DNA of 52,761 nucleotides from Thiohalorhabdus sp. Cl-TMA (GTDB lineage Bacteria; Pseudomonadota; Gammaproteobacteria; Thiohalorhabdales; Thiohalorhabdaceae). A program made the position numbers and the translations under genes. Where the stretch lies: the NCBI RefSeq assembly GCF_041821045.1, contig NZ_JBGUAW010000014.1, positions 1 through 52,761 on the forward strand, written 5' to 3'. Below are positions 1 through 52,761 of this stretch, piece after piece (position 1 is the stretch's first letter; every line of letters starts with the position of its first letter). The notes below the pieces were generated by a model. The model saw only the letters and a list, made by a program, of their open reading frames with translations, ran no database searches and had not been told where the DNA came from.

Positions 1-41
1 AGGTCTTCAATCTGTTCGTACTGTGCTTGGGTGATTTCCAT
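1..41 (-). CDS. Partial IS5-type transposase N-terminus (cut by window edge)
   Basis: Reading leftward from an ATG at 39-41, the 13 complete codons give MEITQAQYEQIED, which resembles the N-termini of IS5-family transposases (DUF4096-like start with the pattern MEI-x-x-x-Q-Y-x-x-I). The gene runs off the window. No inverted repeat can be confirmed from one end, although an AT-richer stretch lies just outside at 41-66. The call rests on a short sequence and could be wrong. Confidence 0.35.
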   Translation of the reverse strand, partial: MEITQAQYEQIED

Positions 42-88
42 TAGCACAGTATATCAAATAGCGTTAACAGGCCCTAGGAGAACAAGCT

Positions 89-454
89 ATGGCCGATGAC
101 CCCCGTAGTGCGCACCCATCCGGCGACGGCCCCGCGGAGCGCGAGGCCGGCTGCGGCTTCCAGGAGGCCACGGACCTGGCCACCCGTCTGGCCCGGCTGG
201 GTCTGGAAACGGCCGCCACCCCGCTTACCTGGCTGCCCGGCCCGGCCCGCGAGCACCTCCGCCACAACGCGGCCAGCGCCCTTCGCGGCCTGGCCGTGGG
301 CCCGAGGGTGCTTTCCGGAATCCTCGAGGAGGTGGCGCGCGAGGTGCAGGTGCCGCTGGAGGAGTCCCACCTGGGGAGCCGCCGCCGGCAGGAGGCCCCC
401 GAGGAAGAACCCTCCGCCGGGGACGCGTCCCGCCGGGCGGACGGGGAGGACTGA
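89..454 (+). CDS. Hypothetical 121-aa soluble protein upstream of NDH-2
   Basis: The ATG at 89 follows a GGAGAA ribosome site at 77-82 and the frame is open for 121 codons. Residues about 24-90 are rich in Ala/Leu/Arg and probably helical; the C-terminal 30 residues are charged and low in complexity. There is no signal peptide or membrane segment and no family is recognised. It ends 5 bases before the GTG of the NADH dehydrogenase gene, so the two are probably co-transcribed and perhaps translationally coupled. A small accessory or regulatory role next to NDH-2 is possible, but nothing in the sequence shows it. Confidence 0.6.
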   Translation: MADDPRSAHPSGDGPAEREAGCGFQEATDLATRLARLGLETAATPLTWLPGPAREHLRHNAASALRGLAVGPRVLSGILEEVAREVQVPLEESHLGSRRRQEAPEEEPSAGDASRRADGED

Positions 455-459
455 AGGCC

Positions 460-1680
460 GTGCGGGTTCTGATCCTGGGCGGCGGCTACGCCGGTCTGCG
501 CACGGCCCTGGACCTGGGCGCCCTGCGGCGAAAGGGGCAGCTACCGGAAGCGGTCCGGGTGGACCTCGTGGAGCGCGCCCCTTGCCATGAGGTGGTGGTC
601 TGGATGCATCAGGTGGCCGCGGGAACGCTGGCCCCCGAACAGGCCTGCATCGATTACGGCGACCTGCCCCTGGACGGGGTAGACCTCCATCAGGCCGCGG
701 TGGAGTCCCTGCATCCCGGATCCCGACGCGTGGACACCGATATCGGCCCCTTCTCCTACGACCTGCTGGTGGTGGCCCTGGGGTCCCTGCCCACCGCCCC
801 GGAAATTCCCGGACTGGCCGAGCAGGCCCATACGCTACGCGACCGGGCGGGCGCCGAGACCCTGCACGATGCCCTGGAGAGCGCCTTCGCCCGGGCCGCT
901 CCTCACCCCGACCGTGATACGCGGCGGCGCCTTCTGACTACGGTGGTGGCAGGGGGCGGCTACACGGGCTGCCAGCTCGCCGGCGAGCTCGCCCATCGCC
1001 TGCCCGACCTGGCCGACCGCCACGGTGCCCCGCTGGACGACGTCCGCCTGATCCTCTCGGAATCCCGCGACCGGCTCCTTCCGGAGATGGATGCCTGCCA
1101 TGGGCGGGCGGCGCGGAGGATCCTGGAGCGCAAGGGTGTGGAGGTGCGCCTGGCGGCACCCCTGGAGCGGATCACCGAGGATACGGTGGTTCTGGGTGGA
1201 ACCGGTGCTCCGCACGGCGTGCTCGTCTGGGCGGGTGGTATGCGTGCGCCGGAATTCCTGCGGGAGGCGGGACTCGGGGTCAACCGGCAGGGCCGGATGA
1301 TCGTCGACGGCGGCCTGTGCTGTCCGGACCATCCGGATATCCTCGCCGCGGGGGACTGCGCCGTGCGCAAGGAGCCCGACGGTGGCGAGACCGCCACGCC
1401 GGCCACGGCCATGGAGGCCATGTACCAGGGCCGCTACCTGGCCGCCCTGATCCGAGACCGCGTCCGCGGCCGTTCTCCACTGACCGCGTATATGCCCAAC
1501 CGCCTGGGCCTGCTGGTGTCCCTGGGGGACGGGGACGCCGTGGGCAACGTGGGCCCGATCCCCATGCAGGGCCGCGCGGCGGGCCTCATCAAGAACGGCG
1601 CCGAGCGCACCTATCCAGACACGCTCCTGCGCCCGCACGCCGAGCCCTTCCTGAGCCCGGACTTCCTCCGGCCCGTTTAG
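460..1680 (+). CDS. Type II NADH dehydrogenase-like FAD/NAD(P) oxidoreductase
   Basis: A 406-aa pyridine nucleotide-disulfide oxidoreductase fold protein. The N-terminal FAD-binding GGGYAG is at residues 7-12, a second dinucleotide loop with GGGYTG lies near residue 165, and the late FAD motif AAGDCAV is near residue 295. This architecture and length fit the NDH-2/sulfide:quinone reductase superfamily. I see no paired redox cysteines typical of SQR, which favours an NDH-2 that passes electrons from NADH to quinone at the inner membrane without pumping protons. Translation starts at GTG 460, ten bases after a GGGGAGGA ribosome site (443-450), close behind the preceding small gene. Substrate is inferred from family only. 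Confidence 0.8.
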   Translation: MRVLILGGGYAGLRTALDLGALRRKGQLPEAVRVDLVERAPCHEVVVWMHQVAAGTLAPEQACIDYGDLPLDGVDLHQAAVESLHPGSRRVDTDIGPFSYDLLVVALGSLPTAPEIPGLAEQAHTLRDRAGAETLHDALESAFARAAPHPDRDTRRRLLTTVVAGGGYTGCQLAGELAHRLPDLADRHGAPLDDVRLILSESRDRLLPEMDACHGRAARRILERKGVEVRLAAPLERITEDTVVLGGTGAPHGVLVWAGGMRAPEFLREAGLGVNRQGRMIVDGGLCCPDHPDILAAGDCAVRKEPDGGETATPATAMEAMYQGRYLAALIRDRVRGRSPLTAYMPNRLGLLVSLGDGDAVGNVGPIPMQGRAAGLIKNGAERTYPDTLLRPHAEPFLSPDFLRPV

Positions 1681-1770
1681 CGGGCTCCCCGGAAAGCCCT
1701 ACTGGATACGGTCCCGGGCGGTTCGGGTAGGACGGCGTTGGCGGGATAGGGCGCCGAGGCTATTGGCGCT

Positions 1771-2649
1771 TCATTCAGCGGGCAGGCGGCCCTGGAGCCG
1801 GGCGGCCTTGACGGTGTTCTCCAGCACGCAGGCCACGGTCATGGGACCGGTGCCGCCTGGGTTGGGGGTGACCGCGCCGGCCACTTCCTGTACCGAGTTG
1901 AAATCCACGTCGCCCTCGATGCCGGCGTCCGTGGGCGTCATGCCCACGTCGAACACGGCCGCGCCCGGTTTGATGTGCTCGGCGGTAATGAGCCCGGGGC
2001 TGCCCGCCGCGGCCACCAGAATGTCGGCCTCGCGGGTAACGGTGGCCAAGTCCGGGGTGCGGGAGTGCGCCAGGGTCACCGTTGCGTCGGCGCCGCGCGC
2101 GCTCAGCAGCAGGGTGAGCGGCAGACCCACCACCGTGGAGCGGCCCACGATGACCGCGCGGCGGCCTTCCGTGGGAATGCCGTAGTGCCCGATCAGGCGC
2201 ATGACGCCCAGGGGCGTGCAGGGAATCAGGCCGGTAACGCCCCGCACCAGGCGGCCCAGGTTGCCTTCGGTGAGCCCGTCGATGTCCTTCTCCGGCGGCA
2301 CGAGCCCGGTCACCGCATCGGCGTCCAGGCCGCCGGGCAGGGGTAGCTGGACGATGATGCCGTGCACCTCGGGGTCGGCCACCAGCTCCCGGACGGCCTC
2401 CTCCAGGTCCGCCTGGGCGATGTCGGCGGGCAGCCGGAGCAGGCGCGTGCGCAGACCGAGGTTATCGGCCTGCCGGTCGCGCATGCGGATGTAGCGCTCG
2501 CTGGCCTCGTCCTCGCCGACCATCACCGTGGCCAGCGTCACGTCGGGACCGCCCTCGGCCGCCAGGGTGGCGCCCAGGTTCTCACGCAGGCTGCGGGCCG
2601 CCTCCCGGCCGTCGAGAAGCAGGGCCTGTTGTCCGGAATTCGCCGTCAT
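1771..2649 (-). CDS. folD: FolD, methylene-THF dehydrogenase/cyclohydrolase
   Basis: A 292-aa protein matching FolD along its full length. The substrate and catalytic region includes ASERYIRMRDRQ (the YxxxK-type loop varies here), the conserved VQLPLPGGLDAD near residue 105, DIDGLTEGNLGRL, and the NAD(P)-binding VIVGRSTVVGLPL followed by TVTLAHSRT. It interconverts 5,10-methylene-THF, 5,10-methenyl-THF and 10-formyl-THF in the cytoplasm. It lies downstream of ftr and 5-FCL on the same strand, after a strong palindrome in the 73-base gap, so it may be partly uncoupled from them. The three genes together form a one-carbon (formyl/methenyl folate) group. Confidence 0.95.
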   Translation of the reverse strand: MTANSGQQALLLDGREAARSLRENLGATLAAEGGPDVTLATVMVGEDEASERYIRMRDRQADNLGLRTRLLRLPADIAQADLEEAVRELVADPEVHGIIVQLPLPGGLDADAVTGLVPPEKDIDGLTEGNLGRLVRGVTGLIPCTPLGVMRLIGHYGIPTEGRRAVIVGRSTVVGLPLTLLLSARGADATVTLAHSRTPDLATVTREADILVAAAGSPGLITAEHIKPGAAVFDVGMTPTDAGIEGDVDFNSVQEVAGAVTPNPGGTGPMTVACVLENTVKAARLQGRLPAE

Positions 2650-2673
2650 GATCTCGACTCACTGAATAGGAGC

Positions 2674-2695
2674 GCCCGCCTCGGCCGAGGCGGGC
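2674..2695. terminator. Perfect 22-bp palindrome between ftr and folD
   Basis: Eleven-bp arms GCCCGCCTCGG and their complement abut with no loop, so a GC-rich hairpin forms on either strand. There is no U-run, so it may act as a pausing, attenuating or mRNA-stabilising structure in the leftward transcript rather than a true intrinsic terminator. A second hairpin with AGCCCCG arms spans 2706-2734 and overlaps the ftr stop codon. Confidence 0.5.
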
Positions 2696-2722
2696 ACCAG
2701 CTGAAAGCCCCGACGCTTCCCG

Positions 2723-3658
2723 CTAAGCGGGGCTGTCGGGCTGTTTCTCGGGATGGAGATAGATCAGGTTCTTGCCCAGCTTGCCGCCGTAGTTGCCGGC
2801 GGAGATGCGCACCAGGCCCGGGGTCTCCTTGGCCGCCTCAATGGCCGCCTGGGTGGCGTCGATGACGGACTGCAGGTCCCGGCCGTTCATGATGATCTCC
2901 ATGACCGAGCTCACGCCGGCCGGCAGGCCGGGGTCGATCTCGGGCTCGTCCTGCAGGGTCGGGCAGAAGCGCTCGAAGGTGGAGGCGATGGTGAAGGAGT
3001 AGTTGCTCCCCGCCTTGGAGCCGCTGCCGGCGATACCCCCCGGGAACGGCATGTTCACGCCGGGGATCTGGTCCACCGCCGCCACGCCGCGCTCGGCGGC
3101 GGCCAGGGCGGCATCGGTGTCCTCGCCGAAGAACCACAGGTTGCCGCCCATGAGGCCCTCGGTGTAGCCGAGGCGGCGGTCCATGACGAACTCCCCGCTC
3201 AGGATCGGCGTCACCCAGACCTTGCGGCCGTAGCGCTCGTCGCGGAACTGCCAGCCGTTGCCGAAGTAGGAGACCTTCCGGCCCATCTGGTAGTAGGTGT
3301 CGCTATCGACCAGATTGAAGCAGGCCGCCGTGGGGCAGGTGAGAACGTTCTGGGAGATGCGCGCCAGGGCGGCCTTCTCCAGGGCCTCCACCCGGTCCGG
3401 ACGAAACTTCGGCATGTGCAGCTGAATGATGGCGCCGATGCGGCCGTCGGGCGTAGGGAAGGACTCGTCGTCCCCCCCGGGGCCCACGATGCGCGTGACG
3501 CCAGCCTCGCAGTCGCAAAGGATGGTGCTGGACCCGTGGCCGGTGGCCGCGTTGACGGCGTGCTGCAGCCAGGTCCGATCCCGGGCGGTTACCAGGAATT
3601 CGACGTAGATGCTCTTGAATGCCTCGGCATAGGTATCGTCGACTAGGGCCGCCGCCAT
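2723..3658 (-). CDS. ftr: Formylmethanofuran:tetrahydromethanopterin formyltransferase-like protein
   Basis: A 311-aa protein clearly homologous to Ftr/FhcD. Hallmarks are DDTYAEAFKSIYVEF at the N-terminus, LTCPTAACFN near residue 107, YFGNGWQ, SGEFVMDRRLG, the loop MPFPGGIAGSGSKAGSNY near residue 203, RFCPTL, and the C-terminal SAGNYGGKLGKNLIYLH. Known enzymes move the formyl group between a methanofuran-type and a pterin-type carrier. Here it stands alone, 3 bases downstream of 5-formyl-THF cyclo-ligase and upstream of folD, with no fhcA, B or C beside it. Either the partner genes are elsewhere, or this copy works with folate; the sequence cannot decide. Family assignment is firm, physiological substrate is not. 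Confidence 0.9.
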   Translation of the reverse strand: MAAALVDDTYAEAFKSIYVEFLVTARDRTWLQHAVNAATGHGSSTILCDCEAGVTRIVGPGGDDESFPTPDGRIGAIIQLHMPKFRPDRVEALEKAALARISQNVLTCPTAACFNLVDSDTYYQMGRKVSYFGNGWQFRDERYGRKVWVTPILSGEFVMDRRLGYTEGLMGGNLWFFGEDTDAALAAAERGVAAVDQIPGVNMPFPGGIAGSGSKAGSNYSFTIASTFERFCPTLQDEPEIDPGLPAGVSSVMEIIMNGRDLQSVIDATQAAIEAAKETPGLVRISAGNYGGKLGKNLIYLHPEKQPDSPA

Positions 3659-3661
3659 GGT

Positions 3662-4258
3662 TTATCCCCTGCCCTTGCCGTTGAAGACGCCTTCCTCGGT
3701 CACGATCTTGTCCATATAGACGTCGTGGTCGTCCACGGGGATCTTGTCGAAGATCTGGGCCTCGTAGCAGATCGCGACGAGCGGGGCATCCGGGCGCACG
3801 CGCTCCAGCAGGCGGTCGTAGTAGCCCTGGCCGTTACCCATGCGGCCGCCGGTGCGGTCGAAGCCGACGCCGGGCACGATCACGAAGTCCAGGTCCTCGG
3901 GGGCGACCTCCTTGCCCGTCTCGCCCCAGCGCTCCTTGGGCGGCTCGAGGATCTGCCACTTTCCGACCACCAGCTCGTCCATGTCCTCCAGCACGTACAG
4001 GCCGAGCTTGTTTTCGCCGTTCTCGTCCGAGGTGCAGTAGGGAACCACGATGGTCTTGTCGCTGGCGAGGGCCTCGGGCAGGTACTGGCGGGTACGAAGC
4101 TCGGTGCGGGCATCGATGTACCACATCACGGTCTTCGCCTGCTGGTACTCGGGCAGGGCGACGAGATGCTCGATGGCCTTCTGGCTGACCTCGTCCTTGT
4201 TCTCCTGGGCCTTCCGCGCATCGTAGGCCCGTCGACGCATATCCTGCTTGTCTTCCAT
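3662..4258 (-). CDS. 5-formyltetrahydrofolate cyclo-ligase
   Basis: A 198-aa protein of the 5-FCL/YgfA family, which converts 5-formyl-THF to 5,10-methenyl-THF with ATP. Visible marks are the N-terminal basic helix RRRAYDARK, WYIDARTELRT in the substrate region, FVIVPGVGFDRTGGRMG and the ATP/metal loop GNGQGYYDRLL near residue 149. The ATG at 4258 is chosen over a TTG one codon earlier. The gene leads a leftward operon with ftr (3-base gap). A possible structured RNA lies just upstream, a position occupied by 6S RNA in many gammaproteobacteria. Confidence 0.9.
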   Translation of the reverse strand: MEDKQDMRRRAYDARKAQENKDEVSQKAIEHLVALPEYQQAKTVMWYIDARTELRTRQYLPEALASDKTIVVPYCTSDENGENKLGLYVLEDMDELVVGKWQILEPPKERWGETGKEVAPEDLDFVIVPGVGFDRTGGRMGNGQGYYDRLLERVRPDAPLVAICYEAQIFDKIPVDDHDVYMDKIVTEEGVFNGKGRG

Positions 4259-4329
4259 CAAATCTCCCCTGTACGCCAGTCCAATGGATTGGGAGGAATC
4301 GTTTTCCTGGTCTCGGTTGCCCCGGGTCC

Positions 4330-4470
4330 GGAGGCGGTCTTTTCTCTGCTCGTGGGCATACTCTGCCAGGGGTACGCCCGATGATCCAGCGTCACCCCTT
4401 GCAGCCCACTAGGCAGACCATTCATGCAAGGGTACAGTTCCCCAAGGGGAGACTGCTTCTCGCACAAAGA
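4330..4470 (-). ncRNA. Candidate structured RNA upstream of 5-FCL (6S RNA candidate)
   Basis: On the minus strand a -10 like TATACT (4477-4482) is followed by three strong hairpins: CAGT/ACTG arms enclosing CCCC/GGGG (4435-4455), CCCTTGCA with TGCAAGGG (4396-4432), and an 8-bp GGGCGUAC/GUAUGCCC stem (4354-4379). No convincing reading frame covers it. In many gammaproteobacteria the 6S RNA gene sits immediately upstream of the 5-FCL gene, and the size (about 140-170 nt) would suit. However, I could not fold it into the classical long rod with one central bubble, so it may be another leader or regulatory RNA. The rest of 4261-4703 shows nothing else. Confidence 0.3.
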
Positions 4471-4703
4471 CGAAAGAGTATATCAGATCCCGCGCCCGGA
4501 CCCCAGCACGGCGGGCGCGGCAGCTTGGCGCGCTCCGGGCGGGGTGTTACCGCGTCCCCGCTCCGTAGCGGACGGAGCCCCAAGGTACCCCGACCTCCCG
4601 CCAGGCTCACCAACCGGGGGCTCCCTACGGTCGAAACGCGGCCCCGAAGCCCCTCAGGCACGGAACCCCCGACGGAAAGTCCGGGCCCGGTGCCGATTGG
4701 AAG

Positions 4704-6257
4704 CTATTCCTCTTCCCTTGCGCGGACGTACTCCTGAACCCCCGAGGGGTCGTGGATTTCGATCTCCGGGTAACGATCGAGCACCCTCCCGGGGAAGCCA
4801 GTATCCGCTCCCCGCACGACGGCCCGAAGGAAGGCGATCACGGCATCGTTCTGGAGGCGGAGCGCCCGGCCGCCATCCAGCGATCCGAAGAGCCCGGCGT
4901 GGAACGGCGGCCGCGCGGACAAGGTGAGATCCATCAGTCCCAGATGATCGAGACCGTCCACGCGCCAGCGGTGGATGTCCTCGCGCTCGCCCATGGTGGA
5001 CCATTCCTCCCAGGCGTAGTCGGTGGGATCGAAGTCCGGCGCCTCCTGCTTCCGATCGGAGAGCAGAAGCAGCATGGGCGCCCGCAGCTCCTCGTCGAAG
5101 AGCCCGGGGTGGTAATTCTCGCCGTCGAGGTTGACCACGGCGGCACAGTGCCGGTCGGCTTGGCAGGCACTCGCCGCCGTGGTGCCGCCGAAGGACATGC
5201 CGAGATGGGCGCGCCGGTCCAGAGCGGCGCGTGCTATCACGTCAGCCACGGTGCGCGGCGGATCCTCTTCCAGGGCCCGGATCACCGCCAGCACGTCGGC
5301 CCGCCAGGCGCGCGCGCTCTCGCCCAGCCGATGTTCGGCCAAGGCCGCCTTGAAGGTGTCGAGGGCGGCGAGGCGCTCGGCGTGGCCGGCCCCGCCAGTG
5401 AATGCCTCGGCGGCCTCCTTGAAGGTTCGGCCCGCCTTCGGATCCCCCACGCCCTGCGGCCCGGTCTGCGGCACGGAGCGGACCAGTGTGCCGTCCTCCA
5501 GACGGACGGCGGCGCCGTCGCGCGGGTGGGCCACGCTGAAGACGACGAAACCGTGGCTGGCGAGCCGCTCCATGAGGGCCGTATTCTGGGCCCGGTAGGA
5601 CCAGAAGCCGTGGTTGAAGAGGGCCACGGGAAAGGGGCCGCCCTTGGCGGCCACCGGCGCACCCGGACGCGAATGCGCCCGCACGGAGTGCAGCTGCGTG
5701 AGCCGGAAGCCCCACAGCCCGAAGTTGCGCGCCGTGGAGACCAGCTCGTCCAGCGTCCGCCGCCGGGTCAGGTACGGACGCGTCCAGGCTGCCTCCCCGG
5801 CCCGTGCCGGATACCAGACGGTCACCGGCAGCGTGCGCGGCCGATCCGCCGGCGCGTACAGCACGCCCTTCCGCCTGTGGTCGACCACCTGGAAATGGCG
5901 CATGCCCACCTTGTGGGGCCCGTCCGGATCGGGGAGGGCGAACACGGGGAAGAAATAATAGGGAAGCGCGGCGGCGACGGCAGCCGTAACGACCACCACA
6001 CCGGCGAGGGGGCGGCGGGTGGACGGATCGCCAGCGTGCCGGAGCCGGTTCGCCAACAAGGCAAAATTCAGCAGCAGGGCCACCGCCAAGGCCGGCGCCA
6101 CCTCCCACCGCAGGCTCCAGGCGGCGACACCCCCGGTTGCCAGGGCCGTCAGGGCGAGCACCCACAGCGTCGGCCTCCGACGCCGGGAACCGGGCAGGCA
6201 AAGCAGCACGCCGAACGCCAGCAGGCTGGCGATGGTAAGGGAATCGGGTAGCGGCAA
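4704..6257 (-). CDS. Membrane-anchored alpha/beta hydrolase (PAF-acetylhydrolase/dienelactone hydrolase-like)
   Basis: A 517-aa protein. The first about 110 residues hold three to four hydrophobic segments; the rest is an alpha/beta hydrolase. The nucleophile elbow is GMSFGG, an oxyanion-side segment reads ALFNHGFWSYR, and late Asp and His candidates appear in LLLLSDRK and DGLDHLGL. The layout resembles the platelet-activating-factor acetylhydrolase II/chlorophyllase-like esterases, with the catalytic domain facing one side of the inner membrane. It is flanked by the possible RNA and the TonB receptor and shows no operon partner. The natural ester substrate is unknown. Confidence 0.75.
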   Translation of the reverse strand: MPLPDSLTIASLLAFGVLLCLPGSRRRRPTLWVLALTALATGGVAAWSLRWEVAPALAVALLLNFALLANRLRHAGDPSTRRPLAGVVVVTAAVAAALPYYFFPVFALPDPDGPHKVGMRHFQVVDHRRKGVLYAPADRPRTLPVTVWYPARAGEAAWTRPYLTRRRTLDELVSTARNFGLWGFRLTQLHSVRAHSRPGAPVAAKGGPFPVALFNHGFWSYRAQNTALMERLASHGFVVFSVAHPRDGAAVRLEDGTLVRSVPQTGPQGVGDPKAGRTFKEAAEAFTGGAGHAERLAALDTFKAALAEHRLGESARAWRADVLAVIRALEEDPPRTVADVIARAALDRRAHLGMSFGGTTAASACQADRHCAAVVNLDGENYHPGLFDEELRAPMLLLLSDRKQEAPDFDPTDYAWEEWSTMGEREDIHRWRVDGLDHLGLMDLTLSARPPFHAGLFGSLDGGRALRLQNDAVIAFLRAVVRGADTGFPGRVLDRYPEIEIHDPSGVQEYVRAREEE

Positions 6258-6383
6258 GGCGCTCTCACCTCCAGGGGGGGAATCGGGGAATGCCGGGCGA
6301 AGCCGGCCCGACGCACCGCGGCCCGTGCAGCCGGCCGAAAAGCGGCGGCACGGGCCCGGCTCTCACGGGGCCATGGGAAGCGA

Positions 6384-8858
6384 CTACCAGTGGTAGCGCA
6401 TCTTGGCAGTCACGCTGCGCTCGTCGCCGTAGTAGCAGGCGCTGAAGCTCGGATAGCAGGTGCTGATGTACTCCCGGTCGAGGATGTTGGTGGCATCCAC
6501 CGTGAGATCCACATCCTCGTCCAGGGCATAAGAGGCCGAGGCGTCCACCACCGTGTGGCTGGGGATCCGCAGCGTGTTGGCCTCATTACCCCAGGTCTTT
6601 CCGATGTAGCGCACCCCGACGCCGGCCTTGAGCCCCTCTAGAATCGTTTTCGGCCGGAACCGGTGCGACAGCCAGGTGGAGGCCTGGACCTCCGGCATTC
6701 GCGTGGTCTCCTTGCCCTTGTTTGCGCCTTCCGTGATCTTGCTTTCGAGGAGGCTGCCGGTGCCGACGAAGCTCCAGCCGCTGCCCACGTCCACGCGCGC
6801 CTCCAGTTCGGCGCCACGCACGCGGAACTCGCCGCGCTGCTCGTAGGCGGGCCCCACGTAGACGAGTCGGTTGGACTCCTCGATCTGGAATGCGGCCAGG
6901 GTGAACAGGGCGTTGAAGTGGTTGGGGCGGTATTTAAGGCCGGCCTCGTACTGGACGCCCTCCTCGGGATCCGGCTGGCCGCCGCTCGCCAGGGTCTCGG
7001 TGCGCGGCTGAAAGGACTGGGCATAGCTAACGTAAGGCACCAGCCCCAGGTCGGAGACATAGCTCATGCCCACCCGTCCGGTGAACGCCTTGTCCTTATG
7101 GTGCGCGGTCTCATCGACGAGGTGGTCCTCGGTCTTCTGCCTGACCAGATCGTAGCGGCCGCCGAGATTCAGCACCCAGCGGTCGTCCAGGGTAAGCTCG
7201 TCGCTTACGTAGACGCCGAGGTTGGTCTCGGTGTAGCTGTCGTCCACGAAGGGTGGCAGCGAAAGCACCGAATCCCCGGAATAGTCGGGGTCGTAGACGT
7301 CGATGGTCGTCGCGGTGCCGTACTTCTGCTCTTCGTCGGTCTCGTCGTAGCTGATGTCGACACCGAAGACCGTCTTGTTGGCGACGCCCTCCCAGCTCCT
7401 GTCCACGTGAAGCTGGGTATCCGCCACCAGACCCCGCGACTGGCCGTCCACGGCATAGGCGGCTCGGTTTAGGGTCCGCTGATCCGGCTGCAGACCGAGG
7501 CCGTAAACGGTGTCATAAGCCACGGAGAGCCAGGTGAACCGGGCGTTCTGGCGGAGCTCCACCCCTTCGGAGAAGGCGTGGCGGAACTGGTAGCCTACCG
7601 AGCCTTCCTCGGTGTCGTAGCGGTTGAAGTCGGGATCGCCGCTGAAAAAGCTGCGCTTCACCTCGCCGTTGGGGTTCGAGTCCAGCGACCCCGCCCTCGG
7701 CACTCCGGCCGCCGGGATCGCCTCGGTCTTGGTGTAGTTGGTGAGCACCGTCAGCGAGGTGGCGTCGGTGGGCCGCCAGGTCAGTGCCGGGGCGATGTAG
7801 ACGCGGTCATCCTGGCTGAAGTCCAACTGCGTCTCCCCATCCTGTACCAGGGCCGTCAGGCGGCCCAGCACCGCGCCGTCGCCGGTGAGCGGCCCGCCCG
7901 CGTCGAAGCCGCCCTGGCGCATTTTCTGGGTGCCGGCGCCGATGAAAACCTCGCCCATGGGATAGTCGGTGGGGCGCTTGGTGATCAGATTGATCATGCC
8001 GCCCGGCGAGTTCTGGCCATAGAGGGAGGAAGTGGAGCCCTTGAGCACCTCCACGCGCTGGATCCCGTAGGGCACCGCCCGCGATTGCAGGAAGGAACCG
8101 TTCAGGCGCCGCTCCAGGCCGTCCCGATAGCTGCCGGACTGGCCCTGGTCAAAACCGCGGATCTTGAACAGGTCGAACCGGTCGTCCTGCCCGGAGTAAT
8201 CGGTAAACACGCCCGCCGTGTAGTCGAGCGCGTCGTTGAGGTCGCGGACCGGCCGCTCCTCCAGCTCGTCGGTGGTGACGATGGAGATGGACCGGGGTGC
8301 TCGCTCCACCGCCGTACCGAGCTTGGAAGCCGTGCTCGTCCGCTGGGGCACCAGGGTGGCATCCGGGCCCACCGGGCTTTCCCGCATGGCACGCACGGTG
8401 ATGTCCCCCAGGCGGGACGAGCCCTTGCCGCCCTCCGCCCCGGAGCGTCGCAGGGTCACCGTGTGGTTGCCGGAGAAGCGGTATACCAGACCGGTCCCGG
8501 CCAGCAGCTTGGTCAGTGCCCGCTTGGCGGTGAGACGACCCCGGACGCCCTTCGTGCGCAGATCCGCAACCTGCTCGGTCTTAACCGCCACCTGCAAGCC
8601 CGTTTCCCGACCAAACTCCGTAAGCGCGGAGGACAGCGCCTGCGCCGGGATGTCGAATCGCTGCTTCTTCGGCGATTCCGTTTCCGCCTGGGCCACCAGG
8701 AGTGGCGGCTCGTATCCGGCAGCGGCCGGAGCAGCCGCCCCGTAACCGATCAGGGCGCAGACCCCCACAAAGGCGGCCAGCCTCCCCTTTCTTCCCTTCT
8801 TCCCCTTCTCTGTACATCCCCCCTTATCCAAGGTGCCATACGGCCCGTTGGGATACAT
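6384..8858 (-). CDS. TonB-dependent siderophore receptor with signalling (STN) domain
   Basis: An 824-aa outer-membrane receptor of the FecA/FpvA transducer type. After a basic region and hydrophobic leader (about residues 23-50) comes an STN domain (about 66-125, with FDIPAQALSSALTEFG), a TonB-box-like DITVRA, the plug domain (about 150-265, with VEVLKGSTSSLYG and GGMINLITKRP), then the 22-strand barrel ending in a C-terminal aromatic Trp. The STN domain signals to the FecR anti-sigma factor encoded next door. It should import a ferric siderophore; its identity is not visible. The start at 8858 gives an unusually long polar N-region, so the real start could be internal. Third gene of a leftward fecI-fecR-receptor set. 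Confidence 0.93.
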   Translation of the reverse strand: MYPNGPYGTLDKGGCTEKGKKGRKGRLAAFVGVCALIGYGAAAPAAAGYEPPLLVAQAETESPKKQRFDIPAQALSSALTEFGRETGLQVAVKTEQVADLRTKGVRGRLTAKRALTKLLAGTGLVYRFSGNHTVTLRRSGAEGGKGSSRLGDITVRAMRESPVGPDATLVPQRTSTASKLGTAVERAPRSISIVTTDELEERPVRDLNDALDYTAGVFTDYSGQDDRFDLFKIRGFDQGQSGSYRDGLERRLNGSFLQSRAVPYGIQRVEVLKGSTSSLYGQNSPGGMINLITKRPTDYPMGEVFIGAGTQKMRQGGFDAGGPLTGDGAVLGRLTALVQDGETQLDFSQDDRVYIAPALTWRPTDATSLTVLTNYTKTEAIPAAGVPRAGSLDSNPNGEVKRSFFSGDPDFNRYDTEEGSVGYQFRHAFSEGVELRQNARFTWLSVAYDTVYGLGLQPDQRTLNRAAYAVDGQSRGLVADTQLHVDRSWEGVANKTVFGVDISYDETDEEQKYGTATTIDVYDPDYSGDSVLSLPPFVDDSYTETNLGVYVSDELTLDDRWVLNLGGRYDLVRQKTEDHLVDETAHHKDKAFTGRVGMSYVSDLGLVPYVSYAQSFQPRTETLASGGQPDPEEGVQYEAGLKYRPNHFNALFTLAAFQIEESNRLVYVGPAYEQRGEFRVRGAELEARVDVGSGWSFVGTGSLLESKITEGANKGKETTRMPEVQASTWLSHRFRPKTILEGLKAGVGVRYIGKTWGNEANTLRIPSHTVVDASASYALDEDVDLTVDATNILDREYISTCYPSFSACYYGDERSVTAKMRYHW

Positions 8859-9033
8859 GCCCGCCCCCTATCGCTTGCGGAAAATTGGCTGCGAATTCGT
8901 CGCATTCGCAGCTCTTCGGGGGACAAGACGAATCAGCGGGGCGGAATTTAAGGGGGGGAAGCGAATTTTTTTCGATACGGGCCGGACGGAGATCCCGAAC
9001 GGTCTTCAGGTTGGACCGGACAGCCGGGGGCGC

Positions 9034-10050
9034 TCACTCCCGGGCGGAGACCACCACCAGATAGGGGGTGTATTCCGTTACCCGGGCGTCCCGGGTGCCC
9101 GCCGCGGCTCGGAGGGCCGCCAGCGGATGGTCGAGATTGAACACCCCGGTCACCCGCTGGCCGGCAAGCTCCCGGTCCCGGAGCCAGATCATGCCGCGGT
9201 GGTGATGACCGATCCGCTCGATCACCTCGGTCAGCGTCATGCCGTCCACCACCAGCCGTCCCTCGCGCCAGGAGGCGATATTGGCGACGGCGGTACGGGT
9301 CCTGCTGACGGTTCCGGTGTCGCGCGCCATGCGCAGCCGTTCCCCGGGGGATAACTGCACCGACCGCCCGCCGGCCCCTTTTAGGCGAACCTCCACGGAC
9401 CCGGATCGCACCGCTACGGAGACCGATTCCTCACCGGCCTCGACACCGTAAGCCGTGCCCTTGGCCGTGGCCGTGACCGCCCCGGTGCTGACGGAGAAGG
9501 GACGCTCCGCGGAGGGCTCCACCTCGAAGAAGGCCCGACCCCGCAGCAGGCGGACCCGTCTCGCCGATGGCCCGTAACGCACGCTTACCGCGCTCTCGGC
9601 GCCGAGGTACACGGTGCTGCCGTCTCCGAGCGCCACCTTTCGTACCTCCCCGACACCGGTCAGGTAGTCCGCTCCCAGGTAGAGCCAGGGCGCCCAGAGC
9701 GTCAGGAGTCCCGCCAACAGCGCGGTGGCAGCCATCCCCGCCGTCAGACGACCGCCGGGGATGCGCATGGGGGGAATGCGCGTCGAACGGCGCCCGCGGA
9801 CCTCCCGCCCGGTTTCCGGCCCGGATGGAGACGCCGGGGCGAACCGTTCCGCATAATCCCGAGGAAGGCTTTCCGCAAGCTGCCACGTGTCCGCGACGCT
9901 GCGGTAGGCGGCTTCATGCGCGGCACTCCGCCTCCGCCAGGCCGCGAGCTCCGCCCGCACGTTCTCGTCCTCGGGCGCGGCCTCCACCAACAGCAGCCAG
10001 TCGATGGCCTCCTCGCGCAGCGACGCTTGCTCCGGATGCTCAGCGGTCAT
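9034..10050 (-). CDS. fecR: FecR-family anti-sigma/signal-transducing membrane protein
   Basis: A 338-aa protein with an N-terminal DUF4880-type region (EEAIDWLLLVEAAPEDENV), one hydrophobic segment near residues 100-125 (AATALLAGLLTLWAPWLYLG), and a periplasmic FecR domain (VALGDGSTVYLGAESAVSVRYG, AFFEVEP, PFSVSTGAV) followed by an STN-like tail. It should pass the occupied-receptor signal across the inner membrane to the adjacent FecI-like sigma factor. It lies between the sigma-factor gene and the receptor gene; the 175-base gap before the receptor shows no clear extra operator. Confidence 0.92.
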   Translation of the reverse strand: MTAEHPEQASLREEAIDWLLLVEAAPEDENVRAELAAWRRRSAAHEAAYRSVADTWQLAESLPRDYAERFAPASPSGPETGREVRGRRSTRIPPMRIPGGRLTAGMAATALLAGLLTLWAPWLYLGADYLTGVGEVRKVALGDGSTVYLGAESAVSVRYGPSARRVRLLRGRAFFEVEPSAERPFSVSTGAVTATAKGTAYGVEAGEESVSVAVRSGSVEVRLKGAGGRSVQLSPGERLRMARDTGTVSRTRTAVANIASWREGRLVVDGMTLTEVIERIGHHHRGMIWLRDRELAGQRVTGVFNLDHPLAALRAAAGTRDARVTEYTPYLVVVSARE

Positions 10051-10128
10051 GACGGAAGCTGCCCTCCGGCGTCCCTAACGATCCATGGAGTCGGATGGCG
10101 GCCAATGATATAGACGGCGATCCGGCGA

Positions 10129-10668
10129 TCAAACATAACCATCCATTCGCGCCGAGGCGTGCCGTATCGCGTCCTTGACGAGCTGATGCGCGCGTACCAC
10201 GGAAATGCCCAGACTGTCCGCTACCTCCTGGAGCGTTCTCCCCTCCAGTCGATGCATGTCGAATGCGATGCGGGTCCGTTCCGGGAGCTCGGCCAGGGCC
10301 TCCGCCAGTATCCGGAGCTGGTCCTGCTGGAGAACCGCCTGCTCCGGCGTGGCGGAGGGACCCGCGACCTCGCCGGGCTCGGAAGTTTCGGCGTACTCCG
10401 GGGCGCCGGCTGATCGCCTTTTCCAGTCCAGGGCGAGGTTCCGGACAATCCGATACAGGTACGAAACGGGACTGGAGACGGTAGGCTCCACCGCTTCCGG
10501 GTCCGGGGCCTCCTCCCCGGTGTCCTGCCGGCGGGCGCTGAAGCGGATATAGGCCTCCTGGACGATGTCCTCGGCGTGCGCCCGGGAGCCCACCACATGG
10601 GCGGCATACTCGATCAGCCTGGCCTGGTGCTGCCGATAGAGCTGGAGATCGGAGGGGCCCGGTTTCAA
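10129..10668 (-). CDS. fecI: FecI-type ECF RNA polymerase sigma factor
   Basis: A 179-aa ECF sigma factor. Region 2 reads RLIEYAAHVVGSRAHAEDIVQEAYIRF (helix 2.1-2.4, residues about 15-42) and region 4 reads ALAELPERTRIAFDMHRLEGRTLQEVADSLGISVVRAHQLV (about 118-165), with the typical FecI-like linker of acidic residues between. It is expected to direct transcription of the receptor gene when FecR relays a signal. A Fur-box palindrome lies 61 bases upstream of its start, consistent with iron repression of the whole locus. Confidence 0.93.
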   Translation of the reverse strand: MKPGPSDLQLYRQHQARLIEYAAHVVGSRAHAEDIVQEAYIRFSARRQDTGEEAPDPEAVEPTVSSPVSYLYRIVRNLALDWKRRSAGAPEYAETSEPGEVAGPSATPEQAVLQQDQLRILAEALAELPERTRIAFDMHRLEGRTLQEVADSLGISVVRAHQLVKDAIRHASARMDGYV

Positions 10669-10728
10669 TGCGCAACCCGTGTCGCCGGTTGTCGGGGGAG
10701 GGATTCCGGCCCATGAATCTATACTAAC

Positions 10729-10743
10729 TGAGAAGCATTCTCA
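10729..10743. promoter_or_regulatory. Fur box upstream of fecI
   Basis: A 7-1-7 inverted repeat, TGAGAAG-C-ATTCTCA, matches the gammaproteobacterial Fur-site pattern closely. It lies upstream of the FecI-type sigma gene and next to the 3' end of ada, which fits control of fecI-fecR-receptor transcription by iron. Binding is inferred. Confidence 0.75.
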
Positions 10744-10783
10744 ACATCATTTGGGGTCCGACCGCCGGGACGGGCCCCTTGGA

Positions 10784-11872
10784 CTATGAGCGCGGTTCCC
10801 GCTCGCGCGCGAGCAGAGCGCGCTTACGCTTGACGCCCCAGCGATAGCCCGCGAGGCCACCATCCGTCCGCACCACTCGGTGACAGGGGATGGCCACAGC
10901 CAGCGGATTGGCGGAGCACGCCCGCGACACGGCGCGGGCGGACCCGGGCCGGCCCACTGCCCGGGCGATCTCCGCATAGGTGCTGGTGGACCCGGCGGGG
11001 ATGCGTGCCAGGGCCTCCCACACCCGCTGCTGAAAAGCGGTGCCGCGGATGTCCAGCGGCAGCTCCACGGGCATGGCGGGCTCCTCCACGAGTCCCACCA
11101 CCTTCGCCACGAGCCCCTCGAAGCCCGGGTCGGCACCGATCAGCTCGGCGCGCGGGAAACGCTCCTCGAGGTCGTGCACCAGTACCTCGGGGTCATCGCC
11201 GAGCAGGATGGCGCAAACCCCACGCTCCGTAGCTGCGGCCAGGATCGAGCCCAGCGAGCATTCGCCCACGGCGAAACGGATCCTCGCCTCGGCGCCTCCG
11301 GAACTGAACTGAGTCGGCGTCATGCCGAGCAGCTCGCCCGAACGGGCGTAGAAGCGTCCAGGAGAGCCGTAGCCGGCCGCGTACAGGGTCTCCGTCACAG
11401 GGATGCGCTCGCGCAGGCCACGGCGCAGGCGCCTGCCGCGGTGCGCCTCCGCATAGGCGCGCGGCGTCAGGCCGGTGACCGCCTTGAAGATGCGGTGCAT
11501 ACGGGAAACGCTGAGGCCGGCGTGGGCCGCCAGCGTCTCCAGCGACGGCACCTCAGCGCTGGCCTCGATGCGCCGACAGAGCGCGGCCACCCGCTCCGCG
11601 TCACGGGCGGCGGATGGCGCCTCATCAGGCCGGCATCGCCGGCACGGGCGAAAGCCGGCACGCTCCGCCTCCCGCGGTCCGTCATGGAAGACGACGTTCT
11701 CGGGCCGCGCGCGGCGAGCGCCGCAAGAAGGACGGCAGTAGACGCCGGTTGTCCGGACCGCGTAGACGAAGGTGCCGTCCGCCTGGGGATCGCGGTCCCG
11801 GACGGCCTGCCAGCGCGGATCCGATTGCACATCGGCGGCCGGAATCCGATTGTCGGTATGTTCGCTCGCCAT
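10784..11872 (-). CDS. ada: Ada, bifunctional methyl-DNA repair protein and transcription activator
   Basis: A 362-aa protein with the full Ada layout: N-terminal zinc/methylphosphotriester domain (YCRPSCGARR then CRRC, about residues 45-80), AraC-type helix-turn-helix (LETLAAHAGLSVSRMHRIFK, ALTPRAYAE-like region, about 100-185), and a C-terminal O6-methylguanine-DNA methyltransferase with FQQRVWEAL and the active-site PCHRVV near residue 334. It repairs alkylated bases by self-methylation, and once methylated activates adaptive-response genes. It has no obvious operon partner. All key cysteines are present, so it should be functional. Confidence 0.95.
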   Translation of the reverse strand: MASEHTDNRIPAADVQSDPRWQAVRDRDPQADGTFVYAVRTTGVYCRPSCGARRARPENVVFHDGPREAERAGFRPCRRCRPDEAPSAARDAERVAALCRRIEASAEVPSLETLAAHAGLSVSRMHRIFKAVTGLTPRAYAEAHRGRRLRRGLRERIPVTETLYAAGYGSPGRFYARSGELLGMTPTQFSSGGAEARIRFAVGECSLGSILAAATERGVCAILLGDDPEVLVHDLEERFPRAELIGADPGFEGLVAKVVGLVEEPAMPVELPLDIRGTAFQQRVWEALARIPAGSTSTYAEIARAVGRPGSARAVSRACSANPLAVAIPCHRVVRTDGGLAGYRWGVKRKRALLAREREPRS

Positions 11873-12180
11873 GGGAGCGCCCTCCTCCGTCCGTTACACG
11901 ATACGGAACATGCTAGCCTCCCGGAGAACACCCCGCACTCCGGGTCTTGCTCTCGAATTTCCCCGGCACCAGTGCGGCGGTATGCCCTGCCTCCCGCTCA
12001 TTGGGCCGCCGGTTCCGGAAAGCTCCGCGGAATCGGCTTCAGGCCCTCCATACACGCCGCCATGATTCGTCGCACCCCCCATGTTCATTTTTTTCAGGAA
12101 AATGAGCGCGATTCCCCGCTCAGGAGGTAAGATCCCGGTAGCGTATACGGACAAGCGAAGAACGACGGGCGGGGGTCGGG
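11873..12180. other. Intergenic region between divergent ada and gdh
   Basis: This 308-base gap between divergently transcribed genes should hold both promoters. A TATACG hexamer near 12146-12151 could be a -10 for the rightward gene and a G-rich stretch at 12166-12179 its ribosome site, but no consensus -35 or clear operator was found. No convincing reading frame is present. Confidence 0.4.
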
Positions 12181-13410
12181 ATGAGCCACTTCGAAGCAAC
12201 CAACCGGTATATCAGGAAGGCCTCGGAGGTGCTGGACCTGGGCCAGCGGATCGAGCGCCACCTGATAGCCCCGGACCGGGAAGTCTCGGTGCAGGTCTCC
12301 ACCACCCTGGACAACGGCAATGTGGCATCCTTCCGGGGATTCCGGGTGCAGCACAAGAACGTCCGCGGGCCATTCAAGGGCGGACTGCGCTTCCACCCGA
12401 CGGTGGACATGGACGAGGCGCGCACCCTGGCCAGCCTGATGACCTGGAAAACCGCGCTGGTGGATGTCCCCTTCGGTGGCGGCAAGGGCGGCATCGATTG
12501 CGACCCCGGCGCGCTGTCGGAGGGCGAGCGGGAGCGCCTGACCCGGAAATTCACCCAGAACATCCAGGAGATCATCGGGCCCCAGACCGACATCCCGGCT
12601 CCCGACGTGAACACTGGCCCGCAGTTGATGGCCTGGATCATGGACGAGTACGCCAAGTTCCGCGGCTTCACCCCCGCGGTGGTCACGGGCAAGCCCGTCC
12701 ACCTCTCCGGCAGCCTGGGCCGGGACGCCGCCACCGGCCGGGGGGTGAGCATCGCCACCCGGGAATACTTCCGCCGCCTGGGCGAGGGGCTCGCGGGCAA
12801 GCGGTTCGTGGTTCAGGGGTTTGGTAACGTGGGCTCGCACCTGGCGCGCCTCTTCCACGAGGCGGGCGGCAAGGTGGTGGCCGTATCGGACGCGACAGGG
12901 GCCGTCCGGGACGAGCGGGGACTCGACATCGCGGCGCTCCTCGATCACCGCGACGGGAGCCACCCGCTAACGACCTTCCCCGCTGACGAGGTGGCCCGGG
13001 ACGAGGTCCTGTTCCTGCCCTGCGACGTCCTGGTGCCGGCCGCCCTAGGCAACGTGATCACCCGGGAGAACGTCACCGACATCCGGGCCGATCTGATCGT
13101 CGAGGCCGCCAACGCCCCGATCACTCCCGATGCCCATGAAACCCTGGAGTCCCGCGGCGTGCGCGTCCTGCCGGATATCCTCGCCAACGCGGGCGGCGTC
13201 ACCGTCTCCTATTTCGAGTGGGTGCAGAACATCCAGCAGTTCCGCTGGACCGAAGAGCAGGGGAACGACCAGCTCGAGGACACCATGCGGCGCGCCTGCG
13301 ACAAGGTCTTCGCCATTGCCGCGGAACGGAACGTGGACTTCCGCACCGCCGCCTTCATCGTCGGCCTGGGACGGGTCGCCCAGACCATGGTAACGAGGGG
13401 GATTCAATGA
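12181..13410 (+). CDS. Glu/Leu/Phe/Val (probably glutamate) dehydrogenase
   Basis: A 409-aa amino-acid dehydrogenase. The catalytic domain shows RGPFKGGLRFHP near residue 60, MTWKTALVDVPFGGGKGGI with the substrate lysine, and TDIPAPDVNT; the Rossmann domain has VQGFGNVGSHLARL near residue 213. Length and motifs fit the hexameric GdhA/GdhB family, which interconverts glutamate and 2-oxoglutarate plus ammonia; leucine or valine specificity cannot be excluded. Its TGA overlaps the ATG of the next gene (ATGA), so the two are translationally coupled. Confidence 0.9.
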   Translation: MSHFEATNRYIRKASEVLDLGQRIERHLIAPDREVSVQVSTTLDNGNVASFRGFRVQHKNVRGPFKGGLRFHPTVDMDEARTLASLMTWKTALVDVPFGGGKGGIDCDPGALSEGERERLTRKFTQNIQEIIGPQTDIPAPDVNTGPQLMAWIMDEYAKFRGFTPAVVTGKPVHLSGSLGRDAATGRGVSIATREYFRRLGEGLAGKRFVVQGFGNVGSHLARLFHEAGGKVVAVSDATGAVRDERGLDIAALLDHRDGSHPLTTFPADEVARDEVLFLPCDVLVPAALGNVITRENVTDIRADLIVEAANAPITPDAHETLESRGVRVLPDILANAGGVTVSYFEWVQNIQQFRWTEEQGNDQLEDTMRRACDKVFAIAAERNVDFRTAAFIVGLGRVAQTMVTRGIQ

Positions 13411-13953
13411 AGACCGGAGAACCGGTTTCCGTCGAGGCCCTCGAAGGCCTGACGCTGTTCGCCGAGCTTTCCGCGGACGCCCGCCACGCCCTGGCATCCA
13501 TCTGCACGGCACTGGACCTGGATAGCGGCGAGGCCTTGGTCCGCGAGGGGGAAACCAGCCGCGACCTCTACATCCTCACGGCCGGCACGATACGCATCTC
13601 CAAGACCGACCGGGGCGAGGAGCGGGAGCGGGAGCGGGAGCTCATGGTACCGGAAGCGGTGATCGGCGAGCTGAGCCTGATCCTGGGTGAGCCGCGATCG
13701 GCCACGGCCGCCGCCGTGGGTGGGCGAGGCCTCGGTACTGTGCATCGACGGTGGGCACTTCCTGGAGCGCCGCGCGGCAGGAGACCTCCCGGCCCTGCAG
13801 ATGGGCTGGCTCATCCTTACCAAGCTCGCCCGCCACCAGTCCGCCATGAACCGCGAGATCCTCGACCTGGCCCATGCGGCGCAGGACCGCGAAACCTCGC
13901 GGGACGAGGTATCGCTCCTGCGGGACAAGCTCTTCGCCGAGTGGTCATTCTAG
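13407..13953 (+). pseudogene. Cyclic-nucleotide-binding (CNB) domain protein, frameshifted
   Basis: The ATG at 13407 overlaps the dehydrogenase stop. The first about 105 codons read as a CNB domain: LFAELSADARHALASI, LVREGETSRDLYILTAG, VIGELSLILGEPRSATAAAV. At about 13716-13726 the sequence GTGGGTGGGCGAG carries an apparent 4-base tandem duplication; removing it joins the frame to EASVLCIDGGHFLERRAAG and a helical C-terminus ending DKLFAEWSF at 13953. Without a correction, the protein loses the end of the binding domain. It could be a real pseudogene, a phase-variable tract or a sequencing error. A product that senses a nucleotide or redox state and affects the adjacent dehydrogenase is only a guess. 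Confidence 0.75.
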
Positions 13954-13957
13954 GAGC

Positions 13958-13976
13958 GGGGGCGGACCCCGCCCCC
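13958..13976. terminator. GC-rich hairpin after the CNB gene
   Basis: Arms GGGGGCGG and CCGCCCCC separated by three bases follow the stop codon at 13951-13953 by a few bases. There is no U-run, so this is a possible Rho-assisted or mRNA-end structure rather than a canonical terminator. Confidence 0.4.
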
Positions 13977-14139
13977 TCAAGGAGCCAGTTTCCCTCCCAA
14001 ACGGCTCACCCGATTGGTGCAACCGGGAATCCTTCCGCCCGTCCCGGCGCGCCTCCTTGCCGGTGCCCGCCGAAAGCCCGCCATCTTCAGGCTGAAACGG
14101 TATTTGCCTCCGAAAAGGGATGAAACCAGGAGGCCCGAA

Positions 14140-14367
14140 GTGTCCACACCCGATCCCAGCCTGAGCGACCTCTTCGCCGAGGAGGGAGTCACCAGGCACC
14201 TGCCGAGTGTCGTCGACGCCCTGACCCCGGAGCCGGACTTCGAGCGCTTTCTCGCGCGCGCCACGCCCCTGCAGCGGCAAGGCCATGACGCGCTACAGGG
14301 GGTCGGGCTGGCCCTGCCCGCCTCCGCGGATCGGCTCGATTTTTCCCTGGCACCGGCATCCCTCTGA
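14140..14367 (+). CDS. Hypothetical 75-aa protein
   Basis: A GTG at 14140 sits six bases after AGGAGG (14128-14133), a strong ribosome site, and opens 75 codons beginning VSTPDPSLSDLFAEEG. The product is acidic and amphipathic with no membrane segment or recognised domain; DLFAEEG near its start resembles short acidic interaction helices, but no function follows. An in-frame ATG at 14014 would add 42 residues but lacks a ribosome site. It converges on the Dabb gene. Confidence 0.5.
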   Translation: MSTPDPSLSDLFAEEGVTRHLPSVVDALTPEPDFERFLARATPLQRQGHDALQGVGLALPASADRLDFSLAPASL

Positions 14368-14376
14368 GGACCAGCA

Positions 14377-14679
14377 CTAAACCTCGTAATCCACCACCCG
14401 CCGCTCGCTCTGCACGTCGCCGATGAAGGGCTTCACGGCCTCGTGCTCGGGATGGGCCTGGTAGGCCTTCAGGGCCTCCCGGCTCTCGAACTCGGAGTAG
14501 AGCACCACATCCGCGGAGCTGTCCGTGGCGCTGAAATCCAGGCCCACCTCGATCTTCAGCAGGCCGGGGATCCGGCCCTCCAGGGCCTCCAGCTTCTCCT
14601 TGACCAATTCCGCATTGGCCGACCGGCCGTTGCCCTGGGCCTCTTCCTTCAGGCGCCACATGACGATGTGCTTGACCAC
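14377..14679 (-). CDS. Dabb (stress-responsive A/B barrel) domain protein
   Basis: Starting at GTG 14679 behind an AAGGAG ribosome site, the 100-aa product is a single Dabb domain: VKHIVMWRLKEEA at the N-terminus, LLKIEVGLDFS in the middle and DVVLYSEFESREALKAYQAHPEH near residue 65. This is the dimeric alpha+beta ferredoxin-like barrel found in stress-response and polyketide-cyclase-like proteins. A longer in-frame start at 14856 adds a low-complexity basic leader that does not look like protein. No catalytic residue can be assigned. Confidence 0.85.
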   Translation of the reverse strand: MVKHIVMWRLKEEAQGNGRSANAELVKEKLEALEGRIPGLLKIEVGLDFSATDSSADVVLYSEFESREALKAYQAHPEHEAVKPFIGDVQSERRVVDYEV

Positions 14680-14948
14680 TGGCACTGACTCCTTCGCTGG
14701 TTCGGTTTTCCTCGACGCCCCTCCCGACCGCTTCGAGGCGCCCCGCCGGATCCGGCGCTGGCCGGAGGATACCCCCTTCCGCCGCGCCGTGTAACCACTT
14801 GTCGCATCCGTGAAAGCGGCGCCCCTTTCCATTAGGGGCCGTCGCGGCCTCCCCAATTGCGCCCTGCCACGGGGGCGGCCGTAATTCCAGGAAGGATCCC
14901 CCGTTCATGGGGGAGCCGAAGCGCATTCGCCAACCCGGGAGGCCGATC

Positions 14949-15572
14949 ATGAAAAGGCTTTGCAGGCTGCGTACCACCGGCACCGCCCTCATCGGCGTGG
15001 CCGGCATATCCCTGGCCCTTGCCGGCTGCGAGACGGGCGGCACGCTGCCCGAGATCGCCACCGAGGAGCAGGGGCCGCCCTACGGTGGACAGGCCTCCGT
15101 GAACTATGCCGACAGCCTCTGGATCGCCATGAACAACGCGCGCCTGGTGGGGGAGGACGCCTTCCACACGGTGCCCTACGAGGGACAGGAGCCCCACGGC
15201 GCCGTGCTGGAGACGCTCTACGGCGAGGTCAGCGCCGGCGGCATCGCCGGGGTGGCCGGCCACCGGGGCCAGGTGATCGTCAAGCGCAACTACACCGGCG
15301 AGGACATCACCAACGCCAAGGTGGCGGAGAGCCCGGGCGAATACCTCGATTCCATCACCGTCATGTTCAAGCGCGAGGAGGGCTACGACCCGGCGCACAA
15401 CAACTGGTTCTGGGCCAAGTATGAGCCCGGCGGCACCGTCGCCACCAGCGAGGAGGGCGTCAAGCTCGCCGGTCGGGTAGCCAAGGGCGAGGAGAAGGGC
15501 TGCATCGCCTGCCACGCCCAGCAGAAGGAGAACGACTATCAGTTCAACAAGAGCGACTTCATCAACGAGTGA
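14949..15572 (+). CDS. Cytochrome P460-like lipoprotein with one c-type heme motif
   Basis: The ATG at 14949 follows GGAGG. The 207-aa product begins with a lipoprotein signal (lipobox LALAGC, Cys near residue 25), then a cytochrome P460-type domain: SVNYADSLWIAMNNARLVGED-like start, VIVKRNYTGE, DSITVMFKREEGYDPAHNNWFWAKYEPGG and a C-terminal CIACH heme-attachment site near residue 187. P460 and cytochrome c'-beta proteins bind a single heme c in the periplasm and act on hydroxylamine or NO, or bind gases. Anchoring to a membrane by lipid is suggested here. Whether a Lys cross-link (true P460) forms cannot be told. Confidence 0.8.
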   Translation: MKRLCRLRTTGTALIGVAGISLALAGCETGGTLPEIATEEQGPPYGGQASVNYADSLWIAMNNARLVGEDAFHTVPYEGQEPHGAVLETLYGEVSAGGIAGVAGHRGQVIVKRNYTGEDITNAKVAESPGEYLDSITVMFKREEGYDPAHNNWFWAKYEPGGTVATSEEGVKLAGRVAKGEEKGCIACHAQQKENDYQFNKSDFINE

Positions 15573-15689
15573 CAGGCGGAGCCCCGGTCCGGAGCGTGTG
15601 ACCTAGGCCACTGAACCGCGCCCCGGGACATTTGTCCCGGACACCCGGTTCTGGTTCAATACGCCGCTCATCCATTCTGGGAGAGCGGC

Positions 15690-16910
15690 ATGCGGGCAAC
15701 CCATTTCCGGGCGTTGCTGGCGGGGGGGCTGGCTTTTTGCACGGCGGCGGGCGCCGCCGAATCCACCTCCGGGCTGCGACTGCGGCCCATATCCCTGCCG
15801 GACACCCATACCATGCCGGCGGGCGCCACGGAGCTTTCCGCCCAGCTCGGGCTCTCCCGCTACTCCGACTCGGATTCCAGCCGCGACGTCACCGACCTGG
15901 ACCTCGCTCCCGAGCTGGCCTACGGCATCACCGACCGCCTGGAATTCGGCCTGTCCAGTCCCTACCGCTACCGAGTGGACGACGGCGACAGCGGCCGCTG
16001 GCGCCATCTGGGAGGCCGGGTCACCTATCGCTTCTTGGAACGGCCCGACACCGGTCGGTACTCGGCCTTCACCCTCCGAGGCTCCACCCTCAACGACAGC
16101 GGCGACCCGCCGGTCTCCAGCGGGGAAAATACCTATAGCGCCGAATGGCACCTGAGCGAGCGGTCGGCGGTGAACGCCGTCAGCATCGCCCTGGGATACG
16201 CCAAGCGGGATTACCCGAAGGTCCGGAAAGAGCCCGCCTATAAGAGTGCGGTGGAATACTACGCTCAGTGGGCCTACGGGCATGTGCTCAGCCCGGAGCT
16301 GGCCTTCACCGGCGAGCTGACCTATAACTACGCCCGCGCCGACCGGCTGGGCAGCCTGGAGGTCATGCCCGGCCTGCGCTACACGAAGCCGGAGGCGGGC
16401 GTCTCCGTGGCCATGGGCCTGGGCTACTGCCCGGGTCTCGACGGCGCGCGGCCCGACGCCCGGGCGCTGCTGTCCCTCACCTACCGCCCGCCGGGGCCCG
16501 CCGGCCTCAGCCAGCGGATGGGCCGCCTGGAAGGGCAAGTTGAGACGCTGCGCACCGAGGTCCGCAATCTCCGGCAGACCCTGGCGGAGCAGCCGGCCAA
16601 GGAGGAGACCTCCGAGCCGCGCCAGGCCTCCCCGGCCATCAGCCTCAGTCTCGTGAACGCCTCCGGCGAGGCGGGGCTGGCCCGGACGCTCGGCGAGCGA
16701 CTGGGCAAGCAGGGCTACGAGGTGGTGAACGTGATCGCCGAGGACCGACCGGTGCAGAGCGTCACCCACCTCTACTACCGGGAGGGCTTCAAGAAGCCCG
16801 CGGTCACCCTGGGCCGAGCCCTGCCGGGCAACCAGACCCTCACCCACTACACCCACCTCCCCGCGGACGTGGATATCCAGGTACTGGTGGGGACGGACCA
16901 GGTGGATTAA
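15690..16910 (+). CDS. Outer-membrane beta-barrel fused to coiled coil and LytR_C domain
   Basis: A 406-aa secreted protein with a signal peptide (residues 1-23, cleavage near GAAES). Residues about 25-265 alternate polar and aromatic strands (DRLEFGLSSPYRYRV, GRVTYRFLER, ALLSLTYRPPG), like transporter-type outer-membrane barrels. Residues about 270-305 form a heptad coiled coil (MGRLEGQVETLRTEVRNLRQTL). The last about 90 residues match LytR_C: ISLSLVNASGEAGLARTLGERLGKQGYEV, then HLYYREGF and a final DIQVLVGTD. LytR_C is usually found in cell-wall ligases or on its own, so the arrangement is unusual. A role linking envelope layers or assembling surface polymer is inference. Confidence 0.7.
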   Translation: MRATHFRALLAGGLAFCTAAGAAESTSGLRLRPISLPDTHTMPAGATELSAQLGLSRYSDSDSSRDVTDLDLAPELAYGITDRLEFGLSSPYRYRVDDGDSGRWRHLGGRVTYRFLERPDTGRYSAFTLRGSTLNDSGDPPVSSGENTYSAEWHLSERSAVNAVSIALGYAKRDYPKVRKEPAYKSAVEYYAQWAYGHVLSPELAFTGELTYNYARADRLGSLEVMPGLRYTKPEAGVSVAMGLGYCPGLDGARPDARALLSLTYRPPGPAGLSQRMGRLEGQVETLRTEVRNLRQTLAEQPAKEETSEPRQASPAISLSLVNASGEAGLARTLGERLGKQGYEVVNVIAEDRPVQSVTHLYYREGFKKPAVTLGRALPGNQTLTHYTHLPADVDIQVLVGTDQVD

Positions 16911-16912
16911 GC

Positions 16913-16944
16913 AAAAAAGACCCGCCCAACGGCGTGGGCGGGTC
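16913..16944 (-). terminator. Intrinsic terminator for the leftward transposase transcript
   Basis: On the minus strand, arms GACCCGCCC (16936-16944) and GGGCGGGTC (16919-16927) are followed by a run of six T's (A's at 16913-16918 on the plus strand). It therefore ends leftward transcription through the Y1 transposase; the same hairpin lies just after the barrel gene stop and may protect that mRNA too. Confidence 0.75.
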
Positions 16945-16994
16945 CTGGCCAGCCGGGCCCCGGGGACGGCACCGTCCTCACTCGGTAGGCGGGG

Positions 16995-17090
16995 ACTCGG
17001 GGTCATGTCTTGCTTTTTGCCCACTCCTGAGCGCGCACGGGAACTCGGGGTCAGGTCTTGCTTTTTGCCCATTCCTGAGTGCGCACGATC
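16995..17090. repeat. 48-bp tandem direct repeat covering the transposase 3' end
   Basis: Two imperfect copies (16995-17042 and 17043-17090) begin ACTCGGGGTCA and include TCTTGCTTTTTGCCCA. The right copy contains the last codons and stop of the Y1 transposase; the left copy could still be read as the same C-terminal tail (QEWAKSKT) but has no gene attached. The motif GGGTCA-(A/G/T)-GTCTTGC may be the element end recognised by this transposase family. Confidence 0.85.
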
Positions 17091-17899
17091 CGGCTGACCC
17101 GGGAATAATGCAGGCCGAAGTGGGCTCCGATCTCCTTCAGCGTATAGCCGCCGCTCGCATAGGCCCGCGCTATGGCCTCGTCCCGGGGGAATTCATTCGC
17201 GAGCGCTTCCAGGGAGGGGGGCGGTGGCCGGCGCTGGGCCCTCGGGACCTCCTCCCGATCCGTGGCGTCCGCCTTTTGCTGCGCCTCCCGTACGAAGTCC
17301 TCCGAGCCGAGATAGACCTGGCCGGTAAGGGACTTCCAGGGGGAGGCCTTGCGGATGCCTTCCATGACGAACTGGCGGTAAAGGTCCCGGGCCGCGTCGG
17401 GGTGGGGCGAGAAAGCGGCTAGTATCCAGTCGGTGGTGAGCCAATCCGGCTTGGGCTCGATGCCGACCGTGGCCAGGAAGCTGCTCCAGAGCCAGTATTC
17501 CGGCACCGAAACCAGCCCCGCCCGAACGGGGTTGAGCACGATGTAGCGGGCCAGCTCCAGCAGATAGGCCTCCCTCTCCACCAGGATGGCCTTGTAGCGT
17601 CCCTGAAGCACGTGTCCGGTGCGGTGATGGCTGCGGTTGAAGCGCTGCGTGTAGACGCCGTTGAGCTGGCGCATGCCCCGAGCAAGATTGGCGTCCGGCG
17701 TCTCCACCAGGAGGTGATAATGGTTTCCCATGAGGCAGTAGGCATGGAGGATCCAGTTGAAGCGCTCCACCACCTCCCCGAGCAGGTCCAGGAAATCCCT
17801 ACGGTCCCAGTCGTCCAGGTAGATATCGTCCCGCCCGTCGCCACGGGCGGTCACGTGGTACAGGGCGCCGGGGTATTCGATGCGGATCGGTCGGGCCAT
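17051..17899 (-). CDS. REP-associated-type Y1 (HUH) transposase
   Basis: A 282-aa single-strand transposase of the IS200-like Y1_Tnp family. The N-terminus is MARPIRIEYPGALYHVTARG; the HUH motif is in MGNHYHLLVE near residue 58-65; and the catalytic Tyr is probably in the helix ARYIVLNPVRAG near residue 125. A C-terminal helix-turn-helix (GYTLKEIGAHFGLHYSRVSRIV, about 248-270) is typical of the domesticated RAYT-like group. All motifs look intact. Its last 13 codons are duplicated downstream as part of a 48-bp tandem repeat, and a leftward terminator follows. Confidence 0.9.
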   Translation of the reverse strand: MARPIRIEYPGALYHVTARGDGRDDIYLDDWDRRDFLDLLGEVVERFNWILHAYCLMGNHYHLLVETPDANLARGMRQLNGVYTQRFNRSHHRTGHVLQGRYKAILVEREAYLLELARYIVLNPVRAGLVSVPEYWLWSSFLATVGIEPKPDWLTTDWILAAFSPHPDAARDLYRQFVMEGIRKASPWKSLTGQVYLGSEDFVREAQQKADATDREEVPRAQRRPPPPSLEALANEFPRDEAIARAYASGGYTLKEIGAHFGLHYSRVSRIVRTQEWAKSKT

Positions 17900-17953
17900 G
17901 GAAGCAGGGTAGCGGAAAAAGCCTAATGGAAACGAGCCGGAGGGCTTGGGGCT

Positions 17954-18481
17954 TCAGTCACTGAGCCAGTACCTTTTGAAACGCCGGACGCGAGCATCCC
18001 AGACGAATACCGAAGCCGAGCTTTCGAACATCAGATAGAGAAGGCCGTCGTTCTTGAGCATGATCTCCGGAGGGGACTGCGGGGAGGGCGGCGCGTAGCC
18101 CCTTCCGGACGCCGTCCGCAGAGCGCCCGGTTTCCGCGTCGCAATCCCCATCTCGTGCCGGTAGGCATCCGCCAGGAACCGGTGGCGATATCTGCCTTGG
18201 TCGGAAAGGAAGACCACGAGCTGTTTATAACCGGACCGCCTTTCGATAAGCAGGTAGGCGAAGTCCTTCACCCGGTCCCCATTGAAGTCCCCGGAGGTTC
18301 AGTAGGGCGCCTTGCGGTCCCCGTCGCCGTCGGTGCTCCGGTAGGTACAGGAATCCGTCCAGGCCCAGGCACTCTCCATGTCATCGCTACCGGGCACCAC
18401 CTTGGAGCCCAGGTGGTTGAAGAAAGCGAGGTACTCCTGGTTCTCCACGGCCATCACAAGACCGGGGACAGGAAACAGCAT
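17954..18481 (-). pseudogene. FG-GAP-like secreted protein interrupted by an in-frame stop
   Basis: Two pieces in one frame, 18302-18481 and 17954-18298, are separated only by TGA at 18299-18301. Read through, the sequence around it is DRKAPY-stop-TSGDFNGDRVKDFAYLLIE, where GDFNGD-x-x-x-D is the calcium-binding loop of FG-GAP/VCBS beta-propeller repeats; a Trp codon (TGG) would fit the stop position. The N-terminus has a hydrophobic stretch that extends upstream of the first ATG, so the true start may lie before 18481. The C-terminal half contains FLSDQGRYRHRF and FVWDARVRRFKRYWLSD. Probably a decayed periplasmic protein of about 175 residues. Confidence 0.7.
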
Positions 18482-19058
18482 TAAGATGCCGGCAAGTGGG
18501 ATTATCCCCCATGCTCCGCCAAGCCCAAAGCCCGACCAACAAGTCTCGCCCCTTCGACCCCTTCCCAGCGGCCACCGCCTCCCGCCACCTTAACCTGTGC
18601 TCCGTGATCAATCTATTTCCTGCTCAGGAAGCCCCCACCAGCCGCTGTCCTACAGCAGTGGCACCCGAAGTCTGTCTCCTCCTCCAACTTTGGACAAGTT
18701 CGCAGAAAAATAAAAAGTGGATTTCCTCTTCCCTCCATATGGAGGCCACTGTTCGGATCAGCAACAAGTCTACCAACGAGGATTCTAAGATAGGGGCCGC
18801 TCAGCAAAACGGCCAAAGGTACCATCACGACCTACAAAGGTGGGCAACCACTTGTTTTTCCGCTACTCTAAAATCCATTTTACGCTTGGGTAGGCGAATC
18901 TAGGCGGGAATGGAAGCGAAGTCCCCTCCCAAGCCGCCCCGTGTCGCCACGACCACTCATGGGAACCGAGCTAGCTTCCAAGACAAGTACATTGAAGTGA
19001 TAGATCAAGGCCTTGACGAAACGCCCTCTACCCCACCTGATTGTCCGAGGTAACCACT
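18482..19058. other. 577-base stretch with no supported gene
   Basis: A rightward frame from 18496 to 18903 is open but its codon use and composition look random (Ser/Pro/Thr rich, no start signal), so it is not called. The stretch is less GC-rich than its surroundings toward 18690-18900, matching the lower-GC MORN-like gene that follows; this may be transferred DNA. No RNA or clear promoter was recognised. Confidence 0.4.
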
Positions 19059-20846
19059 ATGGCACGCCCCCTTTTGGTGCTTCTCCTCATGGCCATCTTC
19101 GCTGGCTGTTCCACTACCCACGTGGACTCCAGCCGCATGGAAAAAGGAAGCTTCCTCCATACGGAGAAGGGTGACCCCATCTCTCAAGGGGACACTTACA
19201 AGGTCAACCTGCGGAAGAACAGAGTAAAGCTTGATAAGAAAACCCAATATTCCCAGACACGAACAAAGCATTTCGCCAAGGTCAAGCGGGAACGGATTGA
19301 AACGGAAACTTACAAGCCTTCCGCGGCCATCATAATCGCCCTTCCCGCCCAGCCGTTCTGTTGGGCGGGAAGCATATTGGTCATGGACAATCCCGCCAGT
19401 TGTCTTGAGCTGTTGTATGAAAAGGAAATGGACTGGCGGGTCAAGCGGAGTCGAGTTCCCGGGCAAACCTTTACCGAGAGCAAAGAGGTAAGTTTTTCAA
19501 AATGGTATCCGGGATCAAACAATAAAGTAAGCCTTTATCTGAACCAGGAAAAGCTGGCCAACTTGCGGACAAATGATGAGGGGGTTGCCAAGTTTGACCT
19601 GATAAAGCTGCTTAGTTCCCGTTCTCTCCCGCCCGGAACGCTCCTAAAGGGTAAGGAAGCGACCCTAATGGCGGCTTCCCGAGGGGCACGCGATACTCTT
19701 TCCCTCTCCCACGACTATTTCGATGGGCTACCGAGAGAGTATTGGATTGCCCATTATAAAGCCCAGAAAAGCGTACTGGCCAAAAAGGAGTTAATCCACA
19801 CCACTTGCGGCAAAGCTGCCGAAAGCACCCGGGAATATTTCCGTTGCTATTACCGGAGTAAAACAGTCCAGACGGCCTTCGGCCCTGGAGAGCTTCATGC
19901 CCCTCCTGGGAAAGGAAGCTCCGCCGTTGGCCCCAAGGCCATAGAATGGCGTGATGGGCGCACTTTTTCCGGTAAGACCGTTCGCGGCGACAACGGACAG
20001 CCCGCTCTGGTGGGAGAGGTTACCTATCCGGATGGGCGTAGGTTTGTTGGAGATGTCCTGAATGACAATAGCGATGGCACTCTGTATTCGCCCTCCGGAG
20101 ATATTCTGTTCTCCGGGAAGTTCAAAAACGGGCGGCCTACTGGTTGGGGCACTGGGGAGACCGAGTCCGGATCCCTGAAGCCGGTCAAGTTCGCCGACGG
20201 AGAAAAAGTTTCCAACCCGGCCCGAAAGGAAGCTGAAAAGGCGGTGGAGACAGAGCACCAGCGCGCAATGGAGGCGACGCAAGAAAAGGTGGAAGAGCTC
20301 GAGGAAGAAACCGCCACCCAAGAGGCGGAGAAAAAGAAGCTCGCCTCTGCCTTCTCAGATTGGAAACGGCATAACAGTAAGATGTGGGAAAAATGCGCTT
20401 GCGAGATTCCCATGGATATGGGTGGCCAATTTTGTCTCAGTGCAAACCCCACTTTCGAATCCGCGGAAGAACGGGAGGCCCATGAGCGGGCGGCTGAACG
20501 GCGACACCGGGTGTGCATGGAATGGGCCCGATCGGATCGCAGGGACAAGGGCGACTATTACGAGAAACGGATGGCCCAGGTAGATCGCGACCTAGACCGG
20601 AAACTAGAACAGATCGAGGAAGAACGGCGCCTGGCCGAGATCCGGCGAGAGCGACTCCGGCGGAAGCACGAAAGGCAACGCCAGGCGAAGATCCGGGCCC
20701 GCAAAGCGGAGATCAAGGCCCAAAGAGAGAAGCGACTTGCCGAAAAAAAGCGTAACTGCCAAGCCTCCTACGCCAGAACCGGGGCAGTGGTCTGCGGCTG
20801 TCAGCCGTTCCTGGATGTAGGGGATGTGGCAACCTGCATGAAGTAG
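19059..20846 (+). CDS. Large lipoprotein with MORN-like repeats and C-terminal coiled coil
   Basis: The ATG at 19059 starts a classic lipoprotein signal (MARPLLVLLLMAIFAGC, Cys17), giving a 595-aa product. Residues about 20-290 are unrecognised. Residues about 305-375 contain MORN-like units (EWRDGRTFSGKTV, VTYPDGRRFVGDVLND, SPSGDILFSGKFKNGRPTGWG). Residues about 385-430 and 510-570 are highly charged Glu/Arg/Lys coiled coil. The tail has six cysteines (CACEIP, FCLS, VCME, CQAS, VCGCQ, TCMK), suggesting disulfides or metal binding. Codon use is less GC-biased than its neighbours, a possible sign of transfer. Function unknown; an envelope-tethered scaffold is a guess. Confidence 0.75.
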   Translation: MARPLLVLLLMAIFAGCSTTHVDSSRMEKGSFLHTEKGDPISQGDTYKVNLRKNRVKLDKKTQYSQTRTKHFAKVKRERIETETYKPSAAIIIALPAQPFCWAGSILVMDNPASCLELLYEKEMDWRVKRSRVPGQTFTESKEVSFSKWYPGSNNKVSLYLNQEKLANLRTNDEGVAKFDLIKLLSSRSLPPGTLLKGKEATLMAASRGARDTLSLSHDYFDGLPREYWIAHYKAQKSVLAKKELIHTTCGKAAESTREYFRCYYRSKTVQTAFGPGELHAPPGKGSSAVGPKAIEWRDGRTFSGKTVRGDNGQPALVGEVTYPDGRRFVGDVLNDNSDGTLYSPSGDILFSGKFKNGRPTGWGTGETESGSLKPVKFADGEKVSNPARKEAEKAVETEHQRAMEATQEKVEELEEETATQEAEKKKLASAFSDWKRHNSKMWEKCACEIPMDMGGQFCLSANPTFESAEEREAHERAAERRHRVCMEWARSDRRDKGDYYEKRMAQVDRDLDRKLEQIEEERRLAEIRRERLRRKHERQRQAKIRARKAEIKAQREKRLAEKKRNCQASYARTGAVVCGCQPFLDVGDVATCMK

Positions 20847-21221
20847 CCGTCCCCTATCTCGGCGACAAGGTGCCCCCATCACAACCACCAAGGGGCCCTT
20901 GACGCCGCAGACAATTGACGTGGAGTGCCCCGCCGGGGGCCCAAGCCACTTCTGTCGTGGGCCTCCAGGGCTGCCCCTTTCGGGCCTTCCCTCCAACGGC
21001 CCCCAACGGCGGTTTCACCGTTCGCCGAGCTCGGCCTTCTGCGAGTGAGGCACAAGCCGCCCTTTTTATCCGCAGTATTGTCGGAAATTTTTACACCTTC
21101 CCCGGTTCCGGTACTCCCTGCAAGACAGCGCATACAGCCGGTGACTGCCAGTTGCCCATCGCATCGAAAAGGGAATACGAGGTTTCAGGCGCAAGCCCCA
21201 CACCCCGCAACAGTCGAAAAA
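20847..21221. other. Intergenic stretch before PEP-CTERM gene 1
   Basis: About 375 bases with no supported gene. Together with the promoter elements described separately it forms a 572-base upstream region for the PEP-CTERM gene, long enough for enhancer sites of a sigma-54 activator. The string TTTTTACACC near 21091-21100 resembles AATTTACACC upstream of the second PEP-CTERM gene (about 36637-36646). Confidence 0.35.
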
Positions 21222-21234
21222 CTTTACAGTAAAG
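21222..21234. promoter_or_regulatory. Palindrome 58 bp upstream of a sigma-54 promoter
   Basis: CTTTAC-A-GTAAAG is a perfect 6-1-6 inverted repeat located 58 bases before the -24 element. The position suits an upstream activator site of a sigma-54-dependent regulator. No experimental support. Confidence 0.4.
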
Positions 21235-21292
21235 AACGACGAAATTCTTCACACTTTTCTGGGATCTGGACAAAACCGCAGACATTTACCGC

Positions 21293-21308
21293 TGGCATGC
21301 TCCTTGCG
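21293..21308 (+). promoter_or_regulatory. Sigma-54 (-24/-12) promoter of PEP-CTERM gene 1
   Basis: TGGCATG-CTCC-TTGCG matches the RpoN consensus TGGCAC-N5-TTGC with correct GG/GC spacing. It is 110 bases upstream of the PEP-CTERM start. The same type of site precedes the second PEP-CTERM gene in this window, which supports the call. Confidence 0.75.
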
Positions 21309-21418
21309 ACAGGGAGGAAGACAGGAAGCTTTCCCTTTGTCATCGAAAGCCTCCCATGTCGGCTCCACGGCCAAGGTCTGGTGCCCGCACACAATTCGCC
21401 AAATCAAGGAGGGCGAGC

Positions 21419-22141
21419 ATGTCCGACAATACCGCAATACGCCTCGTAGGCGCCCTGGCGCTTTCCGCCGGCCTGGGGCTGGCAGGGAACGCCCAGGCCA
21501 CGCTGACCTGGGACTTTACAGGCGCGGGGGGTGACCTCTCCAAGACGGAGACATTCGACGATATCACCAGCACCGCCCAGGTAACCGCCCACGCGATCAA
21601 CACGGAGGAACCGCCCGAACCGGTCCTTAACCAGGATGGGGAAGGGCTCGGGGTGGATCTGAGCGACAGCTTCGACGGCAGCCTGAGCGACCCCAACGGC
21701 CCTGACGGCACGATCCTTCCCGACGAAGACCAGATCGACAATCGCGGCGATGACGAAGGCATCGTCTTCGATTTCGGGTCCATGATGCAATTCGAGAACA
21801 TCTCCATCGCCTCGGCTTCCGGAGGGATCCTGAGCGAGCCGGATGCCTTCGAGATCTGGGGCACCAATGACTCGAGCGTTACCGGCTGCACCTCCGGCGG
21901 CCTGAGCTGCCTCACCGGCGTAAGCACCTCCCTGGGCTCGGGCAGCGGAGACAGCATGGTGGACCTAACCGGCATGGACTCCTACCAGTATCTGATCGCC
22001 ACGGTCCCCGGAGGCTCGGGAGACGACTACCGCGTTGCCTCCCTCGAGGCGAATCAAGTCCCCGCTCCGGCGACCCTGGGACTCCTCGGGCTGGGCCTGG
22101 CCGGAATGGGCCTTACCCGGGGCCGCAAGCGCAAGAGCTAG
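21419..22141 (+). CDS. PEP-CTERM sorting-domain surface protein 1
   Basis: Starting at ATG 21419 behind AAGGAGGG, this 240-aa protein has a signal peptide (about residues 1-28, cut after GNAQA), a very acidic beta-rich extracellular region, and a C-terminal PEP-CTERM anchor: VPAPATLGLLGLGLAGMGL followed by a basic RGRKRK tail. PEP-CTERM proteins are recognised by an exosortase, which is not encoded in the window, and sent to the surface or extracellular matrix in exopolysaccharide-making bacteria. A cysteine pair (TGCTSGGLSC) sits mid-protein. The role of the mature protein is unknown. Confidence 0.9.
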   Translation: MSDNTAIRLVGALALSAGLGLAGNAQATLTWDFTGAGGDLSKTETFDDITSTAQVTAHAINTEEPPEPVLNQDGEGLGVDLSDSFDGSLSDPNGPDGTILPDEDQIDNRGDDEGIVFDFGSMMQFENISIASASGGILSEPDAFEIWGTNDSSVTGCTSGGLSCLTGVSTSLGSGSGDSMVDLTGMDSYQYLIATVPGGSGDDYRVASLEANQVPAPATLGLLGLGLAGMGLTRGRKRKS

Positions 22142-22165
22142 GCATCACGGCCGGCGTTCCCCCTC

Positions 22166-22193
22166 GGACGGCCCCGCGCGGGCCGTCCTTTTT
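22166..22193 (+). terminator. Intrinsic terminator after PEP-CTERM gene 1
   Basis: Perfect arms GGACGGCCC and GGGCCGTCC with a 5-base loop, followed by TTTTT (22189-22193), 24 bases after the stop codon. Confidence 0.92.
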
Positions 22194-22321
22194 GTATCCG
22201 GCCGTGCGCGAGCTCCTATCGAGTGACCCTGAACGGCGAAATTATCAAGCCCCCGACGCCTCCAAGCGGGCCCCGGTGCATGGTCCCGCCACGGACCTCC
22301 GCCCCAGCATTGGCTTTATAC

Positions 22322-22339
22322 AATCGAATCCATTCGATT
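22322..22339. promoter_or_regulatory. Palindromic operator candidate upstream of the dab operon
   Basis: AATCGAAT-CC-ATTCGATT is a perfect 8-2-8 inverted repeat in an AT-rich island about 180 bases before dabB, partly overlapped by another ATCGAT unit to its right. A LysR-type regulator often controls carbon-concentrating genes and binds such dyads; none is encoded nearby. The rest of the 376-base gap holds only the terminator of the previous gene. Confidence 0.45.
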
Positions 22340-22517
22340 TATCGATTTTTCTCTAACCCTCCCCCTTCGTAGACTTAAGCCGCGACAGCTGAAACCGTAG
22401 CCGCCCGTTCAACGCCAAGCGGCGGAGCGCGAGCAAGCAATACGATCCGGCATGTTGGTCAGCGACTCCAGTCCATGGGGGGTCCCCATGCCGTACAACG
22501 GGGTTTGAGGCAGGGGT

Positions 22518-24197
22518 ATGGAAGGGCTCATTGCAGTGGTAGCGGCTTTGCCGCTCGTTTCAGCCGGGCTGATCCAATTGCTGTCCACACGCCTGGGCCG
22601 GGGCGGGGCGCGCTTGAGCGTGGCCTTCGTGGTGGCGACCTTCGTGCTCGCCGCCGTCACGCTCGGACTCGCCCTGAGCGGCGCGGACTCCAAGCAGGTG
22701 GCCCTGGGGCACAGCTGGGGGGTGCTGCTATTCGACCCGCTGAGCACCCTGATGGCGGTGGTGATCGCCGGGATCAGCCTGATCGTCCACGTCTATTCCC
22801 TGCGCTACATGGCGGACGAGGCGGGCTATATCCGCTTTTTCGTGCTGCTGGACCTGATGACCGCGGCACTGCTCGTCATGGTTGCCGCCGGGGATCTGGT
22901 GACCCTGGTGGTGGCCTGGCATCTGGTGGGCGTCCTGCTCTACTTCCTGCTCGGCCAGGACACCACTAGCCCCTCCGCCTATCGCTACGCCTTCTGGACC
23001 CTGATCACCTATCGTATCGGCGACCTTCCGCTGGTGCTGGCGGCGGCCCTGCTGTATCACGCATTCGGAACCTGGTCGCTGCCGGAGATCTTCTCCGCCA
23101 TGTCGGCCAACCCGGGCGCGCACACCTACCTGGGAATGCCCCTGGCGGAGGTGATCGGGTGGCTGGTGGCGCTGGCGGCCTTCGCGCGCTCGGCGCAGTT
23201 CCTGCTTCATACCTGGCTGCCCTATACCATGGGTGGACCCACTCCCGTCTCCGCCCTGATGCACGCGGGGATCGTCAACGCTGGCGGCTTCCTCATCAAC
23301 CGCTTCGCCCCCGTGTTCATTCACACCGACGTCGTGCTGCACGCGGTCTTCGTGGTCGGCCTGATCACCGCGGTCATCGGCTCCGCGCTGATGCTGACCC
23401 AGAACGACATCAAGAAGTCGCTGGGCTATTCGACCATGGGCCAGATGGGCTTCATGATCATGGAGTGCGGCGTCGGCGCCTTCTCCCTGGCCATCTACCA
23501 CCTGATCGCGCACGGCCTGTTCAAGGGCACCCTGTTCCTCGGCTCGGGCCGCGCCATCCATGCCGCGCGCCAGGAGAACGGCGTGCCCAAGGATTCGCTC
23601 TACGCCTTCGTCGTGGAGCGGCAAACGACCCGCACCCGCCTGCCCTGGCTGTTGATGGCCGCCATCACGCTGGCCGTTCCCGTCTCGATCCTGGTGCTGG
23701 CCCACTGGATGGTCTCCGAGCATTACTTCCAGAAACAGGGCGCCATCGTGCTCCTGTTCTTCGGCTGGGTGACCGGGGCGCAGCTTCTGTTCGCCACCTA
23801 CCGCATGGGCGCCCAGAACCTGTGGCGGCTAGTCACCATGAGCATCTTCTCCTTCGCGGTGGTGGTGGTCGGCTACACCCTGATCAGCCACGCCTTCGAC
23901 CTGTTCCTGTATCCGGACGCGGCCTTCCGCGCGGGGATCTACGAAGCCGCGAAGGTCGATCTGTTCTGGTTCGATCTGTTCGTCGGGCTCACGACCGCCC
24001 TGATCGTGCTCGGCTGGCTGCTCACCTATTACGCGGAGCAGAACGGCGGCCAACGGCCGATCAATGCGCGCCGGGTCTGGATGAGCTTCTATGCCCTGGT
24101 CTCCCGGGAGTTCTATCTGCCCGATCTCTACACCCGCCTGACGCGCACGATCCTGGCGGCAGCGGGCCGGCTCAACGTCTGGATGAGGTGGGTCTGA
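22518..24197 (+). CDS. dabB: DabB, membrane subunit of DAB inorganic-carbon accumulation complex
   Basis: A 559-aa polytopic protein of the proton-translocating antiporter family (NuoL/MrpA-like) with about 14 hydrophobic segments. The signature block HTWLPYTMGGPTPVSALMHAG lies around residues 230-252, and IKKSLGYSTMGQMGFM around 297-312. Its place upstream of a DabA homologue identifies it as DabB rather than a complex I subunit. In the known complex, DabB couples the proton motive force to one-way hydration of CO2 by DabA. It is one base from the next gene. Starts at ATG 22518 after AGGCAGGGG. Confidence 0.93.
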   Translation: MEGLIAVVAALPLVSAGLIQLLSTRLGRGGARLSVAFVVATFVLAAVTLGLALSGADSKQVALGHSWGVLLFDPLSTLMAVVIAGISLIVHVYSLRYMADEAGYIRFFVLLDLMTAALLVMVAAGDLVTLVVAWHLVGVLLYFLLGQDTTSPSAYRYAFWTLITYRIGDLPLVLAAALLYHAFGTWSLPEIFSAMSANPGAHTYLGMPLAEVIGWLVALAAFARSAQFLLHTWLPYTMGGPTPVSALMHAGIVNAGGFLINRFAPVFIHTDVVLHAVFVVGLITAVIGSALMLTQNDIKKSLGYSTMGQMGFMIMECGVGAFSLAIYHLIAHGLFKGTLFLGSGRAIHAARQENGVPKDSLYAFVVERQTTRTRLPWLLMAAITLAVPVSILVLAHWMVSEHYFQKQGAIVLLFFGWVTGAQLLFATYRMGAQNLWRLVTMSIFSFAVVVVGYTLISHAFDLFLYPDAAFRAGIYEAAKVDLFWFDLFVGLTTALIVLGWLLTYYAEQNGGQRPINARRVWMSFYALVSREFYLPDLYTRLTRTILAAAGRLNVWMRWV

Positions 24198-24198
24198 C

Positions 24199-24969
24199 AT
24201 GTCCCTTATGAGCTATCTCCTGGCCGCGCTGTTCCTGCCCCTGTTCCCGTTCAGCGCGGCGTTCAACGCCTTGTATGGGCGCGCCGGGAACACCGCTCTG
24301 CGTGCCGCCCTCCTGCTGGCCTGGCCGCAGATCGGGATTGCGCTGATCCGGACGGCGGACGGACCGCCCCCGGACTGGCTGCTGCCCCTGGCGCTGGCGA
24401 CCTCGGCGCTCTACGCCTTTCGCGCCCTCGCCCTGCGCGAGCTGGGGCAGTGGACCGCCTACCTCGCCACCTCGCTCTGGGCCCTGCTCTGGCTGGCCGG
24501 GCCCGGCGAGCCGGCCGTCGGCTCCGCCCATCTGCACGCCCTGGGGATGAGCGCGCCGCTGGCGCTGGTGGCCCTGCTCACGGGCGGGCTGGAGCAGCGC
24601 TTCGGCGCCGCCTACACCGGCCTGTACGGCGGGCTGGCCCAGACCCTGCCGCGCTTGTCCGGGGTACTGGTGGGGGCCATGCTGGCCAGCGTGGCGCTGC
24701 CGCTGTTCCCGGCGTTCTTCACCATGCTGGCGCTGCTCCTCACCAGCACCCCCGCCATGCCCGCGGCGAGCTTCGCCCTCCTCGGCATCTGGCTGCTCTG
24801 GAGCTGGGCGGGAGCGCGCATGATCCAGGGCCTGGTGGTCGGTCCGGTGAATCCGGACATGCCCGAGTATCGAGCCGCCGATCTAGGCTCGGGATCCGCC
24901 TGGGCCTATGCCGCCGCCCTGATGGCGCTCACCATCGGCGGCCTGTTTCTGATAGGAGACCTGCCATGA
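24199..24969 (+). CDS. Extra membrane subunit between dabB and dabA
   Basis: A 256-aa, strongly hydrophobic protein with seven to eight probable membrane segments. It begins one base after the dabB stop and its TGA overlaps the dabA ATG, so it must be made with the complex. FPAFFTMLALLLTSTPAMPAASFALLGIWLLWSW near residues 172-205 resembles the later helices of NuoM/N-like antiporter subunits. It might be a half-length second antiporter module or a coupling subunit. The two-gene dabAB operons that define the family lack it, so its function is not established. Confidence 0.75.
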   Translation: MSLMSYLLAALFLPLFPFSAAFNALYGRAGNTALRAALLLAWPQIGIALIRTADGPPPDWLLPLALATSALYAFRALALRELGQWTAYLATSLWALLWLAGPGEPAVGSAHLHALGMSAPLALVALLTGGLEQRFGAAYTGLYGGLAQTLPRLSGVLVGAMLASVALPLFPAFFTMLALLLTSTPAMPAASFALLGIWLLWSWAGARMIQGLVVGPVNPDMPEYRAADLGSGSAWAYAAALMALTIGGLFLIGDLP

Positions 24970-27900
24970 GTCTCTCGCTGGGTGAAAAGCTGAAGATCCG
25001 GACCACGGTCTACGTGGCCGGGGAGCCCATTCCCTTCTTCTGGCCCATGCGCTCGTTCATCCACCACAACCCCCTGCACGGCCTGGAGCACCTCCCGTTC
25101 CCCGAGGCCGTGGAGCAAGGCGAGAAGCTGTTTCACGCCCGGGGTTACCTGCCGCGGCGCAGCTATCAGCGCTATCTCGCCGAGGGCCGAGTGGACCGCG
25201 AGCGGCTCGCCTACGAGGTGGAGGCCTTTGCCGCCGATCGCGACCCCATACCCGGGATCGACCTGCCTCGCTGGCTCATGGCCCTGCTCACGGAGACCGA
25301 GCAGTCCGTGGCGCTGAAGCGGACCCTGGCCGGGCCGGAAGATGTACTGGCCTCCCTGAACGGTTCCACATCGACGGCGGAGACCGCGCCCGGAACGGCC
25401 TCGGTCACCGGGGAGCTGCGCGCGGCGCTGCTGGGCGAGCGCCCGCTCTACGAGGCGGTGGACGCGCTCTACGGTACCGACATCGGCGCCGAGCTGGACG
25501 AGCTGGTGATCAAGAGCTGCCTCGATTTCTTCGACGAGGGGCAGTCCGTCTGGGGCATGCCGGGACGCGAGGAAGGCTTTTTCGCGGCCTGGCGCCAGAT
25601 TGCCATCCGCAACGGCCGGCTGTTCCTGCGCGGCCTCCACGTGGAGCGCATCCTGGCGGAGGCCAACGGCCCGGAGGAGGTGATCGCCCAGGTCATGCGC
25701 GCGCTGGAGGTTCCCGAGTCGCGCTGGATGGGCTGTTTCACCCGCGAGCTCGCCCGTCTGCACGGCTGGGCCGGCTTCATTCGCTGGCGCTCGAACGCGC
25801 CGCACTATCACTGGAGCGAGCAATTTCCCGGCGACCTGGTGGATATGCTCGCGGTACGCCTCACCCTGGCGCTGGCCCTGCTGAGCGAGCGCAAGCACAA
25901 GCGCCTGGCGACGACCACCGGCGCCATCGAGCAGGCGATCGAGACCCGGACCGCGGAGACCTATCTGCGGCACGAGCTCCACAGCGGGGCCATTCTGCCG
26001 GCGGAAGCACTTCGGGTGGAAAAGGCCCTGGCGCGCGGCAAACCGGACCGGATCGAGACCGTCTTCGCCGACTATGTCCGCGCCAAGCGGGATGACGAGG
26101 CCCGCCGCCAGGCCGAGCGCCTGCGGGAGCTGGGCCGCCGCGCCGAAGGCGAAGGCGGGCTCGGCACGCTTTCCGGAGAGTCGCTGGGACGGCTGCTGGA
26201 TACCCTGAACGAATTCGAGCGCAGCGAAGGCATGCTCTGGCTGCGGTCCATGGAAGCGCACGCCACCAACCGGCTGCTGGGGGAGGTCAACCTGACGCCT
26301 CCAGAGCCGCGGGAGAAACGCCCCTTCGCCCAGGCGCTGTTCTGCATCGACACCCGCTCGGAGCGGATCCGTCGCCACCTGGAGAGCGCCGGCGATTACC
26401 AGACCTTCGGCATCGCGGGCTTCTTCGGCGTGCCGGTCAGCTTCATGGAGCTCGGCAAGGGCAACGAGATCCCGTTGTGCCCGGTGCTGCTCACGCCGAA
26501 GAACCTGGTGCTGGAAATGCCCGTCTCGGCCCCGCAGGACCCGGCCGCGGTCACCGCGCTGGAGAAGGCCCTGCACGAGCTGAAGGAATCCGTCGTCAGC
26601 CCCTTCGTCACCGTGGAGGCCATCGGCCTGCTGTTCGGCCTGGACATGGTCGGCAAGACGCTGATTCCCCAGTACTACAACCGCTGGCGGCAGCACCTGC
26701 ACGAGGAGAAGCCGCCGACCCACTGGATGCTGGACAAGCTGAGCCGCGAGCAGGCCGACTCCATCGTGCGCACGGTGCAGCGCTCGGTGATCATCAAGGC
26801 GGTGGAGCAGGAATTCAGCCTGGCTGCGGAGCGCATCACGGACACCATGGTGCGCGAGCTGCGCGAGGCCGCCATGGGCAACCAGCAGCGGGCGACCGAG
26901 CTTGCCGAAGCGGCCGGCCTGGACGCCGGGGGGGAACAGGCCTTCATCGACCGCCTGCGCGAGGTCTACCGCATCGATCCCGCCTTCGCCCGGCTGCAGA
27001 TGGAGCAGTTGGGGCGCATCGGCTTCACCCTCGAGGAGCAGGTTGGCTTCGTCGGCAAGGCCTTGCGCTCCATCGGGCTGACCGAAGGGTTCTCCCGGTT
27101 CATCCTGCTGGTGGGCCACGGCAGCACCTCGGAGAACAACCCCTACGAATCGGCGCTCGATTGCGGCGCCTGTGGCGGCAATCACGGCCTGGTGAACGCC
27201 CGCGCGCTGGCGCACATGGCGAACAAGCCCGAAGTGCGGCGCCAGCTCCGGGAGCAGGGGATCGACATACCCGACGATGCCTGGTTCGTGGCCGCGCTGC
27301 ACGACACCACCACCGATGCGCTGGAGCTGGCCGACCTGGACCGCCTGCCCGGCTCGCACGGGGCCTACCTCGATCGGCTGCACAACGGCCTCACGGCCGC
27401 TTCGCGGCGCTGCGCCCAGGAGCGCATGCCCACCCTGAAGATCCCGGCCGTGGAGGGCGAGTCGGAGGATACCTACCGCGAGGCGCAGCGCAACTCCATG
27501 GATTGGTCGCAGGTGCGCCCGGAATGGGGCCTGTCCGGCAACGCCTACTTCATCATCGGCCGGAGGGCGCTTACGCAGGAGCTTTCCCTGGAAGGGCGCG
27601 CCTTCCTGCACTCCTACGATTACCGCATCGATCCCAAGCGCCGCCTGCTGGAGACCATCCTGACCGGACCGCTCGTGGTGGGTCAGTGGATCAACATGGA
27701 GCACTATTTCTCCACCGTGGACAATGAGCGCTTCGGCAGCGGCAGCAAGGTCTATCATAACGTCGCCGGCCGGTTCGGGGTCATGACCGGCAATCTCAGC
27801 GACCTGCGCACGGGCCTGCCGTCCCAGACGGTGCTCGACCAGGGCCGGCCCTACCATCAGCCGCTGCGCCTCATCACCGTAATCGAGGCGCCGCTGGAAC

Positions 27901-28076
27901 AGGCGCAGGCCGCCGTGGAGAGCGTCATCAGCGTCAAACAGCTGGTCCGCAACGGCTGGATCCGGCTGCTCGTCATCGACCCCGAGACCGGGACCGTGAC
28001 CACTTATGAGGACGGCGAATGGCTGAGCCAGCCATTCGCCGACAGTCAGCCAATCCTTGAGGAGACGAGTGCATAA
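24966..28076 (+). CDS. dabA: DabA, zinc carbonic-anhydrase-like subunit (UPF0753/DUF2309)
   Basis: A 1036-aa soluble DUF2309 protein. The beta-carbonic-anhydrase-like zinc site is present: Cys460 and Asp462 in FCIDTRSE, His718 in LVGHGS and Cys733 in LDCGACGG. The C-x-D pair and the 15-residue His-to-Cys spacing equal those of the characterised Halothiobacillus enzyme. It converts CO2 to bicarbonate on the cytoplasmic face of DabB. The N-terminus (PIPFFWPMRSFIHHNPLHGLEH) is also conserved in the family. It starts at ATG 24966, overlapping the preceding stop, and its TAA overlaps the next ATG. Longer than many DabA proteins (about 800-1000), but no obvious extra domain was seen. Confidence 0.95.
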   Translation: MSLSLGEKLKIRTTVYVAGEPIPFFWPMRSFIHHNPLHGLEHLPFPEAVEQGEKLFHARGYLPRRSYQRYLAEGRVDRERLAYEVEAFAADRDPIPGIDLPRWLMALLTETEQSVALKRTLAGPEDVLASLNGSTSTAETAPGTASVTGELRAALLGERPLYEAVDALYGTDIGAELDELVIKSCLDFFDEGQSVWGMPGREEGFFAAWRQIAIRNGRLFLRGLHVERILAEANGPEEVIAQVMRALEVPESRWMGCFTRELARLHGWAGFIRWRSNAPHYHWSEQFPGDLVDMLAVRLTLALALLSERKHKRLATTTGAIEQAIETRTAETYLRHELHSGAILPAEALRVEKALARGKPDRIETVFADYVRAKRDDEARRQAERLRELGRRAEGEGGLGTLSGESLGRLLDTLNEFERSEGMLWLRSMEAHATNRLLGEVNLTPPEPREKRPFAQALFCIDTRSERIRRHLESAGDYQTFGIAGFFGVPVSFMELGKGNEIPLCPVLLTPKNLVLEMPVSAPQDPAAVTALEKALHELKESVVSPFVTVEAIGLLFGLDMVGKTLIPQYYNRWRQHLHEEKPPTHWMLDKLSREQADSIVRTVQRSVIIKAVEQEFSLAAERITDTMVRELREAAMGNQQRATELAEAAGLDAGGEQAFIDRLREVYRIDPAFARLQMEQLGRIGFTLEEQVGFVGKALRSIGLTEGFSRFILLVGHGSTSENNPYESALDCGACGGNHGLVNARALAHMANKPEVRRQLREQGIDIPDDAWFVAALHDTTTDALELADLDRLPGSHGAYLDRLHNGLTAASRRCAQERMPTLKIPAVEGESEDTYREAQRNSMDWSQVRPEWGLSGNAYFIIGRRALTQELSLEGRAFLHSYDYRIDPKRRLLETILTGPLVVGQWINMEHYFSTVDNERFGSGSKVYHNVAGRFGVMTGNLSDLRTGLPSQTVLDQGRPYHQPLRLITVIEAPLEQAQAAVESVISVKQLVRNGWIRLLVIDPETGTVTTYEDGEWLSQPFADSQPILEETSA

Positions 28077-28429
28077 TGCATAACCTCAACTTCAGCTCCC
28101 TGAAGAAGCTCGAAATCATCCTGAGCGGTGAGCATCAGGGCTTCGCTACGGACCTGCTCGACCGGGCCGGGGTGAAGGGCTACACCATCATGCACAACCT
28201 CTCGGGCAAGGGCAGTCACGGCTTCCACGAAGGCCACCTGATGTTCAACGAGGACGACGTGCTGATCATGATCATCGCCGCCGTCCCCGAGGACATGGTG
28301 GAGCCCATCCTGGAAGGGTTCGCACCCTTCTTTAACGAGCACTCCGGCGTGGTGTTCATATCGGATATTCAGGTGACGCGCCTGGTCAAGTTCAGCGACC
28401 AGGGCGATTCCTCGAGCGACGGTCAATAA
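28076..28429 (+). CDS. PII-like signalling protein of the dab operon
   Basis: A 117-aa protein with the ferredoxin-like PII fold pattern: LKKLEIILSGEHQGFATDLLDRAGVKGYTIMHNLSGKG, then a short T-loop (HGFHEG) and the C-terminal FISDIQVTRLVKF. It lacks the GlnB uridylylation tyrosine context. Such carboxysome- or DAB-linked PII-like proteins bind nucleotides and probably tune carbon uptake. ATG 28076 overlaps the dabA stop (TAATG). It is the last gene of the operon. Confidence 0.88.
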   Translation: MHNLNFSSLKKLEIILSGEHQGFATDLLDRAGVKGYTIMHNLSGKGSHGFHEGHLMFNEDDVLIMIIAAVPEDMVEPILEGFAPFFNEHSGVVFISDIQVTRLVKFSDQGDSSSDGQ

Positions 28430-28610
28430 GGCAAGGGGCTGGCCGGGCTCGAGCCCGATTCACCGGGCCGTCCACCGATGGCGCGCCGCTCAGCGAGGGA
28501 TGGACAGCGACTCTTTACGAACTTGCCGGGAGGTTCTAGAGTGCATTAAAGTTGCTACTCATGTGCTGGTTTTCCAGCCCATTGTACGCACTGCGCGTGA
28601 GGGTACCGAT

Positions 28611-28814
28611 ATGTCCGAAGAATCCGATATGCCGCATAAGCCTCAATTCGCTTCCGCTCCGGGTCAGGCCCGGAAAACCGCGACCGTGGAGGACTCCCTG
28701 GAGGCGGCGGAAGAGCTGAAGCACATGGTGGGACAGACCCGCCGCATCGCGCGCGAGCGGCGCGCCGCCCTCGCCAAATGGGGCAAGATGGCACTGCCAC
28801 CGGAAGAGCGCTGA
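28611..28814 (+). CDS. Hypothetical 67-aa protein
   Basis: ATG 28611 follows a GAGGG site. The product (MSEESDMPHKPQF...) is polar; its C-terminal half is a single charged helix (VEDSLEAAEELKHMVGQTRRIARERRAALAKWG). No family is recognised. It lies 181 bases after the PII-like gene and could be a separate transcription unit. A longer in-frame start at 28500 looks non-coding. Confidence 0.5.
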   Translation: MSEESDMPHKPQFASAPGQARKTATVEDSLEAAEELKHMVGQTRRIARERRAALAKWGKMALPPEER

Positions 28815-29417
28815 TCTCCCGGGAGCGCGTTCTTTAGCGCAGCCCATAAGCATCCCGTTTACTCCTCGGCAGAAGAGGCCCCGCTTTTCGCGCCGCTGAC
28901 TGCTTGATGCCCTCCGCATCAACCCCCCTTACTCCACTCCGGACCCATGGCCCGGAGCCCCGTCGGCGGCGCGAACCTCTGGCCGGCTCCGGAGCGGAGC
29001 TTAACGTGCGCTGCCGCGTCGCGCCGGCCCGAGCCCTGAATCCCCTTCCTTAGTGCCCTGCCCCCACCCGCTTCCTGACCTGGCAGGGGCCTGCAGGCTC
29101 GCCTGCCTCAACCTCCACGAAGCACCGGATCCCGAAACGGTTGCCCGAAGCCCGCAACTCCCACCCGCCTCCATCCGTCCGTTTTATCCGGTCCGCTCCC
29201 CTGGGGCGTTCCCGGACCCTGGAACACCGTAAGGCTCCCGGAGGCCGAATCATTTAGGTTCGGACGCTTCCCGGCCGCCTGCAGCCCACGCCCATTTGAC
29301 CATTCCCCGACCCCGGGGGCGCAGCGGTTCCAAGCCGGCCGGAGCGCCCGAACCGGGCTCCCGGCACACGGACTGCTCTCGGGCAGAGCACAAATGCCAT
29401 GCAACGAGGTCCTGAAG
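28815..29417. other. 603-base stretch with no supported gene
   Basis: High-GC, without a convincing frame, repeat or terminator. It must carry the catalase promoter, but I see no consensus element. TTAGGTTCGGACGC near 29252-29265 is the only slightly AT-richer point. Confidence 0.4.
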
Positions 29418-30869
29418 ATGAATGAGGAAAGCAAGCCCACCACCACCGACGGCGGCGCCCCGGTATCCAGCGATGAGCAGTCCCTGACCGTGGGGCCGGA
29501 CGGCCCGATCGTCATGCACGATCACTACCTGATGGAGCAGATGGCCAACTTCAACCGGGAGCGGATCCCCGAACGTCAGCCCCACGCCAAGGGTGGCGGC
29601 GCCTTCGGCCGCTTCGAGGTCACCCAGGACGTCAGCGCCTACACCAAGGCGGCCTTCCTCCAGCCGGGTGCCCAAACCGACGTCGTGCTGCGGTTCTCCA
29701 CGGTCGCCGGAGAGCGCGGCAGCCCCGATACCTGGCGGGACCCGCGCGGCTTCGCGGTGAAGTTCTACACCGAGGAAGGCAACTTCGACATGGTGGGGAA
29801 CAACACCCCGGTCTTCTTCGTCCGCGACCCGATGAAGTTCCAGCACTTCATCCGCTCGCAGAAGCGCCGCGCCGACACCAATCTGCGCGACCACGACATG
29901 CAGTGGGACTTCTGGACGCTTTCCCCGGAATCGGCCCATCAGGTCACCTGGCTCATGGGTGATCGCGGCATACCGGCGACCTGGCGCCACATGAACGGCT
30001 ACTCCAGCCACACCTACATGTGGGTCAACGCCGAGGGAAAGAAATTCTGGGTCAAGTACCACTTCAAGACCGACCAGGGCATCAAGTGCCTGACCCAGGA
30101 GCAGGCCGACAGTCTGGCCGGTTCCGACGCCGACTACCACACGCGGGACCTCTACAACGCCATCGAACGGGGCGACTGCCCGAGCTGGACCCTCTACATG
30201 CAGATCATGCCCTTCGAGGAGGCGGAGACTTACCGGCTCAATCCCTTCGACCTGACCAAGGTATGGCCGCATGCGGACTACCCGCTGACCGAGGTGGGCA
30301 AGCTGACCCTCGACCGCAACCCCACCGACTACCATACGGAGATCGAGCAGGCGGCCTTCGAGCCCAACAACCAGGTTCCCGGCACCGGATTCAGCCCCGA
30401 CAAGATGCTGCTGGCGCGGGTGTTCTCCTACGCGGACGCTCACCGCGCACGGCTCGGCGTGAACTACAAGCAGATTCCGGTCAACGCGCCCAAGTCTCCG
30501 GTCCACAGCTACAGCAAGGACGGCGCCATGCGGGTACGGAAGGTATCCGACCCGGTGTACGCGCCCAACACCAAGGGCGGGCCGGCGGCGGACCCGGAGC
30601 GCTATCCGGAGGCGGCCACCTGGAGCGCCAGCGGCGAGCTCGTCCGCCACGCCTACACGCCGCGCCGCGACGATGACGACTTCGGCCAGGCCCACAAGCT
30701 GGTGCGCGAGGTGATGGACGACGAGGCGCGCGCCCGCCTCGTCTCCAACGTGGTCGGCCACCTCTCGGATGGCGTTTCCGGACCCGTTCTGGAGCGGGCC
30801 TTCGAGTACTGGCGCAAGATCGACGAGGAGATCGGCGAACGGATCGAGGCGGGGGTCCGCGGCGGCTGA
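29418..30869 (+). CDS. Monofunctional heme catalase
   Basis: A 483-aa small-subunit catalase that breaks hydrogen peroxide into water and oxygen. The catalytic His56 lies in [11 protein letters not shown], the catalytic Asn in [15 protein letters not shown], and the heme-ligand Tyr in [14 protein letters not shown] near residue 345. The start at ATG 29418 is preferred to 29394 because homologous catalases begin with a similar TTT-GAPV segment and a GAGG site lies at 29406-29409. No signal peptide, so cytoplasmic. Close to the katG gene, giving two different peroxide-removing enzymes in 5 kb. Confidence 0.95.
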
Positions 30870-30895
30870 GGGGCGGGCGACCGGATTTTGTGTGG

Positions 30896-31447
30896 TCACT
30901 CCTGCCAATGCTCCGGGGCATTGAGCGCGTCAGCGCAGACAACTTGCCCACTGATCCGCCCCATCGCTCCCGGACGAAGCTCCTGAACCATCCAGGCGTC
31001 CGCATTTTCAGGGGGGATACGATACGGCGCTTCGAACCCCCGGGCTCCGGCGGGAGAAAAGCCGAACTTCGAGTAATAGCCGGGATGGCCCAGCACGAAT
31101 ACCAAGTCGACGCCGGAGGCCCGGAGCTGCCCCAGGCCTTCCTCGATAAGCCGACCGCCGAGACCTTGGCCCTGGTAATCGGGGTGTACGGCGAGCGGCG
31201 CGAGGATAGCCGAAGGAGCCGCCTGCTGAGCGTCCTTGATGCGGGTGCTCGTGAACAGGAGGTAGCCGACGGCACGCCCATTGGCGGTGGCGACCAGCGC
31301 CAGCGACGGATGCGCGGTGGGATCCTGCAACAGCTCGGCGGCCAATCCCGCGATCTCCGGACCTTCCTCCCGGCCAAAGGCCGCCAGGATCACCTCCGCA
31401 ATTGCCGGCCAGTCCGACTCCAGTGCTTCGCGAACCCCCAGGCCCAT
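30896..31447 (-). CDS. GNAT-family N-acetyltransferase
   Basis: A 183-aa GNAT protein starting at ATG 31447 behind GAGGAG. The acetyl-CoA-binding motif A reads LAPLAVHPDYQGQGLGGRLIEEGL near residue 80-103 (Q/R-x-x-G-x-G/A pattern), and VLGHPGYYSKFGF follows, typical of the YhbS-like subgroup. The substrate is unknown. It lies convergent with the catalase gene and divergent from katG. Confidence 0.88.
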   Translation of the reverse strand: MGLGVREALESDWPAIAEVILAAFGREEGPEIAGLAAELLQDPTAHPSLALVATANGRAVGYLLFTSTRIKDAQQAAPSAILAPLAVHPDYQGQGLGGRLIEEGLGQLRASGVDLVFVLGHPGYYSKFGFSPAGARGFEAPYRIPPENADAWMVQELRPGAMGRISGQVVCADALNAPEHWQE

Positions 31448-31607
31448 GATGGCTCCTCGCAAAAAGGTGGATGCCTGAAAAGGACCAATACCACTGCCCC
31501 GGAAACCGGTCCAGCGCCACCCCAAGCCGGGGCCGGCTCCCTTCCCGCTCGGGGAGGATGCGGGGTCCTTTGAAGGTGACCGCTTACGTTTTTTTCGATG
31601 AACCGCT

Positions 31608-31636
31608 TGACTTCTTCACGGGCCGGGAATACATCT
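31608..31636 (+). promoter_or_regulatory. Possible katG promoter
   Basis: A -35-like TTGACT (31608-31613) and a weak -10 TACATC (31631-31636) are 17 bases apart. It is followed 18 bases later by a perfect dyad operator. The -10 match is only moderate. Confidence 0.35.
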
Positions 31637-31653
31637 GAAATAAATCTGGTCCG

Positions 31654-33973
<2,320 letters not shown>

Positions 33974-33987
33974 CCGCGGTAGGTACC

Positions 33988-34021
33988 AAGGCGCTGGAGG
34001 TCGGTTGGCCTCCGGCGCCTT
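33988..34021 (+). terminator. Hairpin after katG
   Basis: Arms AAGGCGC and GCGCCTT enclose a second complementary TGGAGG/CCTCCG stretch, 14 bases after the katG stop. A T-run is lacking, so termination strength is uncertain. Confidence 0.5.
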
Positions 34022-34080
34022 GCGTGCCTGAAGGCAGTAAGGATCCTCATTCTTACCATGCGGGGCAAGGTCAATTTGAC

Positions 34081-35094
34081 CTAGCTCCATGCAGCTTCGT
34101 TGTGCCAAACCTCGCGAGCAACCCTCTGCTGGCGCCATTTCGCCGGGGGCATGCCGGTGGACCGTTTGAAGGCTCGGCTGAAGGAGGCCTCCGAATCGAA
34201 TCCCACCTCGGCCGCCACCTGGGCTATGGGAACGGAGCCGGTGGTCAGCATGCCACCGGCCACCTGCATGCGCCATTTGGCCAGATAGGTCATGGGCGCC
34301 ATGCCGAGGTAGGTATTGAAGCGTTCGATCAGGACGGTGCGCGATACGCCCACCTCGCGGGCCAGCTCGGCAAGCGTCCAATGGCGGGCCGGATCGCCAT
34401 GCAGCCGATGGATGGCCCGCCGCATAGAGGGGACGGACAGCGCCGCGAACCAGCCGGCGGATTCGCTCGGCAGACCCTCTATATAGCGGCGCACCGCCTC
34501 GATGAAAATCAGCTCACTGAGCCGGGAAAGCACGCCCCCTCCCCCAACCCGCCTCTGCCGGCTCTCCTTGATGGTGGCCGCAATCAAGGTTCGCAGCCAG
34601 CCGTCCTCCTCCGTATAGGCGTCGGCCACGTGCAGGCACCGCGGCAAAGCCCCGATCAGGGGATTGAAGGGCAAAGCCTCCCAGCCGAGGAATCCGCAGA
34701 TTAAACCCACCCGATCCCGTCCGCCCCCGTACTGCTCAATATGGAAAGGCGGGCGCTCATCCCCGTTCGGACGACGGAAGGCTTCCAGATTCGGCTTCGC
34801 CCGCATCCCTGGGGCGCTCGACAGCACGTGCGGATCCCCGTGGGGAAACACCACTACGCTTCCCGGCCCCAGCAGCACGGGGTCTGTACCGGACTCCGTC
34901 AGGGCGGCCCAACAGGTTCCCTCGGTGACTACATGGTATTCGATTACGTGCTGCGCACCAGGCATGACGTAGGGAGCCAACTGCCGGGCATGGGGTGCCT
35001 CGGAGACCCACGGAGCGGAGGCATCCACGTCGAAGAAGATGGCGCCGGACAGGTGGAACGTTTGCAGCACCTCGGTAACGATATCCGCACGCAT
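34081..35094 (-). CDS. AraC-family regulator with cupin-type sensor domain
   Basis: Starting at ATG 35094 behind GGGAGG gives 337 residues. The N-terminal half is an AraC_binding cupin (VLQTFHLSGAIFFDV, GSVVVFPHGDPHVL), and the C-terminal 100 residues carry two helix-turn-helix units (WTLAELAREVGVSRTVLIERFNTYLGMAPMTYL and PIAQVAAEVGFDSEASFSRAFKRSTGMPPAKWR). It is divergent from the methyltransferase gene and probably controls it. Its ligand is unknown. Confidence 0.9.
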   Translation of the reverse strand: MRADIVTEVLQTFHLSGAIFFDVDASAPWVSEAPHARQLAPYVMPGAQHVIEYHVVTEGTCWAALTESGTDPVLLGPGSVVVFPHGDPHVLSSAPGMRAKPNLEAFRRPNGDERPPFHIEQYGGGRDRVGLICGFLGWEALPFNPLIGALPRCLHVADAYTEEDGWLRTLIAATIKESRQRRVGGGGVLSRLSELIFIEAVRRYIEGLPSESAGWFAALSVPSMRRAIHRLHGDPARHWTLAELAREVGVSRTVLIERFNTYLGMAPMTYLAKWRMQVAGGMLTTGSVPIAQVAAEVGFDSEASFSRAFKRSTGMPPAKWRQQRVAREVWHNEAAWS

Positions 35095-35275
35095 GCCGGG
35101 CCTCCCGAACCCGCCGACGGGCGCCATCCACTTCCGCTCGATCGGCCAACTTTCCCGGACGCCGGGCCATATCCGGCGCCCCCGGCCCTCCGTAGCGTGG
35201 ACCTTAATCCCCGAGGCCCCGGGCGGCACAGATTCCCGTCCACGGCATCCCCACTACGAAGACGAGGGCCTATCA

Positions 35276-36355
35276 ATGAACGATACGACAGAGCTCCCCC
35301 GGCCGCACGCGGAAAAGCTGGAGGAATTCACGGGCAAGGTACTGGGCGACATCGGCGGCGCATTCGCCGTGCTGCTCTCCTACATCGGCGACCAGACCAG
35401 CGTCTACCGCACGCTACGCGACCACGGACCGGCCACCAGCGACGAGCTCGCCGAGGCCGCCGGCGTGGACGAACGCTACCTGCGGGAATGGCTGAGCGCC
35501 CAGGCCGCGGGTGGATACGTCACCTACCACCCGGCCGAGGAGCGCTTCTCCCTCACGCCCGAGCAGGCCACCGTGCTGGCGCAGGAGGGCCACCCGGCCT
35601 GCCTGCAGGGCCTTTTCCAGCAAGTGGTCGCCCAGTTCACCACCCACGAGGAAGCCGTCGACGTGCTCCGTACCGGGGCCGGGCGTCCATGGAGCCAGCA
35701 CCACGGCTGCTGCTTCACCGGCACGGACCGCTTCTTCCGGCCCGGCTACGTGGCCAACCTGGTCTCCTCCTGGCTGCCGGCGCTCGACGGCGTGGTGGAG
35801 AAGCTGGAGCGGGGCGCCCGGGTCGCCGACGTGGGCTGCGGCCACGGATCGTCCACGGTGCTTCTGGCCCAGGCTTTTCCGGCCTCGGTGGTCCACGGGT
35901 ACGACTTCCACGGCCCCTCCATCGAGGCCGCCCTGGAGAAGGCGTCCGATGGCGGGGTTGCAGACAACACCCGCTTCGAAACCGCCGAAGTGAAGCGGAT
36001 CACGGAACGGGACTACGACCTGGTCTGCATGTTCGATGCCCTGCACGACCTGGGCGATCCCGTGGGCGCGGCGACCCATATCCGGGACTGCCTCGCCCCG
36101 GACGGGACCTTCCTGCTGGTGGAGCCGCTGGCGGGCGATCGCCTGGCGGACAACACCCACCTGCTGGGGCAGATCTACTACTCCGCCTCCACTCTTATCT
36201 GCACCCCGGCGTCGCGGGCGCAGGACGTCGGGCTCGCGCTTGGCGCCCAGGCGGGGGAGAAGCGTCTGAGCGAGGTGCTGCACCAGGCCGGATTCACCCG
36301 GGTCCGCCGGGCCGCGGAAACGGAGACGAACATGGTGCTGGAGGCCCGGCCGTAG
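35276..36355 (+). CDS. SAM-dependent methyltransferase with N-terminal winged helix
   Basis: A 359-aa class I methyltransferase of the Rv2258c-like/O-methyltransferase group. Residues about 1-90 form a dimerisation and winged-helix region (SDELAEAAGVDERYLREWLSAQ). The SAM site reads RVADVGCGHGSSTVLLAQAFP near residue 182, with the acidic residue at the end of strand 2 in VHGYDFH and CMFDALHDLGDP after strand 4. Two cysteines lie in HHGCCFTGTDRF. ATG 35276 follows a GAGG site. Divergent from the AraC-like regulator; substrate unknown. Confidence 0.85.
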   Translation: MNDTTELPRPHAEKLEEFTGKVLGDIGGAFAVLLSYIGDQTSVYRTLRDHGPATSDELAEAAGVDERYLREWLSAQAAGGYVTYHPAEERFSLTPEQATVLAQEGHPACLQGLFQQVVAQFTTHEEAVDVLRTGAGRPWSQHHGCCFTGTDRFFRPGYVANLVSSWLPALDGVVEKLERGARVADVGCGHGSSTVLLAQAFPASVVHGYDFHGPSIEAALEKASDGGVADNTRFETAEVKRITERDYDLVCMFDALHDLGDPVGAATHIRDCLAPDGTFLLVEPLAGDRLADNTHLLGQIYYSASTLICTPASRAQDVGLALGAQAGEKRLSEVLHQAGFTRVRRAAETETNMVLEARP

Positions 36356-36703
36356 AGGGCCCGATCAATTAGCAAGCGATTGGTGGGCAGGGCGAGGGCC
36401 CTGCCCATCCGGTAAAAGTCGGGCTCTCGTCGGCGACCACGCCCAGTGATGGGCGAGGCATCCCCACCGCAGAGCCTTCCGTAGCCATGGCCCATACGTA
36501 GGCGAGATGCCGGTATCGGTCAGCGGCACAGCGGCTGGAATTATTATACAAAAAATAGATTTACTTTTTATTTTCACCCTTTTTTTAAAAGGCAATAAAA
36601 AATTATGTAATGTATTTCTTGTTATTTAGATAATTTACACCGAACAATCAAGCGAACAGTTTGTCATTTTTTCAAAACTGTACAAATTCCGGGGAGCATA
36701 TTT
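36356..36703. other. AT-rich upstream region of PEP-CTERM gene 2
   Basis: About 350 bases with no supported gene. From about 36535 to 36700 the base composition changes sharply to AT-rich (TTTTTTAAAAGGCAATAAAAAATT around 36580-36605), unlike the rest of the window. This suits an easily bent or H-NS/IHF-bound control region ahead of a sigma-54 promoter. Confidence 0.5.
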
Positions 36704-36719
36704 GGCACAAGGCTTGCTG
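36704..36719 (+). promoter_or_regulatory. Sigma-54 (-24/-12) promoter of PEP-CTERM gene 2
   Basis: TGGCACA-AGGC-TTGCT is a near-perfect RpoN site with GG and GC at the right spacing, 46 bases before the start codon. A similar site precedes PEP-CTERM gene 1. Confidence 0.88.
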
Positions 36720-36765
36720 AGTCATGGTTGGAGCACCATTAACCAACCAGCGGAGGTAATTCATT

Positions 36766-37635
36766 ATGAATCCTTCCATTAAGAAACACCTGACACTCGC
36801 CGGACTTCTTGTTGGATCCGTAGGTATTTGCTCCTCCCCCGCCCAGGCCGATCTATTCGGGGTGAGCCTGAACGGTTATACCGCCTCAAACCCCGGACCA
36901 AGCAGTCTGTACTCCGTTGATCCGTCAACCGGGGATGGTGACCTAGTGGGCAATCTGGGCTATGCAGTGAACTCCATCGCGATGGATCCCACTACCGGCA
37001 CAATGTATGGATCCACGACCTCCTGGAGCGGGGAGTTCAATGGCCTGCTGGAGATCGATCCGGCAACCGGAGCGGCAACGGAGGTGGGAAGCTTCAACGG
37101 AGAATTTGATAGCATCCTGGGCCTGACCTTTAACTCCACAGGTGAGCTCTGGGGCTGGCATGACCCCAATGAGGATGACCCGGTGCGCATCAACAAGACC
37201 ACCGGGGAGGCGACCACGGTGGGTAACTCCGATATCAACACTGGTGGCCAGGTTATGGCATTCGATAATTCGGACAACCTGACGCTGGTCCAGAACGAGG
37301 AGCTCTATGAAATCGACCAGACCACGGGGGCTGCCGTATTACAAGAGAGCCTGAGTTTTGACCCGGGCAGCGGCGGCGCGGATTTCGATCCGGACACCGG
37401 CCTCCTCTGGGCGCCCGAAGGAGACTCATCCGGGCAAATCATGGATTCCATGATCCGGGTCACCGACTTGGGCGCCGACGATTTCTCCGATATGGATACG
37501 GACATCTCCTACCTGCATGCCCTGACCTTCGGAGAAACGGACGGGGTGCCGGTTCCCGCACCGGCCACGCTGGCCCTCATGGGCGCGGGCCTGGCAGGCC
37601 TCAGCTTTTCCCGGCGCAACAAGACCACCAAGTAG
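36766..37635 (+). CDS. PEP-CTERM sorting-domain surface protein 2 (propeller-like)
   Basis: A 289-aa protein with a signal peptide (about residues 1-29, ending SSPAQA), an acidic body with repeated phrases such as YSVDPSTGDGDLVG, LLEIDPATGAATEVG, INKTTGEATTVG and YEIDQTTGAAVLQ, which look like beta-propeller blades (DUF4394/6923-like), and a C-terminal anchor VPAPATLALMGAGLAGLSF with basic RRNKTTK. It is likely exported and processed by an exosortase encoded elsewhere. The start ATG 36766 follows GGAGG. Monocistronic, between a sigma-54 promoter and a terminator. Confidence 0.9.
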   Translation: MNPSIKKHLTLAGLLVGSVGICSSPAQADLFGVSLNGYTASNPGPSSLYSVDPSTGDGDLVGNLGYAVNSIAMDPTTGTMYGSTTSWSGEFNGLLEIDPATGAATEVGSFNGEFDSILGLTFNSTGELWGWHDPNEDDPVRINKTTGEATTVGNSDINTGGQVMAFDNSDNLTLVQNEELYEIDQTTGAAVLQESLSFDPGSGGADFDPDTGLLWAPEGDSSGQIMDSMIRVTDLGADDFSDMDTDISYLHALTFGETDGVPVPAPATLALMGAGLAGLSFSRRNKTTK

Positions 37636-37658
37636 CGCTTAAAGGCCCTCGCCCCGGA

Positions 37659-37684
37659 AAAGGCCTCGCTGCGGCGGGGCCTTT
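37659..37684 (+). terminator. Terminator after PEP-CTERM gene 2
   Basis: Arms AAAGGCC and GGCCTTT enclose a further TCGC/GCGG stem and a TGCG loop; the T-run is short (part of the right arm). It lies 24 bases after the stop. Confidence 0.65.
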
Positions 37685-37803
37685 CAAGTGTCCTTCCAAC
37701 CCGTCACCTGCCCCCCGATTTCCGGACCATCCAGAACTCAGCTGACTCCGCTTAACCCCCCTGAGGCGGCGGACGTGAAGAACGGGTACCTTTTAGCTAA
37801 GCA

Positions 37804-37814
37804 GGGTGTCCTTT
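37804..37814 (+). repeat. Repeat copy R1 (divergent)
   Basis: GGGTGTCCTTT inside an AGCAG...CTGCT hairpin. This is the first, divergent copy of the GTGGGTGTCC family that fills the next 14 kb. Confidence 0.45.
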
Positions 37815-37871
37815 CATTCTGCTGAGTCCATCGCCCGCCCTGTCCATCGGGGTGGACGACCGGACCTCGGA

Positions 37872-37884
37872 ATGGATGTCCTTT
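37872..37884 (+). repeat. Repeat copy R1b (divergent)
   Basis: ATGGATGTCCTTT, one mismatch from the family core. Between the PEP-CTERM gene and tmd; no gene is seen in 37685-38090. Confidence 0.4.
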
Positions 37885-37966
37885 TTCACTGAGCAGCGAA
37901 CCCTTAGGCGATTGACAGGGATTTTTTGCCTGATCCGTTAGTTACATAGACCCTGAAAACTGCCAA

Positions 37967-37980
37967 TTGCCTGCAGGCAA
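37967..37980. promoter_or_regulatory. Palindrome upstream of tmd
   Basis: TTGCCTG and CAGGCAA abut as a perfect 14-bp palindrome, 110 bases upstream of the flavoprotein start. It is a candidate operator; its regulator is unknown. Confidence 0.35.
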
Positions 37981-38063
37981 GGAGGCCAACCGACTGCAAT
38001 CCATCGCCCATAGGTACCCACACCAACTCCCCCATAACCCTGATCTGCGAAGGTAGGAAATAA

Positions 38064-40298
<2,235 letters not shown>

Positions 40299-40325
40299 GG
40301 CCCTGCTTTCCCCAATAGGCCCTTG

Positions 40326-40358
40326 GGCCCGCCCTTCCGATTGGGCGGGCCTTTTTTT
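40326..40358 (+). terminator. Intrinsic terminator after tmd
   Basis: Perfect arms GGCCCGCCC and GGGCGGGCC with an 8-base loop, followed by seven T's (40352-40358), 27 bases after the stop. Confidence 0.95.
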
Positions 40359-40471
40359 GCATGTTCCTTACCGAAGTATCTTCTACCCATCACAAAGAAG
40401 GGCGTTACCGGTTAACCGAAACGGGGGGCAATCGTGAAAATTAACCAGGTAGGTTACCCGAGGGCGTTCAA

Positions 40472-40487
40472 GGTGGGTGTCCTATAG
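40472..40487 (+). repeat. Repeat copy R2
   Basis: GGTGGGTGTCCTATAG. Left boundary of the first copy of the 114-aa membrane-protein module; the second copy of that module also starts at a degenerate version (GGCGTCCTAT at 44706-44715). Confidence 0.65.
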
Positions 40488-40533
40488 ATCCTTCCTTCGG
40501 CTCGCGCCGGACAAGCTTGTCATTGAAGCGCCC

Positions 40534-40878
40534 CTATATCGCCGCTTCGGGATTGAAAACGGGCTCAATGGTACCGAGAGCCGCGATAGCCCAGAGACCG
40601 CTGGATAGCAAGAAATAGACGAATAGCACCACAGGCGTCGCAGAGCGTCCGGAGCCGGGCATTTCTTTGAACCAGAGGAGTCCCGCGGCCGCGGCGGGTA
40701 CCGCGTAGACCCACGCCCCGATGGTAAGCAGCGTCTGGGTCATCCAGAAGTCGGTGAAGAATGGGCCGTAGCCCTCGGCCGCGACCCGTAGAATACCCGC
40801 AACCTGATGAAAAACCGCCGCCGGTAGCAGCACGAGCACCAAGCCCGCCGAACGCAAGGCCCTGTCCTTATCCACCAT
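40534..40878 (-). CDS. Small four-helix membrane protein, copy A
   Basis: A 114-aa protein (MVDKDRALRSAGLVLVLLPAAVF...) with three to four hydrophobic segments separated by short loops, and the tail GTIEPVFNPEAAI. No family is recognised. A paralogue of about 85-90% identity lies at 44761-45105, and the duplicated DNA reaches from the repeat downstream of the stop to the repeat upstream of the start, so the whole module moved as a unit. A CTCC-rich ribosome site (AGGAGAACC on the minus strand) precedes the ATG. Confidence 0.75.
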   Translation of the reverse strand: MVDKDRALRSAGLVLVLLPAAVFHQVAGILRVAAEGYGPFFTDFWMTQTLLTIGAWVYAVPAAAAGLLWFKEMPGSGRSATPVVLFVYFLLSSGLWAIAALGTIEPVFNPEAAI

Positions 40879-40890
40879 GGTTCTCCTGAA

Positions 40891-41461
<571 letters not shown>

Positions 41462-41589
41462 TCGCGAGAGGCCCGGTCACTCTCTTGGCCAGGGCTGCGG
41501 CGTCCATGCCAAGGCAATCCCGGGTCTCGGGCCAACCGGACGCAGCGCACGACACAGTGGTCGCAGGGAGTCTCCGCGCAGGGTCCGTC

Positions 41590-42975
41590 CTATTCAGGCG
41601 GCAGACGTCCCGCCCAGGGCGCGGCCTGTTCCAGCTCATAGGCCAACCCCAGCAGGAGGGCGTCATCGCCGGGGCGCGCCGCGAAGTGGCTGCCGATGGG
41701 CAGCCCCCGGCCGCTCATGGAAAGCGGCACGGACATGGCCGGCATGCCGCCGGCGTTGTGGATGGGCGTATACCCTACCCAGTCCTCGGTACGCGCCACC
41801 AGCTCTTCCCGCTCAAGCCGCGGTGACAACCAGCCCAGCGGCTGCGCCGGTGCGCTCAGGGTGGGGCAGAGCAGCACGTCGAACGCTTCGGCGAAGCGGT
41901 TCATGCGCTCGCCGGCATCCTGGAGGCGGCCTATGGCCCGGGCCATGGCATCCCTTCCGAGCGTCCGGTACCACTCGATCAGGCGCAGGGTGAAGGGCTC
42001 CAGGTCATCGCTTCCGATCTCCCGGCCCAGGGCCCCCTGCATGGTGGCCACGAGGCCGTCCATAGCGGCGCCCGCCACGGTGAAGAAGCCTTCGGACACC
42101 GCCTTGCCGTCGATCTCCGGTCCCGGCGTGGGCACCACCTCGTGGCCCAGATCCCAGCAGAGTGCCGCGACCGTGTTCAATGCCTCCTCAACCTCTGCAT
42201 CCGCCTCGCCTCCGGTCAGGGTCCGGGTGTAATAACCGATCTTCAGCCGCTTCTTCCCGGGCCCGCGGAAAAAGCCGATGGGCGGGTACCTGGCTTCGGC
42301 CCCGGTGGCCTCGGTAACCGACAGCAGGGCCGCGCTATCCCGCACCGTCCTGCTGATGCAATGCTCCGCCAGCATCCCGCCGAGCGGCCCGGCATCCCCG
42401 GGCGCAACGCAGCGACCGGCACTCGGCTTGAAGCCGAATACGCCGCACGCCGAGGCCGGGCCCCGGATCGAGCCGCCCGCGTCGCTGGCATGGGCGAAGG
42501 GCACGATGCCCGCCGCCACCGCCGCGGCGCTGCCGCCGGAGGAACCACCGGCCGAATAGCCGTCACGCCAGGGGTTGATGGTCGGCCCGTGGAGCAGGGT
42601 CTCCGTGCTGCCCAGCAGGCCGAGCTCCGAGCTGGTGGTATTCCCGAACACCGCGAGACCGGATTCCTCCAGGCGCCGCGTGTAGGGGGTATGCTCCGTC
42701 GCCACATAGTCGGCGAACAACCGCGAGCCCATGCTGGTCCGCAACCCGGGATAGGCCAGAAGCTCCTTCACCAGGAAGGGGACGCCTTCGAACACTCCGC
42801 CAGCCACATGGGAGCCCGGGTTTTCCGCCACGGAGGCCACCGCGTTGAGCCGGGCGCCCTGCTCGCCTGCCAGCGACAGGGCGCACGCCATCAGCTCCGA
42901 CGCCGTCACCTCGCCGCTCTGCACCAATTCGGCCATGCCCAGCGCATCCAAACCGACATATTCAGATCGTTTCAT
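41590..42975 (-). CDS. Amidase-signature hydrolase
   Basis: A 461-aa amidase of the Ser-cisSer-Lys family, starting at ATG 42975 behind GGGAGGGG. The catalytic Lys is in PFLVKELLAYPG near residue 72, the cis-Ser and nucleophile in SAGGSSGGSAAAVAAG and SDAGGSIRGPA near 150-175. The GxSxGGS pattern and overall size resemble 6-aminohexanoate-cyclic-dimer hydrolase and AmiD-type enzymes; a GatA role is unlikely as there is no gatB/C. Two 22-bp direct repeats lie upstream and the next gene upstream on the same strand is an AraC regulator. Confidence 0.9.
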   Translation of the reverse strand: MKRSEYVGLDALGMAELVQSGEVTASELMACALSLAGEQGARLNAVASVAENPGSHVAGGVFEGVPFLVKELLAYPGLRTSMGSRLFADYVATEHTPYTRRLEESGLAVFGNTTSSELGLLGSTETLLHGPTINPWRDGYSAGGSSGGSAAAVAAGIVPFAHASDAGGSIRGPASACGVFGFKPSAGRCVAPGDAGPLGGMLAEHCISRTVRDSAALLSVTEATGAEARYPPIGFFRGPGKKRLKIGYYTRTLTGGEADAEVEEALNTVAALCWDLGHEVVPTPGPEIDGKAVSEGFFTVAGAAMDGLVATMQGALGREIGSDDLEPFTLRLIEWYRTLGRDAMARAIGRLQDAGERMNRFAEAFDVLLCPTLSAPAQPLGWLSPRLEREELVARTEDWVGYTPIHNAGGMPAMSVPLSMSGRGLPIGSHFAARPGDDALLLGLAYELEQAAPWAGRLPPE

Positions 42976-43060
42976 CGTCCCCTCCCTTCCGGGTTTGCCA
43001 ATCAAGCGGAGGAACCATCGTTCCGTACGCTATGATTCTTGCCCCGGCGGCGGAGGGACG

Positions 43061-43104
43061 GTTAGTCCGAGATTGCTGAAAGGTTGGTCCGGAATTGCGA
43101 AATG
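43061..43104. promoter_or_regulatory. Two 22-bp direct repeats upstream of the amidase
   Basis: GTTAGTCCGAGATTGCTGAA and GTTGGTCCGGAATTGCGAAA are in tandem with a 22-bp period (two helix turns), 85-130 bases before the amidase start. Direct repeats of this spacing are typical AraC-family activator sites, and an AraC regulator is encoded next to them. Confidence 0.55.
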
Positions 43105-43178
43105 CTTCCCCTCGGCATTCGGACGTGCATTGCGAACGTGCTGGAAGGGGCTCCGAGGGACTGGCGCGGAAGGTTGGG

Positions 43179-44129
43179 CTAAAAGAAACGGAGGGGGTGG
43201 ACCTTCGCCCACAGCTCGGCGTAGAGGTACCCCGGGCGGGAGTCCGGCAGGTAGCGTTCCAGAACCGGGAAGTCCGCCGGCTCATAGCCGCTTTGCGGCA
43301 TCCAGAGGGTATAGAGCTCCAGGTACTGGCCGAGGAGGGAGGCCTCCGGCCCTTCGACCGGATAGATGGCGAAGAACCCGCCGGGCACCCCTACCTTTGG
43401 CAGCGGCGCCTCCACCCCGGCCGGCAGCGCCACGCAGGCGTCGTATCGGCATTGGGCCGCGGGGGTCAGGCCCGGATGATCATGGCTGATGGCGAACCAC
43501 GCACAGGCATCCAGGTCCGCCATCTCTCCCACATGGCCCCGCAATGCCCGCCACGTCTCCCAGACACTGTCCGGTTCGTAGCCTCCGGAGCTCGTGAGGT
43601 AGCACAGCTCGAAGCCGTCCACCTGCCGAATGGTCACCCGGCTGCCGATCTCCGCGCGGCGCTGCGCATCCTCGGGCACGGCCACCGGCACGAACAGCTC
43701 TTCGGCGCGCAGGGTCTTGCCGTGTCTGGACTGCAGCTTGCCGTTGTCCGCCCCCGGCCCCTCCCCCAGGGCCTTCAGCTCCGTAGGCCGGCAGCCGAAC
43801 CAGTGGTTAAAGGCCTTGGAAAAGGCGGCCACCGTGGAATAGCCGTAATCCTCCGCCAATGTCGTCACCGAAGCATTGGCGTAGACGAGCCGAATGGCGG
43901 CCCGCTCCAGCTTCTTGCGGGTGATGTACTCGCCGGGCGACTCGTTCATCACGGCCATGAACAGCCGATGGAAGTGGTACTTGCTGAAGCACGCCGCTTC
44001 GGCCGCCTCATCGACAGTCAGCGGCCGGTCTATATTGGAAGCGATATGGCGGACGGCGCGGTCGATCCGGCGCCGGTATTCGTGCAGGCTCGCTCGCTGG
44101 GGGGTGGTGGCGGGAGGGCGGTCATTCAT
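43179..44129 (-). CDS. AraC-family regulator with GyrI-like ligand-binding domain
   Basis: A 316-aa protein with an N-terminal AraC double helix-turn-helix (RPLTVDEAAEAACFSKYHFHRLF and SVTTLAEDYGYSTVAAFSKAFNHWFG) and a C-terminal GyrI-like small-molecule domain (about residues 155-315, ending PGYLYAELWAKVHPLRFF). This is the Rob/SoxS-like layout that senses hydrophobic compounds. It is 203 bases upstream of the amidase on the same strand and may activate it through the tandem repeats between them. Confidence 0.9.
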   Translation of the reverse strand: MNDRPPATTPQRASLHEYRRRIDRAVRHIASNIDRPLTVDEAAEAACFSKYHFHRLFMAVMNESPGEYITRKKLERAAIRLVYANASVTTLAEDYGYSTVAAFSKAFNHWFGCRPTELKALGEGPGADNGKLQSRHGKTLRAEELFVPVAVPEDAQRRAEIGSRVTIRQVDGFELCYLTSSGGYEPDSVWETWRALRGHVGEMADLDACAWFAISHDHPGLTPAAQCRYDACVALPAGVEAPLPKVGVPGGFFAIYPVEGPEASLLGQYLELYTLWMPQSGYEPADFPVLERYLPDSRPGYLYAELWAKVHPLRFF

Positions 44130-44195
44130 GGCGGTGGGAGAATGGGATGCACCACGCAAAGGCCAATGGCGGAAGAAGGCCGGATTCCCCCGCTT

Positions 44196-44588
44196 TCAAA
44201 GGGCTTCAACAGCAAACCCCCAAAGCAGATAGAGCGAGCACACAATCAGAGTCGTGAATGTGAGGGCCATGCCGAACACCCGGAAGCGATAATCCTCGGA
44301 CACCCGGCTCACCCCGACCGCATGCACGCTCCGCCCCACCACCAGCATCAGCCCCAAACCGTGCATCAGCCAGCCCGAGGCCCCGACCGATTCAACGAAG
44401 TACAGGAGTAGCAGCGCCAGCGGGACGTATTCCGAAAAGTTGGCGTGGGCCCGGATGGCCCGGGCCAAGAGCGGGTTCTCGCCATCGCCGACCGGTATCC
44501 GCAAACGCCGGCGTAAACTGAGGGTGCGGATGCTCAAGGCGACAAACCCCAGAGCCAGCAGCGCTCCATAGAGCGCAACTACCTGCAT
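44196..44588 (-). CDS. MAPEG-family membrane protein
   Basis: A 130-aa protein with four membrane segments. MAPEG marks are RTLSLRRRLRIPVGDGENPLLARAIRAHANFSEYVPLALLLL (the R-x-x-N-x-x-E region) and a late GRSVHAVGVSR followed by FRVFGMALTFTTLIV. The start at ATG 44588 is preferred because a GGGGGG site precedes it; 44615 is an alternative. Eukaryotic relatives handle glutathione and eicosanoids; bacterial ones are uncharacterised. Confidence 0.85.
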   Translation of the reverse strand: MQVVALYGALLALGFVALSIRTLSLRRRLRIPVGDGENPLLARAIRAHANFSEYVPLALLLLYFVESVGASGWLMHGLGLMLVVGRSVHAVGVSRVSEDYRFRVFGMALTFTTLIVCSLYLLWGFAVEAL

Positions 44589-44760
44589 GGTGGGCACCCC
44601 CCGATAGATCGGCATTGCTGCGCCCAAGAATCCAATCCAGCTCCGGCCCAGCTTGGCCGGCTGCATCGGCCCGTACGGCCAGTCCTGAAGCGCCAGGCAA
44701 TCAAATCAGGCGTCCTATCCGAATCAGTCCGCATCGGACAAATCTATCACCGAAGTGCCC

Positions 44761-45105
44761 CTATATCGCCGCTTCGGGATTGAACACGGGCTCGATGGTA
44801 CCAAGCGCCGCGATGGCCCAGAGGGCGCTGGATAGCGAGAAATAGACGAATAGCACCGCAGGCGTCGCGGAGCGTCCAGAGCCAGGGATCTCTTTCAGCC
44901 AGAGGAGCCCCGCGGCCGCGGCGGGTACCACGTAGACCCACGCCCCGGTGGAAAGCAGGACCTGGGTCATCCAGAAGTCGGTGAAGAATGGGCCGTGGCC
45001 CTCGGAAACGACCCGTAAAGTACCCGCAACCTGTTGAAAAACCGCCGCCGGTAGCAGCACGAGCACCAAGCCCGCCGAACGCAAGGCCCTGTCCTTATCC
45101 ACCAT
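44761..45105 (-). CDS. Small four-helix membrane protein, copy B
   Basis: A 114-aa paralogue of the gene at 40534-40878; the first 23 and last 18 residues are nearly identical and differences are conservative, so both copies have been under selection. Same upstream context: start codon, AGGAGAGCC, then the repeat GTGGGTGTCCTTTAGCT. Function unknown. Confidence 0.75.
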   Translation of the reverse strand: MVDKDRALRSAGLVLVLLPAAVFQQVAGTLRVVSEGHGPFFTDFWMTQVLLSTGAWVYVVPAAAAGLLWLKEIPGSGRSATPAVLFVYFSLSSALWAIAALGTIEPVFNPEAAI

Positions 45106-45116
45106 GGCTCTCCTGA

Positions 45117-45155
45117 AAAGTGGGTGTCCTTTAGCTTTAGCTAAGGGACACTCCC
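45117..45155 (+). repeat. Repeat copy R4, complete hairpin form
   Basis: The fullest copy. After AAAGTGG, 13-bp arms starting GTGTCC (45124-45136) and ending GGACAC (45139-45151) are separated by only two bases, with one G-T mismatch. A GTGG tetranucleotide followed directly by a hairpin is the architecture of REP elements served by Y1 transposases. Confidence 0.85.
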
Positions 45156-45231
45156 TAAATGGGGGACAGCCGCGTCAGCGCGCGTTATTGGTGGGGGATG
45201 GCCCCCCAACCCCAGTCATGGAGCACCGACA

Positions 45232-45855
45232 ATGGACGCCCGTCCCCACCCGAATCTAGCCGGCATCCTGTTGGTGCTCGCGCTTGGCGGGTGCGTATCG
45301 GGCCCCTTCGAGGCCACCCCGCCCCAGCGCCGCGCCGCGGAGCTCTACCCCGCCGCCCAGGAGCGCCACCAGGTGGTAGCGGCGGTGGATGCCCTGGCCG
45401 GTGCGGAGCGCGCCAAACGCCAGTTCGGCGCCCCGCTGCCGAAAGCCGACATCCTGGCGGTGAATATCATCATCACCAACCGCGGCGACCGGCCGGTACG
45501 GATAGGACCGAAGAATGTCCTCCTGGAGGGCGGAGGCATCGTCGCCGACCGCGTGCCCCTGAACACCGTCACCCACGCCATCCTCGACCACCAGGGCCGC
45601 CACACCCGAGCCTTCGCCAAGGAAGTGCGCAGCTACCTGGAGGAACAGGCCTTTCGGGAGCTGGTCCTCGCCCCCGGCCGCTCCTACCGGGGCACCATGT
45701 TCTTCACCACTGCCCGCCGCAAAGACCCGCCCCCTCCCTACCTGTTCGGATCCTCCGAGGGCCGTTACACCGTGCGGGTCATGGCCGTCACGCCGCGCAC
45801 CGGCCGCACCATCGAGTTCGTCCCCTTTCCGGTGGCAGTGCCGGAGGATGCCTGA
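45232..45855 (+). CDS. Putative lipoprotein, 207 aa
   Basis: ATG 45232 begins a lipoprotein signal (lipobox LALGGC, Cys21). The mature part has an N-terminal helical region and a C-terminal beta-sandwich-like section (ILAVNIIITNRGDRPVRIGPKNVLLEGG, LVLAPGRSYRGTMFFTTARR, YTVRVMAVTP) of the kind seen in DUF4352-type or Ig-like lipoproteins. It sits between repeat R4 and a transposase relic. Function unknown. Confidence 0.7.
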   Translation: MDARPHPNLAGILLVLALGGCVSGPFEATPPQRRAAELYPAAQERHQVVAAVDALAGAERAKRQFGAPLPKADILAVNIIITNRGDRPVRIGPKNVLLEGGGIVADRVPLNTVTHAILDHQGRHTRAFAKEVRSYLEEQAFRELVLAPGRSYRGTMFFTTARRKDPPPPYLFGSSEGRYTVRVMAVTPRTGRTIEFVPFPVAVPEDA

Positions 45856-45929
45856 ACAGGCGTATCCCGCACCAAAGGCAGCTTCCTTCCCTGCCGGAGC
45901 TTCCGCCCCGCAGAGTCTCGTCCCTACAC

Positions 45930-46072
45930 AACGGTCCTTGCGGTATTCCGAGCATCGTAGTCAAAAGGGTACTAAAGCGGAGCGGGGCTGGGTCATGGGA
46001 AGCCCTCCTGAAAAGAACATTTTGAGAACTTATCAAGGAGGCTTGGCGAGGACAATCCCGGTGGGTTTTCCT
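45930..46072 (-). pseudogene. Relic of a Y1 transposase 5' end and upstream repeat
   Basis: On the minus strand ATG at 45994-45996 opens MTQPRSAL, identical to the start of the transposase at 49807-50837; faint similarity continues (RCV and LCG positions) before frames break. Upstream, CCCTCCTG...AAGAACAT...GAGAACTTATCAAGGAGG matches the hairpin upstream of the intact-length copy with several changes, and a decayed repeat GGTGGGTTTTCCT (46060-46072) lies where copy R12 lies there. No protein is expected. Confidence 0.8.
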
Positions 46073-46092
46073 GAGCCGGGGCAAGGTGCAGC

Positions 46093-46647
46093 TCAGATCC
46101 CCAATGTCAGCACAAGTTGCTTATTTTCTACGCTGACATCCTTCAGAACCATGCGCGCAACCGCCTGCCTCATGTCGTCAGGGTCGAGGGTATATATGGG
46201 CTGATCCTTGTAGTATTCGGCCAGCGCTTCGGTAAGCGCCTTCTTGGCCTTTTTCAGGTATTCCTCGGGTATACCTTGTACCTTCAAATTCTCAATGACC
46301 GGATCCGACAGAAAGAATTGGCCCTTTTCTGCTCTGTAGAGAATCCCGGAGGACACATCAACTGTACCCTCCAAGGGCTTCGAGCCCTGGTACCCGGCTA
46401 TATTGAGCTCGACGTCCAGGCCGGCGCGGACTCTATCGGAACCTTCGACGAGATCTATTTCCGGGTTGTTTAAGGTGACCTGAATGATTACCAGGTAAGT
46501 CTTTGTCAGGGGTAGCTGTTCGTCCAGCTTTTTTTGTATTTCGGGTTCCGTAAGACGGACAACATAACCTCCTCCTGAGAAATAGTAATAGGCACCCCCT
46601 AGCAGCAAGAGGAAAACCACAGTGGCCACCGCTGTACTTTTTTTCAT
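46093..46647 (-). CDS. DUF1439-like envelope protein
   Basis: A 184-aa protein with an N-terminal hydrophobic helix (TAVATVVFLLLLGGAYYYF, no lipobox). The body reads LTEPEIQKKLDEQLPLTKTY, DRVRAGLDVELNIAGYQG and a C-terminal helix-strand unit, matching DUF1439 (YceB-type), which has a lipid-binding tubular fold related to the TULIP/SRPBCC-like periplasmic carriers. Probably anchored in the inner membrane with a periplasmic domain. Possible role in lipid or envelope homeostasis; not proven. Confidence 0.75.
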   Translation of the reverse strand: MKKSTAVATVVFLLLLGGAYYYFSGGGYVVRLTEPEIQKKLDEQLPLTKTYLVIIQVTLNNPEIDLVEGSDRVRAGLDVELNIAGYQGSKPLEGTVDVSSGILYRAEKGQFFLSDPVIENLKVQGIPEEYLKKAKKALTEALAEYYKDQPIYTLDPDDMRQAVARMVLKDVSVENKQLVLTLGI

Positions 46648-46835
46648 GGGTACGCACCTGTAACGCCGCTAATGGCCCCTTCTAAGGGCCTCCCGAACAT
46701 GAGGTTCCGCCCCCAATATGGCCCACTCGGGCAGTTCCTCCCAGGGCGATCCCGGTCTCCTCTCCCCACAGAATGCCGATATGGGTTTGGGGGCGCTCCA
46801 AGCGTCGTAAAAGGGTTGGAAGCCAGCAGCCAAAC

Positions 46836-46855
46836 AAGGTGGGTGTCCTTTAGCT
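46836..46855 (+). repeat. Repeat copy R5
   Basis: AAGGTGGGTGTCCTTTAGCT, within a CAAGGT...ACCTTG stem. It ends 14 bases before the stop codon of the TMEM175-like gene. Confidence 0.8.
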
Positions 46856-46869
46856 TTTACCTTGGCTTT

Positions 46870-47529
46870 TTAATATTCTCGATAACCGCGCAGTGCAACG
46901 AGTGGGAAGATGATTAGCAGGATCGTTTGCGCGAGATACAGCGCGACCGCCAGCAAAGGGAAGATAAGTGCCACGCCGAGCCCCACCGCGTTTACCCCGA
47001 TCGAAATCCATCGCTTCCTGAAGACCCGGTTGAGCATCTCATTGGCTACGTCCTCCGAAAGCAGATACGGATTCCGCGCGACGTACCTAATCAGAACGCT
47101 TAGCGTAAGCGATGCCAGCAAAACGTTCATGCCATAAAGGGCTACTGCGATGCCGGTATCGGGGCCTGACAGATGCTTGACCATGAGGCTCGTTGCAAAG
47201 GGAAGCAGGCCGACAAAGAGAAGGAGCACCAGATTCGCCCCATAGGCCACCGTGTCCCCTACCTTCATGAGCCTTGTCAATGAGGCGTGAGACAACCAGA
47301 TGCTGCCGATGAAGGCGAAGCTCATGAAATAGCCCAGAAAGTCGGGCCATTGTTCCACCAGCGCTGGGACGAGGGGTTCAGATTGGGGAGGAACGGGAAT
47401 ATCCAGCACCAGAAGCGTGATGGCGATGGCAAAGACGCCATCGGAGAAGGCATTGAACCGGTCCAGGTCGGGGAAGATAAACGCCGGTGAGGTGCGCTCG
47501 GCGCCGAGCTCCTCGGGAGCCTGGGCCAT
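46870..47529 (-). CDS. TMEM175-family (DUF1211) potassium-channel-like protein
   Basis: A 219-aa protein starting at ATG 47529 behind AAGGAGG. The family selectivity motif appears as RFNAFSDGVFAIAITLLVLDI near residues 24-44 (FSD in helix 1), and six hydrophobic segments follow, including FLGYFMSFAFIGSIWLSHASL. Bacterial members form tetrameric K+-permeable channels. The gene lies exactly between repeats R5 and R6. Confidence 0.88.
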   Translation of the reverse strand: MAQAPEELGAERTSPAFIFPDLDRFNAFSDGVFAIAITLLVLDIPVPPQSEPLVPALVEQWPDFLGYFMSFAFIGSIWLSHASLTRLMKVGDTVAYGANLVLLLFVGLLPFATSLMVKHLSGPDTGIAVALYGMNVLLASLTLSVLIRYVARNPYLLSEDVANEMLNRVFRKRWISIGVNAVGLGVALIFPLLAVALYLAQTILLIIFPLVALRGYREY

Positions 47530-47723
47530 CTCTCGCCTCCTTACACCATATTTCCGTGGTGCTACGACGCAGGCGCCAGTGGACAATGGGGCCCCGGCGG
47601 CCCACGCGAACGGGCATGTGATTCTCCGGAATGTCGTTGAATCCCCGCCCAAAACCCTCGCAGATACACATCCGGCGGCCACCCCGGTGTTTTCAAAAAG
47701 TAGCACTTCACTTTCCCCTTAGG

Positions 47724-47742
47724 AAAAGTGGGGGGACCTTTA
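47724..47742 (+). repeat. Repeat copy R6 (divergent)
   Basis: AAAAGTGGGGGGACCTTTAT. Between R6 and R7 (47743-47854) lies an open but unrecognised piece (GYQAALKQGQPAEAFLPKGN on the plus strand) that may be a further gene remnant. Confidence 0.5.
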
Positions 47743-47854
47743 TCTTGTTATTGGGGAAAAGAGTAGACAGGACATGGGTCGGCCACCGGCTACGGATACC
47801 AAGCCGCCCTCAAGCAAGGTCAGCCCGCCGAAGCCTTCCTACCCAAAGGCAACC

Positions 47855-47875
47855 AAAGTGGGTATCCCCTAGGGG
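47855..47875 (+). repeat. Repeat copy R7
   Basis: AAAGTGGGTATCCCCTAGGG, with the short palindrome CCCCTAGGGG at its right. Left edge of the serine-hydrolase fragment. Confidence 0.65.
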
Positions 47876-48065
47876 TCCGGATCACGCCTTCGCCGACGGG
47901 GCCATGTTCAAGCACGGCAACATGGGCCAGGGCATTTACATCGACCCCGGCCGCGACTTCTGCGGCATGTATTTCGGCCTGGCGAGCAACGACGAAAAAG
48001 TCGCCGGCATCGATCACTCGCCGGGATACCTGCGCGCTGCGGCGAAGTACCTGTCCGGCAAGTAA
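47876..48065 (+). pseudogene. C-terminal fragment of a beta-lactamase-fold serine hydrolase
   Basis: The 62 codons before TAA 48063-48065 read DHAFADGAMFKHGNMGQGIY...DFCGMYFGLASN...YLRAAAKYLSG, resembling the last strand and helix of class C beta-lactamase-like hydrolases (H-x-G-x-x-GQG-x-Y-x-DP). The catalytic core is missing; the 5' edge coincides with repeat R7 and R8 follows 29 bases later. Not expected to be functional. The family call is moderate. Confidence 0.6.
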
Positions 48066-48093
48066 TCGAATGTCTGGGTAGAAGCAAAAAGAA

Positions 48094-48110
48094 AAAATGG
48101 GTGTCCCTTA
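48094..48110 (+). repeat. Repeat copy R8
   Basis: AAAATGGGTGTCCCTTA. Right of it begins the cut 3' edge of the minus-strand membrane-protein fragment. Confidence 0.7.
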
Positions 48111-48241
48111 CCTCCACAGGCCAGAACGTGCATTGCCCATTTCGGGTAACTTCCGTGACGAATACTGAACAACCAGAGAAGAGTGATTCCCGAAAGAAGT
48201 AGCGGATATACTGCGAATATTATAGGGAGGGTGTTACTCAT
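48111..48241 (-). pseudogene. N-terminal fragment of a small membrane protein
   Basis: ATG 48241 opens MSNTLPIIFAVYPLLLSGITLLWLFSIRHGSYPKW, one or two membrane helices. The native sequence seems to stop at repeat R8; the frame then runs through the repeat and antisense to the hydrolase fragment until 48014. It is either a truncated gene or a new small protein. Confidence 0.5.
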
Positions 48242-48266
48242 TGTTCTGATTCAGGAATCCATAAGC

Positions 48267-48286
48267 GAGGTGGGTGCCCCTTAGCT
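48267..48286 (+). repeat. Repeat copy R9
   Basis: GAGGTGGGTGCCCCTTAGCT, one transition from the core. It lies 82 bases before the metalloprotease-like gene. Confidence 0.75.
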
Positions 48287-48368
48287 CTCCCCCGCAGCCT
48301 AGCATCGCAGAACCCTCCCGGAGAGCAGGCGTCCAAATAGAAGGACAACCCGCGCGAAAGGCTCTGCC

Positions 48369-48872
48369 ATGACCCATACTCCACTGGATTTCGAGGTCTG
48401 CATCCATGAGGCAGGACACGCGGTGGCCGCCTGCTACTACGGCATCGATTTCCACCGGGTCCAGGTCGACTTGGACCTCGATACCGAGCAGACCACCGGC
48501 ATGCTCAGCCAGGGCCGCGGTACTCCCACCCATGCCGGCATCTCCATATCCGGGCCCGCCGCCCTGGCCTACTACAGGGGGGAGGCCGAGCACCTCGACT
48601 TCCGCGGAATCGAATCGAGCCCGGGGGCCCGCAGCGACATTCATGCCATCTATCGCAGTTGGTACGGCAGTGCCCCCCGGACCCGCCGGGACTACTTCGG
48701 GGGCGAGTTCGCTCGGCATACCGAACGACTTTTCCGCACCGCCCTGGAAGAGATCATAGAGCCACTGTTCCCCCTAATCGGGGAAACGGCACGGCGCCTC
48801 CAGAGCCAGAAAATCCTCTCACCCGAGGAAGTGCGGCCCCTGCTGGTCGCCTGGGCAAGGGCCAGCTCTTGA
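48369..48872 (+). CDS. M41-like HEAGH metallopeptidase-domain protein
   Basis: A 167-aa protein with zinc motif HEAGHAV at residues 13-19 and a downstream GARSDIHAIYR near residue 87, which matches the third-ligand region of FtsH (M41) peptidases (GA-x-x-D). It is a free-standing peptidase-like domain with no AAA ATPase and no membrane helix. Catalytic residues look present, so it may be an active protease of unknown target. It occupies the interval between repeats R9 and R10 alone. Confidence 0.78.
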   Translation: MTHTPLDFEVCIHEAGHAVAACYYGIDFHRVQVDLDLDTEQTTGMLSQGRGTPTHAGISISGPAALAYYRGEAEHLDFRGIESSPGARSDIHAIYRSWYGSAPRTRRDYFGGEFARHTERLFRTALEEIIEPLFPLIGETARRLQSQKILSPEEVRPLLVAWARASS

Positions 48873-48893
48873 AACCCCCTTCCTCGCTTGGAA

Positions 48894-48921
48894 GGAAGTG
48901 GATGTCCCTTCGCTAGCTAGC
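48894..48921 (+). repeat. Repeat copy R10
   Basis: GGAAGTGGATGTCCCTTCGC followed by the palindromic TAGCTAGC. Right after it starts the cut end of a HigA fragment. Confidence 0.75.
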
Positions 48922-49048
48922 TTGTAGTTCACCCTTTCCCAGCTAGGCAGCTCCACCTCCTGTTCGATACGTTTTCCATGCTCCGTGGCCGTTATGATGA
49001 GCTCGTATTGTTCCTGAAGGTTTAGCCAGAAATGCGGCGACGAATACG
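48922..49048 (-). pseudogene. HigA-type antitoxin C-terminal fragment
   Basis: The minus strand reads SPHFWLNLQEQYELIITATE then HGKRIEQEVELPSW, matching the end of XRE/HigA antitoxins (compare SPSFWMGLQDDYELEEA in the intact HigA at 51488-51781). The helix-turn-helix part is absent. Both ends coincide with repeats R10 and R11. Confidence 0.75.
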
Positions 49049-49080
49049 AAAAGTGGGTGTCCTTTACCCTATCTGGTAAA
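49049..49080 (+). repeat. Repeat copy R11
   Basis: GAAAAGTGGGTGTCCTTTAC, then a TTTACC...GGTAAA hairpin. It lies 18 bases before the Phd start and may overlap the promoter of the toxin-antitoxin pair. Confidence 0.8.
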
Positions 49081-49097
49081 ATTATGACCAGGGTTAC

Positions 49098-49352
49098 ATG
49101 ACCATAGGAATTCCCATGGAACAGGAAAAAGTCTCCAAGTCCGAATTCAAGGCCCGCGCTCTGGAGTTCCTACGGCAGGTGGAAACCAGCGGAGAGCACC
49201 TGATCGTGACCGACCACGGCAAGGCGACCCTAGAGATTCGCCGGTACCGGAGCCAGGAGCGCTCCCCCCTGGAGGTGCTGAAAGGGAGTGTTATCCAATA
49301 TGAGGATCCCACCGAGCCGGTGGGAGATCAGGACTGGGACGCGCTGCGGTGA
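49098..49352 (+). CDS. Phd/YefM-type antitoxin
   Basis: An 84-aa protein (alternative ATG at 49116 gives 78). SKSEFKARALEFLRQVETSGEHLIVTDHGKATLEI is the N-terminal DNA-binding and dimerisation part of Phd/YefM antitoxins; the acidic tail (QYEDPTEPVGDQDWDALR) would bind the toxin. Its TGA overlaps the GTG of the toxin gene. It should repress its own promoter. Confidence 0.9.
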   Translation: MTIGIPMEQEKVSKSEFKARALEFLRQVETSGEHLIVTDHGKATLEIRRYRSQERSPLEVLKGSVIQYEDPTEPVGDQDWDALR

Positions 49353-49750
49353 TCGTGCTGGACACCCATGTCCTCGTTTGGTGGGTAAACGGCGATGGGC
49401 ACCTGTCGAATCCGGCCTGGGAGGCCATTGAGACGGAGCGGACCGCTCCGGGTGGTCAGCTACTGATCTCCTCCATTACGGCCTGGGAAATCGCAATGCT
49501 CGTTGAGCGGGGCCGATTGGTGCTGACCATGGATGTGGATGATTGGCTGGATACCGTAGCCAGTATCGAGGGCGTCTATTTCGTGCCCCTGAACAATGCG
49601 GTGGCCATCCAGTCGGTGCGCCTGCCGGGGGATTTCCACCCAGACCCGGCCGACCGTATGATCACCGCCCTGGCGCGACACCATTCCGTGCCCCTGGTCA
49701 CCGCGGACCAAAAAATCCGGGAACACCCCTACGTAAAGACCATCTGGTAG
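49349..49750 (+). CDS. VapC-type PIN-domain toxin
   Basis: A 133-aa PIN ribonuclease starting at GTG 49349 (GTGA overlap). Acidic metal ligands are in VLDTHVLVWWV (Asp4), ITAWEIAML (Glu near 47), HPDPADRMITA (Asp near 96) and LVTADQKI (Asp near 116). Toxin targets in this family are tRNA or rRNA. With the preceding antitoxin it forms a complete pair between repeats R11 and R12. Confidence 0.92.
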   Translation: MIVLDTHVLVWWVNGDGHLSNPAWEAIETERTAPGGQLLISSITAWEIAMLVERGRLVLTMDVDDWLDTVASIEGVYFVPLNNAVAIQSVRLPGDFHPDPADRMITALARHHSVPLVTADQKIREHPYVKTIW

Positions 49751-49766
49751 GACCGTTCTCTATTGG

Positions 49767-49790
49767 GGCCGCAAAGTGGGCGGCCTTTTT
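49767..49790 (+). terminator. Terminator after vapC
   Basis: Arms GGCCGC and GCGGCC with a 7-base loop, then TTTTT (49786-49790), 16 bases after the stop. The loop contains AAAGTGG, the same start as the neighbouring repeat family, perhaps by chance. Confidence 0.85.
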
Positions 49791-49806
49791 CCGTTTCCCT
49801 TTGGGC

Positions 49807-50837
49807 TTATGCCGCCGAGGGGAAGACCCGCTCCGCCGCCCGCATACCCCGCAGGTAAGTAAGCTGGCGCTGGGCGCGGGCTGCGGTGAGCGAGGCGGGT
49901 GCCCCAACCGCCGCGCCGAAGGCCTTCAGAAGTTGGTTCGCCTCCTGGGCCAGAGCCTCGGCATCCACGCCCAGGCGATCCAGAATCCGCGGCCGGTCGC
50001 CCGGAATCCGTCCTCGCTTGGCCGGGTGCACCGCCCGGCCAAGCCAATCCACCAGCTCCAGATAATCGTCGAAAGCGTAGGGAATGGCCCAAGCCGTGCG
50101 GCCCGTGGCGTCGAAGGGCATGAGCGGGGCCTTGGGCAAGGCCCCAATGGGGTCTTCGGTGGGTTCACCAGCAAGCCCGGCCGCCCGCATCGCCTCTCGG
50201 CCCAGGCGCTGCTGGATGGAGGTGTGGTCCGATTCCTCCGGCGTCTCGGCAATACCCGCCCGAATGGGGTTCAGATCCACGTAGGCCAGCGCCGCGATAA
50301 GCGCCTCCTCGTCCAGCAGCGCCTGGCTCTTGAACCGCCCCTCCCAGAACCGGCCCTTCACGCCATCCTCGGCATTGGCCTGGCGGGCGATGCCCTCATT
50401 CAGGGTGCGCATGAACCAGGACAGATCCCGCAGCCGGGCGCGGTAGGTTTCGGCGAGCTTATCCACCGCCAGGACGTCGCCCTCCGCCAAATTCTCCCGC
50501 CCCTCCTCTTGGAAACGCTGTACCAGCAAAGGGCCCGAGTACAGCGAAGTCCAGCGCTCCAGCACCTCGTCCGTGGTCCAGGACCCCGCCCGCTCCGAAT
50601 CCACCCGCACCACTACATGGTAGGGCAGTTGCTCATAACCGCATAGCCCGCCACGTCCACAGCGAACACGGAGGCCAACCGCTGGAGGCGGTCGGCGATC
50701 CAGCCGCGCCGGTGCTCATAGCTAATACCGGTAACCGCATCCTCCCCGCAGAGGAAGGCGCGGCGGACGCAGCGGGAGACGCAGTGGTACCAGGGCGTAT
50801 CGGAAAGGGAGACCAGGGCGGAGCGGGGCTGGGTCAT
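49807..50837 (-). pseudogene. Y1 (HUH) transposase with frameshift in its HUH motif
   Basis: Minus strand. The first piece (from ATG 50837) reads [33 protein letters not shown]... to GYAVMSN, then the frame breaks at about 50625-50632. Homologues continue NHYHVVVRV; here AAC is followed by TGCCC before TACCATGTA, a net gain of two bases that also destroys the first His. The second piece continues in another frame as VVRVDSERAGSW..., with ALAYVDLNPIRAG as the catalytic-Tyr helix region, to the stop at 49807. The gene would be about 340 codons. Its own strand-transfer activity should be lost. Confidence 0.88.
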
Positions 50838-50845
50838 CGGGAAAC

Positions 50846-50883
50846 CCTCCTGGTAAGAACATACTGAGAACTTACCAGGGAGG
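50846..50883. repeat. Hairpin upstream of the Y1 transposase
   Basis: Arms CCTCCTGGTAAG and CTTACCAGGGAGG (one bulged G) with a 13-base loop, between the transposase start and repeat R12. A mutated version occurs in the relic at 45930-46072. It may be the transposon-end hairpin or an mRNA leader structure that limits translation (it contains the ribosome site). Confidence 0.75.
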
Positions 50884-50900
50884 CTTCCGGAGGGCAATCA

Positions 50901-50915
50901 AGATGGGTGTCCTAC
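50901..50915 (+). repeat. Repeat copy R12
   Basis: AGATGGGTGTCCTAC, directly outside the transposase upstream hairpin. Confidence 0.65.
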
Positions 50916-50978
50916 AATTAACAACCCAACCGCCCCCTCCCCTCCCCGGAAGGCAGCCTCGGTATCAGAGGGGAAGGT

Positions 50979-51083
50979 TCACTGAGATCGATGCTTGGAT
51001 CCCTGGTATTGCTGATAAAGGGCTACCCCCCCTAGGCCAAAAACAGCAACTGTGGCGATTCCCAAGACGATATAGATGGTCAT
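50979..51083 (-). CDS. 34-aa single-helix membrane peptide
   Basis: ATG 51083 overlaps the stop of the preceding small gene (ATGA) and follows GGAG. The product MTIYIVLGIATVAVFGLGGV... is one membrane helix with a short basic tail (QYQGSKHRSQ). Coupling to the 74-aa gene supports it being real. No family recognised. Confidence 0.45.
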   Translation of the reverse strand: MTIYIVLGIATVAVFGLGGVALYQQYQGSKHRSQ

Positions 51084-51304
51084 TCCTGCTCTCCCTGGCC
51101 CTGAGCTGCATCCTTGGCAGCGGGCGGGGCGGCCCGAATTAGCCCCAAAACCAAGCTGCTGACCGCCAATAAGCCTCCCCATTTGGCGGCCTGGGGAGGG
51201 ATTTGGTCCTCAAAGGCACTCCCCACAATGGAAGCGATCAGGAGGGCCACTCCGATCTTGCGCAGCTCCTCCTGCAAGCCTGGAATATCAAACCATATTT
51301 GCAT
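51080..51304 (-). CDS. 74-aa small membrane protein
   Basis: The product begins MQIWFDIPGLQEELRKIGVA and has two hydrophobic segments (GVALLIASIVGSAFE and WGGLLAVSSLVLGLIR), like short phage- or plasmid-type membrane proteins of the DUF6722 kind. The tail is Ala/Gln/Glu rich. It overlaps the 34-aa peptide gene by four bases. Function unknown. Confidence 0.5.
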   Translation of the reverse strand: MQIWFDIPGLQEELRKIGVALLIASIVGSAFEDQIPPQAAKWGGLLAVSSLVLGLIRAAPPAAKDAAQGQGEQE

Positions 51305-51487
51305 GATTCGACCCTACCCTGGCCTCACTGTTTCCAACAGCTTCCGCTGAGGGGGGCCAGTTCACATGCAATTCGGGCGCGATAGTGCCCGAGGGGCTTC
51401 TTAGGCAAGGCCATTGCCCTGGTGAACGAAACGAACATACAAGTAGGGATCTCTTGGCAGGGGTTCCCGTTACCCCTTAGCCATTAC

Positions 51488-51781
51488 CTATACGGCAGCC
51501 CCGGAAATCCGATCCAGCTCGGGACCCAGCTCCCGCTGGGCCTCTTCCAGCTCGTAGTCGTCCTGCAGCCCCATCCAGAAGCTCGGAGAAGTTCCGAAAT
51601 ACCGGGCCAGGCGTAAGGCCGTATCCGCGGTCACCGCACGCTTCCCCTGGACAATCTCGTTGATCCGGCGCGGGGGTACCCCGATGGCCCGGGCCAGCCC
51701 GTTCTGGCTGAGTCCCATGGGCAGCAAAAACTCTTCCAGCAGTACCTCGCCCGGGTGAATATTCTCCAAGTGCTCGGCCAT
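51488..51781 (-). CDS. higA: HigA-type XRE antitoxin
   Basis: A 97-aa protein. IHPGEVLLEEFLLPMGLSQNGLARAIGVPPRRINEIVQG is the typical HigA N-terminus and helix-turn-helix (about residues 8-47), followed by TADTALRLARYFGTSPSFWMGLQDDYEL. It starts at ATG 51781, 10 bases after the toxin stop. It should neutralise the toxin and repress the shared promoter by binding the dyad at 52082-52100. Confidence 0.93.
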   Translation of the reverse strand: MAEHLENIHPGEVLLEEFLLPMGLSQNGLARAIGVPPRRINEIVQGKRAVTADTALRLARYFGTSPSFWMGLQDDYELEEAQRELGPELDRISGAAV

Positions 51782-51791
51782 ATGCGGCCCC

Positions 51792-52073
51792 CTAGTGGTA
51801 ATCCACGATCTCGACTTCGTTGGCGTGGCCGTCCTGCCAGGCAAAGCAGATCCGCCACTGCTGATTGATACGAATGCTGTGCTGGCCGGCCCGATCCCCA
51901 CTCAAGGCCTCCAGCCTATTCCCAGGGGGAACACGCAGGTCATCCAGCGTACGGGCGTTGTTCAGCATCCGGAGCTTACGCCGCGCCGTGTTCTGGATCT
52001 CCTGCGGAAGCTTGCGCGAAACCTCGCCGTTCCAGATGCGCTCGGCTTCCCGCCCCTTGAATCCTTGGATCAT
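51792..52073 (-). CDS. higB: HigB-type RelE-fold toxin
   Basis: A 93-aa RelE/HigB ribonuclease toxin: GREAERIWNGEVSRKLPQEIQNTARRKLRML at the N-terminus, LRVPPGNRLEALSGDRAGQHSIRINQQWRICF in the core and DGHANEVEIVDYH at the end. Order toxin-then-antitoxin is as in higBA. The start ATG at 52071-52073 lies only six bases from the -10 element, so the mRNA may be leaderless. A fragment of a related toxin is found at 52160-52233. Confidence 0.93.
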   Translation of the reverse strand: MIQGFKGREAERIWNGEVSRKLPQEIQNTARRKLRMLNNARTLDDLRVPPGNRLEALSGDRAGQHSIRINQQWRICFAWQDGHANEVEIVDYH

Positions 52074-52079
52074 GGAACG

Positions 52080-52108
52080 GTTATAACGTTCCGCGTTATA
52101 GAGATCAA
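52080..52108 (-). promoter_or_regulatory. higBA promoter with dyad operator
   Basis: On the minus strand a -35 TTGATC (52103-52108) and -10 TATAAC (52080-52085) are 17 bases apart. The inverted repeat TATAACG / CGTTATA (52082-52100, 5-base centre) overlaps the -10 and spacer, an ideal antitoxin operator. The -10 ends six bases before the higB ATG. Confidence 0.75.
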
Positions 52109-52136
52109 GTCAGGAAGGCTGCGGGGAGGGGAAGGA

Positions 52137-52156
52137 GAAAAGTGGGTGTCCGTGTA
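52137..52156 (+). repeat. Repeat copy R13
   Basis: GAAAAGTGGGTGTCCGTGTA, followed by ACGTACCACGT. It lies upstream of higBA and at the cut end of the HigB fragment. Confidence 0.75.
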
Positions 52157-52159
52157 ACG

Positions 52160-52233
52160 TACCACGTGTAAAAGGCCTCACCGTTCTCCCACCGGAAGCA
52201 CACCCGCCCCTGGCGATTATGCGGATACTGAAA
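52160..52233 (-). pseudogene. HigB-type toxin C-terminal fragment
   Basis: The minus strand reads FQYPHNRQGRVCFRWENGEAF, which resembles the core of RelE/HigB toxins (compare INQQWRICFAWQDGHAN in the intact toxin). Only about 25 codons remain and both ends coincide with repeats R13 and R14. Assignment is from a short match. Confidence 0.5.
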
Positions 52234-52255
52234 GGAAAGTGGGTGTGCTTTTTCT
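52234..52255 (+). repeat. Repeat copy R14
   Basis: GGAAAGTGGGTGTGCTTTTT, last copy, 25 bases before the stop of the cytochrome b gene. Confidence 0.65.
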
Positions 52256-52280
52256 ATTTTCTATCAAAGGTGTACCCCCC

Positions 52281-52761
52281 TTACATATCCGAGGGGACTT
52301 CCCGCTTTCCGCTTGTCAAATAATGCTTAATTGCCCCGAGAAAATGCAGAACAAGCAATATTGGAACTACATATAGGCCGAAATTCACGTGAACCCATTC
52401 CGTAGGCTCATGGATTATCGACAGGCTTTCCAGAGGAATACAGATCGAGAACCATCCAAACACATCGATGCATTCGTTCTCGGTCCAGAGATACAGCGGA
52501 CCCGTGATCACCTGAATCACCAGCAGGACCAGAATAGCCCTATGCACAATATAGGCAGACCACCTCTCAATGGCGGTGGGCCCGATGTTACTAGGGAAAC
52601 CTTCATACCACCGGAACAAGACCCGCCATACTACGAACAGAAAAACAAAAAAGCCCAGCGAAATGTGGATCCCCAGTACGTAATTGTAAGGACTCGGGTG
52701 ATTGTCTCCCTCCCCGGAGCCTGATGTATTTTGAGGCGCGGTCGGTGATTGAATACCTACT
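52281..52761 (-). CDS. Cytochrome b561-type membrane protein (5' end outside window)
   Basis: The frame is open from the right edge of the window to the stop at 52281-52283, giving at least 159 residues. At least three to four membrane helices are visible. Candidate heme-b histidines lie in GIHISLGFFVFLF, AYIVHRAILVLLVIQ and WVHVNFGLYVVPILLVLH; YLWTENECID forms a loop. This fits prokaryotic cytochrome b561, which moves electrons between membrane quinone and a periplasmic partner. The N-terminus and any operon partner lie outside the window. Confidence 0.8.
   Translation of the reverse strand, partial: VGIQSPTAPQNTSGSGEGDNHPSPYNYVLGIHISLGFFVFLFVVWRVLFRWYEGFPSNIGPTAIERWSAYIVHRAILVLLVIQVITGPLYLWTENECIDVFGWFSICIPLESLSIIHEPTEWVHVNFGLYVVPILLVLHFLGAIKHYLTSGKREVPSDM

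What the first reader, a model, noticed from the sequence alone, without database searches (positions are those of the whole stretch)
1771..4258. Methanopterin-type formyltransferase placed in a folate operon
Seen: an Ftr homologue lies 3 bases after 5-formyl-THF cyclo-ligase and before folD, with no fhcABC, mch or mtd genes. Known: Ftr normally moves formyl between methanofuran and tetrahydromethanopterin. Inference: it may transfer formyl groups to or from a folate, or connect a partial H4MPT route with folate; formaldehyde from the Tmd enzyme could feed it.
Basis: partly seen in the sequence, partly recalled or inferred. Interest (0 to 1): 0.6.

Follow-up and report, generated by a model that had tools for sequence, protein, structure and literature searches.

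The report
Formyl bridge from methylofuran to folate
A three-gene cluster (a folate cyclo-ligase, a second methanopterin-type formyltransferase and folD) looks like a direct one-carbon bridge from methylofuran to folate that stands in for formate-tetrahydrofolate ligase in some methylotrophic bacteria, which would be a new entry to the serine cycle if the chemistry is confirmed.

Summary
In detail: 5-FCL (3662-4258, minus), an Ftr homologue (2723-3658) three bases later, then folD (1771-2649). It is neither a relocated fhcD nor part of an incomplete H4MPT route: contig C6 holds fae, an mtdB-like gene, mch and an fhc operon with its own fhcD. The window protein is a second Ftr ("Ftr2", my label), a separate clade found in Gammaproteobacteria, Planctomycetota and Methylomirabilis, accompanied by a canonical Ftr in 38 of 38 genomes checked. 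In gammaproteobacteria a 5-FCL precedes it in 37 of 37 testable loci, folD follows in 27 of 36, and a serine-cycle-type aminotransferase lies downstream in 28 of 33. Among serine-cycle (MtkA-positive) genomes, formate-THF ligase (FtfL) is present in 2 of 14 with Ftr2 and 23 of 24 without. Best explanation: Ftr2 passes formyl from methylofuran to N5 of THF, 5-FCL makes methenyl-THF with ATP, FolD reduces it. Nothing was assayed. The window's genome lacks the serine-cycle marker; planctomycetes show no FtfL anticorrelation. Ten literature searches found no description.

The parts
3662..4258 (-). 5-formyltetrahydrofolate cyclo-ligase, cluster subfamily, first gene
   Evidence: PF01812 152 bits, TIGR02727 147 bits; 62-83% identical to the 5-FCL beside nine other gammaproteobacterial Ftr2; 26% to the ordinary 5-FCL of a same-genus genome that has no Ftr
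2723..3658 (-). Ftr2: second, divergent formylmethanofuran:tetrahydromethanopterin-type formyltransferase, 311 aa
   Evidence: PF01913 + PF02741, TIGR03119 and PRK02114 over cut-off; separate clade, SH-aLRT 100; predicted fold matches Ftr, Z 30.5-32.9
1771..2649 (-). FolD, bifunctional methylene-THF dehydrogenase/cyclohydrolase; second folD of this genome
   Evidence: PF00763, PF02882; another folD at C2:359116, while the same-genus genome without Ftr has only one folD match
2674..2695 (-). perfect 22-base palindrome between ftr2 and folD; no T run, role unknown
   Evidence: seen in the sequence printed; no terminator-like site by scan
38091..40298 (+). trimethylamine dehydrogenase, a possible source of formaldehyde for the H4MPT branch (link is inference)
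   Evidence: 1217 bits to PDB 1djn; PF00724

Best explanation
The cluster encodes a bridge that moves formyl groups from the methylofuran (MYFR)/H4MPT branch into folate without free formate being ligated by FtfL. Step 1: Fae, MtdB, Mch and the Fhc complex, encoded elsewhere, make formyl-MYFR. Step 2: Ftr2 transfers the formyl group to N5 of tetrahydrofolate, as canonical Ftr does with N5 of H4MPT, giving 5-formyl-THF. Step 3: 5-FCL uses ATP to turn 5-formyl-THF into 5,10-methenyl-THF. Step 4: FolD reduces it to methylene-THF (or hydrates it to 10-formyl-THF). In many relatives this feeds the serine cycle; in the window's genome it would feed biosynthetic C1. Shown here: gene content, order, conservation and phylogeny, and co-occurrence with FtfL, FchA, MtkA and canonical Ftr. 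Inferred: the substrates, the direction and the N5 product of Ftr2.
For: (1) Adjacency to a 5-FCL in 37 of 37 testable gammaproteobacterial loci, in 24 of 40 testable loci of the planctomycete group and in the one Methylomirabilis locus. 5-FCL is the enzyme needed if the product is N5-formyl-THF. (2) folD next in 27 of 36 testable gammaproteobacterial loci; in 7 of 12 Ftr2 gammaproteobacteria examined besides the window's genome and its congener G002, the cluster folD is the only folD match (of the other five, three have one folD elsewhere and two none found). (3) Serine-cycle-type genes downstream: aminotransferase in 28 of 33, MtkA in 25 of 31 testable gammaproteobacterial loci. (4) FtfL in genomes with MtkA over cut-off: 2 of 14 with Ftr2 (class draw 2 of 7, named genomes 0 of 7), 23 of 24 without. 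FchA in the class draw: 0 of 7 and 20 of 24. By family in the class draw, FtfL in 1 of 4 versus 12 of 12, Fisher p = 0.007. (5) Ftr2 was found only with a canonical-type Ftr: 10 of 10, 26 of 26 and 2 of 2 further genomes, which points to a need for formyl-MYFR. (6) 54 positions including E245 (M. kandleri numbering) are kept in at least 90% of Ftr2 and of FhcD rows and in the three archaeal Ftr, and the fold is kept. (7) In one Methylococcaceae bin (L053) the pair is followed by a gene 49% identical to the 4-HFC-P synthase (methylofuran pathway, PF04476) of the window's genome; it is below the curated NCBIfam cut-offs.
Against: No biochemistry. In Planctomycetota FtfL is about as common with Ftr2 (13 of 47) as without (4 of 12), and no aminotransferase, lyase or MtkA of the serine-cycle type lies beside Ftr2 there (0 of 45). 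FtfL remains in 3 of 38 Ftr2 gammaproteobacteria (G087, G210, G373). The window's own genome has no MtkA over the cut-off. One serine-cycle genome lacks both FtfL and Ftr2 (G121), so other solutions exist. MYFR is described as tightly bound in the M. extorquens Fhc complex (PMC8141765, passages), so a separate Ftr2 would need access to it. The genomes are related and many are draft bins; the whole-genome p-values ignore this. Ftr2 sequence alone does not show that the acceptor is folate.
Confidence: 0.66

Rival explanations
1. Ftr2 is a second ordinary Ftr that still uses H4MPT, an isoenzyme for other conditions, and its place beside folate genes reflects shared regulation only.
For: It passes the curated Ftr models and keeps the fold and E245. 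Some Ftr-positive genomes without Ftr2 also carry two or more canonical Ftr matches (for example G121, G134, G175).
Against: Ftr2 is a separate clade with its own fixed changes. No fhcA, fhcB, fhcC or mch was found beside it in the flanks held of 83 loci. It is tied to 5-FCL across three phyla and goes with FtfL absence in serine-cycle gammaproteobacteria.
Confidence: 0.15
2. Disposal in the reverse direction: 5-formyl-THF, a dead-end folate made by SHMT, is cleared by Ftr2, which moves the formyl group to methylofuran for hydrolysis to formate, with 5-FCL as a parallel clearing route.
For: Same neighbours; 5-FCL is known to clear 5-formyl-THF (recalled). Planctomycetes have the pair without serine-cycle-type genes beside it.
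Against: It does not explain the place at the head of serine-cycle genes or the missing FtfL and FchA. Two enzymes competing for one substrate would be an odd operon.
Confidence: 0.1
3. The whole cluster works on methanopterin: the 5-FCL homologue closes 5-formyl-H4MPT with ATP and the FolD homologue reduces methenyl-H4MPT.
For: The cluster 5-FCL is a distinct subfamily, far from ordinary gammaproteobacterial 5-FCL.
Against: Mch already does that step without ATP and is present in the window's genome. In 7 of 12 gammaproteobacteria examined the cluster folD is the only folD match. The 5-FCL beside Ftr2 is the only 5-FCL match of the genome in 8 of 10 class-draw and 19 of 26 named Ftr2 genomes; the other 7 named ones have a single 5-FCL elsewhere, and G000 and G002 have two. 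These sole copies presumably serve folate.
Confidence: 0.05

Closest known systems
Ftr / FhcD, formylmethanofuran:tetrahydromethanopterin formyltransferase (EC 2.3.1.101; PDB 1ftr, 1m5s, 1m5h, 6s6y_D)
   Same: Both Pfam domains, same predicted fold (Z 30.5-32.9), conserved E245 and 53 other positions.
   Different: Separate clade; not in an fhc operon; 38% identical to the genome's own FhcD; fixed changes including R22E, G94S, C96N, V205A, V211A and short inserts; linked to folate genes.
FtfL + FchA + MtdA route of Methylobacterium extorquens (formate to methylene-THF for the serine cycle)
   Same: Same metabolic place: delivers C1 from the H4MPT branch to folate for serine synthesis with an ATP-using step. 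In 9 of 23 control genomes with both, FtfL lies on the same contig as MtkA, within 9 kb in 7 of these 9; in the other 14 they are on different contigs.
   Different: Different enzymes; formyl taken from methylofuran and not from free formate; ATP used at 5-FCL; predicted intermediate 5-formyl-THF.
Housekeeping 5-FCL (MTHFS, ygfA; in the same-genus genome G001 after a zapA-like gene, named by eye, and 6S RNA)
   Same: Same family and predicted reaction.
   Different: Different subfamily (26% identity), no 6S RNA match upstream of the window copy, tied to Ftr2; predicted main-line role instead of repair.

Membership tests
Ftr (EC 2.3.1.101) | FTR and FTR_C domains and curated Ftr models | tested here: met
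   TIGR03119 295.3 against 292.6, a narrow pass
Ftr (EC 2.3.1.101) | Ftr fold | tested here: met
   AlphaFold2 model pLDDT 83; Z 30.5-32.9 to four Ftr structures, next best about 8
Ftr (EC 2.3.1.101) | conserved glutamate E245 (catalytic role recalled, from no call) | tested here: met
   kept in at least 90% of Ftr2 and of FhcD rows and in all three archaeal rows
Ftr (EC 2.3.1.101) | transfers formyl between methanofuran and H4MPT | not testable with these tools
   needs an assay; acceptor predicted to be THF
FhcD, subunit of the bacterial formyltransferase/hydrolase complex | encoded in the fhcABCD operon | tested here: not met
   no fhcA, fhcB, fhcC or mch in the flanks held of 38 gammaproteobacterial and 45 other Ftr2 loci; the genome's fhc operon has its own fhcD
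FhcD, subunit of the bacterial formyltransferase/hydrolase complex | groups with FhcD in a tree | tested here: not met
   84 Ftr2 rows are one side of a branch, SH-aLRT 100 (quick method)
5-formyltetrahydrofolate cyclo-ligase | curated family model | tested here: met
   TIGR02727 147 bits against 84.9
5-formyltetrahydrofolate cyclo-ligase | glycine-rich loop ending GYYDR (motif recalled) | tested here: met
   present in the window protein; 42 of 61 cluster 5-FCL rows end GYYDR, the other 19, planctomycete and Methylomirabilis rows, end GYYDK
FtfL-dependent serine-cycle entry | FtfL (PF01268) present in the genome | tested here: not met
   no match in G000 and G002; present in 3 of 38 Ftr2 gammaproteobacteria
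Serine-cycle methylotroph (window genome) | malate-CoA ligase MtkA over the curated cut-off | tested here: not met
   best match 553.8 bits against 604

The most novel reading that the evidence does not exclude
Ftr2 with 5-FCL is a second, unrecognised way into folate-based C1 assimilation: the formyl group goes from methylofuran to N5 of THF, so that 5-formyl-THF, usually seen as a dead end or store, is a main-line intermediate and 5-FCL a central assimilatory enzyme. With FhcA run backwards the same set could also activate formate without FtfL, the ATP at 5-FCL pulling the reaction.
Probability: 0.5. Interest if true: 0.88.

Novelty: new variant of a known kind. Interest (0 to 1): 0.76.

Why it matters
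In M. extorquens the H4MPT and folate branches are joined through formate and FtfL, and attempts to remove FtfL during growth on C1 compounds failed (PMC539335, passages; spontaneous condensation of formaldehyde with folate is a further link there). A direct formyl bridge would explain how uncultured gammaproteobacteria, among them two bins titled as the sponge symbiont Porisulfidus (L057, L061), can have the serine-cycle marker MtkA without FtfL or FchA. It would give 5-FCL a main role in carbon assimilation and offer an FtfL-free module for synthetic methylotrophy. It also warns that Ftr or fhcD marker surveys may count two different enzymes.

Tried and rejected
Relocated fhcD: rejected, the genome's fhc operon has its own fhcD.

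6S RNA upstream of the 5-FCL: the stretch 4460-4640 looked 6S-like to me, but Rfam gave nothing there, while 6S was found beside the ordinary 5-FCL of G001. Dropped.

FtfL replacement in planctomycetes: not supported (13 of 47 against 4 of 12). One of the 12, G511, has only a fragment of an Ftr match whose type is unclear. Within planctomycetes I saw by eye no clear link between 5-FCL adjacency and FtfL; not tested formally.

Spread outside the class: in 398 Pseudomonadota genomes drawn, 18 had an Ftr and only the window's had Ftr2; 14 of the 18 lie outside the class. In Planctomycetota 15 of 149 had an Ftr, 3 of them Ftr2.

Rows dropped: of 111 Ftr2 and 59 FhcD full-length rows, 84 and 57 distinct ones went into the tree; 3 partial FhcD rows were left out. 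Of 98 full-length 5-FCL rows 69 distinct ones were used and 3 partial left out; 5-FCLs not matched at E 1e-10 by the window's were never in that tree. Of the genomes of the 80 named loci, 26 were tested for canonical Ftr, MtkA and 5-FCL, 9 for FchA and 74 for FtfL; the other 6 are copies of class-draw genomes, judged by equal contig lengths. 5-FCL was searched in only 13 of the 39 class-draw genomes with canonical Ftr alone. The genome-contig scan found 400 relatives and returned only 80. All trees are quick ones without bootstrap; test_one_clade was not run.

Literature: ten searches gave no listed paper that I recognised as describing an Ftr-5-FCL link; only open-licence PubMed Central papers are held, and long lists were cut. 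Seen: PMC5020050 part 1 of 3; passages of PMC539335, PMC8141765, PMC8879981, PMC13300288; the rest as search listings.

Full report
What is in the window. On the minus strand lie, in order of reading, a 5-formyl-THF cyclo-ligase (5-FCL, 4258-3662), an Ftr homologue (3658-2723) and folD (2649-1771), with gaps of 3 and 73 bases. Pfam agrees on all three; NCBIfam passes the first two over curated cut-offs, while FolD matches many FolD models below theirs. None of the H4MPT genes that I searched for, other than this Ftr, is in the window.

It is an extra Ftr, not a relocated one. The genome (3.74 Mb, 99% complete) has two Ftr genes. The other sits on contig C6 between fhcA and fhcC, preceded by fhcB (TIGR03129, only just, TIGR03121 and TIGR03122 over cut-off). 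On the same stretch of about 28 kb lie mch (TIGR03120), an mtdB-like gene (PF09176), fae (TIGR03126), a beta-RFA-P synthase family gene (TIGR00144), a 4-HFC-P synthase (PF04476, methylofuran pathway) and a formate dehydrogenase alpha subunit (TIGR01591). The H4MPT route from formaldehyde to formate is therefore complete as far as I searched.

A distinct clade. In a draw of 369 gammaproteobacterial genomes, 49 have an Ftr and 10 of these carry a second, low-scoring type (128-150 bits against 189 or more for full canonical matches). I call it Ftr2. It forms one side of a branch in a tree of 145 rows, SH-aLRT 100. Fifty-four positions are kept in at least 90% of Ftr2 and of FhcD rows and in three archaeal Ftr, including E245 of M. 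kandleri, and Ftr2 has its own fixed residues and inserts. As a profile it scores archaeal Ftr (254-259 bits) above M. extorquens FhcD (184 bits). The AlphaFold2 model matches the four Ftr structures at Z 30.5-32.9. A named-genome scan gave 80 loci: 34 that I take as gammaproteobacterial (a few titled only Proteobacteria or Porisulfidus), one Methylomirabilis and 45 others, 44 of them titled as planctomycetes. In the Ftr2 tree the gammaproteobacterial rows lie among planctomycete rows, which suggests transfer between phyla.

Gene order. 5-FCL stands next to Ftr2 in 37 of 37 testable gammaproteobacterial loci, in 24 of 40 testable loci of the planctomycete group and in the Methylomirabilis locus. 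folD follows in 27 of 36 testable gammaproteobacterial loci. In 28 of 33 a serine-cycle-type aminotransferase lies downstream, and in 25 of 31 malate-CoA ligase MtkA, usually with malyl-CoA-lyase-type, MtkB and hydroxypyruvate-reductase-type genes. The names of the aminotransferase, lyase and reductase are my reading of the cluster: in NCBIfam the aminotransferase and the lyase match related models below their cut-offs, and only MtkA passes a malate-CoA ligase model (689 bits against 604). Five testable loci lack the downstream aminotransferase: the window's, L053, L059, L062 and L072. L053 has instead a gene related to the 4-HFC-P synthase. No locus has fhcA, fhcB, fhcC or mch beside Ftr2 in the flanks held.

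Phylogenetic profile. FtfL (PF01268) is the known link from formate to THF. Among Ftr-positive genomes of the class draw it is present in 2 of 10 with Ftr2 and 31 of 39 without (Fisher p = 0.0009). Restricted to genomes with MtkA over cut-off it is 2 of 7 against 23 of 24 (p = 0.0007); with seven named genomes added, 2 of 14 against 23 of 24. By family in the class draw it is 1 of 4 against 12 of 12 (p = 0.007). The methenyl-THF cyclohydrolase FchA (PF04961) is in 0 of 7 and 20 of 24. A further 20 named Ftr2 gammaproteobacteria have no FtfL over cut-off, so 3 of 38 have it in all (G087, G210, G373); none of these three has folD in the cluster. Many genomes are draft bins, and near relatives are not independent. 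In planctomycetes the pattern is absent: 13 of 47 with Ftr2 and 4 of 12 without have FtfL.

Within the window's genus. The congener G001 has no Ftr at all, one folD match, and an ordinary 5-FCL after a zapA-like gene and 6S RNA. G000 and G002 have both Ftr types, the cluster 5-FCL and a second folD. A further, divergent 5-FCL family gene is found in all three. So the three window genes look like an acquired module (inference). No MtkA over cut-off was found in G000 or G002, so the module there probably supplies biosynthetic C1. Tmd could supply formaldehyde.

Mechanism. Canonical Ftr forms N5-formyl-H4MPT (established knowledge, recalled). The same regiochemistry on THF gives 5-formyl-THF, and 5-FCL is the enzyme that returns 5-formyl-THF to methenyl-THF, using ATP (recalled). 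FolD completes the path to methylene-THF. This explains why these three genes are together, why they stand at the head of serine-cycle genes, why FtfL and FchA can be missing, and why Ftr2 was found only with a canonical-type Ftr (10 of 10, 26 of 26 and 2 of 2 further genomes). The ATP cost would equal that of FtfL; free formate is avoided (inference).

What is not shown. Substrates, direction and product are inferred. MYFR is described as tightly bound to Fhc in M. extorquens (PMC8141765, passages), so access of Ftr2 to formyl-MYFR is an open question; Ftr2 may dock on Fhc, or MYFR may be freer in these bacteria. Planctomycetes may use the pair differently.

Novelty. Ten full-text searches turned up no paper that I recognised as describing this link (listed under Tried and rejected). 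The 2016 overview of H4MPT/methanofuran gene distribution, of which I read the first of three parts (PMC5020050), speaks there of second gene sets in Burkholderia, not of this clade. I file it as a new variant of a known kind: an Ftr-family enzyme with a predicted new acceptor, in a new module.

Noticed in passing
window 2674-2695: Perfect 22-base palindrome in the 73-base gap between ftr2 and folD, without a T run; could be a processing or attenuation element.
   Followed up: partly
G000 C1:55284-55847 (L186:5156-5881) and G001 C6 (L185:4934-5653): A divergent second 5-FCL family gene between genes that look like gyrB and topA (by eye), found in three genomes of the genus including the one without any Ftr.
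   Followed up: partly
window 40534-40878 and 44761-45105, minus strand: Two very similar 114-aa membrane-protein-like ORFs about 4 kb apart.
   Followed up: no
window 22518-28429: Three ORFs that look by eye like a DabB/DabA-type inorganic carbon system with a small P-II-like ORF; NCBIfam gave no hit for the large one.
   Followed up: no
G121 (class draw): A serine-cycle genome (MtkA over cut-off) with FchA but neither FtfL nor Ftr2: some other way into formyl-THF may exist there.
   Followed up: no
L046, L047, L050, L055, L063 and others: ilvD (dihydroxy-acid dehydratase, named by eye) is a recurring upstream neighbour of 5-FCL in gammaproteobacterial loci.
   Followed up: no
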